This document shows, piece by piece, positions 1 to 64,000 of a stretch of 64,000 nucleotides of DNA. The notes below the pieces were generated by a model. That model searched no databases. It was not told the DNA's origin and saw nothing but the letters and a program-made list of their open reading frames with translations. Origin of the DNA: Kiloniella laminariae DSM 19542 (lineage in GTDB: Bacteria; Pseudomonadota; Alphaproteobacteria; Kiloniellales; Kiloniellaceae); NCBI RefSeq assembly GCF_000374005.1, contig NZ_KB893135.1, positions 124,001 through 188,000 on the forward strand, given 5' to 3'. The translations under genes were made by a program, and so were the position numbers. The stretch's first letter is position 1; each line of letters starts with the position of its first letter.

Positions 1-984
1 GTCATCAGCCCGGGTTTTTGTCCGTACGTTTGTGACATGTTCCTGTGCCTGCTCGCCCCCCATCGCTGCCATAGGATCACCCCGTCCAGGGCCGTCCTGT
101 TGCTGGGCCTGGGGTTGAGTCTGGGGTTGATACTGTGCAGAAGGAACCCTTTGCACCGGCTGGTTTGCCACAGGCGCGCTGTCCCAGATCACGCGGGCAC
201 GACGAATTATAATCATCTGTCCGGGCTGCATCTCCACCCAGGAACCATTGGCAAAAGTCGACGAACTGACCACCAGTGCCGTACGATAGGTATCGCGCGG
301 ATCGTTCAGGATTATCTCGGCGGCGGGGGAAACATAGCTGTCCCGGTTATCCGGCGGCTGTATCCGGCTGTATGACAGCGGTTTGGGGGACTGGGTGCCG
401 TGGAAACAGGCAATACTGTCGCCATCGGTAATGTACATATCCGAACTGCCAAGCGGATCAAACCTCATAAACCATCCATGCAGAGCCTGGGGATCAACTT
501 CAGAAATCCGACGGGCAGCCCCGCGTTCTATCTGGGCCAGGAGCTCGCAAAAGGCCAGCTCAGAGTCCGTGTTGCCCAGTGGCTCAAGCAGACGCGACTG
601 TTCACCATGCAGCTTGCCCAGCTCCACCTTGTCCAGATGTCCGTTGTGCATGAACAGCCAGTCCCGCCCGGCAAAACTGCGGGAAAACGGCTGGGTTTCC
701 CGGTGGCTATAACCTGTGCTCGCCCCATGAATTTTTGAAAAGAACACTGTGGAGCGGAAGTTCGACCACTCGGTAATCGCATCAACAAGTACCTGATTAC
801 CCCGTGCCGCCGGGTCCTTTGCAACCATGGCGGACTTCCGGTCATCAGGATACCAGCCAAATCCCCAGCCGTGTGAAGGGCTGTCTTCGGTCTGGCTGGG
901 CAGATTGATATTGATTGAAGGAGACCCTCGACCATCAAAACTGATTGCCAGAATGTCGCTCAAAAGTGGAGGAAGTGTATACAC
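1..984 (-). CDS. Class II glutamine amidotransferase-like protein (3' end outside window)
   Basis: The minus strand is open from a GTG at 984 to the window edge, giving 328 visible residues. The GTG has GAGGAG five bases upstream, and no ATG in this frame fits as well. The protein begins MYTLPPLLSDILAISFDG and carries class II (Ntn) amidotransferase blocks: SHGWGFGWYPDD, KIHGAS, SHRETQPFSRSF and FMHNGHLD. It ends in a Pro/Gln-rich tail. Family members of this kind are often encoded beside transglutaminase/DUF2126 genes, and here one starts divergently 105 bp away. Oddly, no Cys follows the start, so the usual N-terminal Cys nucleophile of class II amidotransferases is not visible. Either the subfamily differs or the start is misjudged. 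The biological substrate is unknown. Confidence 0.75.
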   Translation of the reverse strand, partial: MYTLPPLLSDILAISFDGRGSPSININLPSQTEDSPSHGWGFGWYPDDRKSAMVAKDPAARGNQVLVDAITEWSNFRSTVFFSKIHGASTGYSHRETQPFSRSFAGRDWLFMHNGHLDKVELGKLHGEQSRLLEPLGNTDSELAFCELLAQIERGAARRISEVDPQALHGWFMRFDPLGSSDMYITDGDSIACFHGTQSPKPLSYSRIQPPDNRDSYVSPAAEIILNDPRDTYRTALVVSSSTFANGSWVEMQPGQMIIIRRARVIWDSAPVANQPVQRVPSAQYQPQTQPQAQQQDGPGRGDPMAAMGGEQAQEHVTNVRTKTRADD

Positions 985-1089
985 AGCAACTCCTCAAAAC
1001 TGGGGTCGGCCATTAAATTCGTGCCTAATGCATGATAATAGATTAGGCTTGATTTCAAAAGACTTTTAATTTTAAAGGCTTATCTGACC

Positions 1090-4000
1090 ATGAGTATAGT
1101 CGTTGCCCTGCACCACGTTACTCATTACCGCTATGATAAAGCTGTCACACTCGGAATGCAGACTATACGCCTGCGCCCGGCGCCACACGTCCGCTCCAAC
1201 ATTCAATCCTACTCCCTGAATATCCAGCCAGAACAACATTTTATCAATTGGCAACAGGACCCCTTTGGAAATTTTCTCGCCAAGATTGTATTTCCGGAAA
1301 AGATCACCGAATTCAGGATCGAGGTTGATCTGCTTAGTGAAATCCGTGTGTTTAATCCCTTCGATTTTTTTCTCGAGGACTATGCCAGGGATTTCCCCTT
1401 TGACTATGATTCCGGTCTGAAAGAAGAGCTCGCTCCCTATCTAGAGATCAAGGAAAGAGACACTGCCCTTCTGGACTGGATTGAAGAAAGTGACCGCCAT
1501 TCCCGGGGTATGATCGACTTTCTTGTCGCCATCAATCAAAAGCTCAATTCCTCATTACAGTATGTCGTGCGTCTGGAACCCGGGGTTCAGAGCTGCAGCG
1601 AAACCCTGAAACTCGGCAGTGGTTCCTGTCGCGATATGGCATGGTTTCTCTGTCAGGCCCTGCGGCACCTTGGCCTGGCCACGCGTTTTGCCTCGGGTTA
1701 TCTGATCCAACTGGCCGCTGACATCAAATCCCTCGACGGCCCTTCCGGCACCGAGGTTGACTTCACTGATCTGCACGCCTGGACCGAAGTTTACCTGCCC
1801 GGCGCGGGCTGGGTCGGACTGGACCCCACATCCGGGCTCTTTGCTGGTGAAGGCCATATTCCCCTGTGCTGTACACCCAGCCCGTCAAGTGCAGCCCCGG
1901 TCACAGGTACACTGGGTGATGGTGTAACAGCGACGCTTGATCACGAAATGACCGTCACCCGTATTCACGAAGCCCCCCGGGTGACCAAACCCTATAGCGA
2001 AGCCCAGTGGCAAGCCATTGACAGGCTCGGCAAGAAAATCGACCGGAAGCTTGAAAAACAGGACGTTCGCCTGACCACCGGCGGCGAGCCAACCTTTGTC
2101 TCGCTCGATGATCGTGAACACGATGTCTGGCATTACTCCGCCCTTGGCAGCACTAAAAAACAGCTTGGCAAAGATATCTTTGTCCGGTTGAGCGACCGCT
2201 TTTCTCCCGGGGGGCTGCCGATGTTCACCCAGGGGAAATGGTACCCCGGCGAGATCCTGCCGCGCTGGGCTTTACCCTGTTTCTGGCGGCGGGACGGGGA
2301 AGCGGTCTGGCAGGACAAAAGCCTGCTCGCCGATCCTGACAAACCACAAAAACACGACCTCAAGACTGCCGAAACATTTTTGACCCGATTGGCAAAGATA
2401 CTCGCCATCCCGGCTGACTATATTCTCCCGGCCCGGGAAGACACACCCTATTATCTGTGGAAAGAGCACAAGCTGCCGCTGCAGGATGAAATGATGGAGG
2501 CCAGTGTCTATGACAGGGCCGAGCGCGAGCGCCTGCAAAACCTGATGGAACGGAACCTCAATGCCCCTTGCGGCTATCTATTGCCGCTACACTATTCCCA
2601 TCGCCGCAAACGCTGGATCAGCAATCGCTGGCAGTTTAAAAGCCCGCATCTGGTTCTGCTGGCTGGTGACTCGCCTCTCGGCCTGCGCCTGCCGCTTGCC
2701 AGCCTGCCCTTCCCGGCAGAGGCCAGCGAAGAAATCTGTCCAGAACGCAGCCCCTTTGAGGCAGCCCCCTCCTTGCCCGCGCACGGCAAAATAAAACAAA
2801 CTCTTGTTAAAAAAGCGGTCCGGCCACCAGACGACAAGATCTTTGCCAAAGATCCCAACGGCCTGATCCACACAGCCCTCTGTGCAGAAATCCGCGGCGG
2901 TGTGCTGCATCTTTTCCTGCCGCCCGTGGCCTGGATCGAACATTTTCTCGAGCTGATCGCAGCTATAGAAACCGTGGCATCAGATACAAAAATCCCGGTG
3001 GTGCTGGAAGGTTACACCCCGCCCGCCGATGCCCGGATCGCACATTTTTCCGTAACGCCTGATCCCGGTGTCATCGAAATCAATGTCCAGCCGGCAGCAA
3101 GCTGGGAAGAGCTCAAACACATCACCACCACAATTTATAAAGAGGCCCGGCTGGCGCGACTTTCAGCCGAAAAGTTCAGTCTGGATGGCCGCCGGGTTGG
3201 CACGGGCGGCGGCAATCATGTGGTCGTTGGTGCCGCGAAACCCGAAGACAGCCCCTTTCTTCGTCGTCCGGATCTGCTGCGTTCGCTGATCAGCTTCTGG
3301 CAGAACCATCCTTCGCTGTCCTATCTCTTTGCCGACCTTTACATCGGCCCGACCAGTCAGGCCCCGCGGATCGACGAAGCCCGGCACGACAGCCTCTATG
3401 AACTTGAAATTGCTTTTGGGCAAATCCCGGAAAAGGGCGACATTCCACCCTGGCTGGTTGATCGTTTGTTCCGCAATCTTCTGGTGGACCTGACGGGCAA
3501 TACCCACCGGGCCGAATTCTGTATCGACAAGCTCTACAGCCCCGACAGTGACCGGGGTCGTCTCGGGCTGCTGGAAATGCGCGGCTTTGAGATGCCGCCG
3601 CACCCGCAAATGAGCCTGCTGCAGAACCTTCTGCTTCGCGCCGCGATTGCCCTGTTCTGGAAACAGCCCTATCGCAACAGGCTGGTCCGCTGGGGCACAC
3701 GTCTGCACGACAAATACATGCTGCCCTATTACATTCACGAAGACTTTAACGATGTTCTCGCCACCTTCAAGACCGGGGGGTTTGATTTCTCTCCTGACTG
3801 GTTCGTTCCGTTTTTTGCCTTTCGCTTTCCCGAATGTGGCAGCAGCCGGATCGGGGATGTTCAGCTCTCACTCACGACAGCGCTGGAACCCTGGCCGGTT
3901 ATGGGCGAAGAACCTGCCGGTGGCGGGGTCAGCCGTTCGGTCGATGCCACAGTCGAGCGCCTTCAGGTAACAGCCACAGGTATAATAGAAGGCCGCCATA

Positions 4001-4377
4001 TCGTGACCTGCAATGGACGACGGGTTCCGCTTTCCCCCACCGGCGAAGCCGGAAAACAGGTCGGTGGTGTCCGCTTCAAGGCCTGGTCACAGCCTTCGAG
4101 CCTGCATCCGCGCCTGCCCATCCACGCGCCACTGGTATTTGATATTATCGACCAGCTGCACCAGCGCTCTCTTGGCGGCTGCACCTACCACGTCGCCCAT
4201 CCCGGAGGCCGAAGTTACGACAGCTTTCCCGTCAATGAAAACGAGGCCGAGGGCCGCAGGCTCTCCCGCTTTGAGGCTCTGGGTCATACTGCAGGCAAAA
4301 TTGCCCTGCCGCCGGAAGAACGAAATTCCGAATACCCCCACACCCTCGATCTGCGCCTCAAGGACCCGGTGCTTTAA
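1090..4377 (+). CDS. Transglutaminase-like / DUF2126 protein (1095 aa)
   Basis: This is a long fusion. Residues 1-95 resemble the bacterial transglutaminase N-terminal beta domain. The transglutaminase core follows, with a complete Cys-His-Asp triad: Cys180 (GSGSCRDMAW), His229 (DLHAWTEVYLPGAGW) and Asp245 (GLDPTSG). From about residue 330 onward it matches DUF2126 (LTTGGEPTFVS, GTGGGNHVVVG, LEMRGFEMPPHPQMSLLQ). No signal peptide is seen, so it is probably cytoplasmic. Such proteins are often encoded near class II amidotransferases and circularly permuted ATP-grasp genes, which suggests peptide or amide-bond chemistry, but no substrate is established. The start ATG has only a weak AAGG about 11 bases upstream. 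Confidence 0.9.
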   Translation: MSIVVALHHVTHYRYDKAVTLGMQTIRLRPAPHVRSNIQSYSLNIQPEQHFINWQQDPFGNFLAKIVFPEKITEFRIEVDLLSEIRVFNPFDFFLEDYARDFPFDYDSGLKEELAPYLEIKERDTALLDWIEESDRHSRGMIDFLVAINQKLNSSLQYVVRLEPGVQSCSETLKLGSGSCRDMAWFLCQALRHLGLATRFASGYLIQLAADIKSLDGPSGTEVDFTDLHAWTEVYLPGAGWVGLDPTSGLFAGEGHIPLCCTPSPSSAAPVTGTLGDGVTATLDHEMTVTRIHEAPRVTKPYSEAQWQAIDRLGKKIDRKLEKQDVRLTTGGEPTFVSLDDREHDVWHYSALGSTKKQLGKDIFVRLSDRFSPGGLPMFTQGKWYPGEILPRWALPCFWRRDGEAVWQDKSLLADPDKPQKHDLKTAETFLTRLAKILAIPADYILPAREDTPYYLWKEHKLPLQDEMMEASVYDRAERERLQNLMERNLNAPCGYLLPLHYSHRRKRWISNRWQFKSPHLVLLAGDSPLGLRLPLASLPFPAEASEEICPERSPFEAAPSLPAHGKIKQTLVKKAVRPPDDKIFAKDPNGLIHTALCAEIRGGVLHLFLPPVAWIEHFLELIAAIETVASDTKIPVVLEGYTPPADARIAHFSVTPDPGVIEINVQPAASWEELKHITTTIYKEARLARLSAEKFSLDGRRVGTGGGNHVVVGAAKPEDSPFLRRPDLLRSLISFWQNHPSLSYLFADLYIGPTSQAPRIDEARHDSLYELEIAFGQIPEKGDIPPWLVDRLFRNLLVDLTGNTHRAEFCIDKLYSPDSDRGRLGLLEMRGFEMPPHPQMSLLQNLLLRAAIALFWKQPYRNRLVRWGTRLHDKYMLPYYIHEDFNDVLATFKTGGFDFSPDWFVPFFAFRFPECGSSRIGDVQLSLTTALEPWPVMGEEPAGGGVSRSVDATVERLQVTATGIIEGRHIVTCNGRRVPLSPTGEAGKQVGGVRFKAWSQPSSLHPRLPIHAPLVFDIIDQLHQRSLGGCTYHVAHPGGRSYDSFPVNENEAEGRRLSRFEALGHTAGKIALPPEERNSEYPHTLDLRLKDPVL

Positions 4378-4709
4378 AGCAGTGGGCTTAACTCCCCTGA
4401 ATTCTGGAACAGGGCAAACCAAAATCTGTGACAAAATCTGTGAAACAAATAAATTTTCCGCATCTGGTATCGCAGTGCAAAGATCCTGTTCCAAAAATTA
4501 TCCAGTGAATAAATTTTCTATTATTCAAAAGCTTAGAACACAGCCTTTTTTTGACCAGGATTAACCTTGCTCAAAAATGCAGCAAAAACACGGCGGATTT
4601 GTTGCATTTGCGAAGTTGAAAGCATTTGCAATGACCACCCTTATCCCGTGAAATAAGGCGGTTAATAATAAATTAAGCATAAAGATAAAAACCTTTAACA
4701 GGAGGTCAA
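4378..4709. other. Intergenic region ahead of the uspA operon
   Basis: 332 bp without a credible gene. The right half is AT-rich and must hold the promoter of the following stress-protein/symporter operon. A direct repeat GCATTTGC occurs twice near 4605-4633, about 20 bp apart and in a weak dyad context. A short duplicated phrase (aaaatctgtga) lies near 4420-4440. No clear terminator follows the transglutaminase gene. Confidence 0.5.
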
Positions 4710-5147
4710 ATGTCTACCAAGCTTATCGTGGGGCTCGACGGCAGCGGGTCCGGGGATAGAGCGCTTGCTTACGCCAAGCGTCTCTCAAAACTGATCGGGA
4801 AATGTTCACTTGAACTGATCTATGTGATCGAGTGGTCCCCTTATTCTTTCCAGACACCCGAGGAAAATGCCAGCCGTCACAAACGGCGGGAAGAAGAAAT
4901 CAAAACAGCAATGGAACGAGTGATCCAGCCTGCGTTGGATGCCCTGAAAGCCGATGGTTTCACCGCCACTGGCCGGGTCAAACACGGGGATGCAGCGGAT
5001 ATTCTCAATGCCGTGGCAATGGAAGAAAAAGCAGAGCAGATTGTGGTTGCCCGCTCTTCCGAAGGGGGCTTCACCAGACGGATCTTCGGCAGTGTTACTG
5101 CCAATCTGGTGATGCATGCATCCGTCCCGGTAACCGTTGTCGGCTAA
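4710..5147 (+). CDS. Universal stress protein (UspA family)
   Basis: A 145-residue single Usp domain with the family start ([19 protein letters not shown]) and the C-terminal nucleotide-loop region ([27 protein letters not shown]). The GS-V part of the ATP-binding G-x2-G-x9-G-S/T motif is present, but the first Gly is replaced within VVARSSEGG, so ATP binding is uncertain. An excellent AGGAGG stands a few bases before the ATG. The symporter gene begins 10 bp after the stop, so the two are cotranscribed. In other bacteria small Usp proteins encoded next to permeases often modulate transport; that role here is inference. Confidence 0.92.
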
Positions 5148-5157
5148 AGGTGATCTC

Positions 5158-6732
5158 ATGAAAAACACAGGCTTTATCAAGGCGCCCTTGCTGGCGTCCC
5201 TTTTCGTATATCCGGTTCTCTTCTTCGCAACCCTCCAAAGCGCCGTTGCCCAGGAAGCCGGCGGTATTGATGCCAAGGTCAACGAAATCTTCTCGCTGGC
5301 AACCGGCTGGTTCGTCAACCTGATCTTTGCCAACCTCCCCGGGACCTCCTTTCCCTGGATCGTGCTCTGGCTGGTGGTTGGCGCCACCGTCTTTACCATC
5401 TACTTTGCCTTCATCCAGTTTCGTGCTGTCGGCCATGCGATCTCGCTGGTCAAGGGCGACTATTCCAACCCCAATGACGCTGGTGAAGTCAGCCACTTCC
5501 AGGCCCTTGCTACCGCGCTTTCCGGTACCGTTGGTCTTGGGAATATTGCCGGGGTCGCCGTTGCGGTCAGTATTGGCGGGCCGGGTGCCACCTTCTGGAT
5601 GATCCTGGCGGGTCTGATGGGCATGGCGTCAAAATTCACCGAATGTACTCTCGGGGTCAAATACCGGAATGAATATCCCGACGGGACCGTTTCCGGTGGT
5701 CCGATGTACTATATCTCCAAGGGCTTTGCCGAACGTGGCCTGCCAGGCGGCAAGTTCCTCGCCATTCTCTTTGCCGTCTTCTGTATTCTTGGTGCCCTCG
5801 GCGGCGGCAACATGTTCCAGGCCAACCAGGCCCATGCCCAACTGGCTGGAATTTTTGACGACTATCCCGGCTGGATTACCGGTGTGATCTTTGCTGGCGT
5901 GGTCTTTGCCGTTATCGTCGGCGGGATCAAATCCATCGCCCAGGTTACGGAAAAAGTCGTGCCTTTTATGGGCATCATGTACGTTGCTGCGGCCCTGATC
6001 ATCATCCTGATGAACTATGACAAGATCGGCTGGGCTTTTGGCCAGATCTTTGACGGTGCCTTTACAGGTCTTGGTGTTGCCGGTGGTCTGGTTGGTGCCC
6101 TGATCCAAGGCTTCAAGCGGGCGGCTTTTTCCAACGAGGCCGGGGTTGGCTCTGCTGCCATCGCCCACTCTGCGGTACAGACCAGCGAGCCCATCACCGA
6201 AGGTGTGGTCTCCCTGCTCGAACCTTTCATTGATACCGTGGTAATCTGTACCATGACTGCTCTGGTGATTATCATCACCGGCCAGTTGACCAGCGATCCG
6301 GCAACCGGGATGTATATTCTTGGTGAAAACGGCCAGATCGTAACAGCAACCGGTGCTTCGGGTGTCGGCCTGACGTCTGCCGCCTTTGGTTCAGCCATCA
6401 GCTGGTTCCCCTATGTGCTGGCACTGGCAGTGATCCTCTTTGCCTTCTCGACCATGATCAGCTGGTCCTACTATGGCCTCAAGGCCTGGACCTATCTGTT
6501 CGGTGAAGGCAAGACAAAAGAGCTGATCTTCAAGGTGATCTTCTGTGTCTTTGTCGTTATTGGTGCCGCCGCCAACCTCGGTCCGGTGATCGACTTCTCC
6601 GATGCCGCGATCTTTGCCATGGCGGTAGTCAACATCATCGGTCTTTACTGCCTGATGCCGATCGTCAAGCGCGAGCTGAACTCCTATATGTCCCGCCTCA
6701 AGTCCGGCGAGATCAAGAAGTTCAAAAACTAG
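5158..6732 (+). CDS. Sodium:alanine/glycine symporter (AGCS family)
   Basis: A 524-residue polytopic membrane protein of the alanine or glycine:cation symporter family, which imports small neutral amino acids with Na+. Characteristic stretches are [65 protein letters not shown] and a C-terminal [15 protein letters not shown]. The N-terminus (about residues 1-38) is hydrophobic and signal-like, as is common for the longer AGCS members. An in-frame TTG at 5137 inside uspA is possible, but the ATG at 5158 with AAAGGTGA upstream is better. The gene is the second of a uspA operon and ends at a strong terminator. Confidence 0.93.
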
Positions 6733-6740
6733 GGTCTGGA

Positions 6741-6768
6741 ACAGAGTGATCTTGGGTCACTCTGTTTT
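6741..6768 (+). terminator. Rho-independent terminator of the uspA-symporter operon
   Basis: A perfect 9-bp stem (ACAGAGTGA / TCACTCTGT) with a 7-nt loop is followed by TTTT. It starts 8 bp after the symporter stop codon. Confidence 0.9.
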
Positions 6769-6842
6769 CATTCCACCGACCGCTTTTCAGGGCTTTCCTT
6801 CAGGATAAACCGTGAAAATTGGAAGATCCTCCGCAAGGAGAA

Positions 6843-6898
6843 ATAAAGCAACAGGGTGGCCTTTGTGCCACCCTGTTGCTTTATGATTTTCTTTTTTC
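6843..6898 (+). terminator. Second, very strong hairpin terminator
   Basis: A perfect 18-bp stem (6843-6860 with 6867-6884) and a 6-nt loop are followed by ATTTTCTTTTTT. It lies 75 bp after the first terminator with no gene between. Either it is a tandem back-up terminator or it ends a short independent transcript from 6770-6842. The stretch from 6900 to 7267 holds no gene. Confidence 0.85.
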
Positions 6899-7125
6899 CG
6901 TAACAGACTGAAATAACTCTTGTATTTCATTCAGCTTTCGTCGAAAGTGGCGTCACCTTTTTACCGGAGCTTTTATGTCCTGTTAATGCCGGATGTCCAA
7001 AGGGACATCCCCCAAGCCAAATGCCTTATCTTTCAGCTCTCAAGCTGACAGCGCTTTTGTCTTGATCTCATTTTGCATTAACAGCGCGCCCGGATGACCC
7101 TTTATTTCCAGAAATTTTTTATTGC

Positions 7126-7161
7126 GATATTTCTGGTGATATTTCTGGTGATGTTTCTGGT
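7126..7161. repeat. 12-bp tandem repeat, three copies
   Basis: GATATTTCTGGT occurs twice perfectly (7126-7137, 7138-7149) and once with one change (7150-7161), followed by a degenerate fourth unit. It lies in the gene-free stretch upstream of the GNAT gene. Confidence 0.9.
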
Positions 7162-7267
7162 GGCATTCCTGTTTCAACAGGCTGCTCCAGATCACCAATG
7201 AGAGTTCTCCAGCGAAAGATCGCCAGCGGAAACCCTCCAGTAAAACCGGGGCGCAAGATAAAAAGGT

Positions 7268-7780
7268 TTGATCACAGTGATCAGCACAAAAATCCGTAAA
7301 TACGACCCAAAAGATACAAAAGATACAGATATAATCGCCGACATCTTCTTCAACGCCAGTCTGCTGGCCTATCCCTTTTTCACCCGCGCTGTCCTTGAAC
7401 AGGAAAAGATCAACGTGCGGGAAATCTATCTGCCTGCGGTCGAAACCTGGGTGATTGAAAAACATCCTGTTTCAGCCACAAGCCACACAGAACCCGGTAG
7501 GGAAACACCCGGCGAAAACTCCGAGGTGGTCGGCTTTGTCTCCCTGATGGATAAAGAGGTCGCCGCCCTGTTCGTCGCCCCTGATCAGCAGGGACAAGGC
7601 TATGGTCAGGCTTTGATGAACAAGGCGGTAGCAGAAAAAGGCGGTGAACTGGAAGTCGATGTTTTCAAGGAAAACAGCATAGGTCGCCGTTTCTACTGCC
7701 GTTACGGCTTCGTCCAGATCAAAGAAAGCCTGCACGAGCCCACCGGGCAAATCTGCCTGCGCCTGAAACTGGAGAGTTAA
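7268..7780 (+). CDS. GNAT family N-acetyltransferase
   Basis: About 170 residues. The acetyl-CoA loop is AALFVAPDQQGQGYGQALM (Q-x-x-G-x-G) near residues 98-116, and a C-terminal FYCRYGF completes the fold. The acyl acceptor is unknown. No ATG fits; TTG at 7268 and GTG at 7277 are both possible starts. Both lie in a perfect palindrome, TGATCAC-A-GTGATCA (7269-7283), which could be a regulator site overlapping the start. Near the N-terminus is a small KDTKDTD duplication, and residues 62-77 form a polar insertion. The gene stands alone. Confidence 0.85.
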   Translation: MITVISTKIRKYDPKDTKDTDIIADIFFNASLLAYPFFTRAVLEQEKINVREIYLPAVETWVIEKHPVSATSHTEPGRETPGENSEVVGFVSLMDKEVAALFVAPDQQGQGYGQALMNKAVAEKGGELEVDVFKENSIGRRFYCRYGFVQIKESLHEPTGQICLRLKLES

Positions 7781-7801
7781 TACAGCTCAAAAATTAACAA
7801 A

Positions 7802-7839
7802 GGAAAAGAGCCCGTCCCTCGATCAGCAGGGGCGGGCTC
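7802..7839 (-). terminator. Minus-strand terminator left behind by an insertion
   Basis: GAGCCCG (7808-7814) pairs with CGGGCTC (7833-7839), and CCC pairs with GGG inside. On the minus strand the stem is followed by TTTTCCTTTG. The nearest minus-strand gene ends 370 bp away, but a decayed copy of the MscS gene tail begins about 100 bp away. The hairpin may be the original terminator of that channel gene. Confidence 0.6.
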
Positions 7840-7944
7840 ACGATAAGCAGCAATAACCTGCTTTGTTCTCTTCAACCTCATCACTCCCCTGCCCCTGTCT
7901 TATCTTGACCGTCGCGGTCGAGGTCGCTTGCTATATTTCTTTGC

Positions 7945-8070
7945 CCCTCACGCCTTCGCCTCCGGGCCTTCCAGCAGGTCTTTAGGGATACCGGTACCGG
8001 CTCATGGGCTTACCCGTCAGCGCTGACGTCCTCGACCTTGCAGCGGGCGAACGCGATGCCTTCTGCCAAG
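7945..8070 (-). pseudogene. Decayed duplicate of the 3' end of the MscS channel gene
   Basis: This stretch aligns with the last roughly 40 codons of the channel gene ending at 9763 (9760-9893), in the same orientation. Shared runs include ccctcacgccttcgcctccg, aggtcttt, cgacct-like and gggcgaac blocks. It carries scattered substitutions and about 13 bp of deletion, so it is no longer coding. Together with the intact tail it brackets the LysE/Lrp pair as imperfect direct repeats. The rest of 7781-8210 holds no recognisable gene. Confidence 0.8.
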
Positions 8071-8210
8071 CTTAGGAAATCAGCCGCCTTTACATCAAGA
8101 TCGCGGAACCGCCTCTATCAAAAGTGGTAATGATCTCCCAAATCGATCAAGCCGCCATACTTTTGCAACAAAATTTGCGACAGCCAAGGTTTCCCGCTGG
8201 ATTCATGCGA

Positions 8211-8807
8211 TTATGACAGGAACATCCAGATCGCAACAGCAGCCAAAATTGCACCGAACATCATGTTTAATTTCCGGGCACTCTCAGGGGCTCTGAAATG
8301 TCCTGCTATTTTGTCACCAAGCAATGCCCAAACCGAAAACGCTATCAAATTATTGAAAGTGAACACAGTTGATATCAAAAAGACTGTAACAAGCCATCCG
8401 TCATCTGACTGACCAAGGAATTGCGTAAACATAAGGGCGATGATTAGATACGCTTTGGGATTTAGGATAAGCAGGATTACCCCGTCTGCAAAAGTTGCAG
8501 GCTTCGCTCTATCACTCCCCTCAAGCGTTCCAGCTTTGAATAATTTCCACGCAATCCAAAGCACATACAAAGAGCCCGCAATTTTCAGACTGGCAAAAAC
8601 GTAGGGGAATTTTTCCAAGGCGGCAATGAAACCCAAACCTATTGCTGCCGTCACGACCCAGGTAGCAATATGATAACCGACATTGGCAGGCAAGGTCGAG
8701 CGGAAGCCAAACCGCGCACCATTTGCTGCAAAAAACATGTTGCCGGGGCCCGGGCTATACGCCAAAGGGAACAGAAAAATGATCAAAGCGACAGTCAATT
8801 CTATCAT
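8211..8807 (-). CDS. LysE family amino-acid exporter
   Basis: A 198-residue protein with about six hydrophobic segments. The family signature near the N-terminus is AYSPGPGNMFFAANGARFGF, and the conserved ILNPKAYLI lies in the middle. LysE/RhtB proteins export amino acids or analogues; the substrate cannot be read from sequence. The ATG at 8807 has GGTGAGA upstream. The gene is divergent from an Lrp/AsnC regulator, the usual arrangement for a regulated exporter. The region is visibly richer in AT than its flanks and is bracketed by copies of the MscS gene tail, so it is probably acquired. Confidence 0.92.
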   Translation of the reverse strand: MIELTVALIIFLFPLAYSPGPGNMFFAANGARFGFRSTLPANVGYHIATWVVTAAIGLGFIAALEKFPYVFASLKIAGSLYVLWIAWKLFKAGTLEGSDRAKPATFADGVILLILNPKAYLIIALMFTQFLGQSDDGWLVTVFLISTVFTFNNLIAFSVWALLGDKIAGHFRAPESARKLNMMFGAILAAVAIWMFLS

Positions 8808-9173
8808 GTTGTAATCTCACCATAGCCCAAGCGATTATTGCGATATCGACCAACCAATCAGGAACAAAAGCTAGTGCAGCAAGAACCTTTAATTGGACAT
8901 CATGTTTCTTCACGGCATGTTCGGGTTTATTTAGATAACTCGTTACTCGCACAATGCTGTCAGAGGGCGTTTTCCCTGTTGCTCCAGCCCACAGTTCCAC
9001 CGACAAAAAACTGTCTGCCCTCCCCCCTTTGAACTTCAAGAGTATGAACAAAACCCGATGTTGCTGGACAAATGTTCCCTGAAAGGCGCATTCCTTTTTC
9101 AATTTTGATGAATATTTTTTCTTATTTTGATAATATATCTGAATTTTCTTCGGCAAGAAGATCAAAAACTGGA
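8808..9173. promoter_or_regulatory. Divergent control region between exporter and Lrp-type regulator
   Basis: 366 bp. The part next to the regulator (9100-9150) is strongly AT-rich with two direct ATTTTGAT repeats (near 9110 and 9124), plausible Lrp-type binding DNA. A minus-strand frame is open across the region but shows no family resemblance. Confidence 0.5.
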
Positions 9174-9704
9174 ATGAAAATGAAAACAGAAGATGTTCAT
9201 CAGAATAGCCATGCATCAAGACCATTAGACGATTTTGACCGAAGGATATTAGGCGAGTTAGTCCGTGATGCACGGCAAACCTATGCTGAAGTTGGCAAGA
9301 CCGTCGGGTTATCTGCGCCAGCAGTCCATGAAAGAGTAAAGCGTATGAAGGCGTCCGGAGTTATTGAGGGGACAGCCGCAGTGATAAACGGGGATGCGGT
9401 TGGCAAGCCTTTTCTGGCGTTTATTCATGTTGATGCTGAAGGATGGGGAAAGAGTCAGAGGATGATGAGGCTGCGATCTTTTCCAGAAATTGAAGAAATG
9501 CACTCAGTTGCGGGAGATACTTGCGTCATTCTTAAAGTCCGGACAGCAAATGCTCAAGCAATGGAAAGTTTCTTGTCGCAACTCTATGTGTTGCCAGGGG
9601 TACGGGGAACCAAGAGTTTTGTTGCGTTGTCAACGTATCTGGATCGGCCAATACAAGCCGAGATTACAAACTGCTGGCCTGATATCCCCCTACCGCCTGA
9701 ATAG
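9174..9704 (+). CDS. Lrp/AsnC family transcriptional regulator
   Basis: About 176 residues. An N-terminal winged helix-turn-helix (DDFDRRILGELVRDARQTYA, then VGLSAPAVHERVKRMKASGV) is followed by a RAM/AsnC ligand-binding domain (FLAFIHVDAEGW, VAGDTCVILKVRT, GVRGTKSFVALST). Starts at 9174 (MKMKTED) or 9180 are equally good; the ribosome site is weak (GGA). The gene faces away from the LysE exporter, so it most likely senses an amino acid and controls that exporter. Confidence 0.92.
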   Translation: MKMKTEDVHQNSHASRPLDDFDRRILGELVRDARQTYAEVGKTVGLSAPAVHERVKRMKASGVIEGTAAVINGDAVGKPFLAFIHVDAEGWGKSQRMMRLRSFPEIEEMHSVAGDTCVILKVRTANAQAMESFLSQLYVLPGVRGTKSFVALSTYLDRPIQAEITNCWPDIPLPPE

Positions 9705-9762
9705 GTAGCTATGGCTTGGCTCGGCCCTCACTGGTAAGGACTCTTTCTATCACTGCTATCCC

Positions 9763-12150
9763 TCACGCCTTCGCCTCCGGGCCTTCGAGCAGGTCTTTGG
9801 GGATGCCTGCTGCCACTTTCGGGTCGTCAACGGGCTTGCCGTCAGAACTGACGACCTCGACCTTGCGGCGGGCGAACCCGATGCCTTCGGCGGCGAAGAC
9901 GCTGCGCAGTTTGTGATAGATTTCCCGGCGCAGCACGAACTGGGCCCGGGGTTTACACTTGAACTTGACCCGCATGATCAGGGCGGAATCATCGTCGATA
10001 GAGAAAACCCCCTGGCTTTTCAGCGGTTCGATAAACTTGTGGCCATGTTCCGGATCATCCAGAAATTCCTGACCGATGCGTTTGACCACCTTCTTGACGT
10101 GTTTGGGATCGGTATCGGGCTCCAGCCGGAAGGGCATTTTATAGATCACCCAGTCGCGGTTATGGTTGGTGATTTTCTTCAGCTCGCCAAAGGGAATGGT
10201 GATGACAGCACCGCGGTGATGCCGCAGTTGCAGCGAGCGGATCGAGATTGATTCGACCTCGCCGCGGGTTTCCTTGTCCAGTTCGATATATTCGCCGACA
10301 CGAAAGGCATCGTCGATCAGGAAAAACACGCCGGAGAAGATATCCTTGACCAGGGTCTGCGCCCCAAAGCCGACCGCAATCCCGACCACCCCGGCCGAGG
10401 CAATCAGCGGGGCGATATCGATGCCCAGCGACGACAGCACGGTCATGATGACAATGATACCGAGGAAGCCAAGCAGCAAATTGCGAAACAGCGGCGTCAG
10501 GGTATCCAGGCGTGAGCTGGCCGGGACGTCTTCGGAATCTGCATCTTCCGAGGCATCACTGACCCGCTTTTCGCTGTGCAGCGCCGCAGTGATCAGCTTC
10601 CAGACCAGCAGCCCGAGCAACAGCGTCACCAGAATATCAAAGCCGATACTGGCCCAGAGCGGCGCATCATCGCCCTTGACCAGCCCCGGCAGATCCAGCC
10701 CCCAGAGCTGCAGCACCACGACAGCCGCCCCCAGACAAACCAGCAGGCGCCAGGCATCGCTAAAGACCTTGCGGAAACGGGCGCTGCGGTCGCTATCCCC
10801 GTGCAGCAGGCTCTCGACAATATTGCGTCCCAGATGATCAACAATCGGCAGGGTCAGCACCACAATCAACGTCCCAATGGGGCCCGCGAGCTGCTGCTGC
10901 CCGCGTTCCAGCCAGTGCGCCAGCCAATAGAGCCAGGCCAGGACAAGATAACCGCCGATCAGCAGCGGTGCTCCTGTTATCAGCATCCGGCCCAGACTGC
11001 CCGGTGCAGTATCGACAGTGCCAGTGGCTGCGGCTTCCTGCTGAGATGTCGCCAGATCCGCCGCCCCGGCAAGGTGAAGCGGCCCTGTCTCAAGGGTGAC
11101 AAGGCTTCCCGGAGCCAGCAGCAGGGCCGCGGCCTGCTGTACCCGGCCATAATTGCGGAACAGCGCCAGCAACAGCAGCCCGGCCACCAGTGTTCCGGTC
11201 AGGGCCACAGTGACAATCGCCGGGGGAAATCCCCAGCCCAGGGTCGGGAAAAACCCGGCGAGAACCCAGCCCCCGGCCCCGATCACCAGCGCGCGACGTA
11301 CCAGAGCAAAGGTCGGGCGCGCGGCGTCATCAGCCAGCGGCGCGATACGAATCTGCGGCACTTCCGGAGCAAAGGCCCGCCGGGCAATGACGATAAACAA
11401 CCAGGCATAAGAAACCCCGGTATGATAGATCCAGACCTGGTCAGACAGCGGGCCAAGCGGGCCAGAGAGCTGTTCGCCCCCCGCCATGGTCATGAGGACA
11501 AAAACGATAATCGGCAGAACCTCGACCACACCCAAAACCAGCGTGCGCCCGACTTTTTCCCAATAGCTGCTGTGTCCCGGCACGGCCTTGAGCCAGTTTC
11601 GCCAATCCCGCATCCCCCAGCTGACCAGCAAGGCCGGCAACAGCCCAACAGCCATCAGCCCAATAGCAGCAAGGATCATCCCGCCGATACCATTACTGGC
11701 CAGTGACAGACGGGCTTCGACAATAGCCTTGCGATTTTCCAGATTGGCCAGAGCCTCGGACCAGCGCGCCACCCGCTGGCGAATTTCTGTTGCCATGGCG
11801 CTCAGCCGCGTTTCAATCCGCAACAGCGTCTGGTCACTGACTTCAACCCCGGCTGCCTGCTGCTCGGCCCGGCGCACCAGTTCATCACGCAGCAAGACCC
11901 GGATCTGCTCGTCGCTCAGACGGCCCAGCAGCTGGTCAACCGTCGCCGGATCAAGCTCTTCAGGGATCTCGATCTGCTGTTCCGTTTGGCTGTTCTGCAG
12001 CAGAAGGCCTTTTGTCTGCGCCCCGGCAGGGACAGAAAAAGGAACAGAAAAAACTCCGGCAAGCAAAACCACCAGCGCAAGAAGCCATCCCCCCCTGCCC
12101 CATAAATTGCTGCAAAACCTGATAGAAAAACGGTGTGTGAATAGACGCAT
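9763..12150 (-). CDS. Large mechanosensitive channel protein (MscS family, 795 aa)
   Basis: Residues 1-45 form a signal peptide ending at a PAGAQ-type site. A periplasmic helical domain (about 60-150) is followed by roughly ten membrane segments. The MscS core lies near residues 560-770: GIDIAPLIASAGVVGIAVGF, GAQTLVKDIFSGVFFLIDDA, FRVGEYIEL and a beta domain with TIPFGELKKITNHNRDW. Such YbdG/YjeP-like proteins open under membrane tension to release solutes. The last 40 codons have a decayed twin at 7945-8070. No terminator follows the stop at 9763, in agreement with an insertion having separated the gene from its own. Confidence 0.93.
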   Translation of the reverse strand: MRLFTHRFSIRFCSNLWGRGGWLLALVVLLAGVFSVPFSVPAGAQTKGLLLQNSQTEQQIEIPEELDPATVDQLLGRLSDEQIRVLLRDELVRRAEQQAAGVEVSDQTLLRIETRLSAMATEIRQRVARWSEALANLENRKAIVEARLSLASNGIGGMILAAIGLMAVGLLPALLVSWGMRDWRNWLKAVPGHSSYWEKVGRTLVLGVVEVLPIIVFVLMTMAGGEQLSGPLGPLSDQVWIYHTGVSYAWLFIVIARRAFAPEVPQIRIAPLADDAARPTFALVRRALVIGAGGWVLAGFFPTLGWGFPPAIVTVALTGTLVAGLLLLALFRNYGRVQQAAALLLAPGSLVTLETGPLHLAGAADLATSQQEAAATGTVDTAPGSLGRMLITGAPLLIGGYLVLAWLYWLAHWLERGQQQLAGPIGTLIVVLTLPIVDHLGRNIVESLLHGDSDRSARFRKVFSDAWRLLVCLGAAVVVLQLWGLDLPGLVKGDDAPLWASIGFDILVTLLLGLLVWKLITAALHSEKRVSDASEDADSEDVPASSRLDTLTPLFRNLLLGFLGIIVIMTVLSSLGIDIAPLIASAGVVGIAVGFGAQTLVKDIFSGVFFLIDDAFRVGEYIELDKETRGEVESISIRSLQLRHHRGAVITIPFGELKKITNHNRDWVIYKMPFRLEPDTDPKHVKKVVKRIGQEFLDDPEHGHKFIEPLKSQGVFSIDDDSALIMRVKFKCKPRAQFVLRREIYHKLRSVFAAEGIGFARRKVEVVSSDGKPVDDPKVAAGIPKDLLEGPEAKA

Positions 12151-12417
12151 GAGATCCCCGTAATCCCGTTTTTATTGTTAGAAAAAGTCTACGTGCCTTT
12201 GTCAGAGCATGCAAAGACACGTTTTGGTTACAGGCAAGCCACAAAAAACCGTTGAATAGGCAAGCAACAGAAATCAAAGCCTGAAGCGGTCCGGAAATTA
12301 TTTATTTCCCCCGCTTCTTTACCCCTGCCCTCTGTTCGTCTTACCATAGAGAATTCGTCAAACTTTACACTTTACCAGGTCGCCAGCCTTTCCACTTAAA
12401 TAGAAGAGCCCCTGCCG

Positions 12418-13071
12418 ATGCCAGCAAGTAAAGATCAGCCGATACTCTATGGTGCAGACTTCAGTGTTTATGTTCAGGCCGTACGCCTGACACTGACGGA
12501 AAAGGGCGTTCCTCACCGTTTGGTACAGGTTGATCCCTTTCAGGAAAAAGGTGTGGATGAAGATTATCTCGCCCTGCAGCCTTTTGGCCGGATCCCCGCC
12601 TTTGATAACGGCGCGATCCAGCTTTACGAAGCCGATGCCATCGCCCGCTATATCGATGCGGCTTACTCCGGCCCGCTGCTGATGCCCCGGCGTTCCGAAG
12701 ACCGCGCCCGGGCCAACCAGATTCTCAGCATTCTCAATTCCTATGCCTATCCCAATTGGGTCAGCCGCCTCTATGTCGAGGAAATCAGCAACCCGGCAGA
12801 AGGACTTGCGACCGATCAAGAAATCATTGATGCTGCCCTGCCGATGGCCCGTACGTCCTTGCGCGAAATCATCCGCCTGCGACAGGAAACCTATGGTCCC
12901 TATCTGGCTGGTGAGAACCTCAGCCTGCCTGATTTTTTCTGTGCGCCGATGTACAACCTGCTGATGCTCTCCCCCACAGGGAAACAGCTGCTGGACGAGC
13001 AGCCCGACCTGCAGGACTGGTGGCAGCTGCTGCAACAGCGCGAGACAGTAAAAGAACTGCTGGTCGCCTGA
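12418..13071 (+). CDS. Glutathione S-transferase
   Basis: 217 residues. The N-terminal thioredoxin-like domain (ILYGADFSVYVQAVRLTLTE, PFGRIPAFDNG, LYEADAIARYID with the glutathione-contacting E-A/S-D triplet) precedes an all-helical C-terminal domain (GPYLAGENLSLPDFFCAPMY). The active-site position holds Ser/Tyr within DFSVY, so the class is unclear. AGAAGAG stands before the ATG. The gene stands alone between the MscS gene (divergent) and a secreted HD protein. The gap 12151-12417 shows nothing beyond promoter-like AT-rich DNA. Confidence 0.9.
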   Translation: MPASKDQPILYGADFSVYVQAVRLTLTEKGVPHRLVQVDPFQEKGVDEDYLALQPFGRIPAFDNGAIQLYEADAIARYIDAAYSGPLLMPRRSEDRARANQILSILNSYAYPNWVSRLYVEEISNPAEGLATDQEIIDAALPMARTSLREIIRLRQETYGPYLAGENLSLPDFFCAPMYNLLMLSPTGKQLLDEQPDLQDWWQLLQQRETVKELLVA

Positions 13072-13260
13072 ACCTGTCAGTCAAAGCGGGGCCTAGCCAA
13101 ACTGGCTCAAAACTGACCCGAAGTTGATCCAAAACTGATCAGCCGGAAAGCCGCTATCGCAAAAACTTCGCAGGCCTGACTTGTTGGTGTCATCGCCCTG
13201 TCATGACGCCAAGCTATCGAAGGGGTTCTTTGTGTTAAACACCCCTGGATAACAAAAATT

Positions 13261-14313
13261 ATGAAAAAATCACGCCTTCTGCTTCTCGCCTGTTTTCTGC
13301 TCGGCAGTTACAGCTTTTCCGCACAAGCTACTGAAGTCCCGCAGCAGCGGCTAGACCAGATCCTCGCCATGGACCCGACTGATATGGCCAAAAGCGGGGC
13401 CTGGACCACGGCGGCCTATGACCGCCTGATGGGCTATATCAATTCGATCGAGGACCCGGAGCTCAGAACTCTGGTGCTCGATATGTATGACACGCCACAG
13501 TCAACCGTGTTCAACGGCACCGCCTCTGCCGATGCCCTGCGCAGTGCCCCGGCCACGGGCGGTCCCGGCCATCACCACTATCCCGGTGGTCTGGCGGTGC
13601 ATCTGGTCGAGGTGATCGAGATCGCCTTGGGCTGGCTCAATACCTTTGACCAGGTTCACGGCATCCGCAACAGCGACCGCGATCTGGTGATCGCCCAGCT
13701 GGCCCTGCATGACTGGAGCAAGGTCTGGTACAACTGGGATGTCAAGACAGGCACCGTGGTCAAGCCTGACTGGTTCCCCGGTTCCTGGGGTGGTAAAGAC
13801 GGTCTGGCCAAATGGGGCTGGATGGGTGAACACGGTGCGGTGGTCTATGCTGAACTGCTCAAACGCAAGGCCCCGGAAAAGCTGCTCTTTGGCGCAGCAT
13901 CAACCCACTTCGACCCGCATTGGGATGTGGAAGTCACCAATAAGGACGGCAAGGCCGAAGGCTTTAACCCCGCCATGAAAGAAGCCGCTGAATACGCTGG
14001 AACAGCTGCACCACAGCTCAACCCCGACAAGCGTATGGCCGAATGGTTCCTCTCCTCCTACTCTGACGGCAGTTGGTCTTTCTCCCACTACGTCGCCGGA
14101 AAGTCCGCCCACAAATGGATCAGATCCGTTGCCGTTGACCTCGGCCTCAAGGAAGAGTCTCCCGAAGCCGCCCGTCTGGCCTGGTTTGTCCTCAGCCGGA
14201 TTTCCGACTTCAAACTCTACAAGATTTATCAAGACGCCGACTTCTCCGAAGACGCGGTCAAAGAAGTGATCCACTCCGTAATCGCTGATTCAGCCGCTTA
14301 CGAAGTGAAATAA
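13261..14313 (+). CDS. Exported HD-domain-like protein
   Basis: 350 residues with a clear signal peptide (MKKSRLLLLACFLLGSYSFS, cleaved near AQA-TE). The body resembles HD-superfamily phosphohydrolases of the YhaM kind: HHHYPGGLAVHLVEV at 104-118, the metal-binding doublet in ALHDWSKVW (His150-Asp151, Lys154), and further His-rich blocks GEHGAVVYAELL and HFDPHWDV. HD enzymes usually work on nucleotides or RNA in the cytoplasm, so a periplasmic one is uncommon. The substrate is unknown. It is a single gene converging on the cytoplasmic HD gene at 14447. Confidence 0.75.
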   Translation: MKKSRLLLLACFLLGSYSFSAQATEVPQQRLDQILAMDPTDMAKSGAWTTAAYDRLMGYINSIEDPELRTLVLDMYDTPQSTVFNGTASADALRSAPATGGPGHHHYPGGLAVHLVEVIEIALGWLNTFDQVHGIRNSDRDLVIAQLALHDWSKVWYNWDVKTGTVVKPDWFPGSWGGKDGLAKWGWMGEHGAVVYAELLKRKAPEKLLFGAASTHFDPHWDVEVTNKDGKAEGFNPAMKEAAEYAGTAAPQLNPDKRMAEWFLSSYSDGSWSFSHYVAGKSAHKWIRSVAVDLGLKEESPEAARLAWFVLSRISDFKLYKIYQDADFSEDAVKEVIHSVIADSAAYEVK

Positions 14314-14350
14314 CCTAAAGAGCCCCTCTACTGAAAAGGCTTACAAAAAA

Positions 14351-14430
14351 ACATCCTGTCCGACTTTTCTGGGTCTGGCCTCTCTGGCAAACTATCAAAT
14401 ATCGATAACAGAGATCATCGGACAGGGTGT
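14351..14430. terminator. Bidirectional terminator between convergent HD genes
   Basis: ACATCCTGTCCGA (14351-14363) pairs with TCGGACAGGGTGT (14418-14430) across a 54-nt loop. A-rich DNA stands on the left and TTTT on the right, so it could serve both strands. The long loop lowers confidence. Confidence 0.6.
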
Positions 14431-14446
14431 TTTATCTTACCAATTA

Positions 14447-15046
14447 TTATGACAGCGTTTCTTGTTCATCGCCACGGTACTCCGGGGTCATTCGGGCCCG
14501 GGTATCCTGATCAATCCGGGCACGGATCGCTGCAAACAGCGGGGCCACGCTGGTATACTTCACGCCATATCCCAGATTGAATTCATAATCAAAATCTGCC
14601 GGATTGAGTCCCTGTGTGTGCTGCAAAATAGTCTCAAGTTTGTCCAGTGCCTTGACCGCCTGGGCTTCGGGTGAAGACACGGCTTCATATTCATCCCAGA
14701 GATCCAGGATCGACTGCCGCATCGGCGCGTCCAGTGCCGAAGTCAGCTGCAACAGGTCTTTGCGTTCCTGCAGGGATTTGTCGGGGAAGTTTACCTGCTC
14801 TACCGCAGGAATATCACCGTGGATCGCCTCGCCCAGATCGTGGATCACACAGATTTTCATCACCTTGAGCAGATCGAGATCGCCAAGTTCATCGGCAAAG
14901 GCAATGACCATCAGGCAAAGCCGCCAGCTGTGCTCGGCTGTACTTTCCGCCCGCCCGGTTGAACTGAAGCCACTGCGCAGCACGGATTTAAGCTTCTCGG
15001 CCTCGCGCAGAAATTCCAGCCTGCCGTTGATTTTTTCCAGATTCAT
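14447..15046 (-). CDS. HD-domain 5'-nucleotidase-like protein (YfbR/HDDC2 type)
   Basis: 199 residues from the ATG at 15046, which is preceded by AGGAGAG; an upstream in-frame start at 15064 lacks this. HD-domain ligands are visible: STAEHSWRLCL, VIHDLGEAIHGDIP and a late conserved Asp in KALDKLETILQH. The arrangement matches 5'-deoxynucleotidases of the YfbR/HDDC2 family, which dephosphorylate nucleoside monophosphates. The protein is cytoplasmic. It converges on the secreted HD gene, but the two are not closely similar. Confidence 0.88.
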   Translation of the reverse strand: MNLEKINGRLEFLREAEKLKSVLRSGFSSTGRAESTAEHSWRLCLMVIAFADELGDLDLLKVMKICVIHDLGEAIHGDIPAVEQVNFPDKSLQERKDLLQLTSALDAPMRQSILDLWDEYEAVSSPEAQAVKALDKLETILQHTQGLNPADFDYEFNLGYGVKYTSVAPLFAAIRARIDQDTRARMTPEYRGDEQETLS

Positions 15047-15161
15047 TTTTGCTCTCCTGCGCAAAGAATAATATCAGGAAAACAGTTGATCAAGAGCTCC
15101 CCGACAATCTCTCGCCGATGGCCTTTCCCCGCCAGGGCAAGCATTTACCCGGATTGGGCAT

Positions 15162-15851
15162 TTACAAACCGGATGCAAAGTCAGCGATAATCTCTGCGCT
15201 CTCAACAGGTTTTGCCTGTAACAGAAAATGCGGTCCCTCGATCACCTTGATGACAAGATTTTCATAACAGGATTTAAACTCGAGGCTTTTCGATCGGGGC
15301 ACCAGCTTGTCAGAAGACGCTTGAATATATATCACTTTTACCGCAGAGGACTGTTTTTCAAAGGTCTGGGACTGAATTGCCGCCAACCTCGCTTTCATAA
15401 CTGTCCCGGACAGGCTTTTCACCGTTTTATGAAACAGCGCCGTGAGGTCGTCACTGGCCTTTGGCCCGAGAAAAAGAACCCGATAAACAAATCTGGCGAA
15501 AGGCAGCTGCCCCACAAGATTTACCAAAAAGCTTAAAGGCAACAGCCGTGCGATAGATAATAACGCCCGGTTGGGGGCAGAGAGAAAGGTTGCGACAAAA
15601 ACCACGCCCTTCAGGTTTGGCGGAGCTTTCGCCACAATCCTTGCGGCAATAGGGCCGGAGAAGGATTCCGCAAGCAGGATAAACGCCTGCTTTGGCAGAC
15701 GGGCGATCACATGGTCGCTCAGCCTTTCATAGTCCTGGTCCCCCTTGTCCGGTAAAGCAATAATCTGGGCATCAAAACCCTTGAGTTCCGATAACAGCGG
15801 GGCAAACATGTCACCGGTTCCATCCAGCCCCGGCAACAGGACAATCTTCAA
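15162..15851 (-). CDS. Alpha/beta hydrolase
   Basis: 229 residues beginning MKIVLLPGLDGTGDMFAPLL, the oxyanion-hole region of alpha/beta hydrolases. The nucleophile elbow is ILLAESFSGPIAARI, with Ser in A-E-S-F-S rather than the canonical G-x-S-x-G. The acid probably lies in QASSDKLVP and the base is His of EGPHFLLQ. Small single-domain hydrolases of this type act on esters, but no substrate can be named. It stands alone on the minus strand. Confidence 0.85.
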   Translation of the reverse strand: MKIVLLPGLDGTGDMFAPLLSELKGFDAQIIALPDKGDQDYERLSDHVIARLPKQAFILLAESFSGPIAARIVAKAPPNLKGVVFVATFLSAPNRALLSIARLLPLSFLVNLVGQLPFARFVYRVLFLGPKASDDLTALFHKTVKSLSGTVMKARLAAIQSQTFEKQSSAVKVIYIQASSDKLVPRSKSLEFKSCYENLVIKVIEGPHFLLQAKPVESAEIIADFASGL

Positions 15852-15956
15852 GACAGCACCCAGGTGAAAAACATCAAAACCCTCTCCGCTTTATTTCCTG
15901 AAAAAACATTCCTCTGCAAAATACCTCGACAGACAACAAAGGCAATCAAATCCCCC

Positions 15957-15994
15957 AAAGGAACACCGGGCATGTGACAGCCCGGTGTTCCTTT
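15957..15994 (-). terminator. Hairpin terminator of the gamma-glutamyltransferase gene
   Basis: A perfect 15-bp stem, AAAGGAACACCGGGC (15957-15971) with GCCCGGTGTTCCTTT (15980-15994), and an 8-nt loop. It sits 20 bp after the minus-strand stop codon. The U-run is short. Confidence 0.8.
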
Positions 15995-16013
15995 AAAATA
16001 TGAACTGATCGTA

Positions 16014-17774
16014 TCACTCCCCCATCACGGTGCCTTCGCGGCGGGGGTCGGCGCCGCCGATCAGTTCCCCTTTGCCGATCTGGATCACCTGCAGGCCGGA
16101 ATTGAGATCGCGCACCGTGACTTCGTGCCCCTTGACCTGAAGCGCGGAAACCAAAGCCACTGCCGGGGTATTCTCCTCGATATCGGTAGCGCCGTTGCGG
16201 TTGACGATATGCGGCTGGCTGATCGCCATCTGCGGGTCCATGCCATAGTCAAGAATGTTGACCAGAGCCCCCGCCACATAGTTGATGATCCGCGACCCGC
16301 CGGGAGAGCCAATGGCAAGGACAGGCGCGCCGTCTTTCAACACGATGGTCGGGGCCATGGAAGACCGCGGGCGCTTGCCGCCTTCAACCCGATTGGCAAT
16401 CGGTTTGCCGTCTTCTTCCGGGGCGCGGGAAAAATCGGTCAGCTCGTTGTTGAGCAGAAAACCGTTGGTCATAACGCGCGAGCCAAATCCGGTTTCAATC
16501 GTCGTGGTCATGGAAATCACATTGCCCTGGGCATCGACGATCGAGAAATGGCTGGTGCCGGGGCGTTCCAGCTGGGTATCCGGCGCGCGCAGTTGCGCTT
16601 CTTCCCACGGCGGGTTTCCGGCTTCAGCCTTGACCATGGCTTTGGCCGGATCGATCAATCCCGCGCGCTCTTTCAGATAGTCCTGGTTCAACAGGCCTTC
16701 AGGCATTTTGACAAAATCGCTGTCGGCCATATAAAGCCCGCGATCGGCATAGGCCAGCTTGGCCGCCTCCAGATAGAGGTGCGTGCTTTCCGCCCCCTGC
16801 CCCAACGCGGGCAGATCAAAATGCGACAGCAGCGACAGCATCTGGCCCACGGTCAGCGCCCCGGATGACGGCGGCCCCATGCCGCAGACCTCATAGCCCC
16901 GATAGGGGGCACAGGTGGGGGCGCGTTCGATCACCTCATAGGCCTTGAGGTCTTCAAGGCTCAGTATCCCGCCATTGATATCGGTCTTGACCGCCGCGAC
17001 GATATCCGCAGCAATCTGGCCTTCGTAAAAAACCTTTGATCCCTCTTTCTGGATCAGCGCCAGCGCCGCGGCAAAATCGGGATTGCGCAGCAGGGTGCCT
17101 TGTTTCAACGGGGCGCCGTCTTTGTCAAAGAAATAGGCCCGGGTGCTGTCAAAGATATCCAGCTTGTCCTCGCCCTGGGCGCCGGCAATGGCACTGGCCA
17201 TGCGATGCGAGATCTGGAAACCGCCTTCGGCCAGCGCGCGGGCGGGCTCGATCAATTCGGCCCAGTCCTGATTGCCATAGCGCTGCTGCACGGTCTCGAT
17301 CAGCTTGAGTGTTCCCGGCACGCCAACAGACCTGCCGCCGACCACGGCATCGAACCACTTGACCGGGGTTCCATCGGCCCCAAGCCAATAGTCAGGCGTC
17401 GCGGCCATCGGGGCCTTTTCCCGCCCGTCAAAGGTGGTCAGTTTTTTCGACTTGGCATCCCAATAGACCATAAAAGCGCCGCCGCCGATGCCGGAACTTT
17501 GTGGCTCAACCAGATTGAGCATCAACTGCACCGCCACAGCAGCATCCGCCGCCGTCCCGCCGCGCTCCAGCACTTCATAACCAACCTGGGTCGCCAGGGG
17601 GTTGGCCGTGGCAACCATAAACTTGCTGGCCTTGACCGACTGTTTTTGCACCACGGCGTGGGTTGCCTCGGGCTGAACCGCTTCCTGTGCCTGTGCCGCG
17701 CCGATAAACAACGCCCCCGAAAGCAAAAGTGCTGTCGTCGCAGCTGTTTTGTATCCTGATCTGACAGAAATCAT
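16014..17774 (-). CDS. ggt: Gamma-glutamyltransferase
   Basis: A 586-residue periplasmic Ntn hydrolase precursor that cleaves the gamma-glutamyl bond of glutathione and transfers or hydrolyses the glutamyl group. The signal peptide ends at AAQAQ (about residue 30). The autocatalytic cleavage site and new N-terminal nucleophile is Thr407 in RPGTSHFSIVD. Other conserved blocks are ATANPLATQVGYEVLERGGT, EPQSSGIGGGAFM, GPPSSGALTVGQML, the RPRSSMAPT region, and PGGSRIINYV near the C-terminus. Length is normal. GGGGAAC precedes the ATG. It is a single-gene unit closed by a strong hairpin. Confidence 0.95.
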   Translation of the reverse strand: MISVRSGYKTAATTALLLSGALFIGAAQAQEAVQPEATHAVVQKQSVKASKFMVATANPLATQVGYEVLERGGTAADAAVAVQLMLNLVEPQSSGIGGGAFMVYWDAKSKKLTTFDGREKAPMAATPDYWLGADGTPVKWFDAVVGGRSVGVPGTLKLIETVQQRYGNQDWAELIEPARALAEGGFQISHRMASAIAGAQGEDKLDIFDSTRAYFFDKDGAPLKQGTLLRNPDFAAALALIQKEGSKVFYEGQIAADIVAAVKTDINGGILSLEDLKAYEVIERAPTCAPYRGYEVCGMGPPSSGALTVGQMLSLLSHFDLPALGQGAESTHLYLEAAKLAYADRGLYMADSDFVKMPEGLLNQDYLKERAGLIDPAKAMVKAEAGNPPWEEAQLRAPDTQLERPGTSHFSIVDAQGNVISMTTTIETGFGSRVMTNGFLLNNELTDFSRAPEEDGKPIANRVEGGKRPRSSMAPTIVLKDGAPVLAIGSPGGSRIINYVAGALVNILDYGMDPQMAISQPHIVNRNGATDIEENTPAVALVSALQVKGHEVTVRDLNSGLQVIQIGKGELIGGADPRREGTVMGE

Positions 17775-17985
17775 GTCTGTTCCCCGTTGATTGTCTTTTT
17801 TCCAGTCCTGACCCGGCCCCTAAAGAGACTGTTCAGACAACTAATATCATATGAAACCAAAGATTGCAGACATCAAACCTTATTCTGGCAATGCTGACCA
17901 CCAAAACTTTGCCGAACCCCCGCAGTTCACACAGATTTGACTCTGACCTGAGCGTCAACGATGGACGCCGGAGATAAACAGCGGG

Positions 17986-18474
17986 TCAGTAATCAGTATT
18001 TTCTACGCAGTCGTCCCAATCGACCTGGCTGTAGGATCTTGAAAAGGAGCGCCAAAGGTCTTTAAATCTGGAATAATCCAGCGTTATCTGGTCAGAAATT
18101 CCAAGCGCCTGAAGCTTGTCTTCGAACATCTGCCGGGATCTATACTCGAAAACGGCCCCTGTATCCGTCGCCAGAATGAAGTAATTTTCCTCATTGCGAA
18201 TACGAATATTATAAGCCCGTCCTCCTTCACATTCGAGATATTCCACCGGAAGCCTGAGGCCGACAAAATAGCCGGGTATCTTGTCAAGATCGATGACCGT
18301 GGCAGCAATGATAACTTTACCGTCTTTGGTAACGCTCAGATTATCCTGACGCCCCAACGGGGAAAAATAATAATCTCCGTCAAACCCATATTCTTTTCTG
18401 ACAGTATAAACCGTGCCTGCGATTAAAGTAATGATGATCCCCAGCCAGATCATGTATTTTTTGGACTTACTCAA
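17986..18474 (-). CDS. Hypothetical membrane-anchored protein
   Basis: About 162 residues from a TTG at 18474 with GAGG nine bases upstream; an in-frame ATG at 18540 is an alternative without a good ribosome site. One N-terminal transmembrane segment (YMIWLGIIITLIAGTVYTV) is followed by a soluble, presumably periplasmic domain rich in Tyr and acidic residues. No family is recognised. The TTG overlaps the stop codon of a small upstream frame. The DNA is more AT-rich than its neighbours. Confidence 0.6.
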   Translation of the reverse strand: MSKSKKYMIWLGIIITLIAGTVYTVRKEYGFDGDYYFSPLGRQDNLSVTKDGKVIIAATVIDLDKIPGYFVGLRLPVEYLECEGGRAYNIRIRNEENYFILATDTGAVFEYRSRQMFEDKLQALGISDQITLDYSRFKDLWRSFSRSYSQVDWDDCVENTDY

Positions 18475-18646
18475 AATCGGAATCCTCGTACCTGTACTTG
18501 ATAAGAAACGGCGTCCCACTTTCCCCTGCCAATAAATCAAACAGGAATCGCAGGCTGAAAACAGGGGAACTTCCCAAACAAGAAAGGGACTTAACCTTTA
18601 CCCTGAAACTGACTTTTAGGGCAATCCTCTGGGCAATCTTCTTCAT
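18467..18646 (-). CDS. Possible small protein upstream of the membrane-anchored protein
   Basis: A 59-codon frame beginning MKKIAQRIALKVSFRV and ending LIKYRYEDSDFE. An AGGAG lies about 12 bases upstream. Its stop overlaps the proposed TTG start of the next gene (TTGAGTAA), an arrangement typical of translational coupling. No homologue is recognised. A competing 20-codon frame from the nearby ATG has better ribosome-site spacing, so this call is tentative. Confidence 0.3.
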   Translation of the reverse strand: MKKIAQRIALKVSFRVKVKSLSCLGSSPVFSLRFLFDLLAGESGTPFLIKYRYEDSDFE

Positions 18647-18731
18647 CAATCATTTAGCTCCTCTCGGTTATAGTGTTTGATCAACCACCCCTGGGAACAG
18701 GACAAAACCCCGACAAACCGGAGACAAAACC

Positions 18732-19475
18732 ATGCTGGGTGTCATAGGTGCCATGACCGAAGAGGTTCAGCTGCTGCTGGCGGAACTAACCGAGACTTCA
18801 AGTTCGGTTCATGCCGGGATCACCGTCACCTGTGGCAATTACAAGGGCACGGAAATCGCGCTGGCCCAGTCGGGCATCGGCAAGATCAATTCCACCATCT
18901 GCACCCAGATGATGATCGACCTGTTCAAGCCGCAAAAGCTGATCTTCAGCGGTGTGGCGGGCGGGCTGCTGCCCAACATGCAGGCCGGGGACATTATTGT
19001 TGCCAGCCATGTGGTCGAATACGATATGGATCTGACCGCTTTTGGTCGCCGCCACGGCGAGACCCCGGGGCGCGAACGGCTGATCGAATGCCAGCCGGAT
19101 CTGGTCAGCAAGGCCACTGCCGCTTTTGATGCCGCCTTTGACGGGGTCGAGGGCGGCCCCAATCTGATGCTCGGCACCATTGCCTCGGGCGATACCTTTG
19201 TCCAGGACATCCAGAAACTGCGCTGGCTGCAGCGCGAATTTGCCGCGCTGGCAACCGAGATGGAAGGTGCTGCTTTCGGACACACCTGCCGCCTCAACAA
19301 CCTGCCCTTTGTCGTGATCCGCGCCCTGTCGGACTCATCCAGCAACTCCGCCAGTGAAGACTTTGAGAAAAATCTGTCCCGTGCCTGCGAAAACTCCTTC
19401 CAGTTGATGGACCGCATGATCCCCACCGCCATGACCGGGTGGGACGGCAAACAGGACCGCCGCAGCGACGCGTAA
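18732..19475 (+). CDS. mtnN: 5'-methylthioadenosine/S-adenosylhomocysteine nucleosidase
   Basis: 247 residues of the Pfs/MTAN family, which hydrolyses MTA and SAH to adenine plus a thioribose in methionine salvage and methyl-cycle detoxification. The N-terminus MLGVIGAMTEEVQLL carries the catalytic Glu11 (E. coli Glu12). Also visible are SGVAGGL, the ATEMEGAAFGH substrate block and the catalytic Asp in RALSDSSSN. Length is normal for the family (230-250). The gene is a stand-alone unit after a 257-bp gap that contains only the tentative small frame. Confidence 0.93.
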   Translation: MLGVIGAMTEEVQLLLAELTETSSSVHAGITVTCGNYKGTEIALAQSGIGKINSTICTQMMIDLFKPQKLIFSGVAGGLLPNMQAGDIIVASHVVEYDMDLTAFGRRHGETPGRERLIECQPDLVSKATAAFDAAFDGVEGGPNLMLGTIASGDTFVQDIQKLRWLQREFAALATEMEGAAFGHTCRLNNLPFVVIRALSDSSSNSASEDFEKNLSRACENSFQLMDRMIPTAMTGWDGKQDRRSDA

Positions 19476-19539
19476 AGCTGTCTTACTCATCCCCGGCTCA
19501 CAAATCTTCAAAGCATGACATCTTCAGCGTCTGAGCTCC

Positions 19540-20577
19540 CTAGCACCTTGACGCCAGAAAATCTTTCACCGCGGCATAGAGTTCAAACCGCCCCTCCTCC
19601 AGATGCATCAGGTGTGTGCCGCCGGGCAGCTTGCAATCCTGCCTGATCCGGGCAGAGGCAAGCGCAGCCATCAGCCACTGCGCATCGTCGTCCCGGGTGA
19701 TGCTGTCCCACGCGCCACGCACGATCAGGGTTGGCGCGGTAATCCTGCCCGGATCATAGGGCAGATCTCCGCTCCAGGCGGCGGTTATATCCGCCGTCGG
19801 GCCTGTGGGGATTTGCACCGCAGGAGGGCTGCGCATGGCACTTTCAGGGTCACTGGCAAGATATTCTCTGGCCCAGGGAGCGAAATGGCGATCCAGCAAC
19901 ACGGGGGCCTGCCCCGCAGGCACATCGGCAATAAAGCGGCTGTATTGCTGGGCTATCGTGACCAGACGGCTTGGGCAAAGCCGGTCCGGCAGTTTGGTGG
20001 CGGTCTCTGCTTCATCTGTTTTTCTCTGGGCAACAGGGCCGAACAACACCAGACGATCCAGCAAATCGGGATGCTCTCCGGCAAAGTGACCCGCGGGAAT
20101 GCTTCCCCAGGAATGGGCCAGCAAAGAGACCCTGCCACGTCCCTCGGCGCCCTCCTGTGCCAGAATAAAATCAACCGCCCGGGCAATCTGCCTGCTGGCT
20201 TCGGCCATGCGGCCCCTTATGTCTGATATGGGAATATCAGATATGGGTATGTCAGATACGGGTATATCAGATACGGGTATTTCGGGGGAGGAGACGTCAT
20301 CCCCGCCGGATCGGCTGCAGCGGTCATACCCCCCGGACTGGCCAAATCCGGCAAAGTCCAGTCCCCAGACTGAAAAGCCTGCCGCTGCCAGATCGTCCAT
20401 CCAGGAGTGGCCGTCAAAGGGAAAAGCAATGGAGCAGGCACTTGGAAAGGTGGCACCATGGATATAAAGTACGGGGCACCTCTTCGCCAGATTTTCCCCC
20501 GTCCCTGCTGCGGGCTGGTGACAGAGAAACAGCTCCGGCTCGGCTGCTGCGGATAAACGATAACTTTTGTATGGCAT
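19540..20577 (-). CDS. Alpha/beta hydrolase with a pentapeptide-repeat insertion
   Basis: 345 residues. An N-terminal region (VLYIHGATFPSACSIAFPFD, WGLDFAGFGQSGGYDR) leads to the nucleophile elbow SLLAHSWGSIPAGHFA (S-x-G variant H-S-W-G-S), then LIVRGAWDSITRDDDAQ with the acid and a C-terminal His in GGTHLMHLEEG. Residues of about 99-118 are a tandem (V/I)SDIP repeat inserted between the cap strand and the helix before the nucleophile. AGGAAAAG precedes the ATG. Substrate unknown; probably an esterase or lipase. Confidence 0.88.
   Translation of the reverse strand: MPYKSYRLSAAAEPELFLCHQPAAGTGENLAKRCPVLYIHGATFPSACSIAFPFDGHSWMDDLAAAGFSVWGLDFAGFGQSGGYDRCSRSGGDDVSSPEIPVSDIPVSDIPISDIPISDIRGRMAEASRQIARAVDFILAQEGAEGRGRVSLLAHSWGSIPAGHFAGEHPDLLDRLVLFGPVAQRKTDEAETATKLPDRLCPSRLVTIAQQYSRFIADVPAGQAPVLLDRHFAPWAREYLASDPESAMRSPPAVQIPTGPTADITAAWSGDLPYDPGRITAPTLIVRGAWDSITRDDDAQWLMAALASARIRQDCKLPGGTHLMHLEEGRFELYAAVKDFLASRC
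20222..20281. repeat. 15-bp tandem repeat inside the hydrolase gene, four copies
   Basis: Four 15-bp units (20222, 20237, 20252, 20267) with the core TCAGATAYGGGTAT encode (V/I)SDIP on the minus strand. The length keeps the reading frame. Confidence 0.92.
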
Positions 20578-20672
20578 CTTCTTTTCCTGAAAGGCTTCAT
20601 CACAGATCAGGAAGACTAGACGAAGAGCGCGACAAAGTGCTTCGTCAAAGACCGAACAATTGTTTTTTGAAT

Positions 20673-21617
20673 CTAGGATTTCAGCACGGCGTCGTGCCCC
20701 TGTTGTGAAGGGCAGTCTTGTGCGATTTTCAGCAGCCAGTCGCGAAAGGCGCTGACCTGTGGCAGGCGGGCTTTTCCCGCTGGACTGACAAGATAGTGCG
20801 CCCCGATCGGCAGGGGGTCACAGGCCACAGCCGGAACCAGACTGCCCATCGACAATTCGGTGTTGATATAGGCCAGGTTGGCCAAGGCAATGCCGTGTCC
20901 GGCCACCGCCGCCTGAATCGCGGTGTCATCATGCTCGAACCGCAGCGCCCGTTCCAGATTGATGCTGGCCCCCGGCAGCTTTCCAGCCCAGCTGCGCCAG
21001 TCGCGCCCGGTCGGCTCGTTGAAGATGATCTTTTTTTCCGCCAGTTCTGCCAGCTCAAAGGGACGCTTCTGATCCAGAGAAACGTGGTCCAGAAAACCGG
21101 GCGCGCAGACCGGTAGTAGCCACTCAACCATAATCATCTGTCCGTTTTCGGGCACCACTGCCCCGGCGTCATAAGGGTTTCCCAGCCGATAGATGATCGA
21201 GGCATCAAAAACCCGTCCCGGCAGCTTATCCGGATAGGTCACAGTCTGCAGACTGATCGGATGATTGGGATGTTCAGCCTCATAGCGCCCCAGGCGGGGC
21301 ATCAACCAGCGAATGGCAAAGCTGGTCGTCACCGAAAGAGTAAAAAGCGGCACGGCCTCACGTAGCTCTTCCGCCGTCTGGGCAATCTGCAGCAGGGCAC
21401 TATCCGTTGCCGCATAAAGACGCCGCCCCTCTTCGGTCAGTTCAACCCCGCGATAGCCGCGGATGAACAGGCTGCAGCCGATATAGTCCTCCAGCAGTTT
21501 GATCTGGCGGCTGACGGCTCCCTCGCTCACGCACAGCTCGGCAGCAGCCAGCTTGAAACTCAAGTGAGTTGCAGCGGCATTAAAATGACGAACAGCGGTC
21601 AGGGGTGGAAGCTTCAT
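20673..21617 (-). CDS. LysR family regulator (GcvA-like)
   Basis: 314 residues. The N-terminal helix-turn-helix MKLPPLTAVRHFNAAATHLS followed by ELCVSEGAVSRQIKLLE and LFIRGYRGVELTEEGRRLY is typical of the GcvA branch. The C-terminal domain is a type 2 periplasmic-binding fold (TLSVTTSFAIRWLMPRLGRY). It is transcribed divergently from a class V aminotransferase with 160 bp between them, the classic layout for a LysR activator and its target. The inducer is unknown but is probably a metabolite of that enzyme. Confidence 0.92.
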   Translation of the reverse strand: MKLPPLTAVRHFNAAATHLSFKLAAAELCVSEGAVSRQIKLLEDYIGCSLFIRGYRGVELTEEGRRLYAATDSALLQIAQTAEELREAVPLFTLSVTTSFAIRWLMPRLGRYEAEHPNHPISLQTVTYPDKLPGRVFDASIIYRLGNPYDAGAVVPENGQMIMVEWLLPVCAPGFLDHVSLDQKRPFELAELAEKKIIFNEPTGRDWRSWAGKLPGASINLERALRFEHDDTAIQAAVAGHGIALANLAYINTELSMGSLVPAVACDPLPIGAHYLVSPAGKARLPQVSAFRDWLLKIAQDCPSQQGHDAVLKS

Positions 21618-21666
21618 GATTTTTATCGTCTTTTACAGAAAAATTCATGAAACAGCACAGCACAGG

Positions 21667-21683
21667 CTTTACATTAAGTAAAG
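21667..21683. promoter_or_regulatory. Candidate LysR operator
   Basis: The palindrome CTTTAC-ATTAA-GTAAAG contains the LysR-type T-N11-A pattern. It lies between the divergent regulator (start 21617) and the aminotransferase (start 21778). Confidence 0.55.
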
Positions 21684-21777
21684 TTATGGAGTTTTAAAAT
21701 CGTTTGATGGACAGCCTCGGCCTGTGATTTAACAGAGGTAACAACACCCTCCTTCTTTCTCGATCACAGGCCTTGCT

Positions 21778-22980
21778 ATGTCCCGCTCCTTCGAACTTGA
21801 TCTTACCAATAATCTGGCCAGAATTTTCAGCGACACCCCCGGCAAGGCCAATGTGGCGCACCTTAACAACGCCGGATCGTCGCTGATGCCCCAGATGGTT
21901 CTCGATGCCCAGCTCGACCACCTGCAGCTGGAAGCAGCCATTGGCGGCTACGAGGCGGCAAAGGCAAAAGCCCGCGAGATCGAACAGGTCTATGATTCCA
22001 TCGCCCGACTGATCAACTGTCATCGCGACGAAATCGCCGTAGTCGAAAACGCCACGGTCGGCTGGGCCATGGCCTTTTACGCCATCCCCTTTCAGGCTGG
22101 CGACCGGATTTTGACCGCCGAGGCTGAATATGCCTCGAACTATCTTGCCTATCTGCAGATGGCAAAACAAAAGGGCGTTTCGGTCGAGGTCATTCCCTGC
22201 AACGAAGCGGGCGAATTGTGTCTGCACAGCCTGCGCAATATGATCGACAAAAACGTCCGGCTGATCTCCATCACCCATGTGCCGACCAATTCCGGGCTGG
22301 TCAATCCGGTCGAGCAAATCGGCGAGATCGCCCGCGCGCACAACATTCTCTATCTGGTCGATGCCTGTCAGTCCGCCGGGCAGATACCGCTGGATGTAGA
22401 AAAGATCCACTGCGATATGCTTTCCGCCACCGCCCGGAAGTACCTGCGCGGCCCCCGGGGTGTTGGCTTTCTTTATGTCCGTTCTTCTGTGCTTGACCAA
22501 CTACACCCGCCGATGATCGACCTCTATTCCGCCAGTTGGACCAGCCCGGATGAATATGTCCTGCGGCCCGATGCCCGACGCTTTGAGAACTGGGAAAACA
22601 ACTATGCCGCCAAGCTCGGTCTGGGTGCCTGCGTCGATTACGCGCTCGAGATCGGCCTGGACGCCATTCAGGCCCGCATCGATGAACTGGCAGGCTATCT
22701 ACGCGCCAACCTGCAGGAGATCAGAGGTGTCCGGCTCCACACCCGCTGCCCGCAGCAGTGTGGCATCGTCAGCTTTGTCATCGAAGGGCGCGACAGCGCG
22801 GAAATGGTCAAGAAAATTGTCGCCAAAGGCGTCAATGTCAGCAGCTCCTCGCCCAGCAGCACCTTGATCGATGCCACCAGAAACAATCTGCCTGTGTTGA
22901 TCCGTTCCTCGGTGCACTATTACAACGACACCCGGGAAATCGACCGCCTGCTCGAGATTTTACATAACCTCAAGAAATAA
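21778..22980 (+). CDS. Class V pyridoxal-phosphate aminotransferase
   Basis: 400 residues of the cysteine desulfurase/isopenicillin-N epimerase branch of fold type I PLP enzymes. Visible are LNNAGSSLMP, ENATVGWAMAF, THVPTNSGLVNPV, the cofactor-contacting Asp195 in YLVDACQSAGQ and the Schiff-base Lys221 in SATARKYLRGPRGVGFLYV. The IVSFVIEG and VLIRSSVHYYN blocks close the small domain. The usual desulfurase Cys loop is not evident, so epimerase, lyase or transaminase activity is more likely. Expression is probably set by the divergent LysR protein. Confidence 0.92.
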   Translation: MSRSFELDLTNNLARIFSDTPGKANVAHLNNAGSSLMPQMVLDAQLDHLQLEAAIGGYEAAKAKAREIEQVYDSIARLINCHRDEIAVVENATVGWAMAFYAIPFQAGDRILTAEAEYASNYLAYLQMAKQKGVSVEVIPCNEAGELCLHSLRNMIDKNVRLISITHVPTNSGLVNPVEQIGEIARAHNILYLVDACQSAGQIPLDVEKIHCDMLSATARKYLRGPRGVGFLYVRSSVLDQLHPPMIDLYSASWTSPDEYVLRPDARRFENWENNYAAKLGLGACVDYALEIGLDAIQARIDELAGYLRANLQEIRGVRLHTRCPQQCGIVSFVIEGRDSAEMVKKIVAKGVNVSSSSPSSTLIDATRNNLPVLIRSSVHYYNDTREIDRLLEILHNLKK

Positions 22981-23347
22981 ACCCAGAGCTCCATTTCCGG
23001 ATTTTCCCACGATAAACGATTTGATTTTATTTCTTTAGTTTCGGAATTGACTGGCTATCCCGGAACAATACCCACTGACCCACGCCTGGTATGATGGCCC
23101 CAGGGTCGGTAAAAGGTAGGTGATCATCTCCGGACTCAACGATACCTTTCTTTTCCGCAAGGGAAGGTTCGCGCATGTTGTGGCACGACTGCCAAGCCTC
23201 AAAGCACAGGATTCAATCGGATCAGACATTCCAATAGATAATTATCAGTTCCCTTCTTACAAAAAACACCAGTTCTGTATGGGTTCTGCAAGTCAAATCC
23301 CCCTTGTTGTTAATAAACAATAAAGAATTCATGATGTATACAGTACA
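22981..23347. other. Gene-poor region left of the IS remnant
   Basis: No intact gene. On the plus strand a frame reads IPEQYPLTHAWYDGPRVGKR, stops at a single TAG (23117-23119), then continues VIISGLNDTFLFRKGR to about 23320. This could be the tail of a decayed gene, but it has no recognised family. No terminator is evident after the aminotransferase. Confidence 0.35.
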
Positions 23348-23564
23348 TTATGAAAATTGATAATTATTCGCGCCTTGCGGTAACAACGGCTCCAGTGCAG
23401 TCCAATTGATCAATCCTTCTATACCCTCAAGCGCGTTCAGCGCAGGATGGTCCAAAAGGTGATGTGTTGCGAAAAGGGCGGGTTGTGTTTTGAAGCTTTG
23501 TTTCATAGCCAAAAAATACTTAATCAATCAGTCTAGGGAAAGGCCAGAGTTTTGCTGAGGTCTC
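23348..23564 (-). mobile_element. Truncated IS5-like insertion sequence (transposase N-terminus and one end)
   Basis: On the minus strand an ATG at 23506 opens 52 codons (MKQSFKTQPALFATHHLLDH, then LEGIEGLINWTALEPLLPQG), resembling the N-terminal segment of IS5-family transposases, before a TAA at 23348. About 55 bp upstream, GAGACCTCAGCAAAACTCTGG (minus strand, ending near 23564) resembles the terminal inverted repeat of IS1106-like elements. Everything after the first 50 codons, including the DDE domain and the other end, is missing. The fragment is a fossil. Confidence 0.6.
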
Positions 23565-23660
23565 TTCAAAAACAAAACGCTTTAAAATTTAATGACCTAT
23601 TAACACAATGACTTTACACTACATACGATGGTATGCAATCAATCCTCGGAGATAGGCCCC

Positions 23661-25424
23661 ATGGCGAAGATAAATAAACCCACTTTAAGTGTAAGTGCCA
23701 AGATTTTAGGAATTGTCACCCTTTGCCTTTTGTCAATTTTCACCATCTCCAGTTTTGCCATATACCAGATGAAACAAATTGGAACCGAGCTGGAATCTAT
23801 TGCTAAACAAGACATTCCCCTTACCAATATACTAACAAACATTACAACTCACCAACTCGAACAAATAATCAGTTATGAGCGTGCAACAAAGTACGGCGAA
23901 CATCTTAAAGACGATTCACATGCCAATGAACTGTACAAAGAGAACAAAATACGCTTCCAACAACAAACCGTTCAGGTTGATGAAGAGATATTAAAAGGTG
24001 AAAAAATTGCCGCAGAGGCTATATCCCATGCCCACACTCCCGCGGACAAAGAAGAGTTCCAGCATGTTCTTGATACTTTAAAGAAGGTCGAAAAAGCACA
24101 CCATGATTTCGATAAACAGGCCAACGATATTTTTCTTTTAATAGAAACGTCTCGAATCAAAGAAGCAATTGAAGCAGAAGAAAAATTTGAACAACAAACC
24201 GGGGCATTAACGCACGAGCTTGAGGAACTGCTTTTTGAAGTTGGAAAATTTACAACCAAGGCTGCTCTTAAAACAGAACAACATGAAATATTTGCTCTCC
24301 GCGTTCTTATTATACTATCAATCAGTATTTTCATTTTCACTACATTCGCTTCAGTCGTCCTGGTTAAAAAAACTATCTCCACTCCGTTAAAAAGCATTGT
24401 CCTTGCTCTCGAAAAATTATTGGCTGGCGATACTGATTCCGAGATTGAGGTCCTAAACAATGATGAGATTGGTAAAGTCGCCCATGCACTGGCCATTTTC
24501 AGAGGGCACATGTCTGAAAACAAGAAACTTCAAGCTGAAGCCGAAAAACAAAAAGAACAGCTCGCGGAGACAACAAAGCAAGCCCGACTTGATTTGGCTC
24601 AAAATTTGGAAGAAGCAATCGGTAACGTTATTCAATCCGTAGCATCCGCAGCAACAGAAATGAACGCATCTGCAGAAGCCTTGAGTGCCACAGCCAAATC
24701 AACTGACACACAAGCTCTTGCTGTTGCTTCAGCATCGGATCAGGCATCACAAAATGTCCAAACCGTCGCGTCCGCCACGGAAGAACTTTCCTATTCAGTT
24801 CAGGAAATCACACGGCAGGTTAAAGAATCATCAGGGATAACAGAACAAGCGGTAATAGAAGGCCAAAATGCCAACAGCACAGTTCAGGGCATGGCTGAAA
24901 TGGCGGATAAAATTGGTTCTGTTGTCAACCTCATCAACGACATTGCTGAACAAACCAATCTTCTGGCATTGAACGCCACCATTGAGGCTGCCCGTGCCGG
25001 GGAATCTGGCAAAGGTTTTGCTGTTGTTGCCAGTGAAGTTAAAAATTTGGCTAATCAAACAGCCAAGGCAACACAGGAAATTTCAACTCAAATTACAGAG
25101 ATGCAAGATGTCGCGGGAAATGCAGCCGCGGCAATTGAAAGCATTAGCAACACGATTAACAAGGTGAACAATATCACCAAGCAAATTTCAGATGTTGCGC
25201 AGGAACAAGAAGCTGCAACACAAGAAATTTCTCGTAACATTCAACAGGCAGCCCAAGGAACACAAGAAGTTTCAAGCAGTATAACCGAGGTTAAAAACGG
25301 CGCTTCACAAACAGAGATAAATGCTCAAGAAGTTCTCGGCGCAACAGCAGAACTCTCGAAGCAGTCAAACGTTTTGAAAAGCGAGATTGACAAGTTTCTT
25401 GTAAACATGCGCTCCACTGGATAA
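23661..25424 (+). CDS. Methyl-accepting chemotaxis protein
   Basis: 587 residues from the ATG at 23661, preceded by GGAG; an upstream in-frame ATG at 23628 is less likely. TM1 is near residues 15-35. A helical ligand-binding region (about 35-215) is followed by TM2 (LIILSISIFIFTTFASVVLV), a HAMP domain (LEKLLAGDTDSEIEVLNNDE) and the signalling domain with the kinase-contact hairpin EQTNLLALNATIEAARAGES. It transmits an unknown signal to CheA/CheW. The gene is visibly AT-rich compared with its neighbours and lies next to an IS remnant, suggesting acquisition. Confidence 0.95.
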   Translation: MAKINKPTLSVSAKILGIVTLCLLSIFTISSFAIYQMKQIGTELESIAKQDIPLTNILTNITTHQLEQIISYERATKYGEHLKDDSHANELYKENKIRFQQQTVQVDEEILKGEKIAAEAISHAHTPADKEEFQHVLDTLKKVEKAHHDFDKQANDIFLLIETSRIKEAIEAEEKFEQQTGALTHELEELLFEVGKFTTKAALKTEQHEIFALRVLIILSISIFIFTTFASVVLVKKTISTPLKSIVLALEKLLAGDTDSEIEVLNNDEIGKVAHALAIFRGHMSENKKLQAEAEKQKEQLAETTKQARLDLAQNLEEAIGNVIQSVASAATEMNASAEALSATAKSTDTQALAVASASDQASQNVQTVASATEELSYSVQEITRQVKESSGITEQAVIEGQNANSTVQGMAEMADKIGSVVNLINDIAEQTNLLALNATIEAARAGESGKGFAVVASEVKNLANQTAKATQEISTQITEMQDVAGNAAAAIESISNTINKVNNITKQISDVAQEQEAATQEISRNIQQAAQGTQEVSSSITEVKNGASQTEINAQEVLGATAELSKQSNVLKSEIDKFLVNMRSTG

Positions 25425-25428
25425 ATTT

Positions 25429-25474
25429 AAGAGGTAGGTCTCAGTCTCAACGACCACAAACCTACCTCTTTTTT
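25429..25474 (+). terminator. Terminator of the chemoreceptor gene
   Basis: AAGAGGTAGGT (25429-25439) pairs perfectly with ACCTACCTCTT (25460-25470), followed by six T. It begins a few bases after the stop codon. Confidence 0.9.
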
Positions 25475-25493
25475 CTCAAGCTATTCGGTCTGT

Positions 25494-26108
25494 TTATTTT
25501 TCAGTCAGCAGTTCCTGATTGACCGCATAAACCACACATTTGCTCTTTGGCGCCCGTGCCAGACAGCTGCGAAAAGCATATTCCCTGACATCATAGTAGG
25601 AAGATCTTCCGGTCGACCGCAGATAGGCATACTGGCCATTATCACTGATTGCAAAAGCCCAGTCCCCCTTTGGATCGTCAATAACATCCGGGATATATTC
25701 GGTTTGGAACATTCTCAGCTGATAGGGGTTGATTTCAAAAGCGTCCGGATTGTAATAACTCATCTTGGCTTTGGACAACTCTGCAGCCGTTTCCTGGAGC
25801 TTGTCTTTATCTTCATAGCCCTGCCAGACAATCTTCTTGTCCAGATCAAACAGGTAACAGCCTTCACCACAGTTATTCATAGCCTTTTGCACGGCTGTAC
25901 CTTTTGGATCTCTGCCACCTGAAGCCTGATACCAGCTAAACTGACCAGTCTGCGGATTGATGACAAAAGCATCTCGGACATCACTGCCATTCGAAAAATC
26001 ATCCTGAGCAAGATACTCCCGGTATGCCACTTTCTGCTCCCCGGTTAGCGACAGCGGACCTGATCCATATTTCTGCGCCGTGACACAACCACCCAACAGT
26101 CCCGTCAT
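25494..26108 (-). CDS. Putative lipoprotein with a likely 5' frameshift
   Basis: 204 residues from the first in-frame ATG (26108), giving MTGLLGGCVTAQ, a lipobox without a proper N-region. Just upstream an out-of-frame ATG at 26145 reads MKILDK, then a T6 run (minus strand, 26121-26126). Dropping one base there would join it as MKILDK-F/V-FALPLMTGLLGGC, a complete lipoprotein signal peptide. The mature protein is hydrophilic with two Cys pairs (NNCGEGC, SCLARAPKSKC) and no recognised family. It converges on the chemoreceptor. Either the T-run varies or the gene is newly broken. Confidence 0.65.
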   Translation of the reverse strand: MTGLLGGCVTAQKYGSGPLSLTGEQKVAYREYLAQDDFSNGSDVRDAFVINPQTGQFSWYQASGGRDPKGTAVQKAMNNCGEGCYLFDLDKKIVWQGYEDKDKLQETAAELSKAKMSYYNPDAFEINPYQLRMFQTEYIPDVIDDPKGDWAFAISDNGQYAYLRSTGRSSYYDVREYAFRSCLARAPKSKCVVYAVNQELLTEK

Positions 26109-26343
26109 AAGGGGCAGGGCAAAAAACCTTATCTAAAATTTTCATATTTATTTCTCTGTTTTTCGTCTGGTCGAATAGCGGATTGATCGAAACCCTTCCC
26201 CTTAATAATCAGGGACACAACAGAAGAAGAACAACTGCTAAAAGAAATTAATCCTCAATATTCCTCTTTAAATAAACACGCCTGCTCATTATCCAGTAAT
26301 AACTTTGCCGTATATTGTCGGGACGGACTGGATTACTGACCTT

Positions 26344-26379
26344 CCCTGTTTATGGCCCTGTTTATGGCCCAGTTTATAG
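26344..26379. repeat. 12-bp tandem repeat, three copies
   Basis: CCCTGTTTATGG twice perfectly, then CCCAGTTTATAG. It lies 45 bp before the start of the following lipoprotein gene, in its leader. The rest of 26146-26343 shows no gene. Confidence 0.9.
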
Positions 26380-26423
26380 CTCTGCCATTGAGCAACGGAA
26401 GGCAGAGATTTGGGAGAGACCAA

Positions 26424-26954
26424 ATGCGCAACAGGACAAAAATTTCTTGTAAGACCCTGGCTTTGTTTCTGATCTTTGTCCTGTTTCCAGCTGCACTTCC
26501 TGCCTGTGCCACATTCAATCCCGCTAAACCGGCCCTGATTACCGAGGTCGACTTCAGTCCGGATGCCCCGATCCTGACCTTTCCGATCCGCCCCCGTCCC
26601 GGCAGTGAAATCTATCAGGACCCGCGCTGGGGCCTCAAGATCATCGAGATCCGGGCTGACGGCAAGAAGATCGAGGGGGTACGGCAGCTGGTATTTTTTG
26701 ATGAAATGAACAGCGGCCCCAGAGAAGCTGGCAAAACAAACGGCGGAACAAACGGCGGAGGGCTTTACATCTACAAACTGCGGTATGGCAAGATGCTGTT
26801 TGGCGATCTCTCGGCTGATGTCGAGCTTCCCTTCATCCACTACACCGCCCCGGACGATGTCAGCCTGCTGGAGATCAGCTACAGTTTTGTCTATTACAAC
26901 GGCGAGATGGCCGGGGAAAGATATCTGCTCCGCGCCTGGCAGATTTTCGACTAG
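26424..26954 (+). CDS. Putative lipoprotein, family unknown
   Basis: 176 residues from the ATG at 26424, preceded by GGGAGAG; upstream in-frame starts lack this and would prepend repeat-derived sequence. The signal peptide LALFLIFVLFPAALPAC ends in a lipobox with Cys at about residue 28. The mature domain looks beta-rich (LYIYKLRYGKMLFGDLSADV, LLEISYSFVYYNGEM). A 12-bp duplication near 26735-26758 gives GKTNGGTNGGG. The function is not recognised. The gene stands alone. Confidence 0.7.
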   Translation: MRNRTKISCKTLALFLIFVLFPAALPACATFNPAKPALITEVDFSPDAPILTFPIRPRPGSEIYQDPRWGLKIIEIRADGKKIEGVRQLVFFDEMNSGPREAGKTNGGTNGGGLYIYKLRYGKMLFGDLSADVELPFIHYTAPDDVSLLEISYSFVYYNGEMAGERYLLRAWQIFD

Positions 26955-27037
26955 AGCCAGCATAAAAAAACAGGTTTGTTTATCTGATTACAGACTTCCT
27001 GCCCCGGAAAGCTCCCGGGTTTCCTGATCATTCCTGC

Positions 27038-27688
27038 TTACCGGGCGGTCATTCTTTTGGCTTTCAAAACATAGGCACGACGGCCTTTTCGCGAACGGAG
27101 ATAACATTCTGCCAGCAACAGATTGATGATCCAGCAGGCCCAGGACATAAAAATATAAACAGGCAACTCCCGCAACCCCAGAACCGGCACAAGGCAGAGC
27201 CCCAGACGCAGAGAGATCGCCGCCATAGTCACCGCAAAAGATCGAACCATCCACTGCCGGTGCTGGTCAAACTGCCCTGACCGGGCAGACAGATACCCCC
27301 GCCAGGTTACATAAAGCCAGATCTGGGCCATCGCCGCAAAACCAAGGGCCGCAATAATACCAGAGGCAGTGGACCAGGCCACCCAGAAGCCACAAGCCCC
27401 ACTCACAGCCACGGCCAGAACATAACTGCGGCCGATCCAGCGGTGCAGGCGTGGCCAACGGTTCCGGATTTCCCCGACAAATTGCCAGGGCCCCAGCAGG
27501 AGTGCTGTCAGCCCTCCGAACACGTGGCTCAGGAACACCGGTTTGCTCGCCGATAAGTTCACCATGATATCGGGGCCAATCGCTGGTGGATCAGGCAGGA
27601 GAAAACGCGCAGAAACAACAGACATAATGGTCGCGGACAGGGTCAGCATCACCCAGATCGCCCACCAGTAAACTCTCAAGGATGCCAT
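27038..27688 (-). CDS. DUF2306 family membrane protein
   Basis: 216 residues with about six transmembrane segments. DUF2306 landmarks are visible: the PRLHRWIGRSYVLAVA block and HRQWMVRSFAVTMAAISLRL, whose conserved His residues may bind a cofactor or metal. The function of the family is not established. Its leader contains a duplicated 19-bp element. Confidence 0.85.
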   Translation of the reverse strand: MASLRVYWWAIWVMLTLSATIMSVVSARFLLPDPPAIGPDIMVNLSASKPVFLSHVFGGLTALLLGPWQFVGEIRNRWPRLHRWIGRSYVLAVAVSGACGFWVAWSTASGIIAALGFAAMAQIWLYVTWRGYLSARSGQFDQHRQWMVRSFAVTMAAISLRLGLCLVPVLGLRELPVYIFMSWACWIINLLLAECYLRSRKGRRAYVLKAKRMTAR

Positions 27689-27704
27689 GTCATGTTACCC
27701 GTCC

Positions 27705-27743
27705 CGAATTAAATTCAACTTCTCGAAATTAAATTCAACTTCA
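27705..27743. repeat. 19/20-bp direct duplication
   Basis: CGAATTAAATTCAACTTCT (27705-27723) is followed at once by CGAAATTAAATTCAACTTCA (27724-27743). It lies 17 bp upstream of the DUF2306 start. The stretch from 27744 to 28128 holds no credible gene. Confidence 0.85.
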
Positions 27744-28128
27744 AAGTGCGAAGCAAAAAATAGTTTAGGACAGGCCTTGTTCAAAAGGCATGATCTTGAT
27801 CAATTTCCTCGGACAATTCGCCCCTTCTGACAATCCGACGAGTTCCCTTTGTATTCCGGACAAAACAGGCTACTCAAAAACTGGCTTATCTTCTTGGTAA
27901 TCAAAACAGATATGCTATCCAAAGCCAGGTCCGTAAAATCACCTGAAGGCTGATCAGGAAGAGAGGACAAAAGATTCCCCCGAAGATTACCCAGAAAATT
28001 ATTGCGAAGATTACAAAAAAATTACGATGATTTTTCCGCTTTGCCTCTGTAGACTTGAAACACGGGTTCTGGAAAAAACTGACAAATCTCTCCCGAACCA
28101 GCCAACCAGTCACGAGCCGGTATCCCCC

Positions 28129-28455
28129 ATGCAAAAACTTCTGTTTATCTGTAGCAAAAACAAATGGCGCAGCCCGACCGCAGAAACCATATTGCGCAAA
28201 CACCCGCAATTCTCCGTCCGTTCTGCCGGGACGGCAAGTGGAGCACGGCATTGCCTCACGGGTGATGATCTTCTCTGGGCCGATATGATCTTTGTCATGG
28301 AACAAAAGCATAAAAAGCGGCTGCTCACCGATTTTCGCGACTATCTCGAAGATACCCCCCTGCATGTGCTGGATATCCCGGACCATTATCAGTACATGGA
28401 CCCGGAACTGGTGGAGATCCTGGAACAGTCTTTTGAAGGTTACCTCAAATTCTGA
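28129..28455 (+). CDS. Low-molecular-weight protein tyrosine phosphatase-like protein
   Basis: 108 residues starting MQKLLFICSKNKWRSPTAE. The C-x5-R phosphate loop is intact: Cys8 to Arg14, followed by SPTAE. The protein is shorter than classical LMW phosphatases (about 150 residues) and lacks an obvious C-terminal D-P acid, though LDIPDHYQYMDPELV may serve. This short branch is common in proteobacteria and not well characterised. The upstream in-frame extension lacks a ribosome site and family similarity. Confidence 0.85.
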   Translation: MQKLLFICSKNKWRSPTAETILRKHPQFSVRSAGTASGARHCLTGDDLLWADMIFVMEQKHKKRLLTDFRDYLEDTPLHVLDIPDHYQYMDPELVEILEQSFEGYLKF

Positions 28456-28466
28456 CCTTCTGCAGG

Positions 28467-28497
28467 CGCCCCCCGCTACCTGATCTGGGGCGTTTTT
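28467..28497 (+). terminator. Terminator of the phosphatase-like gene
   Basis: CGCCCC (28467-28472) pairs with GGGGCG (28487-28492), followed by TTTTT. It begins 12 bp after the stop codon. Confidence 0.75.
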
Positions 28498-28594
28498 GGT
28501 TATATTTGAACCCGAAAAAATGCTCCAGTCCGGCTTCTTGTCGGTTTTTTCCTTTTGTCGCTTCTGCTCAAAAGTGAAAGACCTCAAGACCCCT

Positions 28595-28713
28595 GAACAG
28601 ACGGGGCTTGTGAACAGACGGGGCTTGTGAACAGACGGGGCTTGTGAACAGACGGGGCTTGTGAACAGACGGGGCTTGTGAACAGACGGGGCTTGTGAAC
28701 AGACAGGTCCCGT
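28595..28713. repeat. 17-bp tandem array, six perfect copies plus one degenerate
   Basis: GAACAGACGGGGCTTGT repeats head to tail from 28595 to 28696 with no spacer, then a diverged seventh copy runs to 28713. It lies between two convergent genes, 7 bp before the stop of the P-loop kinase gene. The 17-bp period is not a multiple of three, so it does not encode a uniform peptide. Open frames across it are artefacts. Confidence 0.97.
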
Positions 28714-28719
28714 GAACAC

Positions 28720-29214
28720 TCAGGATCTGAGAACAATCGCCTCAGCCCGTTCCCCCTCATCCAGCGGTTCAAAGATTGTTTCGCAAAATTCGAAAACCTC
28801 TCGGCTGACCTCAAACTGATAGGTATCGCTCTCGCCTTTGTTGCGTTCCTGCACCCTTTGCCAGCGGGTGTCCTTGTCAACGTCAAGATAATGAACCCGG
28901 GGTTCGTGACCATTCTCGCAAAGAAAACCCCGAACCCTCTGGCGCTGAGCGCGGGCAAAAAAGCCGATATCAAGGATAACGCTGAGTCCTTTTTCAAGCA
29001 GTCCCAGAGTTTCAACCAGTTGCTGCACCTCGATACGCCGGGTGCGTTCCAGTGCCCATTCATAGGATGGCGGGTCGGGCATATCCATCAGGAAGAGGTT
29101 CTTCATCCAAACATCCACGGCAAAGATATGCGCCTTTTCCTGTTGCGCCAACTTGGCCGCATAGGTGCTTTTTCCCGCACCAGTATTGCCAACAACCAGA
29201 AAAACCTGTGCCAT
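28720..29214 (-). CDS. P-loop kinase-like ATP-binding protein (AAA_33 / zeta-like)
   Basis: 164 residues. Walker A is VVGNTGAGKSTYA (residues 8-20). The protein is short, with a strand ending in ILDIGFFARAQRQRVRGFL that places an Asp like Walker B, a lid Arg-rich stretch (DVDKDTRWQRVQERN), and FDLxDEGE-like FEPLDEGERAEA at the end. These features match small AAA_33 kinases, a group that includes zeta-toxin-like and chloramphenicol-phosphotransferase-like enzymes. No antitoxin partner is seen, so the substrate is open. Confidence 0.85.
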   Translation of the reverse strand: MAQVFLVVGNTGAGKSTYAAKLAQQEKAHIFAVDVWMKNLFLMDMPDPPSYEWALERTRRIEVQQLVETLGLLEKGLSVILDIGFFARAQRQRVRGFLCENGHEPRVHYLDVDKDTRWQRVQERNKGESDTYQFEVSREVFEFCETIFEPLDEGERAEAIVLRS

Positions 29215-29340
29215 AAATCCCCCTTCTTTTTCGTCTCGACTTCGACTGAGAAGATATTCTTTAGCCGAAAATTATCGACAACTCAAAGGCAGGGTTATTA
29301 AAAATTCCTCCCGTTGACTGGTGAGTTTTACCAAAGATTT

Positions 29341-30207
29341 TTAGAGGTCCGCACTCTTTAGACCAGAGGGATCGGTTAGACCGGAGGATTGATCCTGCAC
29401 AATACCTATATCAATATGGGACCCGGTTTGCTCGACATTTTCCTGCTTTTTTTTCAGTACAGCCAGGGCCCTGCGCCAGCGTTCGACCACAACCTCGGCT
29501 GTCATATTGGAAAAGGCAAGATAGATATCAAACTCCCCGAGTACGGCAATCTGGGTAATTTCCTCGGCAGAGATGATTTTTTGCTCGATCATATAGTCGA
29601 CATAGGCATCCGACATCTGCATCAGATCGTGCCGACGGTTCAACAGCAGGGAAAAACTTTCCCCGATGTCCTGGATCGGACTAAGGTTATCAAACCCCTG
29701 GGATTTCAGGATTTCGTAGCCAGCCCCCTTGAACTGTACTGATATCGTATGGACCCTTTTGGCTACCTCAAGATTTTCCGCGTTGCTCCCCTTGTACCGC
29801 CAGGCATTGCCACTGGCACTATAGAGCGCCAGCCGGATGGTATGTAACGGGCCAACCCATTGGAACTGCGCCTCGCGTTCAGGGGTGCGGACCATCGAGA
29901 AAATTGCCCGGCCCGGTTTTTCCTGCGCCATCTTATAGGCTCTGGGCCAGGCCATAACAGAAATATCCGGCTCCTCGCCAACTTCTGCAGCCAGCTCCCG
30001 GATCGTATCACTGGCAACTCCCTTGAGCACCCCGTTTTCCAGATAATTATAGGGGGGGAAATTTTCAGTATAAAATTCCAGCGCCGAACTGTTGGCCGGA
30101 CTCTGGTCCAAGTCTTCGGCATAACTCTGGGACATGTTCTGGGCCGAGAAACCGACACTACAAAGTAACAGGATACACAGTCTGCGAAGCCAGAAAATTC
30201 TTACCAT
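29341..30207 (-). CDS. Periplasmic solute-binding protein (SBP_bac_3 family)
   Basis: About 288 residues from the ATG at 30207 with GGAG six bases upstream. The signal peptide MVRIFWLRRLCILLLCSVGF precedes a type 2 binding fold: FYTENFPPYNYLENGVLKGV, SVMAWPRAYKMAQEKPGRAI and FSMVRTPEREAQFQWVGPL. No permease or ATPase gene is nearby, as is common for this alphaproteobacterial orphan branch, so it may act as a sensor rather than in import. Two related genes lie at 40263 and 41213. Confidence 0.88.
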   Translation of the reverse strand: MVRIFWLRRLCILLLCSVGFSAQNMSQSYAEDLDQSPANSSALEFYTENFPPYNYLENGVLKGVASDTIRELAAEVGEEPDISVMAWPRAYKMAQEKPGRAIFSMVRTPEREAQFQWVGPLHTIRLALYSASGNAWRYKGSNAENLEVAKRVHTISVQFKGAGYEILKSQGFDNLSPIQDIGESFSLLLNRRHDLMQMSDAYVDYMIEQKIISAEEITQIAVLGEFDIYLAFSNMTAEVVVERWRRALAVLKKKQENVEQTGSHIDIGIVQDQSSGLTDPSGLKSADL

Positions 30208-30603
30208 CAGGATCTCCAAAACGAGTTCCCCTCAGGATAATTCTAACACAAACTCTCTGTAATAAAGGTAAATTTTGCTTTTTCGACAATGTTTGCCACA
30301 TAAGAAAAAACAATCTTTTGCTTTAAAAACAAAGACCATACAACCTATGACTTCTCTCATCCTGCCAAGGTCATGATAGCATGACAAAAAAACATCCCGC
30401 CCTGAAGCAACAGCGCGAAACATAAACCACAGGATGCAATTTTTGTTGAAAAAAAACATCCGGGAATCTGGCCGAAAACAGCAAAAGACAGTCAGTAAAG
30501 GCCTGCAGAACCGGATTTTCTTAATGCTCCCGACTGCAAAACAGAACCGCCACCCGTGCATCGGACCTCAGCTCTCAGGGGTTTGTGATGAGGAACCACG
30601 ACT
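30208..30603. other. Intergenic region, nothing recognised
   Basis: 396 bp between the start of the solute-binding gene and the end of a GNAT gene. Overlapping open frames have no family resemblance or ribosome sites. It presumably holds the binding-protein promoter. Confidence 0.5.
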
Positions 30604-31110
30604 TCAAAGCTTCTTTTCCATGGTCAGGTCAGTGACCTTGTAGCCCAGCCAGCGATAGAGCTGTTCCGCCGCTTTGTTAAAGGCAAAAACATGCAGCCCC
30701 AGGGTTTTGATCCCCCGCCTGCGCACCTCATCCTCCAGCGCCATCATCGTCGCCCGGCCATAGCCTTTGCGCCTTTCACGATCGACAATTTCCAGGTCAT
30801 AGATAAAGGCCCGACGCAGACCATAGTCATCCTGCACCGCAAACCAGGCAGTACCCACCGGCTGATCCTGTGTATTCAGCACCTGAAAAATATAGTGGTC
30901 CGGTGTTGCCAGCCCCTGGGGCAGACAGCGGGAAAAAGAGTCCGCGGAAAGTTTAAGAGCCTCATCAGCACCATAGCCATGATTTTTACGTTTATCAGCG
31001 GCAAAAGCCTTGATCCCATGGGTCTTCCAGTCAGCAAAGGCACGCTCTGGCAGACGTTCCAGCCTGACTTGCGGTATTTTGCGCAGCTCACCACCAGCAA
31101 TCTTGTTCAC
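30604..31110 (-). CDS. GNAT family N-acetyltransferase
   Basis: 168 residues from a GTG at 31110, which has GGAG eight bases upstream; a longer frame starts at an ATG in a tandem repeat (31185) and looks less genuine. The acetyl-CoA loop is VDRERRKGYGRATMMALEDE, and NKAAEQLYRWLGYKV forms the final strand. AWFAVQDDYGLRRAFIYDLE precedes the loop. The acceptor is unknown. The 5' leader contains four copies of a 19-20-bp repeat. Confidence 0.85.
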   Translation of the reverse strand: MNKIAGGELRKIPQVRLERLPERAFADWKTHGIKAFAADKRKNHGYGADEALKLSADSFSRCLPQGLATPDHYIFQVLNTQDQPVGTAWFAVQDDYGLRRAFIYDLEIVDRERRKGYGRATMMALEDEVRRRGIKTLGLHVFAFNKAAEQLYRWLGYKVTDLTMEKKL

Positions 31111-31157
31111 TGTTTCTGCTCCCTTTACAACTGCCCCGTCCCAAACCGGGGTTTCCC

Positions 31158-31237
31158 GATCTTTATATAACTCTCCGGTCTTCATATAACTATCCGGGTC
31201 TTCATATAACTATCCAGGTCTTCATATAACTATAAAG
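31158..31237. repeat. 19-20-bp tandem repeat, four copies, in the GNAT leader
   Basis: Units begin at 31158, 31177, 31196 and 31216 with the core TCTTCATATAACTATCC. Read on the minus strand, each of the last three units supplies ATATGAAGACC, so the array creates several ATG triplets as well as in-frame TAG stops ahead of the acetyltransferase. The remaining gap to 31387 shows no gene. Confidence 0.9.
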
Positions 31238-31387
31238 CCTGTTGCTGCGAACACCAACACCCCGTCCTGCTGAAAAGCCGTTTGACCCTGCCCGGAGAAA
31301 ACACAAATATAGTGTTCATCAATCTGGTTATGAGCGCTAAAGTAGCAGACAAACCAGCCGGCGATTACAGAGAGTGACGGGGGAATC

Positions 31388-32533
31388 ATGGGGGATAACG
31401 GGCCAGATGTTACACAGGTCAAAGAACAGGAACAGGCCATCCTGCCTGAAAACAAACCAGATCCGGGACACCCGGATGGCCCGAACACTCTAGGCAGATT
31501 ATCCCTCGATCAAGTTTTTGCCGACCGGGGACTGGTTGATGCACTTTATGCTGCCGGGAAAATCAACCGGGAAGCCCGCGATACCGCGCTGCAACTGCTG
31601 ATCCCGCACAACAGCTGGGGCCTGTGGGTTTCCCGCTTGTTGCTGGTGCTGTCAACGGCCCTGATCCTCGCAGGCGTGATTTTCTTTTTTGCCTTTAACT
31701 GGAATGCCATACCTCCGTTCGCCAAGTTGGGCCTGATCGAAGCCGCAGTGGTTGCCTCGGTGATCGCAGCCTTGCTGTTCAAAACCGGACAGTTGCCGGG
31801 ACAGCTTTCTTTGCTGGCCGCTTCGGTATTAATCGGCGTCTTCCTCGCGGTCTTTGGTCAGGTCTATCAGACCGGGGCCGATGCCTGGCAGCTCTTTGCC
31901 CTCTGGGCCCTGCTGGCTTTCGGCTGGACCCTGTTGTCCAACTTTGCCGCCCAGTGGTTCGTCTGGCTGGTGATTGTCAACATCGCGGTTTACTTCTGGT
32001 GGGATCAGGCAGCTCAGCCTGAACCCGATATGGTCAGCTTTATCAGTGCTCTGATCATCTTTGTTACCGGAAGCGCCCTTGCCCTGCGCGAATGGCTTTA
32101 TAATAAAGTCGGCTTTGGGTGGTTACAGCCCGGCTGGACCCGCTGGGTTCTGCTGGTCCCGCTTCTGGTCCTGATGATGTACCCTCTGATTTTCTTTTTC
32201 CTTGCGACCCACTACGCCGATATCGGCATATTCTATAGCGCAGTGATCGGGCTTGCCGGACATATCTGTTGTTACAGGTATTATGGCAAACGCCTGAAAA
32301 TAAACCGCGCGGACCGGGAGCTGACAATCAGACGTGATATTCCGGCTCTGGCAGCTGTGATCTTTTCACTCGCCGTCGTGATTGAATTCTTCGTCGTCTT
32401 TTTTGTCGATAAACTGCCCCTCGGCGGGGCGATTGCCACTCTGTTCATCGCGCTTTTCAGTTTTGCCCTCTTTGGCGGCTTTATCCATTATCTGCGCCGG
32501 ATGCTGGCCGCACAGGAGGTAAGACATGGCTGA
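31388..32533 (+). CDS. DUF2157 membrane protein
   Basis: 381 residues. A soluble N-terminal part (about 1-85; Pro/Gln/Asp-rich, then LSLDQVFADRGLVDALYAAG) precedes about nine to ten membrane helices. DUF2157 marks are NSWGLWVSRLLLVLSTALIL and FGQVYQTGADAWQLFALWAL. It heads a three-gene operon with DUF4401 and GDYXXLXY proteins, a widespread but uncharacterised set. Its stop overlaps the next start by 8 bp. Confidence 0.9.
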   Translation: MGDNGPDVTQVKEQEQAILPENKPDPGHPDGPNTLGRLSLDQVFADRGLVDALYAAGKINREARDTALQLLIPHNSWGLWVSRLLLVLSTALILAGVIFFFAFNWNAIPPFAKLGLIEAAVVASVIAALLFKTGQLPGQLSLLAASVLIGVFLAVFGQVYQTGADAWQLFALWALLAFGWTLLSNFAAQWFVWLVIVNIAVYFWWDQAAQPEPDMVSFISALIIFVTGSALALREWLYNKVGFGWLQPGWTRWVLLVPLLVLMMYPLIFFFLATHYADIGIFYSAVIGLAGHICCYRYYGKRLKINRADRELTIRRDIPALAAVIFSLAVVIEFFVVFFVDKLPLGGAIATLFIALFSFALFGGFIHYLRRMLAAQEVRHG

Positions 32534-33758
32534 TATTTCTCAAGGGAAAAACTCTCCTGTGGATCAGCCACAAACCCTCCAGAGAGACGCTCTTTCAGTC
32601 GCCACCCTGTTCTTACAGTTGCAACAAAAAGAACTGCTCGGGCCGGATCCCCGGCTGGAGGACTTTGTCCGGCAGCGTCAGATCGCCCCGGAACTGCCGT
32701 TTTATATCAAGCTGCTGGCGGCGGTCGGTACAGGCATTACTTCTGTTTTCTTGTTCTTCTTCGTAACGATCCTCGAGGTCATTGACTTCGACAGCGCCGG
32801 ACAACTGGCCAGCCTCGGCATCCCCATCGTTGCTGGCGCCTTTGGACTGCTGCCCTTCTCGCGACCTGCGGCAGGACAGCCCCAGGCTGTCATCCATACT
32901 CTTGGCTTGCAAAGCTCCTTTACCCTGCTGGTTATCGGGCAGGTATTTCTGCTTCACAGCATCTTCAGCTGGACCGATGAAGACCTCTGGGCTGTGAATT
33001 TCTTTGCTCTGCTGATGGTCGGCGCAACCTGCTACTTTTATCCCCAGTCCCTCTATCGCTATCTCGCGCCGCTTGCCGTGCTGGTCGCTTTTCATGGCAA
33101 TATCCTTCACAACCTGTCCCCCGACAGCAGTATGGCCTGGATCTACAACGGCTTTCTCTTGCTCAACCTTCTGGCGGCAGCTTTCCTGCTCGGCTATAGC
33201 AAGACCAGCGCCGCGTTGATGCCGCTATCCCAGGCGCTGGTTGCCTCGTTCTGTCTGGGCGTTGTGCTGATCGCCCTGCCGGATTTCGACCCTCCATCCG
33301 AAGAAGCTGCACTGATCACCTCTCGCTTTCTCACCGTCTCTCTCGGCCTTACCCTTCTGGTCCTGATTTGCTGGGCTGCGGGCGGGATACAGGCCTTGCA
33401 GTATCGGGCGGTCCAGCTTGCCCTGATCGGCAGTCTGCTGCTTGCTGCCCTTGCTTCGCCCGGCCTGCTGCTCTCTCTCTGCCTGCTGATTTTGGGATAT
33501 GCCGCCCATCTGCGCCTTTTTGCTCTCATCGGCGCGCTGTTTCTGCCGTTATCCATCTGGTTCTATTACTACAATCTCGATCTTACCCTGCTGGAAAAAT
33601 CGGTGGCCCTGACTGGCAGTGGACTGATCCTGCTGGCTGGATATCTCTACCTGCGCTTCAAAGGCTGGCACCAGCCTGAAACAAGTCAACCAGAAATAAC
33701 CCGGCCCGATCCGGTTCCGTCAGATCAGGCCCAGCCAACACCTGCTGGGGGAGAATAG
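32526..33758 (+). CDS. DUF4401 membrane protein
   Basis: 410 residues and roughly twelve hydrophobic segments. The start overlaps the end of the DUF2157 gene, implying translational coupling. Recognisable family stretches are ELPFYIKLLAAVGTGITSVF and LFALIGALFLPLSIWFYYYN. The C-terminal tail is a Pro/Gln-rich run with ET-SQPEITRPDP, a mild repeat. The role is unknown; cotranscription suggests one membrane complex. Confidence 0.9.
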   Translation: MADISQGKNSPVDQPQTLQRDALSVATLFLQLQQKELLGPDPRLEDFVRQRQIAPELPFYIKLLAAVGTGITSVFLFFFVTILEVIDFDSAGQLASLGIPIVAGAFGLLPFSRPAAGQPQAVIHTLGLQSSFTLLVIGQVFLLHSIFSWTDEDLWAVNFFALLMVGATCYFYPQSLYRYLAPLAVLVAFHGNILHNLSPDSSMAWIYNGFLLLNLLAAAFLLGYSKTSAALMPLSQALVASFCLGVVLIALPDFDPPSEEAALITSRFLTVSLGLTLLVLICWAAGGIQALQYRAVQLALIGSLLLAALASPGLLLSLCLLILGYAAHLRLFALIGALFLPLSIWFYYYNLDLTLLEKSVALTGSGLILLAGYLYLRFKGWHQPETSQPEITRPDPVPSDQAQPTPAGGE

Positions 33759-33760
33759 CC

Positions 33761-34231
33761 ATGCGCAGAAACCTTGTCCTGATCGCCCTCTCCCTGGTGG
33801 TTTTTCTGGTTCTCAACTATGCCATTTACCAGAAGGAACAGACCAAACTTCACGGCCAGACAGTATTTCTGGAACTGGCTCCGGTCGACCCCCGGTCGTT
33901 GATGCAGGGCGATTTCATGCGCCTGAGCTATACGATCGAACGGGACGCTCTGAAGCTCTCCTACCGCCCCTCCGATCCACGCGGATATCTGGTCATCCGT
34001 CCCGATGAAACCAATGTCGCCCGGGTTGTCCGTTTTGATGTCGGCACCGCGCTGGCCGAAGGTGAGCTGCGCCTGAAATACAGCAGGAACCCTCGCGGTA
34101 TCAAGCTGGTGCCCGACAGTTTCTTTTTCCAGGAAGGCGAGGCAAAAAAATACGAAAACGCAAAATACGGCGTCTTCAAATTCGACGACAGCGGCACCCC
34201 GCTGCTGGTTGGGTTACAGGATGGTTTGTAA
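33761..34231 (+). CDS. GDYXXLXY domain protein
   Basis: 156 residues. One N-terminal membrane anchor (NLVLIALSLVVFLVLNYAIY) is followed by a periplasmic domain with the family-naming motif as GDFMRLSY, within LAPVDPRSLMQGDFMRLSYT. It starts 2 bp after the DUF4401 stop with GGGGGAG upstream. It completes the DUF2157-DUF4401-GDYXXLXY operon. A distant paralogous operon occurs at 43407-45235. Confidence 0.92.
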   Translation: MRRNLVLIALSLVVFLVLNYAIYQKEQTKLHGQTVFLELAPVDPRSLMQGDFMRLSYTIERDALKLSYRPSDPRGYLVIRPDETNVARVVRFDVGTALAEGELRLKYSRNPRGIKLVPDSFFFQEGEAKKYENAKYGVFKFDDSGTPLLVGLQDGL

Positions 34232-34266
34232 GCCTTGGAAACAGGAGTTGACTTTTACACAATACA

Positions 34267-34299
34267 TATCATATGATACATATATGAATCTCATATGAG
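34267..34299. promoter_or_regulatory. Paired palindromic operators of the RES/Xre module
   Basis: Two perfect palindromes share the core TCATATGA: TATCATATGATA (34267-34278) and CTCATATGAG (34290-34299). Their centres are 22 bp apart, two helical turns. They lie directly upstream of the antitoxin start, the second next to its AGGTGA ribosome site. Autorepression by the antitoxin is the expected use. Confidence 0.8.
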
Positions 34300-34307
34300 G
34301 TGAAATT

Positions 34308-34739
34308 ATGAACATCCCCGGATTACAGGAAGCCGCACAGCCTTTTGTCCATAACGCCGCTGTCACTCCCACATCTGATGATGCCAGGGTCACGGCCATC
34401 GTCAAGGCGGTGGTGCGCACGGCCGATGCCTGGCAGCTGAGCAACCGCGATGCCGCCAGTCTGTTTGATGTACCGATTGCCACCTGGAACCGCATGAAGG
34501 CCGGGAATTTTCATGGGCGGCTGGATCAGGATAAAATGACCCGCGCCAGCCTGATCCTTGGCATCTACAAGGGGCTGCGCCTGTTGTTTGACGGCCCGCT
34601 GACCTATGGCTGGGTCAGCCGCCAAAACGCCGGATCAGGCTTTCTGGGTCGAAAACCGCTTGAGGTCATGATTGACGGCGGCATCCCGGCCATGATGGCC
34701 GTGCGCCAGCATATCGATGCCCTGCGGGGCGGGCTTTGA
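34308..34739 (+). CDS. Xre/MbcA/ParS-type antitoxin (DUF2384)
   Basis: 143 residues. An N-terminal Xre-like helical region (NRDAASLFDVPIATWNRMKA) and a C-terminal DUF2384 domain (ASLILGIYKGLRLLF, GRKPLEVMIDGGIPAMMAVR) match antitoxins paired with RES toxins. It binds and neutralises the toxin and should repress the operon through the paired palindromes. AGGTGA precedes the ATG. Its stop overlaps the toxin start (TTGA). Confidence 0.92.
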   Translation: MNIPGLQEAAQPFVHNAAVTPTSDDARVTAIVKAVVRTADAWQLSNRDAASLFDVPIATWNRMKAGNFHGRLDQDKMTRASLILGIYKGLRLLFDGPLTYGWVSRQNAGSGFLGRKPLEVMIDGGIPAMMAVRQHIDALRGGL

Positions 34740-35455
34740 GCGCAAGCTGGAGTGACCCGGCGGATTTTCCCCTGGTCAGTTTTGGTGAACAAAACACATG
34801 CCGCCTGATCTCCACCGCCTATCTGAACGAGCCTGCGCTGCAGCCCCTCGCCGATGACGAAGCCGATCTCGCCATCCTCGAAGAGCTGGAAATGATGACC
34901 TCGCCCCGGCACCAATCCCTTGTGGCCCTGCCCGCCGGGCTGTCACCGGAAGAGCTGATCCCCGTAAACGCGCGTTATGGCTGGAGCTATATCAATGCGG
35001 CCTTCTGTTACACCCACGCCAGCGGCAACCGCTTCAACGGCCCCGAACGCGGCGCCTGGTACGCCACCTTTGGCAGTTCGGCGGTCAAAACCGCCCAGGC
35101 CGAGGTCGGCTATCACCTGTCAAACGAGTTGATCAACACAGGCACGCTGGTCAACACCACCCGCTACCGCGAACTGCTGGCCGGTTTTTCGACCGAGCTG
35201 CACGACCTGTCAAAAAACCGGGGGCAGGATTACCTCTCACCCGATCCGACGCTTGCCTACCCGGCCGGGCAGGCCCTCGCGCGAAATCTCTTGCGGGCCG
35301 GGGGCAACGGCGTGATTTACCCCTCACTCCGCAAAGCCAGAGGCCGCTGCATCGCCATCTTCCACCCGCAACTGATCCAGAACATCCGTCCTGGCAACAG
35401 CTGGGAATTCCGCTGGAACGGCACGCCAGAGCCCATGATTACGCCAGCGGACTAG
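34736..35455 (+). CDS. RES-domain toxin
   Basis: 239 residues from a TTG that overlaps the antitoxin stop by 4 bp. The RES fold is related to ADP-ribosyltransferases, and characterised RES toxins degrade NAD+. The three name-giving residues can be placed: Arg in NTCRLISTAYLNEP, Glu in NGPERGAWYATF and a Ser in GNGVIYPSLRKARG. Length is normal for the family. Coupled translation keeps it in step with its antitoxin. Confidence 0.92.
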   Translation: MSASWSDPADFPLVSFGEQNTCRLISTAYLNEPALQPLADDEADLAILEELEMMTSPRHQSLVALPAGLSPEELIPVNARYGWSYINAAFCYTHASGNRFNGPERGAWYATFGSSAVKTAQAEVGYHLSNELINTGTLVNTTRYRELLAGFSTELHDLSKNRGQDYLSPDPTLAYPAGQALARNLLRAGGNGVIYPSLRKARGRCIAIFHPQLIQNIRPGNSWEFRWNGTPEPMITPAD

Positions 35456-35566
35456 AAAATCCCGGTCACAACCTGTCCAAGATTTATCTTTGATCCCCTG
35501 CTCCTGCCCGATATGATCAAAGGGTGATTATCCAGACAATTTCTGACTTGCCAGGCGATCCTGACG

Positions 35567-36406
35567 ATGACTGCTGCCACACAACAGACTGCCCCCGACT
35601 GGTTTGTCTATCAACCCGGCCCGGCCCTTTCCGGTCTGGTTCAGGATATCATTGGCTATCGTGAAAGAGGACAGCCGCTCGTTGACCAGGTCGAAGTTGC
35701 CAATCTGATCTTTCCCCTGATCATCAGCTTTGGCGATCCCTTCAACATCGCGCTGGGCCAGCGCCCCGCAACTTCTGACCACTGGGGATCTTTTGCCGCA
35801 GGGCTTTATGCCGGCCCGGTTTTCATCAACTCAAACGGGCAGGCCCGGTGCATCCAGATCAACTTCACCGCCGCAGGCGCAAAAGGTTTTTTTGGCTTGC
35901 CGTTAAGCGAGCTGGCCGATCGAATGGTGACACTGGAAGAGCTGGGAGACCAGGAGATCCTTACCCTGCGCCAGCGCCTGTTCAATAGCCAGGACTGGAA
36001 CGAGCGGTTTGTTCTGGTCGAACACTTTGTTCTGCAACGTCTCCAGCAAGCAGCGCCGGAAAGAAACCTGGCCCAGGTCGCCTATGGTGAAATTCTGAAA
36101 CAGTCAGGCAATCTCCGGATTTCTGCTCTGGCTCAAAAACTCGACTGCAGCCGCAAACATCTGGCCCGCTGTTTCCGGATTGAATTTGGCCTTTCCCCCA
36201 AGACCGTCACCCGCGTGGTCCGTTTCAAGCACGCCCTTGATCTGGCCGGGATCCCCCGCGCGCGCCCTGAGAGAGACCCCGTCACCGCGCCAGACTGGGC
36301 CGACATTGCCTTTGCCAGCGGTTATGCTGATCAGGCGCATTTCTGCCGGGAGTTTGCCGATTTGTCCGGCAGCACCCCTTCGGGCTGGCTGGCAAAAACA
36401 AAATAG
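35567..36406 (+). CDS. AraC family transcriptional regulator
   Basis: 279 residues. The N-terminal domain (DUF6597-like: GYRERGQPLVDQVEVANLIF, INFTAAGAKGFFGLPLSEL) precedes a C-terminal double helix-turn-helix: LRISALAQKLDCSRKHLARC and WADIAFASGYADQAHFCREF. It lies 85 bp ahead of two VOC genes on the same strand, which are plausible targets. A 13-residue Arg/Pro-rich insert (GIPRARPERDPVT) splits the two helix-turn-helix units. Confidence 0.93.
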   Translation: MTAATQQTAPDWFVYQPGPALSGLVQDIIGYRERGQPLVDQVEVANLIFPLIISFGDPFNIALGQRPATSDHWGSFAAGLYAGPVFINSNGQARCIQINFTAAGAKGFFGLPLSELADRMVTLEELGDQEILTLRQRLFNSQDWNERFVLVEHFVLQRLQQAAPERNLAQVAYGEILKQSGNLRISALAQKLDCSRKHLARCFRIEFGLSPKTVTRVVRFKHALDLAGIPRARPERDPVTAPDWADIAFASGYADQAHFCREFADLSGSTPSGWLAKTK

Positions 36407-36489
36407 CTGCCGGTTACATTTCTTCAAGACGGCAGACTTGCCCTGCCGCACTCTAGGGCACTTGATAAAACCGTCATCCAGAGGAAAAA

Positions 36490-36954
36490 ATGAACAGCTC
36501 AACCAGCCTGTCCCGGTCACAAACCAGCACCATGAGCAGCACCAGCGAAGCTCCCTGTATCTTTCCAACCCTGCGCTACCGCAACGCAGCGGCCATGATT
36601 GACTGGTTACAGCAAGCCTTTGGTTTCAAAGAGTACGTCTGCTACAGAGAGGAAGAAATTATCGCCCACGCCGAGCTTGCGCTCGGCTCTTCCCTGATTA
36701 TGATCGGAGAAGCCCGGGAAGATGCCTTTTGCAAGATTGTCGGTCACCCCGGTGAAAGTGCCGGCAAGGCAATTTACATTGCCGTCGGGGATGTCGAGGA
36801 GGTCTTTGCTAGTGCCTCTGCAGCCGGGGCAGAAGTTCTCGAAGGACTGACTGATCGGGATTACGGCAGCAAAGAGTTTATCTGCCGCGATCCGGAAGGG
36901 AACATCTGGTGCTTTGGGACCTATTGGCCAAAGGCAGGCAAAACGCCTCTCTGA
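36490..36954 (+). CDS. VOC family (glyoxalase/bleomycin-resistance fold) protein
   Basis: 154 residues starting after GAGGAAAA. A Ser/Thr-rich N-terminal 20 residues is followed by paired beta-alpha-beta-beta-beta units: PTLRYRNAAAMIDWLQQAFG, then EEIIAHAELALGSSLIMIGE and the C-terminal DRDYGSKEFICRDPEGNIW. Metal ligands are plausible as His and Glu, but the substrate is unknown. The pattern matches PhnB/YdeM-like glyoxalases. A second VOC gene follows 56 bp later. Confidence 0.9.
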   Translation: MNSSTSLSRSQTSTMSSTSEAPCIFPTLRYRNAAAMIDWLQQAFGFKEYVCYREEEIIAHAELALGSSLIMIGEAREDAFCKIVGHPGESAGKAIYIAVGDVEEVFASASAAGAEVLEGLTDRDYGSKEFICRDPEGNIWCFGTYWPKAGKTPL

Positions 36955-37009
36955 AACCCCGGAACAAACCGTAAAACAGGACCATCATGAGCAAAATCGG
37001 GATCACCCA

Positions 37010-37375
37010 ATGACTGTCAAACGTATCGTGTCCAACATAGCAACAGCGGCACAGGGGGCTACCCCCGCTGATGCGCAGACTTTTTACCGCGACATTCTGG
37101 GGCTGGATCTTTTGATGGATCATGGCTGGATTGTCACCTACGGATCGGACCAGCCCATGGCCGTCCAAATCAGTTTTGCCAGTGAAGGCGGGGCTGGCAC
37201 GCCCGTTCCCGACCTTTCCATCGAAGTCGACGATGTTGATCATCTCTACCAGAAGATGAAAGCTGCTGACTTCACCATTGAATATGACCTGACGGACGAA
37301 CCCTGGGGCGTCCGTCGGTTTTATGTCCGCGATCCCTTTGGCAAGCTGATCAATATCCTCAGTCATAACAGCTAG
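37010..37375 (+). CDS. VOC family protein
   Basis: 121 residues of one VOC module: VSNIATAAQGATPADAQTFY, DILGLDLLMDHGWIVTYGS, PDLSIEVDDVDHLYQKMK and FYVRDPFGKLINILSHNS. The ATG at 37010 overlaps the stop of an 8-codon frame (36986-37012, MSKIGITQ) that has AGGA upstream, whereas the gene has a weak ribosome site. Coupling to that mini-frame is possible. Likely cotranscribed with the preceding VOC gene. Confidence 0.85.
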   Translation: MTVKRIVSNIATAAQGATPADAQTFYRDILGLDLLMDHGWIVTYGSDQPMAVQISFASEGGAGTPVPDLSIEVDDVDHLYQKMKAADFTIEYDLTDEPWGVRRFYVRDPFGKLINILSHNS

Positions 37376-37830
37376 GACCAGTCTCTCGTCGCGGCGTCCT
37401 CTTGCCTGATCCTGTCCCCCAAGTGTGAGGATTACTGTCGGATCTGGCGATCGGTCTTATATAAGTCAACCTTATATAAACAGGGTAAATTCTTTAAAAT
37501 TTTTCCTTTTGATCGGAATAGATCAAAGGAGAAGTAAACGCGACATACCAAATAGCTGATGCATTTTTTCCAGCTCTGATTAAACAAAACGTGCTTTAGC
37601 CGTCACAGCCAAGGGGAAGTCTTTGCCATAAGGCCCTCTATTCTTGGACAAACTCCCCCAAGTTAATCAAAGATTAATCCCATTAATTTACCGTAAAGTT
37701 CGTTTAGTCACGACAGTCTAAAAAAATGTGCGTACGCCTCCCTACAAAGTTTTAAACTCATCACGCGAAAGATCATCTAAAACCAACCCAATAATAAGAA
37801 CAGTAAAAACACTCAGGATTGCGGAAAACC
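37376..37830. other. Intergenic region before the interrupted chemosensory locus
   Basis: 455 bp, no credible gene. A short direct repeat CTTATATAA occurs twice near 37456-37478, and AT-rich DNA at 37480-37520 and 37660-37700 could hold promoters. An open frame from 37728 leads into the next gene only because of its frameshift. Confidence 0.5.
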
Positions 37831-38447
37831 ATGCGATACAAATCGATACTCCTATGCGGGGTGTTCGTCTTCACACCGCTGTTTACCGGAAATATTCCTG
37901 CCTTTTCTCAGGAATCCTCCCCCCCCCTCTTTCCTTGATCGACGAAACGGCAATCAAGGAAATAAGAACCTGGTTGCAAAACCCGGTTGTCGAAATCTCT
38001 CTCCTCTCCCAGAATAAAAAATATGCCACCCTGCCCCAGTCTGAGGTCGATAACCTCGACAAACAGTGGCGTGCAGAACGCGAGCTTGAAGACCAACCCC
38101 TGATCGCGGCCACCCTCAGCAGCCCTCTTTCCAGTTATCTCACCCAGATCCAGGCCGCGTCCATCGGCCTTTTCACTGAAATGTTTGTTATGGATGCCAA
38201 GGGCCTGAACGTGGGACAAAGCGCCATCACATCGGATTTCTGGCAAGGGGATGAGGCCAAGTTCTCGGAGACCTACCCCAAGGGTCACAACGCTGTTTTT
38301 ATAGACGAGGCAGAATATCATGAAGCCAGCAAGACCTGGCGTACCCAGATTAATCTGACCATCTCGGACAGCACACAGCAGCCGATAGGCGCGATTACTG
38401 TCGAATACAATCTGACAGAACTCGCTCGCCGTCGCGCAGTGCAATAA
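37831..38447 (+). pseudogene. Periplasmic PDC/Cache-like sensor protein, frameshifted at a C9 tract
   Basis: The ATG at 37831 opens a signal peptide (MRYKSILLCGVFVFTPLFTG, cleaved near AFSQE) that runs into a C9 tract (37919-37927) and stops 4 codons later. The mature domain continues in another frame (LSLIDETAIKEIRTWLQNPV to NLTELARRRAVQ at 38447). One added C would fuse both. The domain resembles PDC/Cache sensor modules (SIGLFTEMFVMDAKGLNVGQ, SDFWQGDEAKFSETYPKGHN). It lies just upstream of an interrupted chemoreceptor and could work with it. Confidence 0.8.
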
Positions 38448-38469
38448 TGCCGGAACTCGGGAGCAGATC

Positions 38470-40155
38470 ATGAACTTCCTCCACAATATAAAAATTTCAC
38501 GCAAGCTTGCTGTCAGCTTTGCCTGCCTGATTGCCATCACGGTTCTGATGGCCCTTATTTCCTTCTCTGCCATCAACGACATCAAGAATGCAGACCTGAA
38601 CAATGAATATGCCCAGGATCTGGATCATACCTATCAGCTCTATAACAAATCCTTCATCGATCAGCGTCAGGGCCTGCTCTATTACCTTCTGACGGGTGAT
38701 CGTAAAGGTCTTCAAGACTTTAATAACTTAGGCGAGGTTGTGACAAAACATTCCTCCCGTCTCAAATAGCTCTCGGTACAGGATCCGGAAATTGACAGGC
38801 TGGTTGCTTCGCTGGCAAGCAATTACCAGCTCTGGCGTGATACCTTTGCCAGCAAGCAGATCCAGCTGATGCGCAACTATCTTACGGTTAATCAGGCCAG
38901 GGCCATCGAAGTCTCCGGCTTGCCCCAGGAGACGATTGGAAAATTCGAGGAGGTGGCTCAGGAATTAAGTCAGAAGCTGGAATTGACCGTGGCTGACTCT
39001 CACACCCTCAAAAACAGCGCTGTTATCAAATTCACGACAACCATCATTGTCTCTCTCGCCTTTCTGGCTTCGGCGGCCATATTTTTCGGGGTTGTGCTGA
39101 CCAAGGTTATAGCGACCCCCATCGCCCAGATCACCGACCGCATGAGTGAGCTGGCAGATAATAATCTGGATATTGATATCCAGGGAGCCAATCGCAAGGA
39201 CGAAATCGGCAACATGGCCCGAGCTGTCGGCGTGTTCAAGGAAAACGCGATCAAACAACGCAGCATGTTCGAACAGGATGCACTTAAACAGGAGGCAGAA
39301 AGACAACGCCATGAAAAGCTTGACCAACTGACCACTGAATTTGACAAAAAAATGAGCAGTGCGCTGGATATTGTGTCCAGTTCTGTCGAAAATGTTTCCA
39401 CTTCGGCCTCGACCATGGCCCAGAATGCAACTTCTACCGGAGAGCTTTCCCGCAACGCATCGATCAGTATCGAAGAGGCCAACAGCAATATAGAGACGGT
39501 TTCTTCGGCAACGACCGAGCTGTCCGCATCCGTCGATGAAATCTCCCGACAGATGGCTCAGGTATCAGATGTGTCCCGCTCGGCTGTCGATGAGATTGAA
39601 CGGACCAACACGCGGGTTAAAACCCTGAGTGAAGCTGCAGAAAGTATTGGACAGGTCATCAAGATGATCAGTGATATCGCTGGCCAGACCAACCTTCTGG
39701 CCCTGAACGCCACCATTGAATCCGCCCGGGCAGGAGAAGCCGGCAAGGGCTTTGCCGTGGTGGCCGGCGAAGTCAAAAATCTCGCCAGCCAGACCGGAGA
39801 GGCAACCGAAACGATCAGCCAAAAAATCAAGGAGATCCAGCTGGAAACCGAAGCTGCAGCCTCTGCCGTTCTCGGGGTCGGAGAAACCATCAGGACCATC
39901 GACAAGCTGACGGCAATCGTTGCCGGTGCGGTCGAGGAACAGAGCGCGGCAACCAGCGAGATTGCCCGCAACGTGACAGAGGCCTCACAGGGCGCACGCG
40001 ACGTTGGAAAGACCATTCAGGATGTTGCAACCGCAGCAGACGAAACCGGCAAACTTGCCGAGAACCAAAAACAAGTGGTCGCAGATCTGAATCAAAACAA
40101 CAAAACACTCAAGGATGACATTACCGAATTCCTCAGCAATGTAAGGTTGATATAG
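38470..40155 (+). pseudogene. Methyl-accepting chemotaxis protein with an in-frame amber codon
   Basis: A 562-codon chemoreceptor frame interrupted once by TAG at 38767-38769 (codon 100) with both sides in the same frame and otherwise intact. TM1 is at residues 13-33, then a helical sensor region, TM2 (TTIIVSLAFLASAAIFFGVV), HAMP (ITDRMSELADNNLDIDIQGA) and the signalling hairpin GQTNLLALNATIESARAGEA. GGGAGCAG precedes the ATG. The stop could come from one change in CAG or AAG. No other decay is visible, so the lesion is recent, suppressed or an error. Confidence 0.9.
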
Positions 40156-40262
40156 AAAATTGAACCCTGTTGCTGTACCATTACAACAGACCAGGCGGAA
40201 AAGAAGCAAAGGATTGTAAACAATGACCCTATGGCAGAGCATTGTCCCGCAGGGAAAATAAG

Positions 40263-41135
40263 ATGATTTCGAAAAGACATGAGGGCCTGCTTTCTGTGCA
40301 GAAACCCGGGGCGACACGCCTGCCCCGGAAATCCTCACGCCTTTTTCCTGTCCTTCGCCTTTCCGGGCTGCTCCCGTTTTTGACCATAGCTCTGTTCTTC
40401 ACCTCGCCCCAGGCCCGGGCTGAAGAGCCGCTTGTCCTGCGGACCTCTGCCCAGATTGGTGGCGCTCCAAAATTTATGGGCCGGAATAGTGAACACACAC
40501 CATCCGGTTTCTGCCCGGATCTGTTGCGCGCGATTGAAGCAGCAGACCCGGGATTAAAATTCAAAGGCCAGGACCAGTGGCGCACCCTTTCGCGCATTGT
40601 ATATGAAACCAGCAAAGGCAAGTTAGACCTTGCCTGCGGGCTTCAGGACAGCGACAGCCGCCGCAGATCACTTCATGTAATTGATTTTCCGGTCTGGACC
40701 GTAGATTACCACCTGCTTTCGCGTCAGGACGACACAGCCACACCCCAAAACTGGGCCGATGTCCGGGCCCTTTCCCCTGACAATATTGTTCTGGTCAATG
40801 CAGGCAGCAGTGTGATCAAAAAGCTGGAAGACCTTGGCATCCGGGTCGACAGCAGTGGACAAACGCTGCAGCAAAATGTCGATAAACTCTGGAATGGCCG
40901 GGCCAGATTTTATTATGTCCGCCGCCCCGGCCTGGAACAGGCGGGCGTGAAAAATGTCCACAACCTGCGCATTCATGCCTCGGCTCTGGGCAGTGAAACC
41001 TTCTATATGATGGTTTCGCCCCATCTGCCGGAAAACATAGTAGAACGCATTTCCGTGACCTTGCAAAAGCTCGAAAAAAGTGGAGAGCTGCAAAGCCTCC
41101 GTGATCTCTGGAGCGAAGAAGAACTGCTGCTCTAG
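40263..41135 (+). CDS. Periplasmic solute-binding protein (SBP_bac_3-like)
   Basis: 290 residues from the ATG at 40263 with AGGGAA upstream; a TTG at 40242 is less likely. A long signal peptide ends at QARAEEP (about residue 52). The domain is a type 2 binding fold (GFCPDLLRAIEAADPGLKFK, KGKLDLACGLQDSDSRRRSL). It follows the interrupted chemoreceptor by 107 bp and faces another binding-protein gene, with no ABC permease nearby. A sensing role at this chemosensory locus is plausible inference. Confidence 0.85.
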   Translation: MISKRHEGLLSVQKPGATRLPRKSSRLFPVLRLSGLLPFLTIALFFTSPQARAEEPLVLRTSAQIGGAPKFMGRNSEHTPSGFCPDLLRAIEAADPGLKFKGQDQWRTLSRIVYETSKGKLDLACGLQDSDSRRRSLHVIDFPVWTVDYHLLSRQDDTATPQNWADVRALSPDNIVLVNAGSSVIKKLEDLGIRVDSSGQTLQQNVDKLWNGRARFYYVRRPGLEQAGVKNVHNLRIHASALGSETFYMMVSPHLPENIVERISVTLQKLEKSGELQSLRDLWSEEELLL

Positions 41136-41212
41136 ATACAACGTCCCATAGGGGCTCCGATCTTTCATCGCCGAATAAATTTACGACCGGGATGCTTTAT
41201 GAACCGGTCCCT

Positions 41213-42025
41213 TTACGAACGCGGCATCATCTCGTCGCGATATTTTTCATAGATACCCAGCTCACGAAGGGTAGCCAGACCGCGGTTGAACACGGAAAGA
41301 ATTTCCTCTGCCCGCGCCGGATCGAGCTGCCGCGAGATTCCAAGGGCAACCGGGCTTTGCATGATCATCTGCGGGTGGTTGGTGATCTGGACGATATCCC
41401 GCTTGCGCAGGGTCGAATGGATCAGATAATACCCCACCTCCAACTCGATTGGAAAAGCGTCGATGCGTCCGCGCAACAGCTTGACCAGATTACTGGTTTC
41501 ATTGTTGCTTTCATCCGTTGCCAAGACGCCGTTATGCCAGAGCTCGTCAAATTCCGGGCCATAGGTGTAACCCGCCGCAACCCCGAGACGATAGCCCTTC
41601 AGATCCTCTACCTCTGCCCAGTCAAATTCCGTGTTCTTGAGATGGAAAAAATACTTCTGCACATCGGCAACATTATCGGAAAATATAAAGTCTGACTGCC
41701 GTTCCTCCGTAGGCACCCAGCCGACAGAGCCATCCCACTGCCCCTTTTTCGCCAGCTCATAGGATCGCTTCCAGGGGAAAAATCCATAGACGACGTTATA
41801 ACCTTCAACCCTGAAAGCTTCTTCAATGATACGGGACACGAAACCGTAGTGGTCCAGATGCTGAGAAGTATAGGGCGGCCATTCGCCGTTGGTCAGATAG
41901 ACGGTTTTAGGGTCTGAACGGTTCGGGAGGGCAAGATCTTCTCCCGCATTTTCCTGCGCAAGAGAGGTTGAACTCACAAAGAAAACCAACAGGATCGCAT
42001 AGAAGAATGGCACGACACCCTCCAT
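41213..42025 (-). CDS. Periplasmic solute-binding protein (SBP_bac_3 family)
   Basis: 270 residues from the ATG at 42025; a GTG at 42046 is an alternative. The signal peptide (FFYAILLVFFVSSTSLAQE) leads to LTNGEWPPYTSQHLDHYGFV, FFPWKRSYELAKKGQWDGSV and GYRLGVAAGYTYGPEFDELW, the usual three landmarks of this orphan family. It converges on the gene at 40263 but is not close to it in sequence. Ligand unknown. The gap 42026-42215 shows no gene. Confidence 0.9.
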   Translation of the reverse strand: MEGVVPFFYAILLVFFVSSTSLAQENAGEDLALPNRSDPKTVYLTNGEWPPYTSQHLDHYGFVSRIIEEAFRVEGYNVVYGFFPWKRSYELAKKGQWDGSVGWVPTEERQSDFIFSDNVADVQKYFFHLKNTEFDWAEVEDLKGYRLGVAAGYTYGPEFDELWHNGVLATDESNNETSNLVKLLRGRIDAFPIELEVGYYLIHSTLRKRDIVQITNHPQMIMQSPVALGISRQLDPARAEEILSVFNRGLATLRELGIYEKYRDEMMPRS

Positions 42026-42215
42026 AGCAGGTTCTTCTAACCACACCAGAATTCCCTGCGCCCAATTGCTTTAGTCCAGTTCAACATTGCCATAACCGGC
42101 CAGGATGCCGTCTGGACCTTTGCGCAAGCATAACATGAAACAGGAAACAAAACCTTTGTTTTCCTTACCCCCACTTTTATTCCAGTATCGTGACCACAAC
42201 AGCAAGAACCCGATA

Positions 42216-42845
42216 TCACGCCTTGCCCAGATCCTGTGTCGTTCCCGAATAGGCCGTGGCCTGCATCGAAGGACGCAGGGATACCCTGTCCAGCCAGGCA
42301 GCAAGTTCAGGATTGTCTTCCCTGAAATGTGCCAGCCCCACATAGTCCAGCCAGCTCAGGGTACAGGCCAGCGCCATCTGCCCCAGCCGGAATTCCGGGG
42401 ATGCCAGGTCAAGGCTTTGTTCAAGAGAAGCGCAGGTTTCCCTGACCTTGAGCTGCTGCCCTTCTAGAAAGGGCTGATAACGTTTTTCCTGCGGTCTGCG
42501 GACGGTCTCCCAGCGGACCAGAATGCCCGCATCAGCGAGACCTGTCGCCAGCGCCTCAAGCTTTCTTGTCGCCCAGTAACCCTTGCTGTCAGTGGGCAAA
42601 CATTTCACCCCGTCATGTTTACGATCAAGATAGTCACAAATCACCGAGGAATCATAAATCGCCTCGCCCGCATCAATCAGAACCGGAACCTTGCCCAGCG
42701 GGTTGAGGGCAAAAACCTCGTCGTTGCGATCCGTCGGGCTGGTTTCCATATGGACAACCTCCATCTGGTTCACCAGTCCGGTTTCCTGGGCCATGACCAG
42801 AACCTTGCGCGCATAGGGAGAATGGGTTTGATAAAGCAGTTTCAT
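42216..42845 (-). CDS. Glutathione S-transferase
   Basis: 209 residues. The N-terminal thioredoxin fold (MKLLYQTHSPYARKVLVMAQ with a catalytic Ser in HSPYARK, NPLGKVPVLIDAGEAIYDSS for glutathione contact) and the helical C-terminal domain (LGQMALACTLSWLDYVGLAH) match the bacterial beta-like and YibF-like GSTs. It stands alone on the minus strand. An 8-bp G-rich tandem array lies about 120 bp upstream. Confidence 0.92.
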   Translation of the reverse strand: MKLLYQTHSPYARKVLVMAQETGLVNQMEVVHMETSPTDRNDEVFALNPLGKVPVLIDAGEAIYDSSVICDYLDRKHDGVKCLPTDSKGYWATRKLEALATGLADAGILVRWETVRRPQEKRYQPFLEGQQLKVRETCASLEQSLDLASPEFRLGQMALACTLSWLDYVGLAHFREDNPELAAWLDRVSLRPSMQATAYSGTTQDLGKA

Positions 42846-42968
42846 CGGGGCTCAGCCTACAGATAATCGGAAAAATAATTAGCAAACCAAACTGTCGCTG
42901 ATCACCCCCGAATAACAGATCCATTTGCGGAATTGAGAGAGAGCCACTTGCGACTGCCCCCCCCCCTG

Positions 42969-43016
42969 TAACGGGGTAACGGGGTAACGGGGTAACGGGG
43001 TAACGGGGTAACGGGG
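42969..43016. repeat. 8-bp tandem repeat TAACGGGG, six perfect copies
   Basis: Six TAACGGGG units without spacers run from 42969 to 43016. The plus strand thus carries six evenly spaced GGGG runs, and the minus strand CCCCGTTA. It lies between the starts of the divergent GST and YciI genes, inside their shared promoter interval. Confidence 0.97.
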
Positions 43017-43083
43017 CCACTTGTGATTCTTGACCTCGCCCGTTCACCTGTGTTCTTTTTCTCTTGCTGCCCGCCAGATCCCA

Positions 43084-43410
43084 GTGAGCAGCGAGCCTCA
43101 TAATACAAGAGTAAAAAATGCCCTACATCCTAATATCTTTATCATTGATCTTGAATATCTGGTGCCGCTGGAACAGGTCGAACCGCTGATCGAGGCCCAC
43201 CGCGCTTTTCTGGATAAATATTACGCCAACAAGCGTTTTCTGGCTTCCGGTGCCAAGGTCCCGCGCAGCGGCGGGGTGATCCTGGCGGTCGCAGCCAGCC
43301 GGGCCGAGGTTGAACAGCTGATCACCGAAGATCCCTTCCACGCCAAGCAGATCGCCCGCTACCACATCACCGAGTTCCAGCCGCGCATGACCGCCGAGGG
43401 ATTGAGCTAG
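43084..43410 (+). CDS. YciI family protein with unclear start
   Basis: The YciI fold is clear from about 43134: FIIDLEYLVPLEQVEPLIEA, HRAFLDKYYANKRFLASGAK, SGGVILAVAASRAEVEQL and ITEDPFHAKQIARYHITEF, with the conserved His and Asp. No ATG lies in frame at the natural start. A good-looking ATG at 43118 is one frame off, and in-frame options are GTG 43084 and TTG 43030. A small indel near 43125-43135 would restore the ATG, so the gene may be frameshifted. Family members are small, mostly uncharacterised enzymes. Confidence 0.75.
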   Translation: MSSEPHNTRVKNALHPNIFIIDLEYLVPLEQVEPLIEAHRAFLDKYYANKRFLASGAKVPRSGGVILAVAASRAEVEQLITEDPFHAKQIARYHITEFQPRMTAEGLS

Positions 43411-44084
43411 CTACTCCCGATTTCCTCGACCGCGCTGAGCCAGGGTTCATGGCGCTGGCCCCAGGTTATGGTGAGGCGGTGGGTCGGGGTACAGTCCTTG
43501 CCCTGCACCGGGATCGCGCCGAGTTTTTCGCGCATCCCGTCACCAACCTGGACCAGATGGTTCAGGGCCACCCAGCGATCAACTCCGACATAGGCGGGCA
43601 AAACCGCACTGCGACCATCCTGACCATAATCAGGGAACAGTTCCTCTGCCCGGCGGGACACGGCAACTGCCAGAAGTTGCTGATCGCTGCTGCTCCAGCG
43701 TCTGTCGTTTTCACTCAAGGCGTTGAAGTGCTTCTCCCAGGCTTCACCGCCCCGGCTGACTGCCACATAACCTGTGTAAAAGCTGCCCAGCCGCTCTGCG
43801 TTGTCTGTGCCGATTTCCAGCCCGTCGATGGACAGATAAAGACTGCCGATAAAGGGTTGGGGTCTGCTGCTGCCGTCCGTAGCGTTGGTGAAGTCAACAA
43901 AATCACATTGAGTGAAGCTGATTTCTCCGGTCGGATCACCGCTCCGGTTCCAGACCACCCCGGCCCAGAGCCCGGCATTGGCAAGAACCAGCACCAGAAC
44001 AGCCATAATCAGTCCGGATTTCCCCGGCCTTTGTTGTTGCGGCTCCTGACTCTCGTCTGTTTGTTCTGTTTTGCTCTTCATCAC
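43407..44084 (-). CDS. DUF4824 family protein
   Basis: About 225 residues. A polar N-terminus is followed by one membrane anchor (LIMAVLVLVLANAGLWAGVV) and a periplasmic domain beginning WNRSGDPTGEISFTQCDFVD, the DUF4824 signature region. The start (GTG 44084 or ATG 44081) overlaps the stop of the upstream DUF2157 gene. DUF2157 and DUF4824 genes are known to pair. Function unknown. Confidence 0.85.
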   Translation of the reverse strand: MMKSKTEQTDESQEPQQQRPGKSGLIMAVLVLVLANAGLWAGVVWNRSGDPTGEISFTQCDFVDFTNATDGSSRPQPFIGSLYLSIDGLEIGTDNAERLGSFYTGYVAVSRGGEAWEKHFNALSENDRRWSSSDQQLLAVAVSRRAEELFPDYGQDGRSAVLPAYVGVDRWVALNHLVQVGDGMREKLGAIPVQGKDCTPTHRLTITWGQRHEPWLSAVEEIGSS

Positions 44085-45235
44085 AGCTCTCCCCCAGCTT
44101 TTGCTTCACCAGCGAGATCGGGCAACACAGCAGGCTGCTGGCGCAGACGACTGCGCAGCCTGTTGAGAAAGACAATCATGCCCAGCGCGATCAGGCCGAG
44201 GATCAGGAAAAAAACGTATTCCGGCCAGTCGTCCCAGAACCAGATCGCGTATTTGAGCAGAGCATAAAACAGCAGGAACCCGGCCGAAAGATAGCTGCCG
44301 ATCTGCCAGCGCTGGCGCAGGCACAGCCAGACACCCAGCCCGGCAGCCGCAAAAGCCAGCAGGGAATAGATATATTCCACTGTCCAGTCCGCCAGCGGCA
44401 GCAGGCTCTGCTGCGCATCCAGCCCGAGCCACTGCAGGTTGATATAGATCCCCGCCAGCCCGGCAAAGGCATAGACCTCGCGCTGGCGGCGGATCGCTTT
44501 TGCCACACCGTCGCTGTATTTATCAAACAGCCCGGCACCAAATAACCCGGCCAATAACGGCAGCAACAGGATCAAACCGGAAGCCAGCAGATACAGTTCC
44601 GGTACGTCCCGCCGGGGCCAGAGATAGCCCAGCAGACCCGTCAAGCTGCCGCCGACAAAGATGATCAGACCACCAAGACCAAGGCCCAGAACCACCCGCA
44701 GGTCATAACGATAAGCCAGAATCAGGGCAAAAGCCCCCCAGGCGAGAAAGGCATTGGCCGAGGCCGAAATATTATAGATTTCTCCCAGAATACTGAGGTT
44801 CGCCCCAAAACAGGCCAGCGCCACCAGCGCCGCCAGTCCGGTATAGTGGCGTGTGGCAAAGCGCCGTTCGACCCCTTCGCACAGTACCAGCGCCACCAGC
44901 GGCGCAGCGCTCGCCAGCCCGATCTGCAGGGCGATAGAGAAAACATCCCAGTAGTGTTCAAAAAACAGGAAGATCGCACAGGAAAAGGCCAGTGCCCCAA
45001 AAGTGGACGCCAGACGCATGCCCCAGGAAAGCTGCTGCTGCGAGCTGCTGAGATCGGTATCAAAGCGCCGGGAAAAATCCGCCAGAAGTGCCTCGTGATA
45101 GGTCACAACCCGCTTGTTTTCCGCCACCGAAAACTTCGCCAGCCCCTGCTGCTCCAGCAGCGCCAGCTCGGCCCGAAAGGCCAGGATCTGCTGGCTCCGT
45201 TCCCCTGCCGTTCGCCTGTCCATCTCCACCCCCAT
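44081..45235 (-). CDS. DUF2157 membrane protein (second copy of the system)
   Basis: 384 residues. A soluble N-terminal domain (about 1-65) is followed by around ten membrane helices. The family marks parallel those of the 31388 gene: SSSQQQLSWGMRLASTFGAL, then LGEIYNISASANAFLAWGAF and DDWPEYVFFLILGLIALGMI. It is the first gene of a two-gene operon with DUF4824. The two DUF2157 proteins are clearly different in sequence, so this is not a recent duplication. Confidence 0.9.
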   Translation of the reverse strand: MGVEMDRRTAGERSQQILAFRAELALLEQQGLAKFSVAENKRVVTYHEALLADFSRRFDTDLSSSQQQLSWGMRLASTFGALAFSCAIFLFFEHYWDVFSIALQIGLASAAPLVALVLCEGVERRFATRHYTGLAALVALACFGANLSILGEIYNISASANAFLAWGAFALILAYRYDLRVVLGLGLGGLIIFVGGSLTGLLGYLWPRRDVPELYLLASGLILLLPLLAGLFGAGLFDKYSDGVAKAIRRQREVYAFAGLAGIYINLQWLGLDAQQSLLPLADWTVEYIYSLLAFAAAGLGVWLCLRQRWQIGSYLSAGFLLFYALLKYAIWFWDDWPEYVFFLILGLIALGMIVFLNRLRSRLRQQPAVLPDLAGEAKAGGEL

Positions 45236-45479
45236 TGCTGTTTAGCCAAAAATCCTAGGCAGAAAGAGGGTTTTTCGCAACTGATAATGGGTGACGCACC
45301 AAAACACAGACACACCATTAGCGTGTATTTTATCTTGTTTTGAGACAAAAAGATTATGTGTCCTTTCCAAAGAATACCGCCTATATTTCCATAAATACCA
45401 ACCCACTAAATAATTTTACAATATTTTTTCAACACGCAACGCGTGTTATCAGCATGAGATAAACTGGAGTTTTCCGCTG

Positions 45480-46157
45480 ATGTCCAGCGCAACAGAATCA
45501 ACCGCCGGGCTGGAAATTATCAGCCTCCTGATGAAGCACTACAACAGGCCCTCCGGCCTGCACAACGAAACCCTGCTGGGTGCTGCGGCAGCCCTGGCCG
45601 GGGAAAGTGCCCTGCTCGCTGCACAGAGTGGAGGAGCAGCCGAGGGACGGCTGATCACCGGGAAAGCCTTGCGCCTGATTTTTTCACCCGTTAGTTCACC
45701 CGTTAAGTCTGCCGTAAATTCACCTGTAAAGTCTTCCGGGAAAACCGTCTGGACCATTATCCGGCTGGTGCTCAGGCGCGAGGGTATCGAGATCCCCCTG
45801 CCCGATCCCGAAGCCGCGGTCAAACGGGTTACCGATGCCCTGGGCAGCAGCCCTTTTCCCCCTCTTTCTATCCCGGTCCAATATCATCCCCGGGAATGGT
45901 CCCCCAATGCCTGTCCCAACCTGCGGCTCAAGGTCAACGAGATTGCAGCCCGCTATGATCTGGATCGCGAAGGCAAGACCATGGCCCTGGGTTTTGCCCT
46001 TGCCTATATGCTGGCCAAGGCCGGGCAGATGATCGATCTGCAGGTCGCCCTGACCCTGGTTCTGGAGACCATGATCGGCGTCGCTCACATGCCGCCGCTG
46101 AAACAACCACTCCAGGCACAGGAGTATCTTCACTATCAATCGCAACTTATGGCTTAA
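45480..46157 (+). CDS. Hypothetical protein, predicted helical, with an SPVK repeat
   Basis: 225 residues, no recognised family. The N-terminal third is alanine-rich and helical (LLGAAAALAGESALLAAQSG). A tandem SPV-S-SPVKSAVN-SPVKSSGK stretch near residues 69-87 is made of imperfect 12-18-bp repeats (45690-45743). The C-terminal part (CPNLRLKVNEIAARYDLDRE, GKTMALGFALAYMLAKAGQM) looks like a conserved domain. The 45236-45479 gap is AT-rich promoter-like DNA. The gene precedes DUF6151 by 79 bp on the same strand. Confidence 0.7.
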   Translation: MSSATESTAGLEIISLLMKHYNRPSGLHNETLLGAAAALAGESALLAAQSGGAAEGRLITGKALRLIFSPVSSPVKSAVNSPVKSSGKTVWTIIRLVLRREGIEIPLPDPEAAVKRVTDALGSSPFPPLSIPVQYHPREWSPNACPNLRLKVNEIAARYDLDREGKTMALGFALAYMLAKAGQMIDLQVALTLVLETMIGVAHMPPLKQPLQAQEYLHYQSQLMA

Positions 46158-46236
46158 ATCCCTGTTGCAGCGCTCGCTCACTCCCACTAGGCTGCGGGAA
46201 GAGATAATATAACCCGACAATAGCCCGAGAGCCATC

Positions 46237-46830
46237 ATGACCGATGTTCCCTTAAGTTGCAGCTGTGGCAAAGTCCAGGGCCAGGCCCACAAGGTATCCC
46301 CCGTCAGCGGAACCCGGATTGTCTGCTATTGTGATGACTGCCAGGCCTTCGCCCGCTTTCTCGGACGGGAAACCGAGATTCTGGACGAACATGGCGGCAC
46401 GGATATATACCAGCTTACGCCAGCCCAGTTGGAGATCAGCCACGGGGTTGAACTGCTCCGTTCCCTGCGCCTGACCCCCGGCGGCCTGCTGCGCTGGTAT
46501 TGTGACTGCTGCAAGACCCCCGTCGGTAATACCTTCTCTGCCGGCTTGCCTGTGGTCGGGCTGGTGCACAGCTTTATGGGCGACAAGACGAGACGCAGCC
46601 TGAACCTCGGCCCGGTACGCAGTTATGTCATGGGCAAATATGCCAAAGGCACCCCTCCGGCCCGGCCCCTGCACAAGGGTTTCCCCCTGCGGCTGCTGCT
46701 GCGGGTTATGCCCCGTGCCCTGGTCAACCGCCTGCTCGGCAGACATCGCCCGACCCCCTTCTTCACCGCCGAAGGCCAACCCGTTTCGGAACCCTTGATT
46801 GTGTCCGAACAGAAACAGCCTGCATCCTGA
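46237..46830 (+). CDS. DUF6151 family zinc-binding protein
   Basis: 197 residues. Cysteine pairs are arranged as in GFA/Mss4-like zinc proteins: CSCGKVQG near the start, CYCDDCQAF at about 30-38 and YCDCCKTPVGN at about 88-98. The C-terminal RPLHKGFPLRLLLRVMPRAL and PTPFFTAEGQPVSEP blocks match DUF6151. GFA-like folds include glutathione-dependent formaldehyde-activating proteins, but DUF6151 has no defined activity. Confidence 0.88.
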   Translation: MTDVPLSCSCGKVQGQAHKVSPVSGTRIVCYCDDCQAFARFLGRETEILDEHGGTDIYQLTPAQLEISHGVELLRSLRLTPGGLLRWYCDCCKTPVGNTFSAGLPVVGLVHSFMGDKTRRSLNLGPVRSYVMGKYAKGTPPARPLHKGFPLRLLLRVMPRALVNRLLGRHRPTPFFTAEGQPVSEPLIVSEQKQPAS

Positions 46831-46928
46831 AGCAAGCCCGCCAAGAAATCAGACTCAAACCAATCAAGTCCCGAGTAAATTAATCCCCGGGCGAAGCAAT
46901 CCCCGGGTGAACCACCCCCTCAGCAAAT

Positions 46929-46963
46929 CCGCCCAGCCCCCCCTCTGGGCGGCTCTACTTTTT
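46929..46963 (+). terminator. Terminator after the DUF6151 gene
   Basis: CCGCCCAG (46929-46936) pairs perfectly with CTGGGCGG (46945-46952), with TTTTT six bases later. Upstream, an imperfect 16-bp AATCCCCGGG duplication occurs at 46880-46910. From here to 47207 the DNA turns AT-rich and holds only promoter-like sequence. Confidence 0.65.
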
Positions 46964-47207
46964 CCTGCCCTGTTTTTACAGGACACCTCCCTCGACAGCC
47001 CCGTCACAAAACCCGCGGGAGTCGACGAGCTGATAATTTTGAAAAAGAAATCTAAAATTCTTCAATTACACCAGCTAGTTACCAGAATTCCAATTTGATA
47101 ACGGACATAAATTACGGCGGCTAAATAGTAAGCTGCGTTGACTCTTATGAGAATATTACTACATTAAACAACATTATATCCTTATTTAATAGAGAGTATT
47201 TTTCATT

Positions 47208-47972
47208 ATGCGCATTTCCAGCAAACAGAAAGAAGCCAATCGCAGCAAGCTGATTGCGGTTGCGGTCGAGCTTTTCTCGGAACAGGGTTTTCATAATGTC
47301 ACGATGAAACAGATCGCCAAAGCCGCTGGTATGGGCGATTCATCGGTCTACAAATACTTTCCCAACAAGGACAAGTTCCTGCTGGCCTATCACGAGGATG
47401 TTCTGTTTCACATTCTTGATCTGGTCGAGGAAAACAGCGACTTCGCCGATTTCACCCTTGAGGAAAAACTTCAATTTTTTGTCTATAACTACCTCGACGA
47501 GCTGCTGGAAAACCGCGAATTTGTCGGCGAAAGTCTGGAAATTCTCCGTGCCTCGCCCTCCTTTTTGATGCAGCGCGAATTTGCCGCCAGCAAGGCGCTG
47601 AAAAAGAAACTGGCACAGATCCTGGATGAGGCTGTTGAAACCGGGGAAATCCCCGAGCTGCCGTTTCAGGGCGCGCTGTCGCATTTTATGGTCGATGGCC
47701 TGCTCGGCACGGTGCTCTACTGGCTGCAGGATGACAGCGAGGACTTTACCCAGACCACCCAGTTTGTCGAGGTTGCCACCGGATTTTTTGTTACCCTGCT
47801 CAAAAGCGGGATCATCGGCAAGGGTGCTGATCTGGTCAGCTTCCTGTTCAAAAGCCAGATGATGCGCTTTATGGAAAGCGGTGCCGGAATGGGGGGCGCG
47901 ATGGGTCTGGCCTCGCTGATGAAGGGCATGAGTTCTTTTGTCTCCAGAGGAGGCCGGGGCCATGCCGAATAA
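47208..47972 (+). CDS. TetR/AcrR family regulator
   Basis: 254 residues. The N-terminal helix-turn-helix is canonical: NRSKLIAVAVELFSEQGFHN, VTMKQIAKAAGMGDSSVYKY, FPNKDKFLLAYHE. The C-terminal ligand-binding domain is long and ends in a Gly/Met-rich stretch (ESGAGMGGAMGLASLMKGMS). It opens an operon with an AarF-like kinase, whose start overlaps its last codons by 11 bp, so it probably regulates itself and these genes. Confidence 0.94.
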   Translation: MRISSKQKEANRSKLIAVAVELFSEQGFHNVTMKQIAKAAGMGDSSVYKYFPNKDKFLLAYHEDVLFHILDLVEENSDFADFTLEEKLQFFVYNYLDELLENREFVGESLEILRASPSFLMQREFAASKALKKKLAQILDEAVETGEIPELPFQGALSHFMVDGLLGTVLYWLQDDSEDFTQTTQFVEVATGFFVTLLKSGIIGKGADLVSFLFKSQMMRFMESGAGMGGAMGLASLMKGMSSFVSRGGRGHAE

Positions 47973-49578
47973 ATCACCCAATAAATCACCAGAAAAATTA
48001 CCAGAACAATTACGAGAAAAATCACCCAATAAACCAGCCGACAAGGAAGACAAGGGCAGCATCGCCACCCGACGTCTCCAGCGATCGACCACCCTCGGCC
48101 TGACCGCGACCAGAGTAGGTCTTAGCCATCTCGGTCATCTCGGTCGGACAAAGCTGGCACAAAGACTGAACCCCAAGACCACCGACGATATCGCCAGCAG
48201 GGAAAGCCGTGCCCAGATCCAGCGCGCCCACGAAGAACAGATCGGCAAGACCCTCTTCAAAGCCCTGAACCAGCTCAAGGGCACCGCGCTCAAGGCTTCG
48301 CAGATCCTCAGCATGGAAGCCGAAATTCTGCCCGAAGGCATTCGCAAGGAACTGGCCAAAGCCTGTTATCAGGCCACGCCGCTCAATCGGGCTCTGATCG
48401 ACAAGGTCTTTCGCAACGAGTTTGGCAAGGGTCCCGGCGATGTTTTTGCCCGCTTTGACAAGAACGCCTTTGCCGCCGCCAGTCTGGGGCAGGTGCACAA
48501 GGCCACCCTGCCCGGGGATCAGGGTCTGGCCCCAACTCAGGCCCGAAATCAAGCCCCAAATCAGGACGTGGCGGTCAAGGTTCAGTACCCCGGTATTGCC
48601 GCCTCGATCAAAAGCGACATCAAGGCCCTTAGCGGCCTCTTGTCTCTGGTTTCGGCCTCGACCAACTTTATGCCGGACCGGACAGTGATTGACCCGGTGC
48701 TTGATGAAATCACCCTGCAGCTCCAGCGCGAGGTCGACTATTTTCTCGAGGCGGAAAACCTTACGCGTTTTGCCTCTCGCCTGAAACTCGACAAGGTCAG
48801 GATCCCGGCCGTCTTTGCGGACTATTCTTCCGAACGCATCCTGACCATGGAAAACCTCTCGGGCTGTCATCTCGAGGAATGGCTAGCGGGCAATCCGACA
48901 CAGGCCGAGAAGAACCATTACGGTCAGCTGCTTTATGATTTTTTCTTTCACAGCTTTTTCGACCTGCAACACCTGCACGCCGATCCCCATCCCGGAAACT
49001 TTCTCTTTATGCCAGATGGGGAGCTGGGCGTGCTCGATTTTGGTTGCATCCGCGAAGTTGACCCTGATTTCATTCGCAAAATTACCAGCTATTACCAGCT
49101 GATGATCCGCCATCATGGCCCTGAAAAAGGAAAAGGACAGCCCGATTACGCCGGACTGCAAGGCTTTTACGAAGAGTTCGAGCTGATCAAACCCGATCTG
49201 GAGGAGAGCGCCTTGCGCGATATCCTCCAGCCCGAACTTGATCCGATCCAGCACTGGATGATCGCGCCCTATCACGAGGCAACCTTTGATTTCAGCAACT
49301 GGAAATGGCCGGATATGACCACCGACAGCACCCGCAAGATCGCGCCCTATATGAAGGGCATCAACCGGGATCTGCTCTATTTCGACCGTGCCTATCGCGG
49401 GCTGGGTCTGATGCTGAGCAGGCTGGGCGCCGTGGTCAAGACCGGCAATCCCTGGGCGCTCGCCCCCTCTGAGAGGGGCAACCCTGACATTCTCAACCCC
49501 GAGATAACAACACCTGAAATGGGCAATCCGGCGGTTCGCGCCCTAGATAACGGTAAGCTTTCCGATGTCCCTGCTTGA
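47962..49578 (+). CDS. AarF/ABC1/UbiB-like atypical kinase
   Basis: 538 residues from the ATG at 47962, preceded by GAGGAGG. A tandem-repeat N-terminus (MPNKSPNKSPEKLPEQ, 12-bp units) leads to the ABC1 family motifs: LNQLKGTALKASQILSMEAE (KxGQ-like, as KASQ), FAAASLGQVHKATL (A-rich loop), VAVKVQYPGI (catalytic Lys) and HLHADPHPGNFLFM with VLDFGCIREV. These proteins support ubiquinone synthesis or lipid handling. A Gln/Asn-Pro insert (PTQARNQAPNQD) precedes VAVKVQ. The TetR-linked context suggests a stress or lipid role rather than UbiB itself. Confidence 0.93.
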   Translation: MPNKSPNKSPEKLPEQLREKSPNKPADKEDKGSIATRRLQRSTTLGLTATRVGLSHLGHLGRTKLAQRLNPKTTDDIASRESRAQIQRAHEEQIGKTLFKALNQLKGTALKASQILSMEAEILPEGIRKELAKACYQATPLNRALIDKVFRNEFGKGPGDVFARFDKNAFAAASLGQVHKATLPGDQGLAPTQARNQAPNQDVAVKVQYPGIAASIKSDIKALSGLLSLVSASTNFMPDRTVIDPVLDEITLQLQREVDYFLEAENLTRFASRLKLDKVRIPAVFADYSSERILTMENLSGCHLEEWLAGNPTQAEKNHYGQLLYDFFFHSFFDLQHLHADPHPGNFLFMPDGELGVLDFGCIREVDPDFIRKITSYYQLMIRHHGPEKGKGQPDYAGLQGFYEEFELIKPDLEESALRDILQPELDPIQHWMIAPYHEATFDFSNWKWPDMTTDSTRKIAPYMKGINRDLLYFDRAYRGLGLMLSRLGAVVKTGNPWALAPSERGNPDILNPEITTPEMGNPAVRALDNGKLSDVPA

Positions 49579-49954
49579 GTACAGATGGATCGGGCGATGG
49601 ATTATGGCCGTCGCCCTGCTCCATATCAGCTTTACTGTCGTCCTGTTTCCCGAGGCACTGGCGCGGATTTTCACCGCCGGATTTTTCAACAGCGGCCAGA
49701 TCAATGACCAGATTGGCAAGACCGTCTGGTTTGTTCTCTTTGGCCTGCCGCTATTTCTGACAGGTTTCCTGCTGGACCAGAACGAACGGCAAAGCCCGCC
49801 GGCCCCCTTTCAGGAAATCCCGCTGGCCCTGCTGACAGCAATGACCCTGCTGGGTATCGCCCTCTTCCCCGCCTCGGGTTTCTGGCTGCTGATCCCCGCC
49901 GTCATCGGTTTTGCCCTGAAAAATCACCGCGCCAACAAAACCTGGGGCCAATAA
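49565..49954 (+). CDS. Small membrane protein (DUF6463-like)
   Basis: 129 residues with four predicted membrane helices; begins WIGRWIMAVALLHISFTVVL and contains TVWFVLFGLPLFLTGFLLDQ, close to the DUF6463 pattern. Its ATG overlaps the end of the kinase gene by 14 bp, so it is the third gene of the TetR-kinase operon. Function unknown; a membrane partner of the kinase is plausible. Confidence 0.8.
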   Translation: MSLLEYRWIGRWIMAVALLHISFTVVLFPEALARIFTAGFFNSGQINDQIGKTVWFVLFGLPLFLTGFLLDQNERQSPPAPFQEIPLALLTAMTLLGIALFPASGFWLLIPAVIGFALKNHRANKTWGQ

Positions 49955-49980
49955 AGGCCGCTTTACTCAAGATGAGTGCC

Positions 49981-50076
49981 AGTAAACAAGGATGCCAATA
50001 AACTGGGATGCCTAAAAACTGGGATGCCTAAAAACTGGGATGCCCGTAAATCAGGATGCAAATAAATACAGACGTA
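49981..50076. repeat. 16-bp tandem repeat, five copies and a degenerate sixth
   Basis: Units start at 49981, 49997, 50013, 50029, 50045 and 50061. The core is TAAAAACTGGGATGCC, perfect in the third and fourth units. A 13-bp GAAACAGCCTGAT duplication follows at 50079-50104. It lies just after the TetR operon, and no gene occupies 49955-50181. Confidence 0.93.
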
Positions 50077-50181
50077 ACGAAACAGCCTGATGAAACAGCC
50101 TGACGGAACTGGCCTGCCGTGACCAACCAAGCCACTTCAATATGGGACATATCCAATTGCAGCCCCACGAGAAACAAACCA

Positions 50182-50913
50182 CTAGAGCAATTTCATTGTC
50201 AGAAATACAACCGTCAACGCCAGGGTCGCCCGGATAATAATATCCGAAGCCCGTTCGCTCAGTTTAACAAGCACCTTCTTTCCATAGACAATGGAAATGA
50301 CCATAAGGGGAATAAGATATAAAACGGGGAGCAATATATCAAATGTGACCTGGTCTGTTTCCAGACGGATGAAAGTCGCCGCAGTCCCCAACACAAGACT
50401 TAAAGCCGAGGTCGTCCCGTGCATCTGCTGCAAGGACATATTCTCGGAAAGAAAGTATACCTTTCGCAGTGATCCTCCTCCTCCAAGGCCGACACCCTGC
50501 ATGAACCCCGACATAATACTGGTTAGTACAGAGCCGTAATTTTGCTTTTTCTGGTCTTGTTTCTTACGAAAAAGAGACGGAAAAATTCTCTTTGCTGCAA
50601 AGAACAATGTCATCAAAAGCATCATTATATAAAGGGCAATCTCGGGAATAAATCCAATCAGATAAGAACCGGCGACCGCAGCAATTATTGAAACGGGCAA
50701 CATACGGGCCACAAGTCCCCAGACGATGTCGTGGCGGAATATAAAGGCCTTGATCCCGCTGTTTATCATAAAGAAGAAAACAGTAATACTGACTGCAGTA
50801 TGCGGATCAACAATCAAGGATAACAGCGGGTTAAGCACAACGCCGCCCGTTATGGGAACAATAACAAAAAAGAACGAAGAGATTCCAACCAGTATATATA
50901 TCAGTATTTCCAT
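50182..50913 (-). CDS. TauE/SafE family membrane permease
   Basis: 243 residues from the ATG at 50913. About eight membrane segments fall in two halves, and the family Gly-rich motifs are visible (FFFVIVPITGGVVLNPLLSL and SIMSGFMQGVGLGGGGSLRK). TauE/SafE proteins export sulfite, sulfoacetate or other anions. The DNA is AT-rich like the next two genes, and it may belong to the same acquired block. The 51-52 kb operon begins on the same strand upstream. Confidence 0.88.
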   Translation of the reverse strand: MEILIYILVGISSFFFVIVPITGGVVLNPLLSLIVDPHTAVSITVFFFMINSGIKAFIFRHDIVWGLVARMLPVSIIAAVAGSYLIGFIPEIALYIMMLLMTLFFAAKRIFPSLFRKKQDQKKQNYGSVLTSIMSGFMQGVGLGGGGSLRKVYFLSENMSLQQMHGTTSALSLVLGTAATFIRLETDQVTFDILLPVLYLIPLMVISIVYGKKVLVKLSERASDIIIRATLALTVVFLTMKLL

Positions 50914-51061
50914 GTCATTTATCTCAAGACACCATGAATGCAAAAATTGCCGGAAGATTATATAGGAAAACCATCACTCTTGCCCCCAGGGGTTTGTCCC
51001 CCGAAACTTCTGTCAATGATGCCCGCCAGAAAACCAGAAAGCATCATTGACAAGCACACTG

Positions 51062-52030
51062 CTAGTCCGCAGGTTTGACTGAAGTGCCCGGCAAGTTATT
51101 CAGATACTGCAAGGCCCCGCCCACTTTTGAACTTCTGTGCTCAACCCCTAGATCCTGCAACCCCTGTACAACTTTGTGGTGAGCAGTATCCGAGAAACAA
51201 TAGATAAATACATTAGCACCAGTATTCATGGAGTAATATACTGGCTCGCCATTTTTTTGCCGGAGGTTTCTGGTAAAAACCATTGTCGCAACTGTTTCAG
51301 GTTGCCACAAAAACAGGTTATTGTGGCCCGTGTGCAGTACAGCATAATTTAAGACACTGTGCCGCTCTGAAAGATCCGCAAGACGATCAATGTCTCTTGT
51401 CTCCAGCCCCTTTATCATCTGATCCGCTGTGTTTGCGACCAGATGGCGCACGGGCTCCAGCATCGGCGATGAAGCTGCTTCTTCATAGAAATTATGATTG
51501 TCTTTGTGATATCGAGCGAAAGCCACGACAACAGTGATATCCTCTAACTCACCGGGGGAAAAAACTTGCTCTCCATAAGTTGGAATTCCATATCCTGAAC
51601 GTCGAACAATAGATATCCCGCCTGTAACAGAAGCTGAAGCCGAAAACGACCCCTTACGCGCCAACTCCGAGATATCCCTTAGCTTCTCTGATGATGAAAG
51701 AAGACGGGTGATGCCTCCTGCCAGGCAGGCATATCCTGAAGAAGAAGAGGCCAGCCCGACATCCGGTTCAAAGTTATTCTCGGTATGAATCTCAACCGAT
51801 TGATCCGTCACACTGCCTATATAGCTGTATGCTCTTTCATAGTCTTTTGGCCAAACTGGTTTACTTTTCCCGCCATCTCCTTCAACCCGACTCATGGTTG
51901 TTATTGTTTTGAAAGAATCAAGAGATGTATAAAGCATATCGATAGTCAGTGTTTTTAAAGATGCTTCCTGATACTGATGAAAGCAGGTTAAACCTTGAGC
52001 TGCATTTGCAGTGACTGTTACAGTATTCAT
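51062..52030 (-). CDS. Divergent GHMP-family protein resembling diphosphomevalonate decarboxylase
   Basis: 322 residues. GHMP kinase/MVD-like scaffold: N-terminal VTVTANAAQGL, phosphate loop DVGLASSSSGYACLAGG (about 90-106), ELARKGSFSASASVTGGISI (about 122-141) and YYSMNTGANVFIY (266-277). In true decarboxylases the second block reads GSGSACRS-x-x-GG and the third has D-A-G-P-N. Here the Arg is Ala and the Asp is Asn, and the N-terminal KYWGK mevalonate region is absent. Decarboxylation is therefore unlikely; a kinase on another alcohol is possible. The ATG overlaps the stop of the CYTH-like gene (TAATG). Confidence 0.8.
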   Translation of the reverse strand: MNTVTVTANAAQGLTCFHQYQEASLKTLTIDMLYTSLDSFKTITTMSRVEGDGGKSKPVWPKDYERAYSYIGSVTDQSVEIHTENNFEPDVGLASSSSGYACLAGGITRLLSSSEKLRDISELARKGSFSASASVTGGISIVRRSGYGIPTYGEQVFSPGELEDITVVVAFARYHKDNHNFYEEAASSPMLEPVRHLVANTADQMIKGLETRDIDRLADLSERHSVLNYAVLHTGHNNLFLWQPETVATMVFTRNLRQKNGEPVYYSMNTGANVFIYCFSDTAHHKVVQGLQDLGVEHRSSKVGGALQYLNNLPGTSVKPAD

Positions 52031-52536
52031 TACTGATCATCTCCAACATTCATATCAAGATAAATTTCGATGACACTTCTGCTATCTGGTTTCGACGTAT
52101 CAAACCCCAGGCTTTCAAGAAATACTTTTACCTTTTCGGCATTCTCATTCAGAAATTTAGCTTCAAGAACGCTGAACAGATCATCGACAGCAACAATATC
52201 TATTCTCAGAAAATCATTCTCCCAGGTCCGAAAGGATTTAAGGAACGTTTTCAGAGGCTTACTGCCAATATTTTCCAGAATTAGCCGCATTTGTTCCGGG
52301 TCTGAAATATCGGTTCCACACCGAACCCAATCCCCGCTACTCACATCTCTCGTTTTGTAGTCGAGATTATGGATACCTTCTGAACTTTTAAGTCTTAATA
52401 CTGAACTCTGTGAGGAACCGCCTGATACCGAAAAATAGGTGTATGTATGCGGCTTCGCTGTTCCAAAAACGATCCCCTTGGAGGCAAGGAGATCTATCAG
52501 TCCCTCATAAACTGGATATTTTTGCTGAATGGCCAT
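52030..52536 (-). CDS. CYTH-like (class IV adenylate cyclase/triphosphatase fold) protein
   Basis: 168 residues from the ATG at 52536, preceded by TGGAG. The order of features fits a CYTH tunnel protein: a basic strand pair SSVLRLKSSEGIHNLDYKTR, then PEQMRLILENIGSKPLKTFL, KSFRTWENDFLRIDIVAVDD and LFSVLEAKFLNENAEKVKVF with a C-terminal VIEIYLDM strand. The first ExExK element is not seen, so the assignment is by pattern only. The stop overlaps the GHMP start. The two genes appear to form one operon in AT-rich DNA. Confidence 0.6.
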   Translation of the reverse strand: MAIQQKYPVYEGLIDLLASKGIVFGTAKPHTYTYFSVSGGSSQSSVLRLKSSEGIHNLDYKTRDVSSGDWVRCGTDISDPEQMRLILENIGSKPLKTFLKSFRTWENDFLRIDIVAVDDLFSVLEAKFLNENAEKVKVFLESLGFDTSKPDSRSVIEIYLDMNVGDDQ

Positions 52537-52849
52537 GATACTCCATTTCCCAAAAATATTTTTGTAACACAAAGTTCATAAATATGAAATTTTTTACACT
52601 TATAGCGCGAATCCATGAAAGCAAGCCATATCTTGGAAAAATCTGAGGATAACTAAATTTCGGCAGAAAATAGCTCATTTTTGCCACAGGCCACTCAAGT
52701 GACATTTCAATAAAATAGTTTATAGGTAGAATTTCCCTGAAATTAGTACAAGAAAATACAGAGTTAAAAACTCACACGTCCGGCAATAACAACAAGGAAT
52801 AGAAGTAAGTACTTACTTAAGCTGTACTTTAAAATCCCTATCTACATCC
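52537..52849. other. AT-rich promoter region of the CYTH/GHMP operon
   Basis: 313 bp, no gene. AT-rich throughout (52570-52760), with an AGTAAGTACTTACTT palindrome near 52805-52819 that may be a regulator site or promoter element for the operon. The neighbouring oxygenase gene ends at 52850. Confidence 0.5.
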
Positions 52850-53641
52850 CTACCCCAGACGTCCGTAAAAGGTCATGCGCGCGGATTCAGACAGGACAAT
52901 GCCGGGTTTGGTGTTATAGGCCAGCACCACCAGAATGCGGGTGCGCGCGCCCTCGACCGGGGCAACGCGGTGCAGGGCGTTGCGGCCACGAAACAGCACC
53001 AGCGCCCCCGGCCCCATGGCGAGCTGCTTTACCGGACGCCTGCCGTCCAGCACCTCGGCCACACCGTCAAAGTTCAGATCACCTTTATCGGCATCGCGCA
53101 GATCGGTGACATATTCAAAAGTTCCGCCCGCCGCAGGTTCCTGGATCATCAGGGTGGTGGCAAAAGACGAATTGTCAAAATGCCAGCCCAGTTCCTGCCC
53201 CGTCTTCGCATAGTGTACGTTGATCGAGGACAGCGGATCGGCATAGGCATGCAGCCCCGCCTCGCCCAGCACGGCACAAAGAAACCCGCGCAGATCCGGG
53301 GAATCATAAAGACAGCCCAGCGGTGATCCCGCCGGGACGATATCATCCGTAATGCAGCCCTTGGAGGATATCACCTGGCGATTGCGCGGGTGCTCCTCGG
53401 CAAAAGCCGGATCGGGCGGGCTGAGATAAACATTGTGTTTCTGGGCACAGAAATAGGCCTGATCCATATGCGCCAGCGCCTCGTCCCGGACCTGCGCCAC
53501 CGCCGCTTTCTCAAGAAAGCCTGGCAACACCAGCACCCCGTCCCGATCCAGCGTGGCTTTGCATTCGGCCTGAAAATCCTGATCTGTCAGCGGGTAGCGC
53601 CCAAGATCAACAATATCCTTTAGATTAATATCCTGCATCAT
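52850..53641 (-). CDS. 2-oxoglutarate/Fe(II)-dependent oxygenase (HalD/BesD-like family)
   Basis: 263 residues. The double-stranded beta-helix iron site is complete: His154 and Asp156 in GWHFDNSSFATTL, His224 in GRNALHRVAPVEGARTRI, with Arg233 or Arg235 for 2-oxoglutarate. Radical halogenases of the HalD/BesD group have Gly in place of that Asp, so this protein should hydroxylate rather than halogenate. The substrate is unknown, but relatives act on free amino acids. A GNAT gene lies 6 bp upstream on the same strand. Confidence 0.88.
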   Translation of the reverse strand: MMQDINLKDIVDLGRYPLTDQDFQAECKATLDRDGVLVLPGFLEKAAVAQVRDEALAHMDQAYFCAQKHNVYLSPPDPAFAEEHPRNRQVISSKGCITDDIVPAGSPLGCLYDSPDLRGFLCAVLGEAGLHAYADPLSSINVHYAKTGQELGWHFDNSSFATTLMIQEPAAGGTFEYVTDLRDADKGDLNFDGVAEVLDGRRPVKQLAMGPGALVLFRGRNALHRVAPVEGARTRILVVLAYNTKPGIVLSESARMTFYGRLG

Positions 53642-53647
53642 CTGCTC

Positions 53648-54070
53648 TTATCCATAAACCGCCGGGTTCCAGCTCTGCATCAGGATTTCCGGGTTGGGGA
53701 TCGGGGTGAAGCCGTAGAGGGCGTAGAGGGCGTGGGCGTCGCGGGTGGCGAGCATCATGCGGCGCAGGCCCTGCAGGTCCGGGTGATCGACGATGGCCTG
53801 CATCAGCCTTTTACCGAGGCCCTTGCCCCGGTGACTTTCGAGGATAAAAACATCGGCGAGATAGGCAAAGGTCGCCCGGTCGGTGATCATCCGGGCAAAG
53901 CCGATCTGGTTATTGCCGCCATCAAACAGCCCGAAACACAGTGAATTTCTCATTGCCCGCGCCAACAGATCGCGTGGAATGCCTTTGGCCCAATAGGACT
54001 GGCTGACAAAGCCGTGGATCACATCCAGATCCATCTGCGCAAAATCTGTGCTTATTCTGTAGTCCGACAT
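53648..54070 (-). CDS. GNAT family N-acetyltransferase
   Basis: 140 residues from the ATG at 54070, which has GGGGG upstream; a longer frame to 54157 starts in sequence without similarity. The fold is clear: VFILESHRGKGLGKRLMQAI as acetyl-CoA loop, GFARMITDRATFAYLADVFI before it and DAHALYALYGFTPI at the end. It is first of a two-gene operon with the 2OG oxygenase, 6 bp apart, so the two probably modify one small molecule. The loop region carries a small repeated GTAGAGGGC phrase at 53713-53730. Confidence 0.9.
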   Translation of the reverse strand: MSDYRISTDFAQMDLDVIHGFVSQSYWAKGIPRDLLARAMRNSLCFGLFDGGNNQIGFARMITDRATFAYLADVFILESHRGKGLGKRLMQAIVDHPDLQGLRRMMLATRDAHALYALYGFTPIPNPEILMQSWNPAVYG

Positions 54071-54301
54071 TTTTCCCCCTGTGATCAACCCGCTTTGCGA
54101 GACGACAATTCTGCTGTGTGACATGAACTTTTCAGTCTCTCTTTTATGCCCCGGCAATAAGATCTGGTCATCAGGTTTTTAAGTATAGGAAACAGCCCAA
54201 TAGCCATAATATATTCCAGAGAAGACTATTTACTTGAGATCCCTCGACAAAAACCTGTATTCGGTTTACAGGAACAGCCCTTGTCTCACTGAGGAAAAAA
54301 G

Positions 54302-55081
54302 ATGGGGATCGCACAGGATTTTGGCGGCGTGATGGGTTATTTTAGCCTTATAAAATTGATAGCTTATTGCCTATGGACCGGACGTAACGTTTTCTTACAA
54401 AGAAAATTTGAATTCATTCCCGGCGGGAAACACCCCGGCACCTGGTTCTATGCCGCCGTTCCCCCGGCTTTATGCTATCTCGCTCTATTTCTGCTCACAG
54501 CAATCGGGATTACCGATTTCCCGTTCTTCTATGATTTTATCGCGTATTTCGAGAAAACAATTCCTGTAGCTCAGCATGTGATTCATTATAAGAGTGCTTA
54601 TAACTTCCTTTTTTCAGTCGTACTCGTTTCCTACTCCATTGCATTTTTGTTCTTCCCGCGGGATCTGTATATTTTATGGAAAAGGAAAAATCATCTTAAA
54701 ATAGATCGTAAAGTATTGTGGCTGATCTTGAATATCATTCAGGCACGTAGCTGGATTGGTGTCACAAAATTTATTATAGCAACTCCCTTAATATTTCTCT
54801 TCATGGGATATACCGTCTTTATTTTATTATACGACACAAACCCTTTAGATTGTGACCTTTCCTCAGGTTCGGCTTTTGGAAACTATCTTATGGGAACCGG
54901 TGTGTGCAGCTCTGGATTTGTTTTGATCTGTTTGATGTACTTGCCTGTATGTATCTTTGGATTTTTATCCCTTGGTCTGCCCACATATCTCTTTTGTATC
55001 ACAGAGCTGTTTTCGGCCGATATGCCGCTAAGGAATAAAGAGGGCCTCATTGGAAGATCAAACAAATCAGGGATAAAGTAG
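54302..55081 (+). CDS. Hypothetical integral membrane protein
   Basis: 259 residues with about five to six membrane helices (YAAVPPALCYLALFLLTAIG, NFLFSVVLVSYSIAFLFFPR, FIIATPLIFLFMGYTVFILL, FVLICLMYLPVCIFGFLSLG). The start after GAGGAAA is good. No family is recognised. The DNA is AT-rich compared with the genes on both sides. It stands alone; the next gene begins 74 bp later. Confidence 0.7.
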   Translation: MGIAQDFGGVMGYFSLIKLIAYCLWTGRNVFLQRKFEFIPGGKHPGTWFYAAVPPALCYLALFLLTAIGITDFPFFYDFIAYFEKTIPVAQHVIHYKSAYNFLFSVVLVSYSIAFLFFPRDLYILWKRKNHLKIDRKVLWLILNIIQARSWIGVTKFIIATPLIFLFMGYTVFILLYDTNPLDCDLSSGSAFGNYLMGTGVCSSGFVLICLMYLPVCIFGFLSLGLPTYLFCITELFSADMPLRNKEGLIGRSNKSGIK

Positions 55082-55155
55082 GAAACACCGCCCCAATCCG
55101 GCACGGATATTGCTTCATAAGCTGTAGATTTTAACAGCTTTGCCAGGGCACTGAC

Positions 55156-55968
55156 ATGCAGATATCCAGCTCCTACTCTCTAAGGCCTTATAATCAGGAC
55201 GAAAAAGTAGACCTGCACCGGATGGTCGCAACGGAAAACTCTGCCGCGGCATCGCGAACAAGCGGCAAATCTGGTACGGCTTCGGCCACAGGCTCGGCAG
55301 AAGCTGCCCTGTCCTTCTCTGCCATGGGCAGCAATGTCCAGCTCACGGCGGCACAGTCCGCCGGGGTGAGCGGAACGGCGGCGACCAACAGTGGCGCTAC
55401 AGGTGCAGGTACAAATCCGGCCACAGCCAGCAGCAAGGTTACTCTCGGTAATACGGGTATGACCTCAACCACCGAGGCGCTGAACGGCACCGCCCGCACA
55501 CTTTTCACCGCGCAGCAGCTCGCGGCCATGGATGCCAAATCCGGTACAGGGGAAAGTGAGGCCGTGACCGAATTCCGGGATTTCATCGGCAAGACCCCGG
55601 CCGAACGCATGCGCGCCCAGATCCTCAAGGGTATGGGCCTCACCGAAGAAGAACTGGCTGCCCTATCGCCGGAAGAACGCAAGAAGGTCGAGATGCAGAT
55701 CTCGCGCATTATGGAAGAGAGCACCAAGCTATCGATCCGTGAAGACGGCCAGAGCCGGGAACAGCAACAGATCACCAGTGATGGCCCCGCTTTGGCCCCA
55801 ACCAATCTGGCCAGCGCCGGACAGATCAAGGGACAGCAGAACAGCCAGTCGGGCGGCAACGTCACCCCTGATATCGCCCCTGATATCGCCGGGTCCGGCA
55901 GCCCCGACGCCCGCGAGCAAAATAGCCGCGCTATCGAAAGCCTGCTCGGCGAGAACATGATCAGCTAG
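55156..55968 (+). CDS. Hypothetical low-complexity protein with a conserved C-terminal segment
   Basis: 270 residues. Residues 1-115 are Ala/Ser/Thr/Gly-rich and probably unstructured. A compact, charged helical segment follows (EFRDFIGKTPAERMRAQILK, LTEEELAALSPEERKKVEMQ) that is typical of alphaproteobacterial conserved hypothetical proteins. The tail includes a duplicated PDIAPDIA (12-bp units). No signal peptide is seen. Function unknown. A small palindrome TCAGGAT-TAT-ATCCTGA (56006-56022) follows the gene. Confidence 0.75.
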   Translation: MQISSSYSLRPYNQDEKVDLHRMVATENSAAASRTSGKSGTASATGSAEAALSFSAMGSNVQLTAAQSAGVSGTAATNSGATGAGTNPATASSKVTLGNTGMTSTTEALNGTARTLFTAQQLAAMDAKSGTGESEAVTEFRDFIGKTPAERMRAQILKGMGLTEEELAALSPEERKKVEMQISRIMEESTKLSIREDGQSREQQQITSDGPALAPTNLASAGQIKGQQNSQSGGNVTPDIAPDIAGSGSPDAREQNSRAIESLLGENMIS

Positions 55969-56077
55969 GGCCGTTGGCTCTCCAGACCTTTGGGTGATCA
56001 CCTCAGGATTATATCCTGAAGGCAAACGCTCTCCTGACCAGGCGTGTCAGCGCAGCTTCACATCACCTTTGCGGCAC

Positions 56078-57271
56078 TCAGATATCAGGGAACAACCCCG
56101 GCATCCAGCGCCCGGCGTATTTCGCAGGGAAGGCCAGTTTCAACGGCGCACGTGTCGAGCTGCTGCAAAGCGCCCCTACCTCAAGCAAGGCAGATGTCAC
56201 GCGCCGTGCCACGCGTTCACTTGTTCCAAGAAGCTCCGTAACCTCGCCGCGTGGCAACTCCCCCTGAAACAGAACGGCACGCAAGACCCTGTCCGATCTG
56301 GCGGGCAAGACACCCGCGCGCATCTCTTCTTCTGCCCAGATCAGAATGCGATCGCGCAGACGTTCTGGGCGCATGAGATTTTCCATAAAAGCCACCTGAT
56401 CAATGCAGATGCCAAGAAAAAAAGAGGTGAACTTGGCGAGGGCGGCTTCACTCAAGGTTCCGCGCCCGTCGCGATCGCCACGCCGGGGTGCATCGCAAGC
56501 AGCAAGATGACGTTTATAATCGGCTTCATTGCGGGCCAGACCGCGCGCGACAGACCACAGACCTTTGCTGTCCAGTGTTTTACACAATATCGCATGGGAC
56601 ATCAGCCGGGCCACACGCCCGTTGCCATCCAGAAAGGGATGAACCCAGAGCAAACGATGATGGGCGCAGGCTGCAGTCAAGACAGAAGCAATCCGGCCCG
56701 GCTGGCGATAGGCTTCGTCCATTCGTTCCAGAAAGCGGGGAACAGCACCAGGGCTGATCGCAACATGACGCCCGACCACGACATCCTGATTGCGCAAAAC
56801 GCCGGGGATAACGGGAACAGGATCTCCGGTTACCGGGTTTTCGACAAACTTAAGCTCCGGTGGCAAGAGATCATAAAAGCGTTTGTGAATTTCGATAATG
56901 CTCGCAGGCGCGAAGGCAGGATCGTGCAACCCGCCCTGGTCAATCCACTTCTGCACCTCTATGTGCGCCCTGGCCTCCAGCTGCAGATCACGCTGCTCCG
57001 GATCCGTACTATAGTCATCTTGCAGGGCGCGCTCTATATCGACGGGATGGGTATTATGCCCTTCGATCAGGTTGCTGTAATAACAGTTCATCGAACGTAC
57101 CAGATCAGCAAGGGCATCGGCAATGGAGGCTGGCAAGCTTGCCCCAAAAGCCGCCGTGGCTTGCGCCAGCTCCAGCGCCTGATCATTCAAAGCCGCGCGA
57201 TACGGAGCATTTTCCGCGACCATCAAAGGCTCGAACACCCCTATACTCTCGTCATCATCTCGTCCTGCCAT
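56078..57271 (-). CDS. Fic family AMPylase with N-terminal inhibitory helix
   Basis: 397 residues. The catalytic motif HPFLDGNGRVARLM (His211) is canonical, and the class II inhibitory helix motif is present ahead of it as YYSNLIEGH (Ser66 to Glu70). A C-terminal winged helix (DRVLRAVLFQGELPRGEVTE, LLGTSERVARRVTSALLEVG) completes the usual Fic/DUF4172-type layout. Such enzymes transfer AMP to protein targets and are released by autoAMPylation. Regulation could use the two 19-bp elements upstream. No toxin-antitoxin partner is adjacent. Confidence 0.95.
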   Translation of the reverse strand: MAGRDDDESIGVFEPLMVAENAPYRAALNDQALELAQATAAFGASLPASIADALADLVRSMNCYYSNLIEGHNTHPVDIERALQDDYSTDPEQRDLQLEARAHIEVQKWIDQGGLHDPAFAPASIIEIHKRFYDLLPPELKFVENPVTGDPVPVIPGVLRNQDVVVGRHVAISPGAVPRFLERMDEAYRQPGRIASVLTAACAHHRLLWVHPFLDGNGRVARLMSHAILCKTLDSKGLWSVARGLARNEADYKRHLAACDAPRRGDRDGRGTLSEAALAKFTSFFLGICIDQVAFMENLMRPERLRDRILIWAEEEMRAGVLPARSDRVLRAVLFQGELPRGEVTELLGTSERVARRVTSALLEVGALCSSSTRAPLKLAFPAKYAGRWMPGLFPDI

Positions 57272-57281
57272 CTACACCTTT

Positions 57282-57389
57282 TGGCCACTTTAATGGCCGG
57301 AATGATTTTTACATTAACTAAATAATAACATAATTTTGATTAATTTTGTAACTTAAATTACCCCAATATATGGCCGCTTTAATGGCCGG
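57282..57389. promoter_or_regulatory. Pair of 19-bp elements upstream of fic
   Basis: TGGCCACTTTAATGGCCGG (57282-57300) and TGGCCGCTTTAATGGCCGG (57371-57389) differ by one base and are 89 bp apart in an otherwise AT-rich leader. Each contains a GGCC-N8-GGCC dyad. The first lies 11 bp before the fic start codon. They look like operator sites, possibly for the Fic winged helix itself. Confidence 0.6.
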
Positions 57390-57562
57390 TTTATTTTCGC
57401 CCGTCATCCGAAATCCACCAAGTCTGGAAACATTCTTACATTGCCCCATTTCGCCTGCGATTTTCCCGGCGTTAATGTGCCGGGCTAGGGATAAGCAAAC
57501 CGGAACCGGAGCCAGAGTTTCAGGCTTGCTCCAGCTTAAAAACCCAAATGCTTTAAATGGCC

Positions 57563-58378
57563 TCACTTCATCGCCGTGATGACATGGGCCTGGATTTTGG
57601 CTTCGACCGGGCCGTTGCCATAACGTTCGGCGATATGGGATGCGGCTGTGTTGGTCACATGCTCCAGCAGGCTGGCATCGCGCACCTCGATCTCGTTGCG
57701 CAGGGGCGTTCCCTGACAATAGGCAAGGGCCGGATGGCGCGGGCTGGCTGCCCGGCTGGTCCCGGCGCGGGTCTCGATTGTTACCTCGCTGAATCCCGCC
57801 TGTTTCAGCTCGCGTTCGATGGTGGTCCGCTCGTGATAACCATGCGGGGTACGCGCCATAAACAGCGGCGGATCTTCGGGAAAAACGCTGCCCGCGGCCT
57901 GTGTCACCAGATCGGCAAAGACATTCTCGCGGATGTGATCCCAGACGTTGAAGACAAAACAGCCCCCGGGCTTGAGCAGCCGCGCCGCCTCGGTAAAACC
58001 CTTGACCCGATCAGGGAAAAACATCACTCCAAACTGGCAGAGCACCACGTCAAAACTGGCATCGGCAAAAGGCAGATCCAGCGCATCGGCCTGTTGCCAT
58101 TCCAGCGCGCAGTCGTGCGGTCCCTGCTTTTTCGCCGCATGATCCAGCATCGGCTGATTGAGGTCGCTGACCACATAACGCACATCCGCACCCAGCTGCG
58201 GGGCCAGTACTCTTGGCACCACCCCACTACCCGCAGCAGTTTCCAGCACCGCGGCAGGATGCAGGCCCACCACCCGTTCAGCCAGATCGCGAGCATAGTC
58301 CTCGAATATCAGGGGAACCAGATAGCTGTCGTAAAACTCGGGGATGGAACCGGTGAAGATCTTGTCACTCTCGGACAT
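57563..58378 (-). CDS. Class I SAM-dependent methyltransferase
   Basis: 271 residues. Motif I is AAVLETAAGSGVVPRVLAPQ, the acidic residue at the end of strand 2 is in YVVSDLNQPML, and QADALDLPFADASFDVVLCQ and EAARLLKPGGCFVF form motifs II-III. GGGAG precedes the ATG. The fold is of the Ubi/COQ5-like small-molecule type, with no substrate readable. It stands alone. Confidence 0.92.
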   Translation of the reverse strand: MSESDKIFTGSIPEFYDSYLVPLIFEDYARDLAERVVGLHPAAVLETAAGSGVVPRVLAPQLGADVRYVVSDLNQPMLDHAAKKQGPHDCALEWQQADALDLPFADASFDVVLCQFGVMFFPDRVKGFTEAARLLKPGGCFVFNVWDHIRENVFADLVTQAAGSVFPEDPPLFMARTPHGYHERTTIERELKQAGFSEVTIETRAGTSRAASPRHPALAYCQGTPLRNEIEVRDASLLEHVTNTAASHIAERYGNGPVEAKIQAHVITAMK

Positions 58379-58472
58379 GCGCGGGTCTCCCTGTTATTTT
58401 GTTATCCCGACCACAACAGAGCCGTTTGCAAAAGCTTACGTGAATTACCTGCAGAAGGGAAATCAGACCTGG

Positions 58473-59546
58473 TCAGGTTCTTTCTGACAACTCTGTTTCT
58501 GGCAACTCTGTTTCTGGCTGACCAGTTTCCAGCGGAAAATGCAGCACGGCCAGCGAGCCCTTGCCCACAATGCTGCGCAGGCAAAACCGCCCGCCGTGCA
58601 GCTCGACCAGTGACTTGACGATCGGCAACCCCAGTCCGGTACTGCCCAAACCCGTGTTACCCAGACCTGTGTTATCCTGGCCCCTGTTATCCTGGCCTGT
58701 GTTATCCTGGCCTGTGTTATCCGATTTGGAGGAAATCACATAGGCACTGCGGGCCTGACCAAAGGGCAAAAGCACCTTGTCCATGTCCTTTTTGTCAATT
58801 CCAATCCCGCTGTCGGCCACAGCCAACAGGGCCTCCCGGCTGCAACGGCGAAAGTGGACCAGGATCTGTCCGCCCGGATTGGTGTATTTCACGGCGTTGG
58901 ACAGCAGATTGAGCAGCATCTGATACAGCGCCCGCCCGTCCGCCTGCAAGCTGTGCCCGCTCCCCTGCAGGCGATAGTCCAGGGTAATGTTTTTGGTCGA
59001 GGCGGTCTGTTGCAACATCCGGATCGCGGTCTTGATTGTTTTTTTCACATCAACCTTTTCCCAGACAATTTCGTACTCCCCGGAATTGATCTTGGAAAAG
59101 CTGAGCAGGTCGTTGATCAGGCTCAGAAGATGCTGGCCGCTCTGGTGGATCAGACCAATATATTCCTTGTACTGCGCATTGCCGATCTGCCCGAACATTT
59201 CATAGTGGATGCATTCGGAAAAGCCGATGATTGCATTGAGCGGGGTGCGCAGTTCGTGGCTCATACAGGCCAGGAATTCCTCGCGCGCAGCGGTGGCTTC
59301 CAGCAGTTCCTCGGTCCGCTCCTCAACCTTCTGTTCCAGCGTCGCATTCAGTTCCCGCAAGGCCCGGTTGGCCCGGAAAAGCTCAATGCTCTTTTCCTCA
59401 AGCAATACCTCGGCCGCCTCTCGCGCCGACTTCTCACGCAGATACCGCTTGCGGGAAACCGGAAGGTCGTCCTGGTTGCTCCCGATTTCTGCCCCGGCTT
59501 TTGCGCCGGATGGCTTAGGGGAACCTCTGTGCGCAGCGCCTGTCAT
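58473..59546 (-). CDS. Histidine kinase of an H-NOX signalling pair
   Basis: 357 residues, no membrane segment and no PAS domain. A coiled coil (40-85) leads to the DHp helix with phospho-acceptor His97 (MSHELRTPLNAIIGFS), then the N box (LLNLLSNAVKYTNPGG), G1 (VADSGIGIDKKD) and G2 (STGLGLPIV). Between G1 and G2, at residues of about 273-302, is a run of 15-bp units ending in N/S-TGLG. The start overlaps the H-NOX stop (ATGA). In other bacteria NO bound to H-NOX inhibits the partner kinase, so this pair probably reports NO. The C-terminal ETELPETELSERT is another 15-bp duplication. Confidence 0.92.
   Translation of the reverse strand: MTGAAHRGSPKPSGAKAGAEIGSNQDDLPVSRKRYLREKSAREAAEVLLEEKSIELFRANRALRELNATLEQKVEERTEELLEATAAREEFLACMSHELRTPLNAIIGFSECIHYEMFGQIGNAQYKEYIGLIHQSGQHLLSLINDLLSFSKINSGEYEIVWEKVDVKKTIKTAIRMLQQTASTKNITLDYRLQGSGHSLQADGRALYQMLLNLLSNAVKYTNPGGQILVHFRRCSREALLAVADSGIGIDKKDMDKVLLPFGQARSAYVISSKSDNTGQDNTGQDNRGQDNTGLGNTGLGSTGLGLPIVKSLVELHGGRFCLRSIVGKGSLAVLHFPLETGQPETELPETELSERT
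58639..58728. repeat. 15-bp tandem repeat in the kinase ATP lid, six units
   Basis: Six units (58639, 58654, 58669, 58684, 58699, 58714) encode on the minus strand NTGQD, NTGQD, NRGQD, NTGLG, NTGLG and STGLG. The last units equal the kinase G2 box, so the array seems to have grown from that motif. Confidence 0.93.
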
Positions 59547-60100
59547 GCCGGATCGTCCGCCTGTTTACACAGAACAAAACGCGCCTCTGTCCCCTGCCCG
59601 GCGGAAAGATCCTCAACCGAGAGCGTGATCTTTTCCCCGAAATAGACAATAGCCCCGGCAATCAGTCCCTCAGCCAGTGCGGCAAAAGGTCGACTGGAAC
59701 GATAGAGCAGCTCGAAAGAGTTTTCGTCCGGCCAGTCATGGGAAAAATGCGGCAGTTCCGCATCGGGATAAAGCTTGTGCACCTCGGGGTGGATCACATC
59801 GTTGATTTTGGTCAGGAAGGCAAAACAGCTGGTTTTCTCGGCAAAAAACACCGGATACCTCTTGCCGAAGCTGGCAAAGAGATATTCCCCGAACAGCTTC
59901 ATCAACGCAGCCCGTTCTTTCCCGGTTTCCCGCGACAGGACCTCAACCAGGGTAATCATTTCATTAAAATCATAGGTGCCGACCGCGGTATAGCTGCCCC
60001 CGGAAGGCAGATCTGCCACTTCTATCAGGCGGTCACAGAACTCTTCGCCAAAGCGACCGTCGACCATCTCGAGGAATTCGGTAAAAACGATACCTTTCAT
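59543..60100 (-). CDS. H-NOX (heme NO/oxygen-binding) sensor
   Basis: 185 residues from the ATG at 60100, preceded by GGAGGG; the longer frame to 60217 has no similarity. Heme ligands and contacts are present: proximal His104 in DVIHPEVHKLYPDAELP and the YxSxR motif as YRSSR (Tyr133, Ser135, Arg137). The distal side starts MKGIVFTEFLEMVDGRFGEE. The last residues overlap the histidine kinase gene, giving a typical H-NOX/kinase operon. It probably binds NO and controls the kinase. No response regulator is adjacent. Confidence 0.95.
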   Translation of the reverse strand: MKGIVFTEFLEMVDGRFGEEFCDRLIEVADLPSGGSYTAVGTYDFNEMITLVEVLSRETGKERAALMKLFGEYLFASFGKRYPVFFAEKTSCFAFLTKINDVIHPEVHKLYPDAELPHFSHDWPDENSFELLYRSSRPFAALAEGLIAGAIVYFGEKITLSVEDLSAGQGTEARFVLCKQADDPA

Positions 60101-60485
60101 CTGGCCCTCCCTGCAACAGGGTTTCAGGTAGCAAGAGGCCGATATAGAAAGCCCCGGAACTGGCTTCCCCGGCAACAGAGCGTTTGTTTGACAGCCACAG
60201 TTCCGGCTTTGCAGCAACAGAAGGAAAAGCAGCCTGCCTCTTGTACCAGCTCAACAGACTAGCAGCTTTGTCTTAATGAAAGTTGAAGTGCACTGTTCCC
60301 TACAGTCCCGGCAGGAAGCACGGAACAGCCTGAAAACAGGCAGCCTGCTGGAAAAAACAGGCATTCTGCTGACGGATCACCGGATAAGCGATAAACCACC
60401 CTGAGAATAGTTTTGGCATTTCTGGTCGCGCGATACTATCTCTGGTACAGATGCTTTCGCCCGCAAGAAAACAAGAGTAGCCGCC
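60101..60485. other. Intergenic region between the H-NOX operon and selO
   Basis: 385 bp, no gene. It must hold the divergent promoters. Near 60325-60375 a loose repeat occurs (acaggcagcctgctgg, acaggcattctgctga). Confidence 0.5.
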
Positions 60486-62192
60486 GTGACCCCTAAAAAA
60501 CCAGCCTCCCAGAAATCAGTTTCAGGGAAATCAATTTCAGGGAAACCAGATTCAGGGAAACCTGCTCCCCAAAAACCGGAGACGGGCCTGCATATTGCCT
60601 TCGACAACAGCTTTGCCCGGCTGCACGAAGCCTTTTATACCAAGCAGAACCCGCAGCCGGTCTCGACCCCGGCGCTGATCAAGGTCAATGAAGAACTGGC
60701 GGATCTTCTGGACATTTCGGCTGAGGCTCTCGTCTCTGACCAAGGTCTGGCGGTACTGGCGGGCAACGCCATTCCCGAAGGCGCAGAGCCCCTCGCTGCC
60801 GTCTATGCCGGACATCAGTTCGGCGGCTGGAGCCCGAGACTGGGCGATGGACGCGCCATTCTGCTGGGTGAAGTCGTGGGCAAGGATGGCATCCGCCGCG
60901 ATATCCAGCTCAAGGGATCGGGGCGCACGCCCTATTCGCGCAATGGTGATGGCCGCGCTGCGTTGGGTCCGGTCTTGCGTGAATATCTGGTCAGCGAAGC
61001 CATGGCTGCGCTGGGTATCCCCACCACCCGCGCGCTGGCGGCCGTAACAACGGGCGACCCCGTGTTCCGCGAAACCACGTTGCCCGGTGCCATCATTACC
61101 CGCGTGGCGCAAAGCCATATCCGCGTCGGCACTTTCCAGTATCACTATTCCCGCCAAGACGTTGGCGCCCTGCAGATGCTGCTCGACCATGTGATTGATC
61201 GCCACTATCCCGAGCTGAAATCCGCCCCCCAACCCGCTGTTGCCCTGATCTGGGCCGTGGCTGCCCGACAGGCCGAACTGATCGCCCGCTGGATGCAGGT
61301 CGGCTTTATCCATGGTGTGATGAACACCGACAACATGTCAGTGGCGGGCGAGACCATCGACTTTGGCCCCTGCGCCTTTATCGACCGCTTTGACCCCGCG
61401 ACGGTCTTCAGTTCAATCGACGAAGGCGGGCGCTATGCCTGGTCGAACCAGCCTGCCATCGGCCACTGGAACCTCTCGCGCCTTGCCCAATCCCTCGTGC
61501 CGCTACTGCCCGCCGATGCCGAAGGCAATATCGATGTCGCCGAAATCCAGGAAGCGGTCAACAGCTTTGAACCCGCCTTCCAGAGCGCCTTCTACGGCGG
61601 CTTTGCCCGCAAGCTCGGCCTGTTGAGCCCCCAGGAGGGTGACAGCGCCTTTGTCGAAACCACGCTGGAACTGCTGGACAATCAGGAGGTGGATTTCACG
61701 CTGTTCTTCCGCCACCTAACCCGCTACGCCACAGAACAGACAGAACTGGCGGGGCTGGCAGTAAAAGGGTCAGCCCCGGCGGGGCCAGCTGTAAAGGGGC
61801 CCGCAATAAAAGGGTCAGATGATAGTGAAAAGGCCCCGGCGGAACCCGCAGCAGGCGGCAGTGCCGAAAGCGACCTCGCCGCCCTCTTCGCCGCCCCGAC
61901 CGCGCTGAACGACCCGGCAACGGGCTGGCTGGCCCAGTGGCACAACCGCCTGTTACAGGAAACCACCAGCCCGGCCGAACGCGTCAAAACCATGCAGGCC
62001 GTCAACCCGGTCTTCATCCCGCGCAACCACCGGGTCGAGGAAATGATCGCCGCCGCCCAGTCCGGCGACTACGCCCCCTTCGAAAAACTGCTGGCAATCC
62101 TCTCCCGCCCCTACGACGAACAACCCGAAAACAGCGTCTTCGAAGCTCCGCCCACAGACAATAAGCCCTACCGGACTTTTTGTGGGACTTAA
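60486..62192 (+). CDS. selO: Protein adenylyltransferase SelO
   Basis: 568 residues from a GTG at 60486. SelO pseudokinases transfer AMP to protein Ser, Thr or Tyr in redox homeostasis. Landmarks are AGHQFGGWSPRLGDGRAILL, QLKGSGRTPYSRNGDGRAAL, the active-site Asp282 in HGVMNTDNMSV and FGPCAFIDRFDP. Two insertions make it longer than usual (about 480-500): an N-terminal (S/G)K-P repeat (residues 3-35, 15-bp units) and a VKGSAPAGPAVKGPAIKGS stretch near residue 425. C-terminal Cys (FCGT) matches the family. Confidence 0.94.
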   Translation: MTPKKPASQKSVSGKSISGKPDSGKPAPQKPETGLHIAFDNSFARLHEAFYTKQNPQPVSTPALIKVNEELADLLDISAEALVSDQGLAVLAGNAIPEGAEPLAAVYAGHQFGGWSPRLGDGRAILLGEVVGKDGIRRDIQLKGSGRTPYSRNGDGRAALGPVLREYLVSEAMAALGIPTTRALAAVTTGDPVFRETTLPGAIITRVAQSHIRVGTFQYHYSRQDVGALQMLLDHVIDRHYPELKSAPQPAVALIWAVAARQAELIARWMQVGFIHGVMNTDNMSVAGETIDFGPCAFIDRFDPATVFSSIDEGGRYAWSNQPAIGHWNLSRLAQSLVPLLPADAEGNIDVAEIQEAVNSFEPAFQSAFYGGFARKLGLLSPQEGDSAFVETTLELLDNQEVDFTLFFRHLTRYATEQTELAGLAVKGSAPAGPAVKGPAIKGSDDSEKAPAEPAAGGSAESDLAALFAAPTALNDPATGWLAQWHNRLLQETTSPAERVKTMQAVNPVFIPRNHRVEEMIAAAQSGDYAPFEKLLAILSRPYDEQPENSVFEAPPTDNKPYRTFCGT

Positions 62193-62202
62193 ATGATCGT
62201 AT

Positions 62203-63222
62203 TTACGTGTTCCTAAAAGCCCATCCTTTACATTTTTCGTATGAAAAAACCTGTGTCCAGGCGCTTTCGATTATTGCATCATCGATACGATTGATCAGTT
62301 CTTTGGTTTTTTCCTTATCCATTGCCTGACAGGAAAAATGGGCAAAATTCTGAATATTCCACTGATCAGGATAACGGGATAACACATCATCAATTCCCTC
62401 TTTCATCAAAGACCAGCTCACTCTCGATTTTGTAAAAGCCACCATCCAAAGGCTTCCATGATTTGCCGACCAGTAAATCCGGGCATAAATCCCCTTACCT
62501 TCTTGATCTTCGGTGTATTCGATTGCCTTCCGGGCAAAATCCTCCAGTTCCTGAACGGTTCCATGCCAGCTGGGATGATAGTATCCCCCACCCGAAAAAT
62601 AAGAGCCGTAATAATAAGGACCAGCTTGTATTGCTTCACTAAAAAGAGCCTCAAAGTCCTTTTTCGGCCAAGCTTCCACCTTGGCTATATCAAGCATATT
62701 TGCATACCAGTGGGGATCTTTGCTCCCGACCTCTCTGTGTCGTAAAAGATAGGCACGCGCCTTTGCAATCAGCTTATGGAATTTTATCCGCTGTTCCTGT
62801 GTTACCGTGTTTGCATATCGAGTTCCTCGAACCCTCCAAGCCTGATCCTGCAAGATGATTGCATAAGCAATATGTGGCGTAGGAGAACCCGGTTGTTTTT
62901 TTGCCCAGGACAGCGCTCTATTTTCCATCATCGACCAATAATCTTGGGATATATTAAACATCCTATCCGGCGCAGAAAAACCTTTGTAAAAGTAATCTAG
63001 CTTCCACAATCCGCTAGACATTCGCTCTCCACTGTCTCTGTAATGATCTGATATTCTGGATAATTCTTCGAAATTCCGCTCAGAAAACAGAACACGTGTT
63101 TTATTAAAGAGGTCGGCTCTCTCTGACAGCTCATCTGCAATCGCCTGAGAGAAACAAAGAACTAACAAACCTGACAAAATCAAGACTATGTATCTGATTT
63201 TATTATCGATCACGAACCACAT
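62203..63222 (-). CDS. DUF4034 domain protein, exported
   Basis: 339 residues from the ATG at 63222, preceded by GGGGTG; an upstream in-frame start to 63294 lacks this. A signal peptide (YIVLILSGLLVLCFSQAIAD) is followed by a helical, tetratricopeptide-like body with DUF4034 landmarks (QAWRVRGTRYANTVTQEQRI, KDPHWYANMLDIAKVEAWPK, PYYYGSYFSGGGYYHPSWHG). The DNA is AT-rich. It converges on selO with only 10 bp between stops. Function unknown. Confidence 0.85.
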   Translation of the reverse strand: MWFVIDNKIRYIVLILSGLLVLCFSQAIADELSERADLFNKTRVLFSERNFEELSRISDHYRDSGERMSSGLWKLDYFYKGFSAPDRMFNISQDYWSMMENRALSWAKKQPGSPTPHIAYAIILQDQAWRVRGTRYANTVTQEQRIKFHKLIAKARAYLLRHREVGSKDPHWYANMLDIAKVEAWPKKDFEALFSEAIQAGPYYYGSYFSGGGYYHPSWHGTVQELEDFARKAIEYTEDQEGKGIYARIYWSANHGSLWMVAFTKSRVSWSLMKEGIDDVLSRYPDQWNIQNFAHFSCQAMDKEKTKELINRIDDAIIESAWTQVFSYEKCKGWAFRNT

Positions 63223-63380
63223 CGGCACCCCCTGCAGATCCCTGAACAGCACTCCCAAAAACAAGTGCTCTGTCCAGATCATCATTTCCTTCATAGGTTT
63301 ATAATTTGTAAAATATACAATTATAGATATCTATTCCTGAAAATGCCGAGACAGCAGAAACACTCCTTACCCCAGGCCGC

Positions 63381-63968
63381 TTATCCCCCCACAAAAGCCA
63401 GCAGCGGCATTATATCCCCGGCATCCGCAGCCCGGAGCGCGGTGATATAGGCAGCGCGTCTGTTACTGTCGGCTTGCAGGTCAAAACCGCTGGCCCAGAT
63501 GATCGGCGGGTGGTGGTAATGATCTTCGAGCAGGATATCCGCGGCAATACGGGCGTGGCGACCGTTGCCATTGGCGAAGGGGTGGATCTGGACCATGCGG
63601 TGGTGAAAGCGGGCAGCGGCTTCAAGCGGGGCATAGGTCCAGTTTTCGACCCAATAGCGTGCATCATCCAGTAACATACGCAGTTGTGAAGATATTTGCA
63701 GCGGATCAACGCCGATGTTTTTCTCGGTCTTGCGATATTCCCCGGCCCAGGACCAGACCTCGCCAAACAGGCGTTTGTGCAAGGTTCGGACAAAAACATC
63801 GTCAAGAATATCCCCGCCCCGGCGGCGAGACAGCCAGCCCAGCGCCTGTTCGATGTTGGACTGTTCCAGCTCGTCCAACTGGCCGCGCGTGGTGATGTGG
63901 CTGAACTTCAGGCCCAGCCGTTCATCGGGATCAAGCGGCGTGGCCCCATCGGGTTCGATAAAGTTCAC
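63381..63968 (-). CDS. Fic protein of the mobile mystery protein B family
   Basis: 195 residues from a GTG at 63968. The Fic motif HPFANGNGRHAR (His129) is canonical, but no inhibitory-helix motif is seen in this protein. The rest (LEQSNIEQALGWLSRRRGGD, RTLHKRLFGEVWSWAGEYRK) matches mobile mystery protein B, normally encoded after a helix-turn-helix partner A. Its start overlaps the stop of a gene running off the right edge, which would be that partner. It may be a toxin-antitoxin-like module. Confidence 0.92.
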   Translation of the reverse strand: MNFIEPDGATPLDPDERLGLKFSHITTRGQLDELEQSNIEQALGWLSRRRGGDILDDVFVRTLHKRLFGEVWSWAGEYRKTEKNIGVDPLQISSQLRMLLDDARYWVENWTYAPLEAAARFHHRMVQIHPFANGNGRHARIAADILLEDHYHHPPIIWASGFDLQADSNRRAAYITALRAADAGDIMPLLAFVGG

Positions 63969-64000
63969 CGGACCTGCCAGAAGTCAGACGGTCTGTCGCG
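63965..64000 (-). CDS. C-terminus of an upstream gene, possibly mobile mystery protein A
   Basis: Only 12 codons are visible (RDRPSDFWQVR then TGA). The stop overlaps the GTG start of the Fic gene, the spacing expected for the A partner in this family. Identity is inferred from position, not from sequence. Confidence 0.35.
   Translation of the reverse strand, partial: RDRPSDFWQVR

Follow-up and report, generated by a model that had tools for sequence, protein, structure and literature searches.

A two-gene pair of Kiloniella laminariae encoding a decarboxylase-family GHMP protein and a remote CYTH-like partner, both with replaced catalytic residues

In a 64,000-nucleotide stretch of the genome of Kiloniella laminariae DSM 19542 (hereafter the window), two overlapping genes encode a GHMP-fold protein and a CYTH-like protein. 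Alignments show that both have lost family-defining catalytic residues, while each keeps part of a putative phosphate- or nucleotide-binding face. The pair is an acquired two-gene cassette, and we tentatively favor the reading that a kinase that no longer decarboxylates is combined in it with a CYTH-like partner that binds phosphate and does not hydrolyse it. The main and close rival, a pseudoenzyme pair, is a doubtful yet serious possibility.

The two open reading frames that a previous sequence-only reading had placed here were both found, and so was the overlap that it had described, the stop of the CYTH-like gene and the start of the GHMP gene having one base in common in TAATG (ATGATCAGTAATGAAT). 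The ATG of the CYTH-like gene is preceded by GGAG, and an in-frame TTG at 52572 would lengthen the protein by 12 aa. Read along the minus strand, the order is a GNAT gene, a HalD-family 2-oxoglutarate oxygenase gene, ~310 AT-rich bases, the CYTH-like gene, the GHMP gene, ~120 bases that include a hairpin, and tauE (Table 1). No sigma-70-type site was found on the minus strand of the leader between halD and the CYTH-like gene. The hairpin below the GHMP stop has no U-run after its arms, and its 12-bp arms have no further copies in the window. An integron cassette was set aside, the hairpin showing by eye no ends that resemble the core-site motif of attC. A hairpin at the start codon (arms 52516-52532 and 52543-52559) was also discarded, since it folds no better than shuffled sequences (z -0.84). 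The HalD-family protein upstream (52850-53641, minus strand) reads, by eye, HFD in its presumed iron site, that is HxD rather than HxG, so that hydroxylation is presumably a likelier activity than halogenation.

Table 1. Positions in the window of the two genes, their flanking elements and the residues discussed in the text
Feature	Coordinates	Strand	Remarks
GHMP-fold protein gene	51062..52030	-	322 aa; putative offshoot of haloarchaeal-type phosphomevalonate decarboxylases
CYTH-like protein gene	52030..52536	-	168 aa from ATG
AT-rich leader between halD and CYTH-like gene	52537..52849	-	GC 0.326; presumed promoter region
Hairpin just below GHMP stop	51011..51052	.	Very stable fold (z -4.74 relative to shuffled sequences); 12-bp inverted repeat without mismatches
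Cys16 replacing conserved Lys	51983..51985	-	Lys in 75/75 ungapped homologs
Ala133 replacing conserved Arg	51632..51634	-	Arg in 77/77 homologs
Asn269 replacing conserved Asp	51224..51226	-	Asp in 76/77 homologs
Phosphate loop GLASSSSG, residues 92-99, kept	51734..51757	-	From alignment
Lys176 in YHKD loop	51503..51505	-	Aligns with Lys invariant in 17 haloarchaeal-type rows, 19/77 overall
AIQQK replacing CYTH hallmark ExExK, residues 2-6	52519..52533	-	From alignment to 21 CYTH rows
EAK replacing CYTH ExE, residues 125-127	52156..52164	-	First Glu kept

As for the GHMP protein, profiles and structure bear out the GHMP/diphosphomevalonate decarboxylase fold that had been proposed for it. In Pfam, it matches PF22700 (E 5e-17) and GHMP_kinases_N (7e-5) above their cut-offs and the C-terminal MDD_C below its cut-off (E 0.071). 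The best NCBIfam match is NF040704, phosphomevalonate decarboxylase (2.1e-38), with 132.2 bits against a cut-off of 475; TIGR01240 scores 78.6 bits, under its 171.35-bit equivalog cut-off, and NF040848, the mevalonate-3-kinase family, 21.5 bits, under its 440-bit cut-off. The best PDB relative by sequence is 6n0x, a phosphomevalonate decarboxylase of Anaerolinea (1.1e-19), and identity to phosphomevalonate decarboxylases is 34-35% at best. A structural model built with 39 relatives from a pattern scan of GTDB has a pLDDT of 88.8. Its closest fold is 6n0y, again Anaerolinea phosphomevalonate decarboxylase (Z 38.1), followed by most other decarboxylases (Z 36.6 to 30.7), mevalonate-3-kinase (30.6), a Legionella decarboxylase (29.2) and Picrophilus MBD (29.0), with Z values of 25.2 or less for the non-decarboxylase GHMP kinases among the matches listed. 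Because decarboxylase relatives went into the model, these matches are evidence of fold rather than of function.

A maximum-likelihood tree with 78 rows, 77 of them distinct, places the GHMP protein as sister (100/98) to a group of 18 rows that come from haloarchaea and from genomes of their phylum. With a length of 4.12, its end branch is roughly 18-fold the tree median of 0.23, and so long a branch drew a warning from the tree program and makes the placement unsure. The placement agrees with what the protein and the haloarchaeal type have in common, namely QGL..H, a short YHKD loop and a TGA motif. Together, tree and motifs show the GHMP protein as a presumptive descendant of the haloarchaeal-type phosphomevalonate decarboxylase lineage, its exact place on so long a branch being unsure.

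Active-site residues were compared with those of 77 homologs (76 distinct), which comprise 46 from the GTDB pattern scan, 8 from the phylum and plasmid searches, 2 from the PF22700 search of the class, 9 from another proteobacterial class and 12 from the haloarchaeal phylum; L088 (no tblastn match), L090 (a 58-aa frame) and L091 were left out of both the alignment and the tree. The Lys, Arg and Asp of the decarboxylation site are all replaced, the latter two in the way the sequence-only reading had it. The Lys and Arg positions have roles in decarboxylation in this family, and Ala133 and Cys16 are stronger evidence for its loss than Asn269. Asn269 alone is ambiguous, because D281N of Saccharolobus DMD (SsoDMD) keeps decarboxylase activity while D309N of Picrophilus MBD (PtoMBD) is inactive, as excerpts of PMC9254496 describe; a change of the SsoDMD Asp to Thr or Val turned that decarboxylase into a kinase, according to the same excerpts. 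With all three residues changed, a mevalonate-like acid is unlikely to be decarboxylated. The claim that decarboxylation residues are lost stands for Ala133 and Asn269, with Cys16 added to them, but Asn269 by itself is no proof that decarboxylation is lost. The single exception at the Asp position among the homologs, a Candidatus Magasanikbacteria protein (L049, ~5725-6705), likewise has Asn; it keeps Lys and Arg, lies on a long branch, and is possibly another non-canonical member of the decarboxylase family.

There are 29 columns in which conservation among the homologs reaches 93% or more; the GHMP protein keeps 16 of them (including N85, G92, S96, S121, R125, S130, E222 and G271) and loses 13 (including K16, Y17, G19, S32, S34, R133 and D269). 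Thirteen columns lost at random would cover all three catalytic positions with a chance of 0.078, so that what carries weight is the side of the site that has gone, rather than this probability. The kept side consists of the ATP-loop and helix residues and K176, and the lost side of the N-terminal KY.G strand, S32, S34, R133 and D269. Two further points of the sequence-only reading, a phosphate loop that is kept and a mevalonate-binding N-terminal motif that is missing, agree with this. The kinase Lys/Arg of SsoDMD and of mevalonate-3-kinase (M3K) sits on the loop that corresponds to YHKD, as described in part of PMC9254496. The alignment thus shows a putative nucleotide-binding core that is retained, and a site in which the three decarboxylation residues and much of the presumed N-terminal mevalonate strand are replaced.

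As for the partner, its homology to CYTH proteins appears remote but is supported, in line with the earlier impression that it looks like one. Its sole NCBIfam match is TIGR00318 (cyaB; 2.1e-5, 24 bits), under the 57.95-bit cut-off, and no match was found in Pfam. A profile made from 21 CYTH proteins, which were drawn in part from 30 of the 46 GTDB-scan loci and from which eight partial or weak matches of 29 non-own matches were left out, gives the protein 22.2 bits, against 8.7 for the best of 2,000 shuffles. Alignment by hhalign to three CyaB-type proteins is weak (probability 5.9%), and a structure predicted from the single sequence reaches a pLDDT of 35.4, too low to show the eight-stranded tunnel fold of CYTH proteins.

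In CYTH proteins, ExExK and ExE coordinate metals, as stated in the parts of PMC8233210 that we draw on. Where the 21 CYTH rows have Glu (16 rows) or Asn (5 rows), Glu (21) and Lys (21) in ExExK, the window protein reads A, Q and K; where they have Glu in 21/21 and 19/21 rows at the first and last positions of ExE, it reads E and K. Three of the four glutamates are therefore changed, the first of which is also missing from 5 of the 21 family members, and an Asp found in 21/21 rows is Val115. The basic side is kept in K6, R48, K61 and K100 and changed elsewhere: RxR has Lys50 in place of its second Arg, and Phe102, with an Arg at 103, stands where 21/21 rows have Arg. The motif HFxxxxExExK, given in the same parts of PMC8233210 as that of class IV adenylate cyclases, is absent, the N-terminus being MAIQQK. 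The three changed glutamates speak against the proposal that the partner hydrolyses an (oligo)phosphate.

The host genome contains IspH, and HMG-CoA reductase was not found in it by a search that matched 5 of 14 control genomes. On this basis, together with C16, A133 and N269, membership of a mevalonate pathway was rejected; as had been supposed from the neighborhood, these two genes give no sign of such a pathway. Acquisition of the pair, also part of the sequence-only reading, is borne out by a collinear sister genome (G042), in which the distance from tauE to the end of halD is 148 bases, as compared to 1.9 kb in the window, and both genes are absent; in addition, none of 60 other genomes of the order has a match to the GHMP protein. 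The locus is variable, with another frame at this site in G042, where only the C-terminal end of the HalD-family protein matches. By eye, the intergenic stretch of G042 shows no hairpin like that of the window, and the five repeat families found include no convincing direct repeat as a target-site duplication. The GHMP and CYTH-like genes have GC contents of 0.457 and 0.414 (0.42 and 0.38 at third positions), against 0.50-0.60 in 25 of the 32 2-kb bins of the window; among the neighbors, tauE (0.438) and the frame at 54302 (0.408) are AT-rich too. Of the earlier argument from AT-rich DNA to acquisition, the composition stands, but low GC by itself is poor evidence of transfer because the neighborhood is variable and tauE is likewise AT-rich.

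We looked for relatives in samples of 61, 398, 385, 289, 266 and 275 genomes, which partly overlap, so that absence of relatives is not proven. In the order, the GHMP protein matches 1 of 61 genomes (48 of them near-complete), its own. Among 398 genomes of the phylum, five match: the host genome and four others, in which the three residues are intact. Another proteobacterial class (266 genomes) gave 18 matches and the haloarchaeal phylum (275 genomes) 60 matches in 57 genomes, the three residues being intact in 12/12 loci read in each. PF22700 matches 26 of 385 genomes of the class, seven of them with scores over the threshold. These seven are the host genome, five small genomes and L093, whose protein reads by eye as one of galactokinase type. 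The five small genomes (~0.8-1.0 Mb; L087-L091) have strong matches, and two of them, L087 and L089, have Lys, Arg and Asp intact and a very long branch in common. The GTDB scan, which used two short peptide patterns and can miss relatives, yielded 110 stretches, of which 46 were confirmed as relatives, all with at most 33% identity to the GHMP protein. Thirteen plasmid records match at 25-29% identity, and the four that were read keep the three residues. On plasmids of Halococcus dombrowskii and Haladaptatus halobius (L007 and L008), a phosphomevalonate-decarboxylase-like gene with intact residues lies near MarR and cobalamin (cbi) genes, and Haladaptatus also carries a further such copy.

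For the CYTH-like protein, the searches covered fewer genomes than for the GHMP protein; among 289 genomes of the class it matches only that of the host, and it matches no plasmid. Relatives of either protein were absent from viral contigs, searched with single proteins and alignments, and from phages. No CYTH-like frame lies beside 80 decarboxylase-family loci (profile E 0.01, tblastn 1e-2), whose flanks total 1.8 to 16.7 kb and often measure ~1.5 kb per side. Conservation of the pair in other genomes, which the sequence-only reading had proposed as a test, was thus not seen, the genomes and the 80 loci examined containing no second copy. A full-text literature search for GHMP together with CYTH or with pseudoenzyme met no such pair. 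The absence of close relatives among the collections searched limits the generality of the finding.

In the reading that we tentatively favor, the two genes are a cassette gained by horizontal transfer. The GHMP protein would use ATP to phosphorylate a hydroxylated small molecule other than mevalonate and, like mevalonate-3-kinase, would stop after phosphotransfer without decarboxylating. Its partner, probably made by coupled translation, would bind a (poly)phosphorylated ligand through a basic wall of K6, R48, K61 and K100, without two-metal hydrolysis, and could be a subunit for binding, delivery or regulation, or act on pyrophosphate like plant TTM1/2. Several points count against this reading: the long branch (4.12 vs. 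0.23) also fits decay; with 13 of 29 conserved columns gone, losing all three catalytic positions would be no great coincidence (0.078); Asn at the Asp position left SsoDMD a decarboxylase; no conserved partner genes were found; and the CYTH-like protein has a weak hhalign match, a structural model of low pLDDT and a basic side that is not intact either. The pseudoenzyme pair, either a non-catalytic complex for binding or regulation or an acquired fragment in decay whose frames are intact by chance, would account for the catalytic residues lost in both proteins, an end branch ~18 times the median, the 13 lost columns, and the finding of no relatives under common selection in the collections searched. 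What makes us doubt it is that the two overlapping frames are intact and that the GHMP protein has kept its ATP-loop residues and loop lysine while its mevalonate side has changed. A bolder form of the kinase reading, which we consider unlikely, would have a phosphomevalonate decarboxylase lineage re-tooled into a kinase for an unrelated metabolite. This kinase would work only together with a CYTH tunnel that holds no metal and takes up or senses the phosphorylated product, the two genes being a bacterial equivalent of the kinase-CYTH proteins of plants.

The other alternatives keep one activity or the other, or leave metabolism aside. If the GHMP protein still decarboxylated with ATP, on some 3-hydroxy acid that is not phosphomevalonate, this would suit its best family and fold matches, which are decarboxylases, and the tolerance of Asn in SsoDMD D281N; the Lys and Arg positions are lost as well, however, and D309N inactivated the Picrophilus enzyme (both mutants as in the excerpts of PMC9254496), which leaves this quite improbable. 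We give equally little credence to the partner processing the kinase product as a functional triphosphatase, in the manner of the sequence-only reading, or as a class IV adenylate cyclase: the sole NCBIfam match, TIGR00318 cyaB (2.1e-5), and the retention of K6, R48, K61 and K100 are set against changes in both ExExK glutamates, the last ExE glutamate and the Asp of 21/21 rows, and against the absence of the HFxxxxExExK motif given in PMC8233210. A small defence or toxin-antitoxin module in a variable spot seems very improbable. Two overlapping AT-rich genes, a spot that differs in G042 too and a Fic gene ~3.5 kb away would fit such a module, but there is no relative in phages and no relative of the CYTH-like protein in plasmids. 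Nor does any PADLOC family match, or any PHROG family below E 0.2, and a defence system was rejected on these grounds.

Should the GHMP protein be an active kinase, it would be a natural case of a decarboxylase that has turned into a kinase only, with another substrate. Such decarboxylase-to-kinase changes are exemplified, in the account given in excerpts of PMC9254496, by mevalonate-3-kinase and by point mutants of a decarboxylase. Should the CYTH-like partner bind phosphate without metal catalysis, a non-enzymatic role would be added to the tunnel fold.

Compared with known systems, the GHMP protein resembles the phosphomevalonate decarboxylases of haloarchaea and Anaerolinea (NF040704, 6n0x/6n0y) in fold (Z 38.1), QGL..H, ATP loop, YHKD loop and TGA motif. 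It differs from them in its replaced catalytic Lys, Arg and Asp and an identity of 34-35% at best, and its setting differs as well, the host genome lacking HMG-CoA reductase. With mevalonate-3-kinase (Thermoplasma, 4rkp; NF040848; Z 30.6), for which the excerpts of PMC9254496 name the absence of the catalytic Asp and the retention of the loop basic residue as criteria, it has in common the missing Asp (N269) and the kept K176. In contrast to that enzyme, with which it has 15% identity in the structural alignment and whose family profile gives 21.5 of 440 bits, it belongs to a host in which no mevalonate route was detected. The CYTH-like protein is linked to CYTH/triphosphate tunnel metalloenzymes (PF01928, SaTTM) by remote homology and by the order of several basic residues and strands, but it lacks intact ExExK and ExE metal motifs. 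In this respect, the pair recalls plant TTM1/2, which the consulted parts of PMC8233210 describe as having a kinase domain, lacking ExExK and ExE, and preferring pyrophosphate. The analogy is one of architecture, a kinase plus a CYTH module without metal motifs: according to those parts, the kinase domain of TTM1/2 is PF00485, in the same polypeptide and in plants and amoebae, whereas here it is a GHMP protein encoded by a separate gene.
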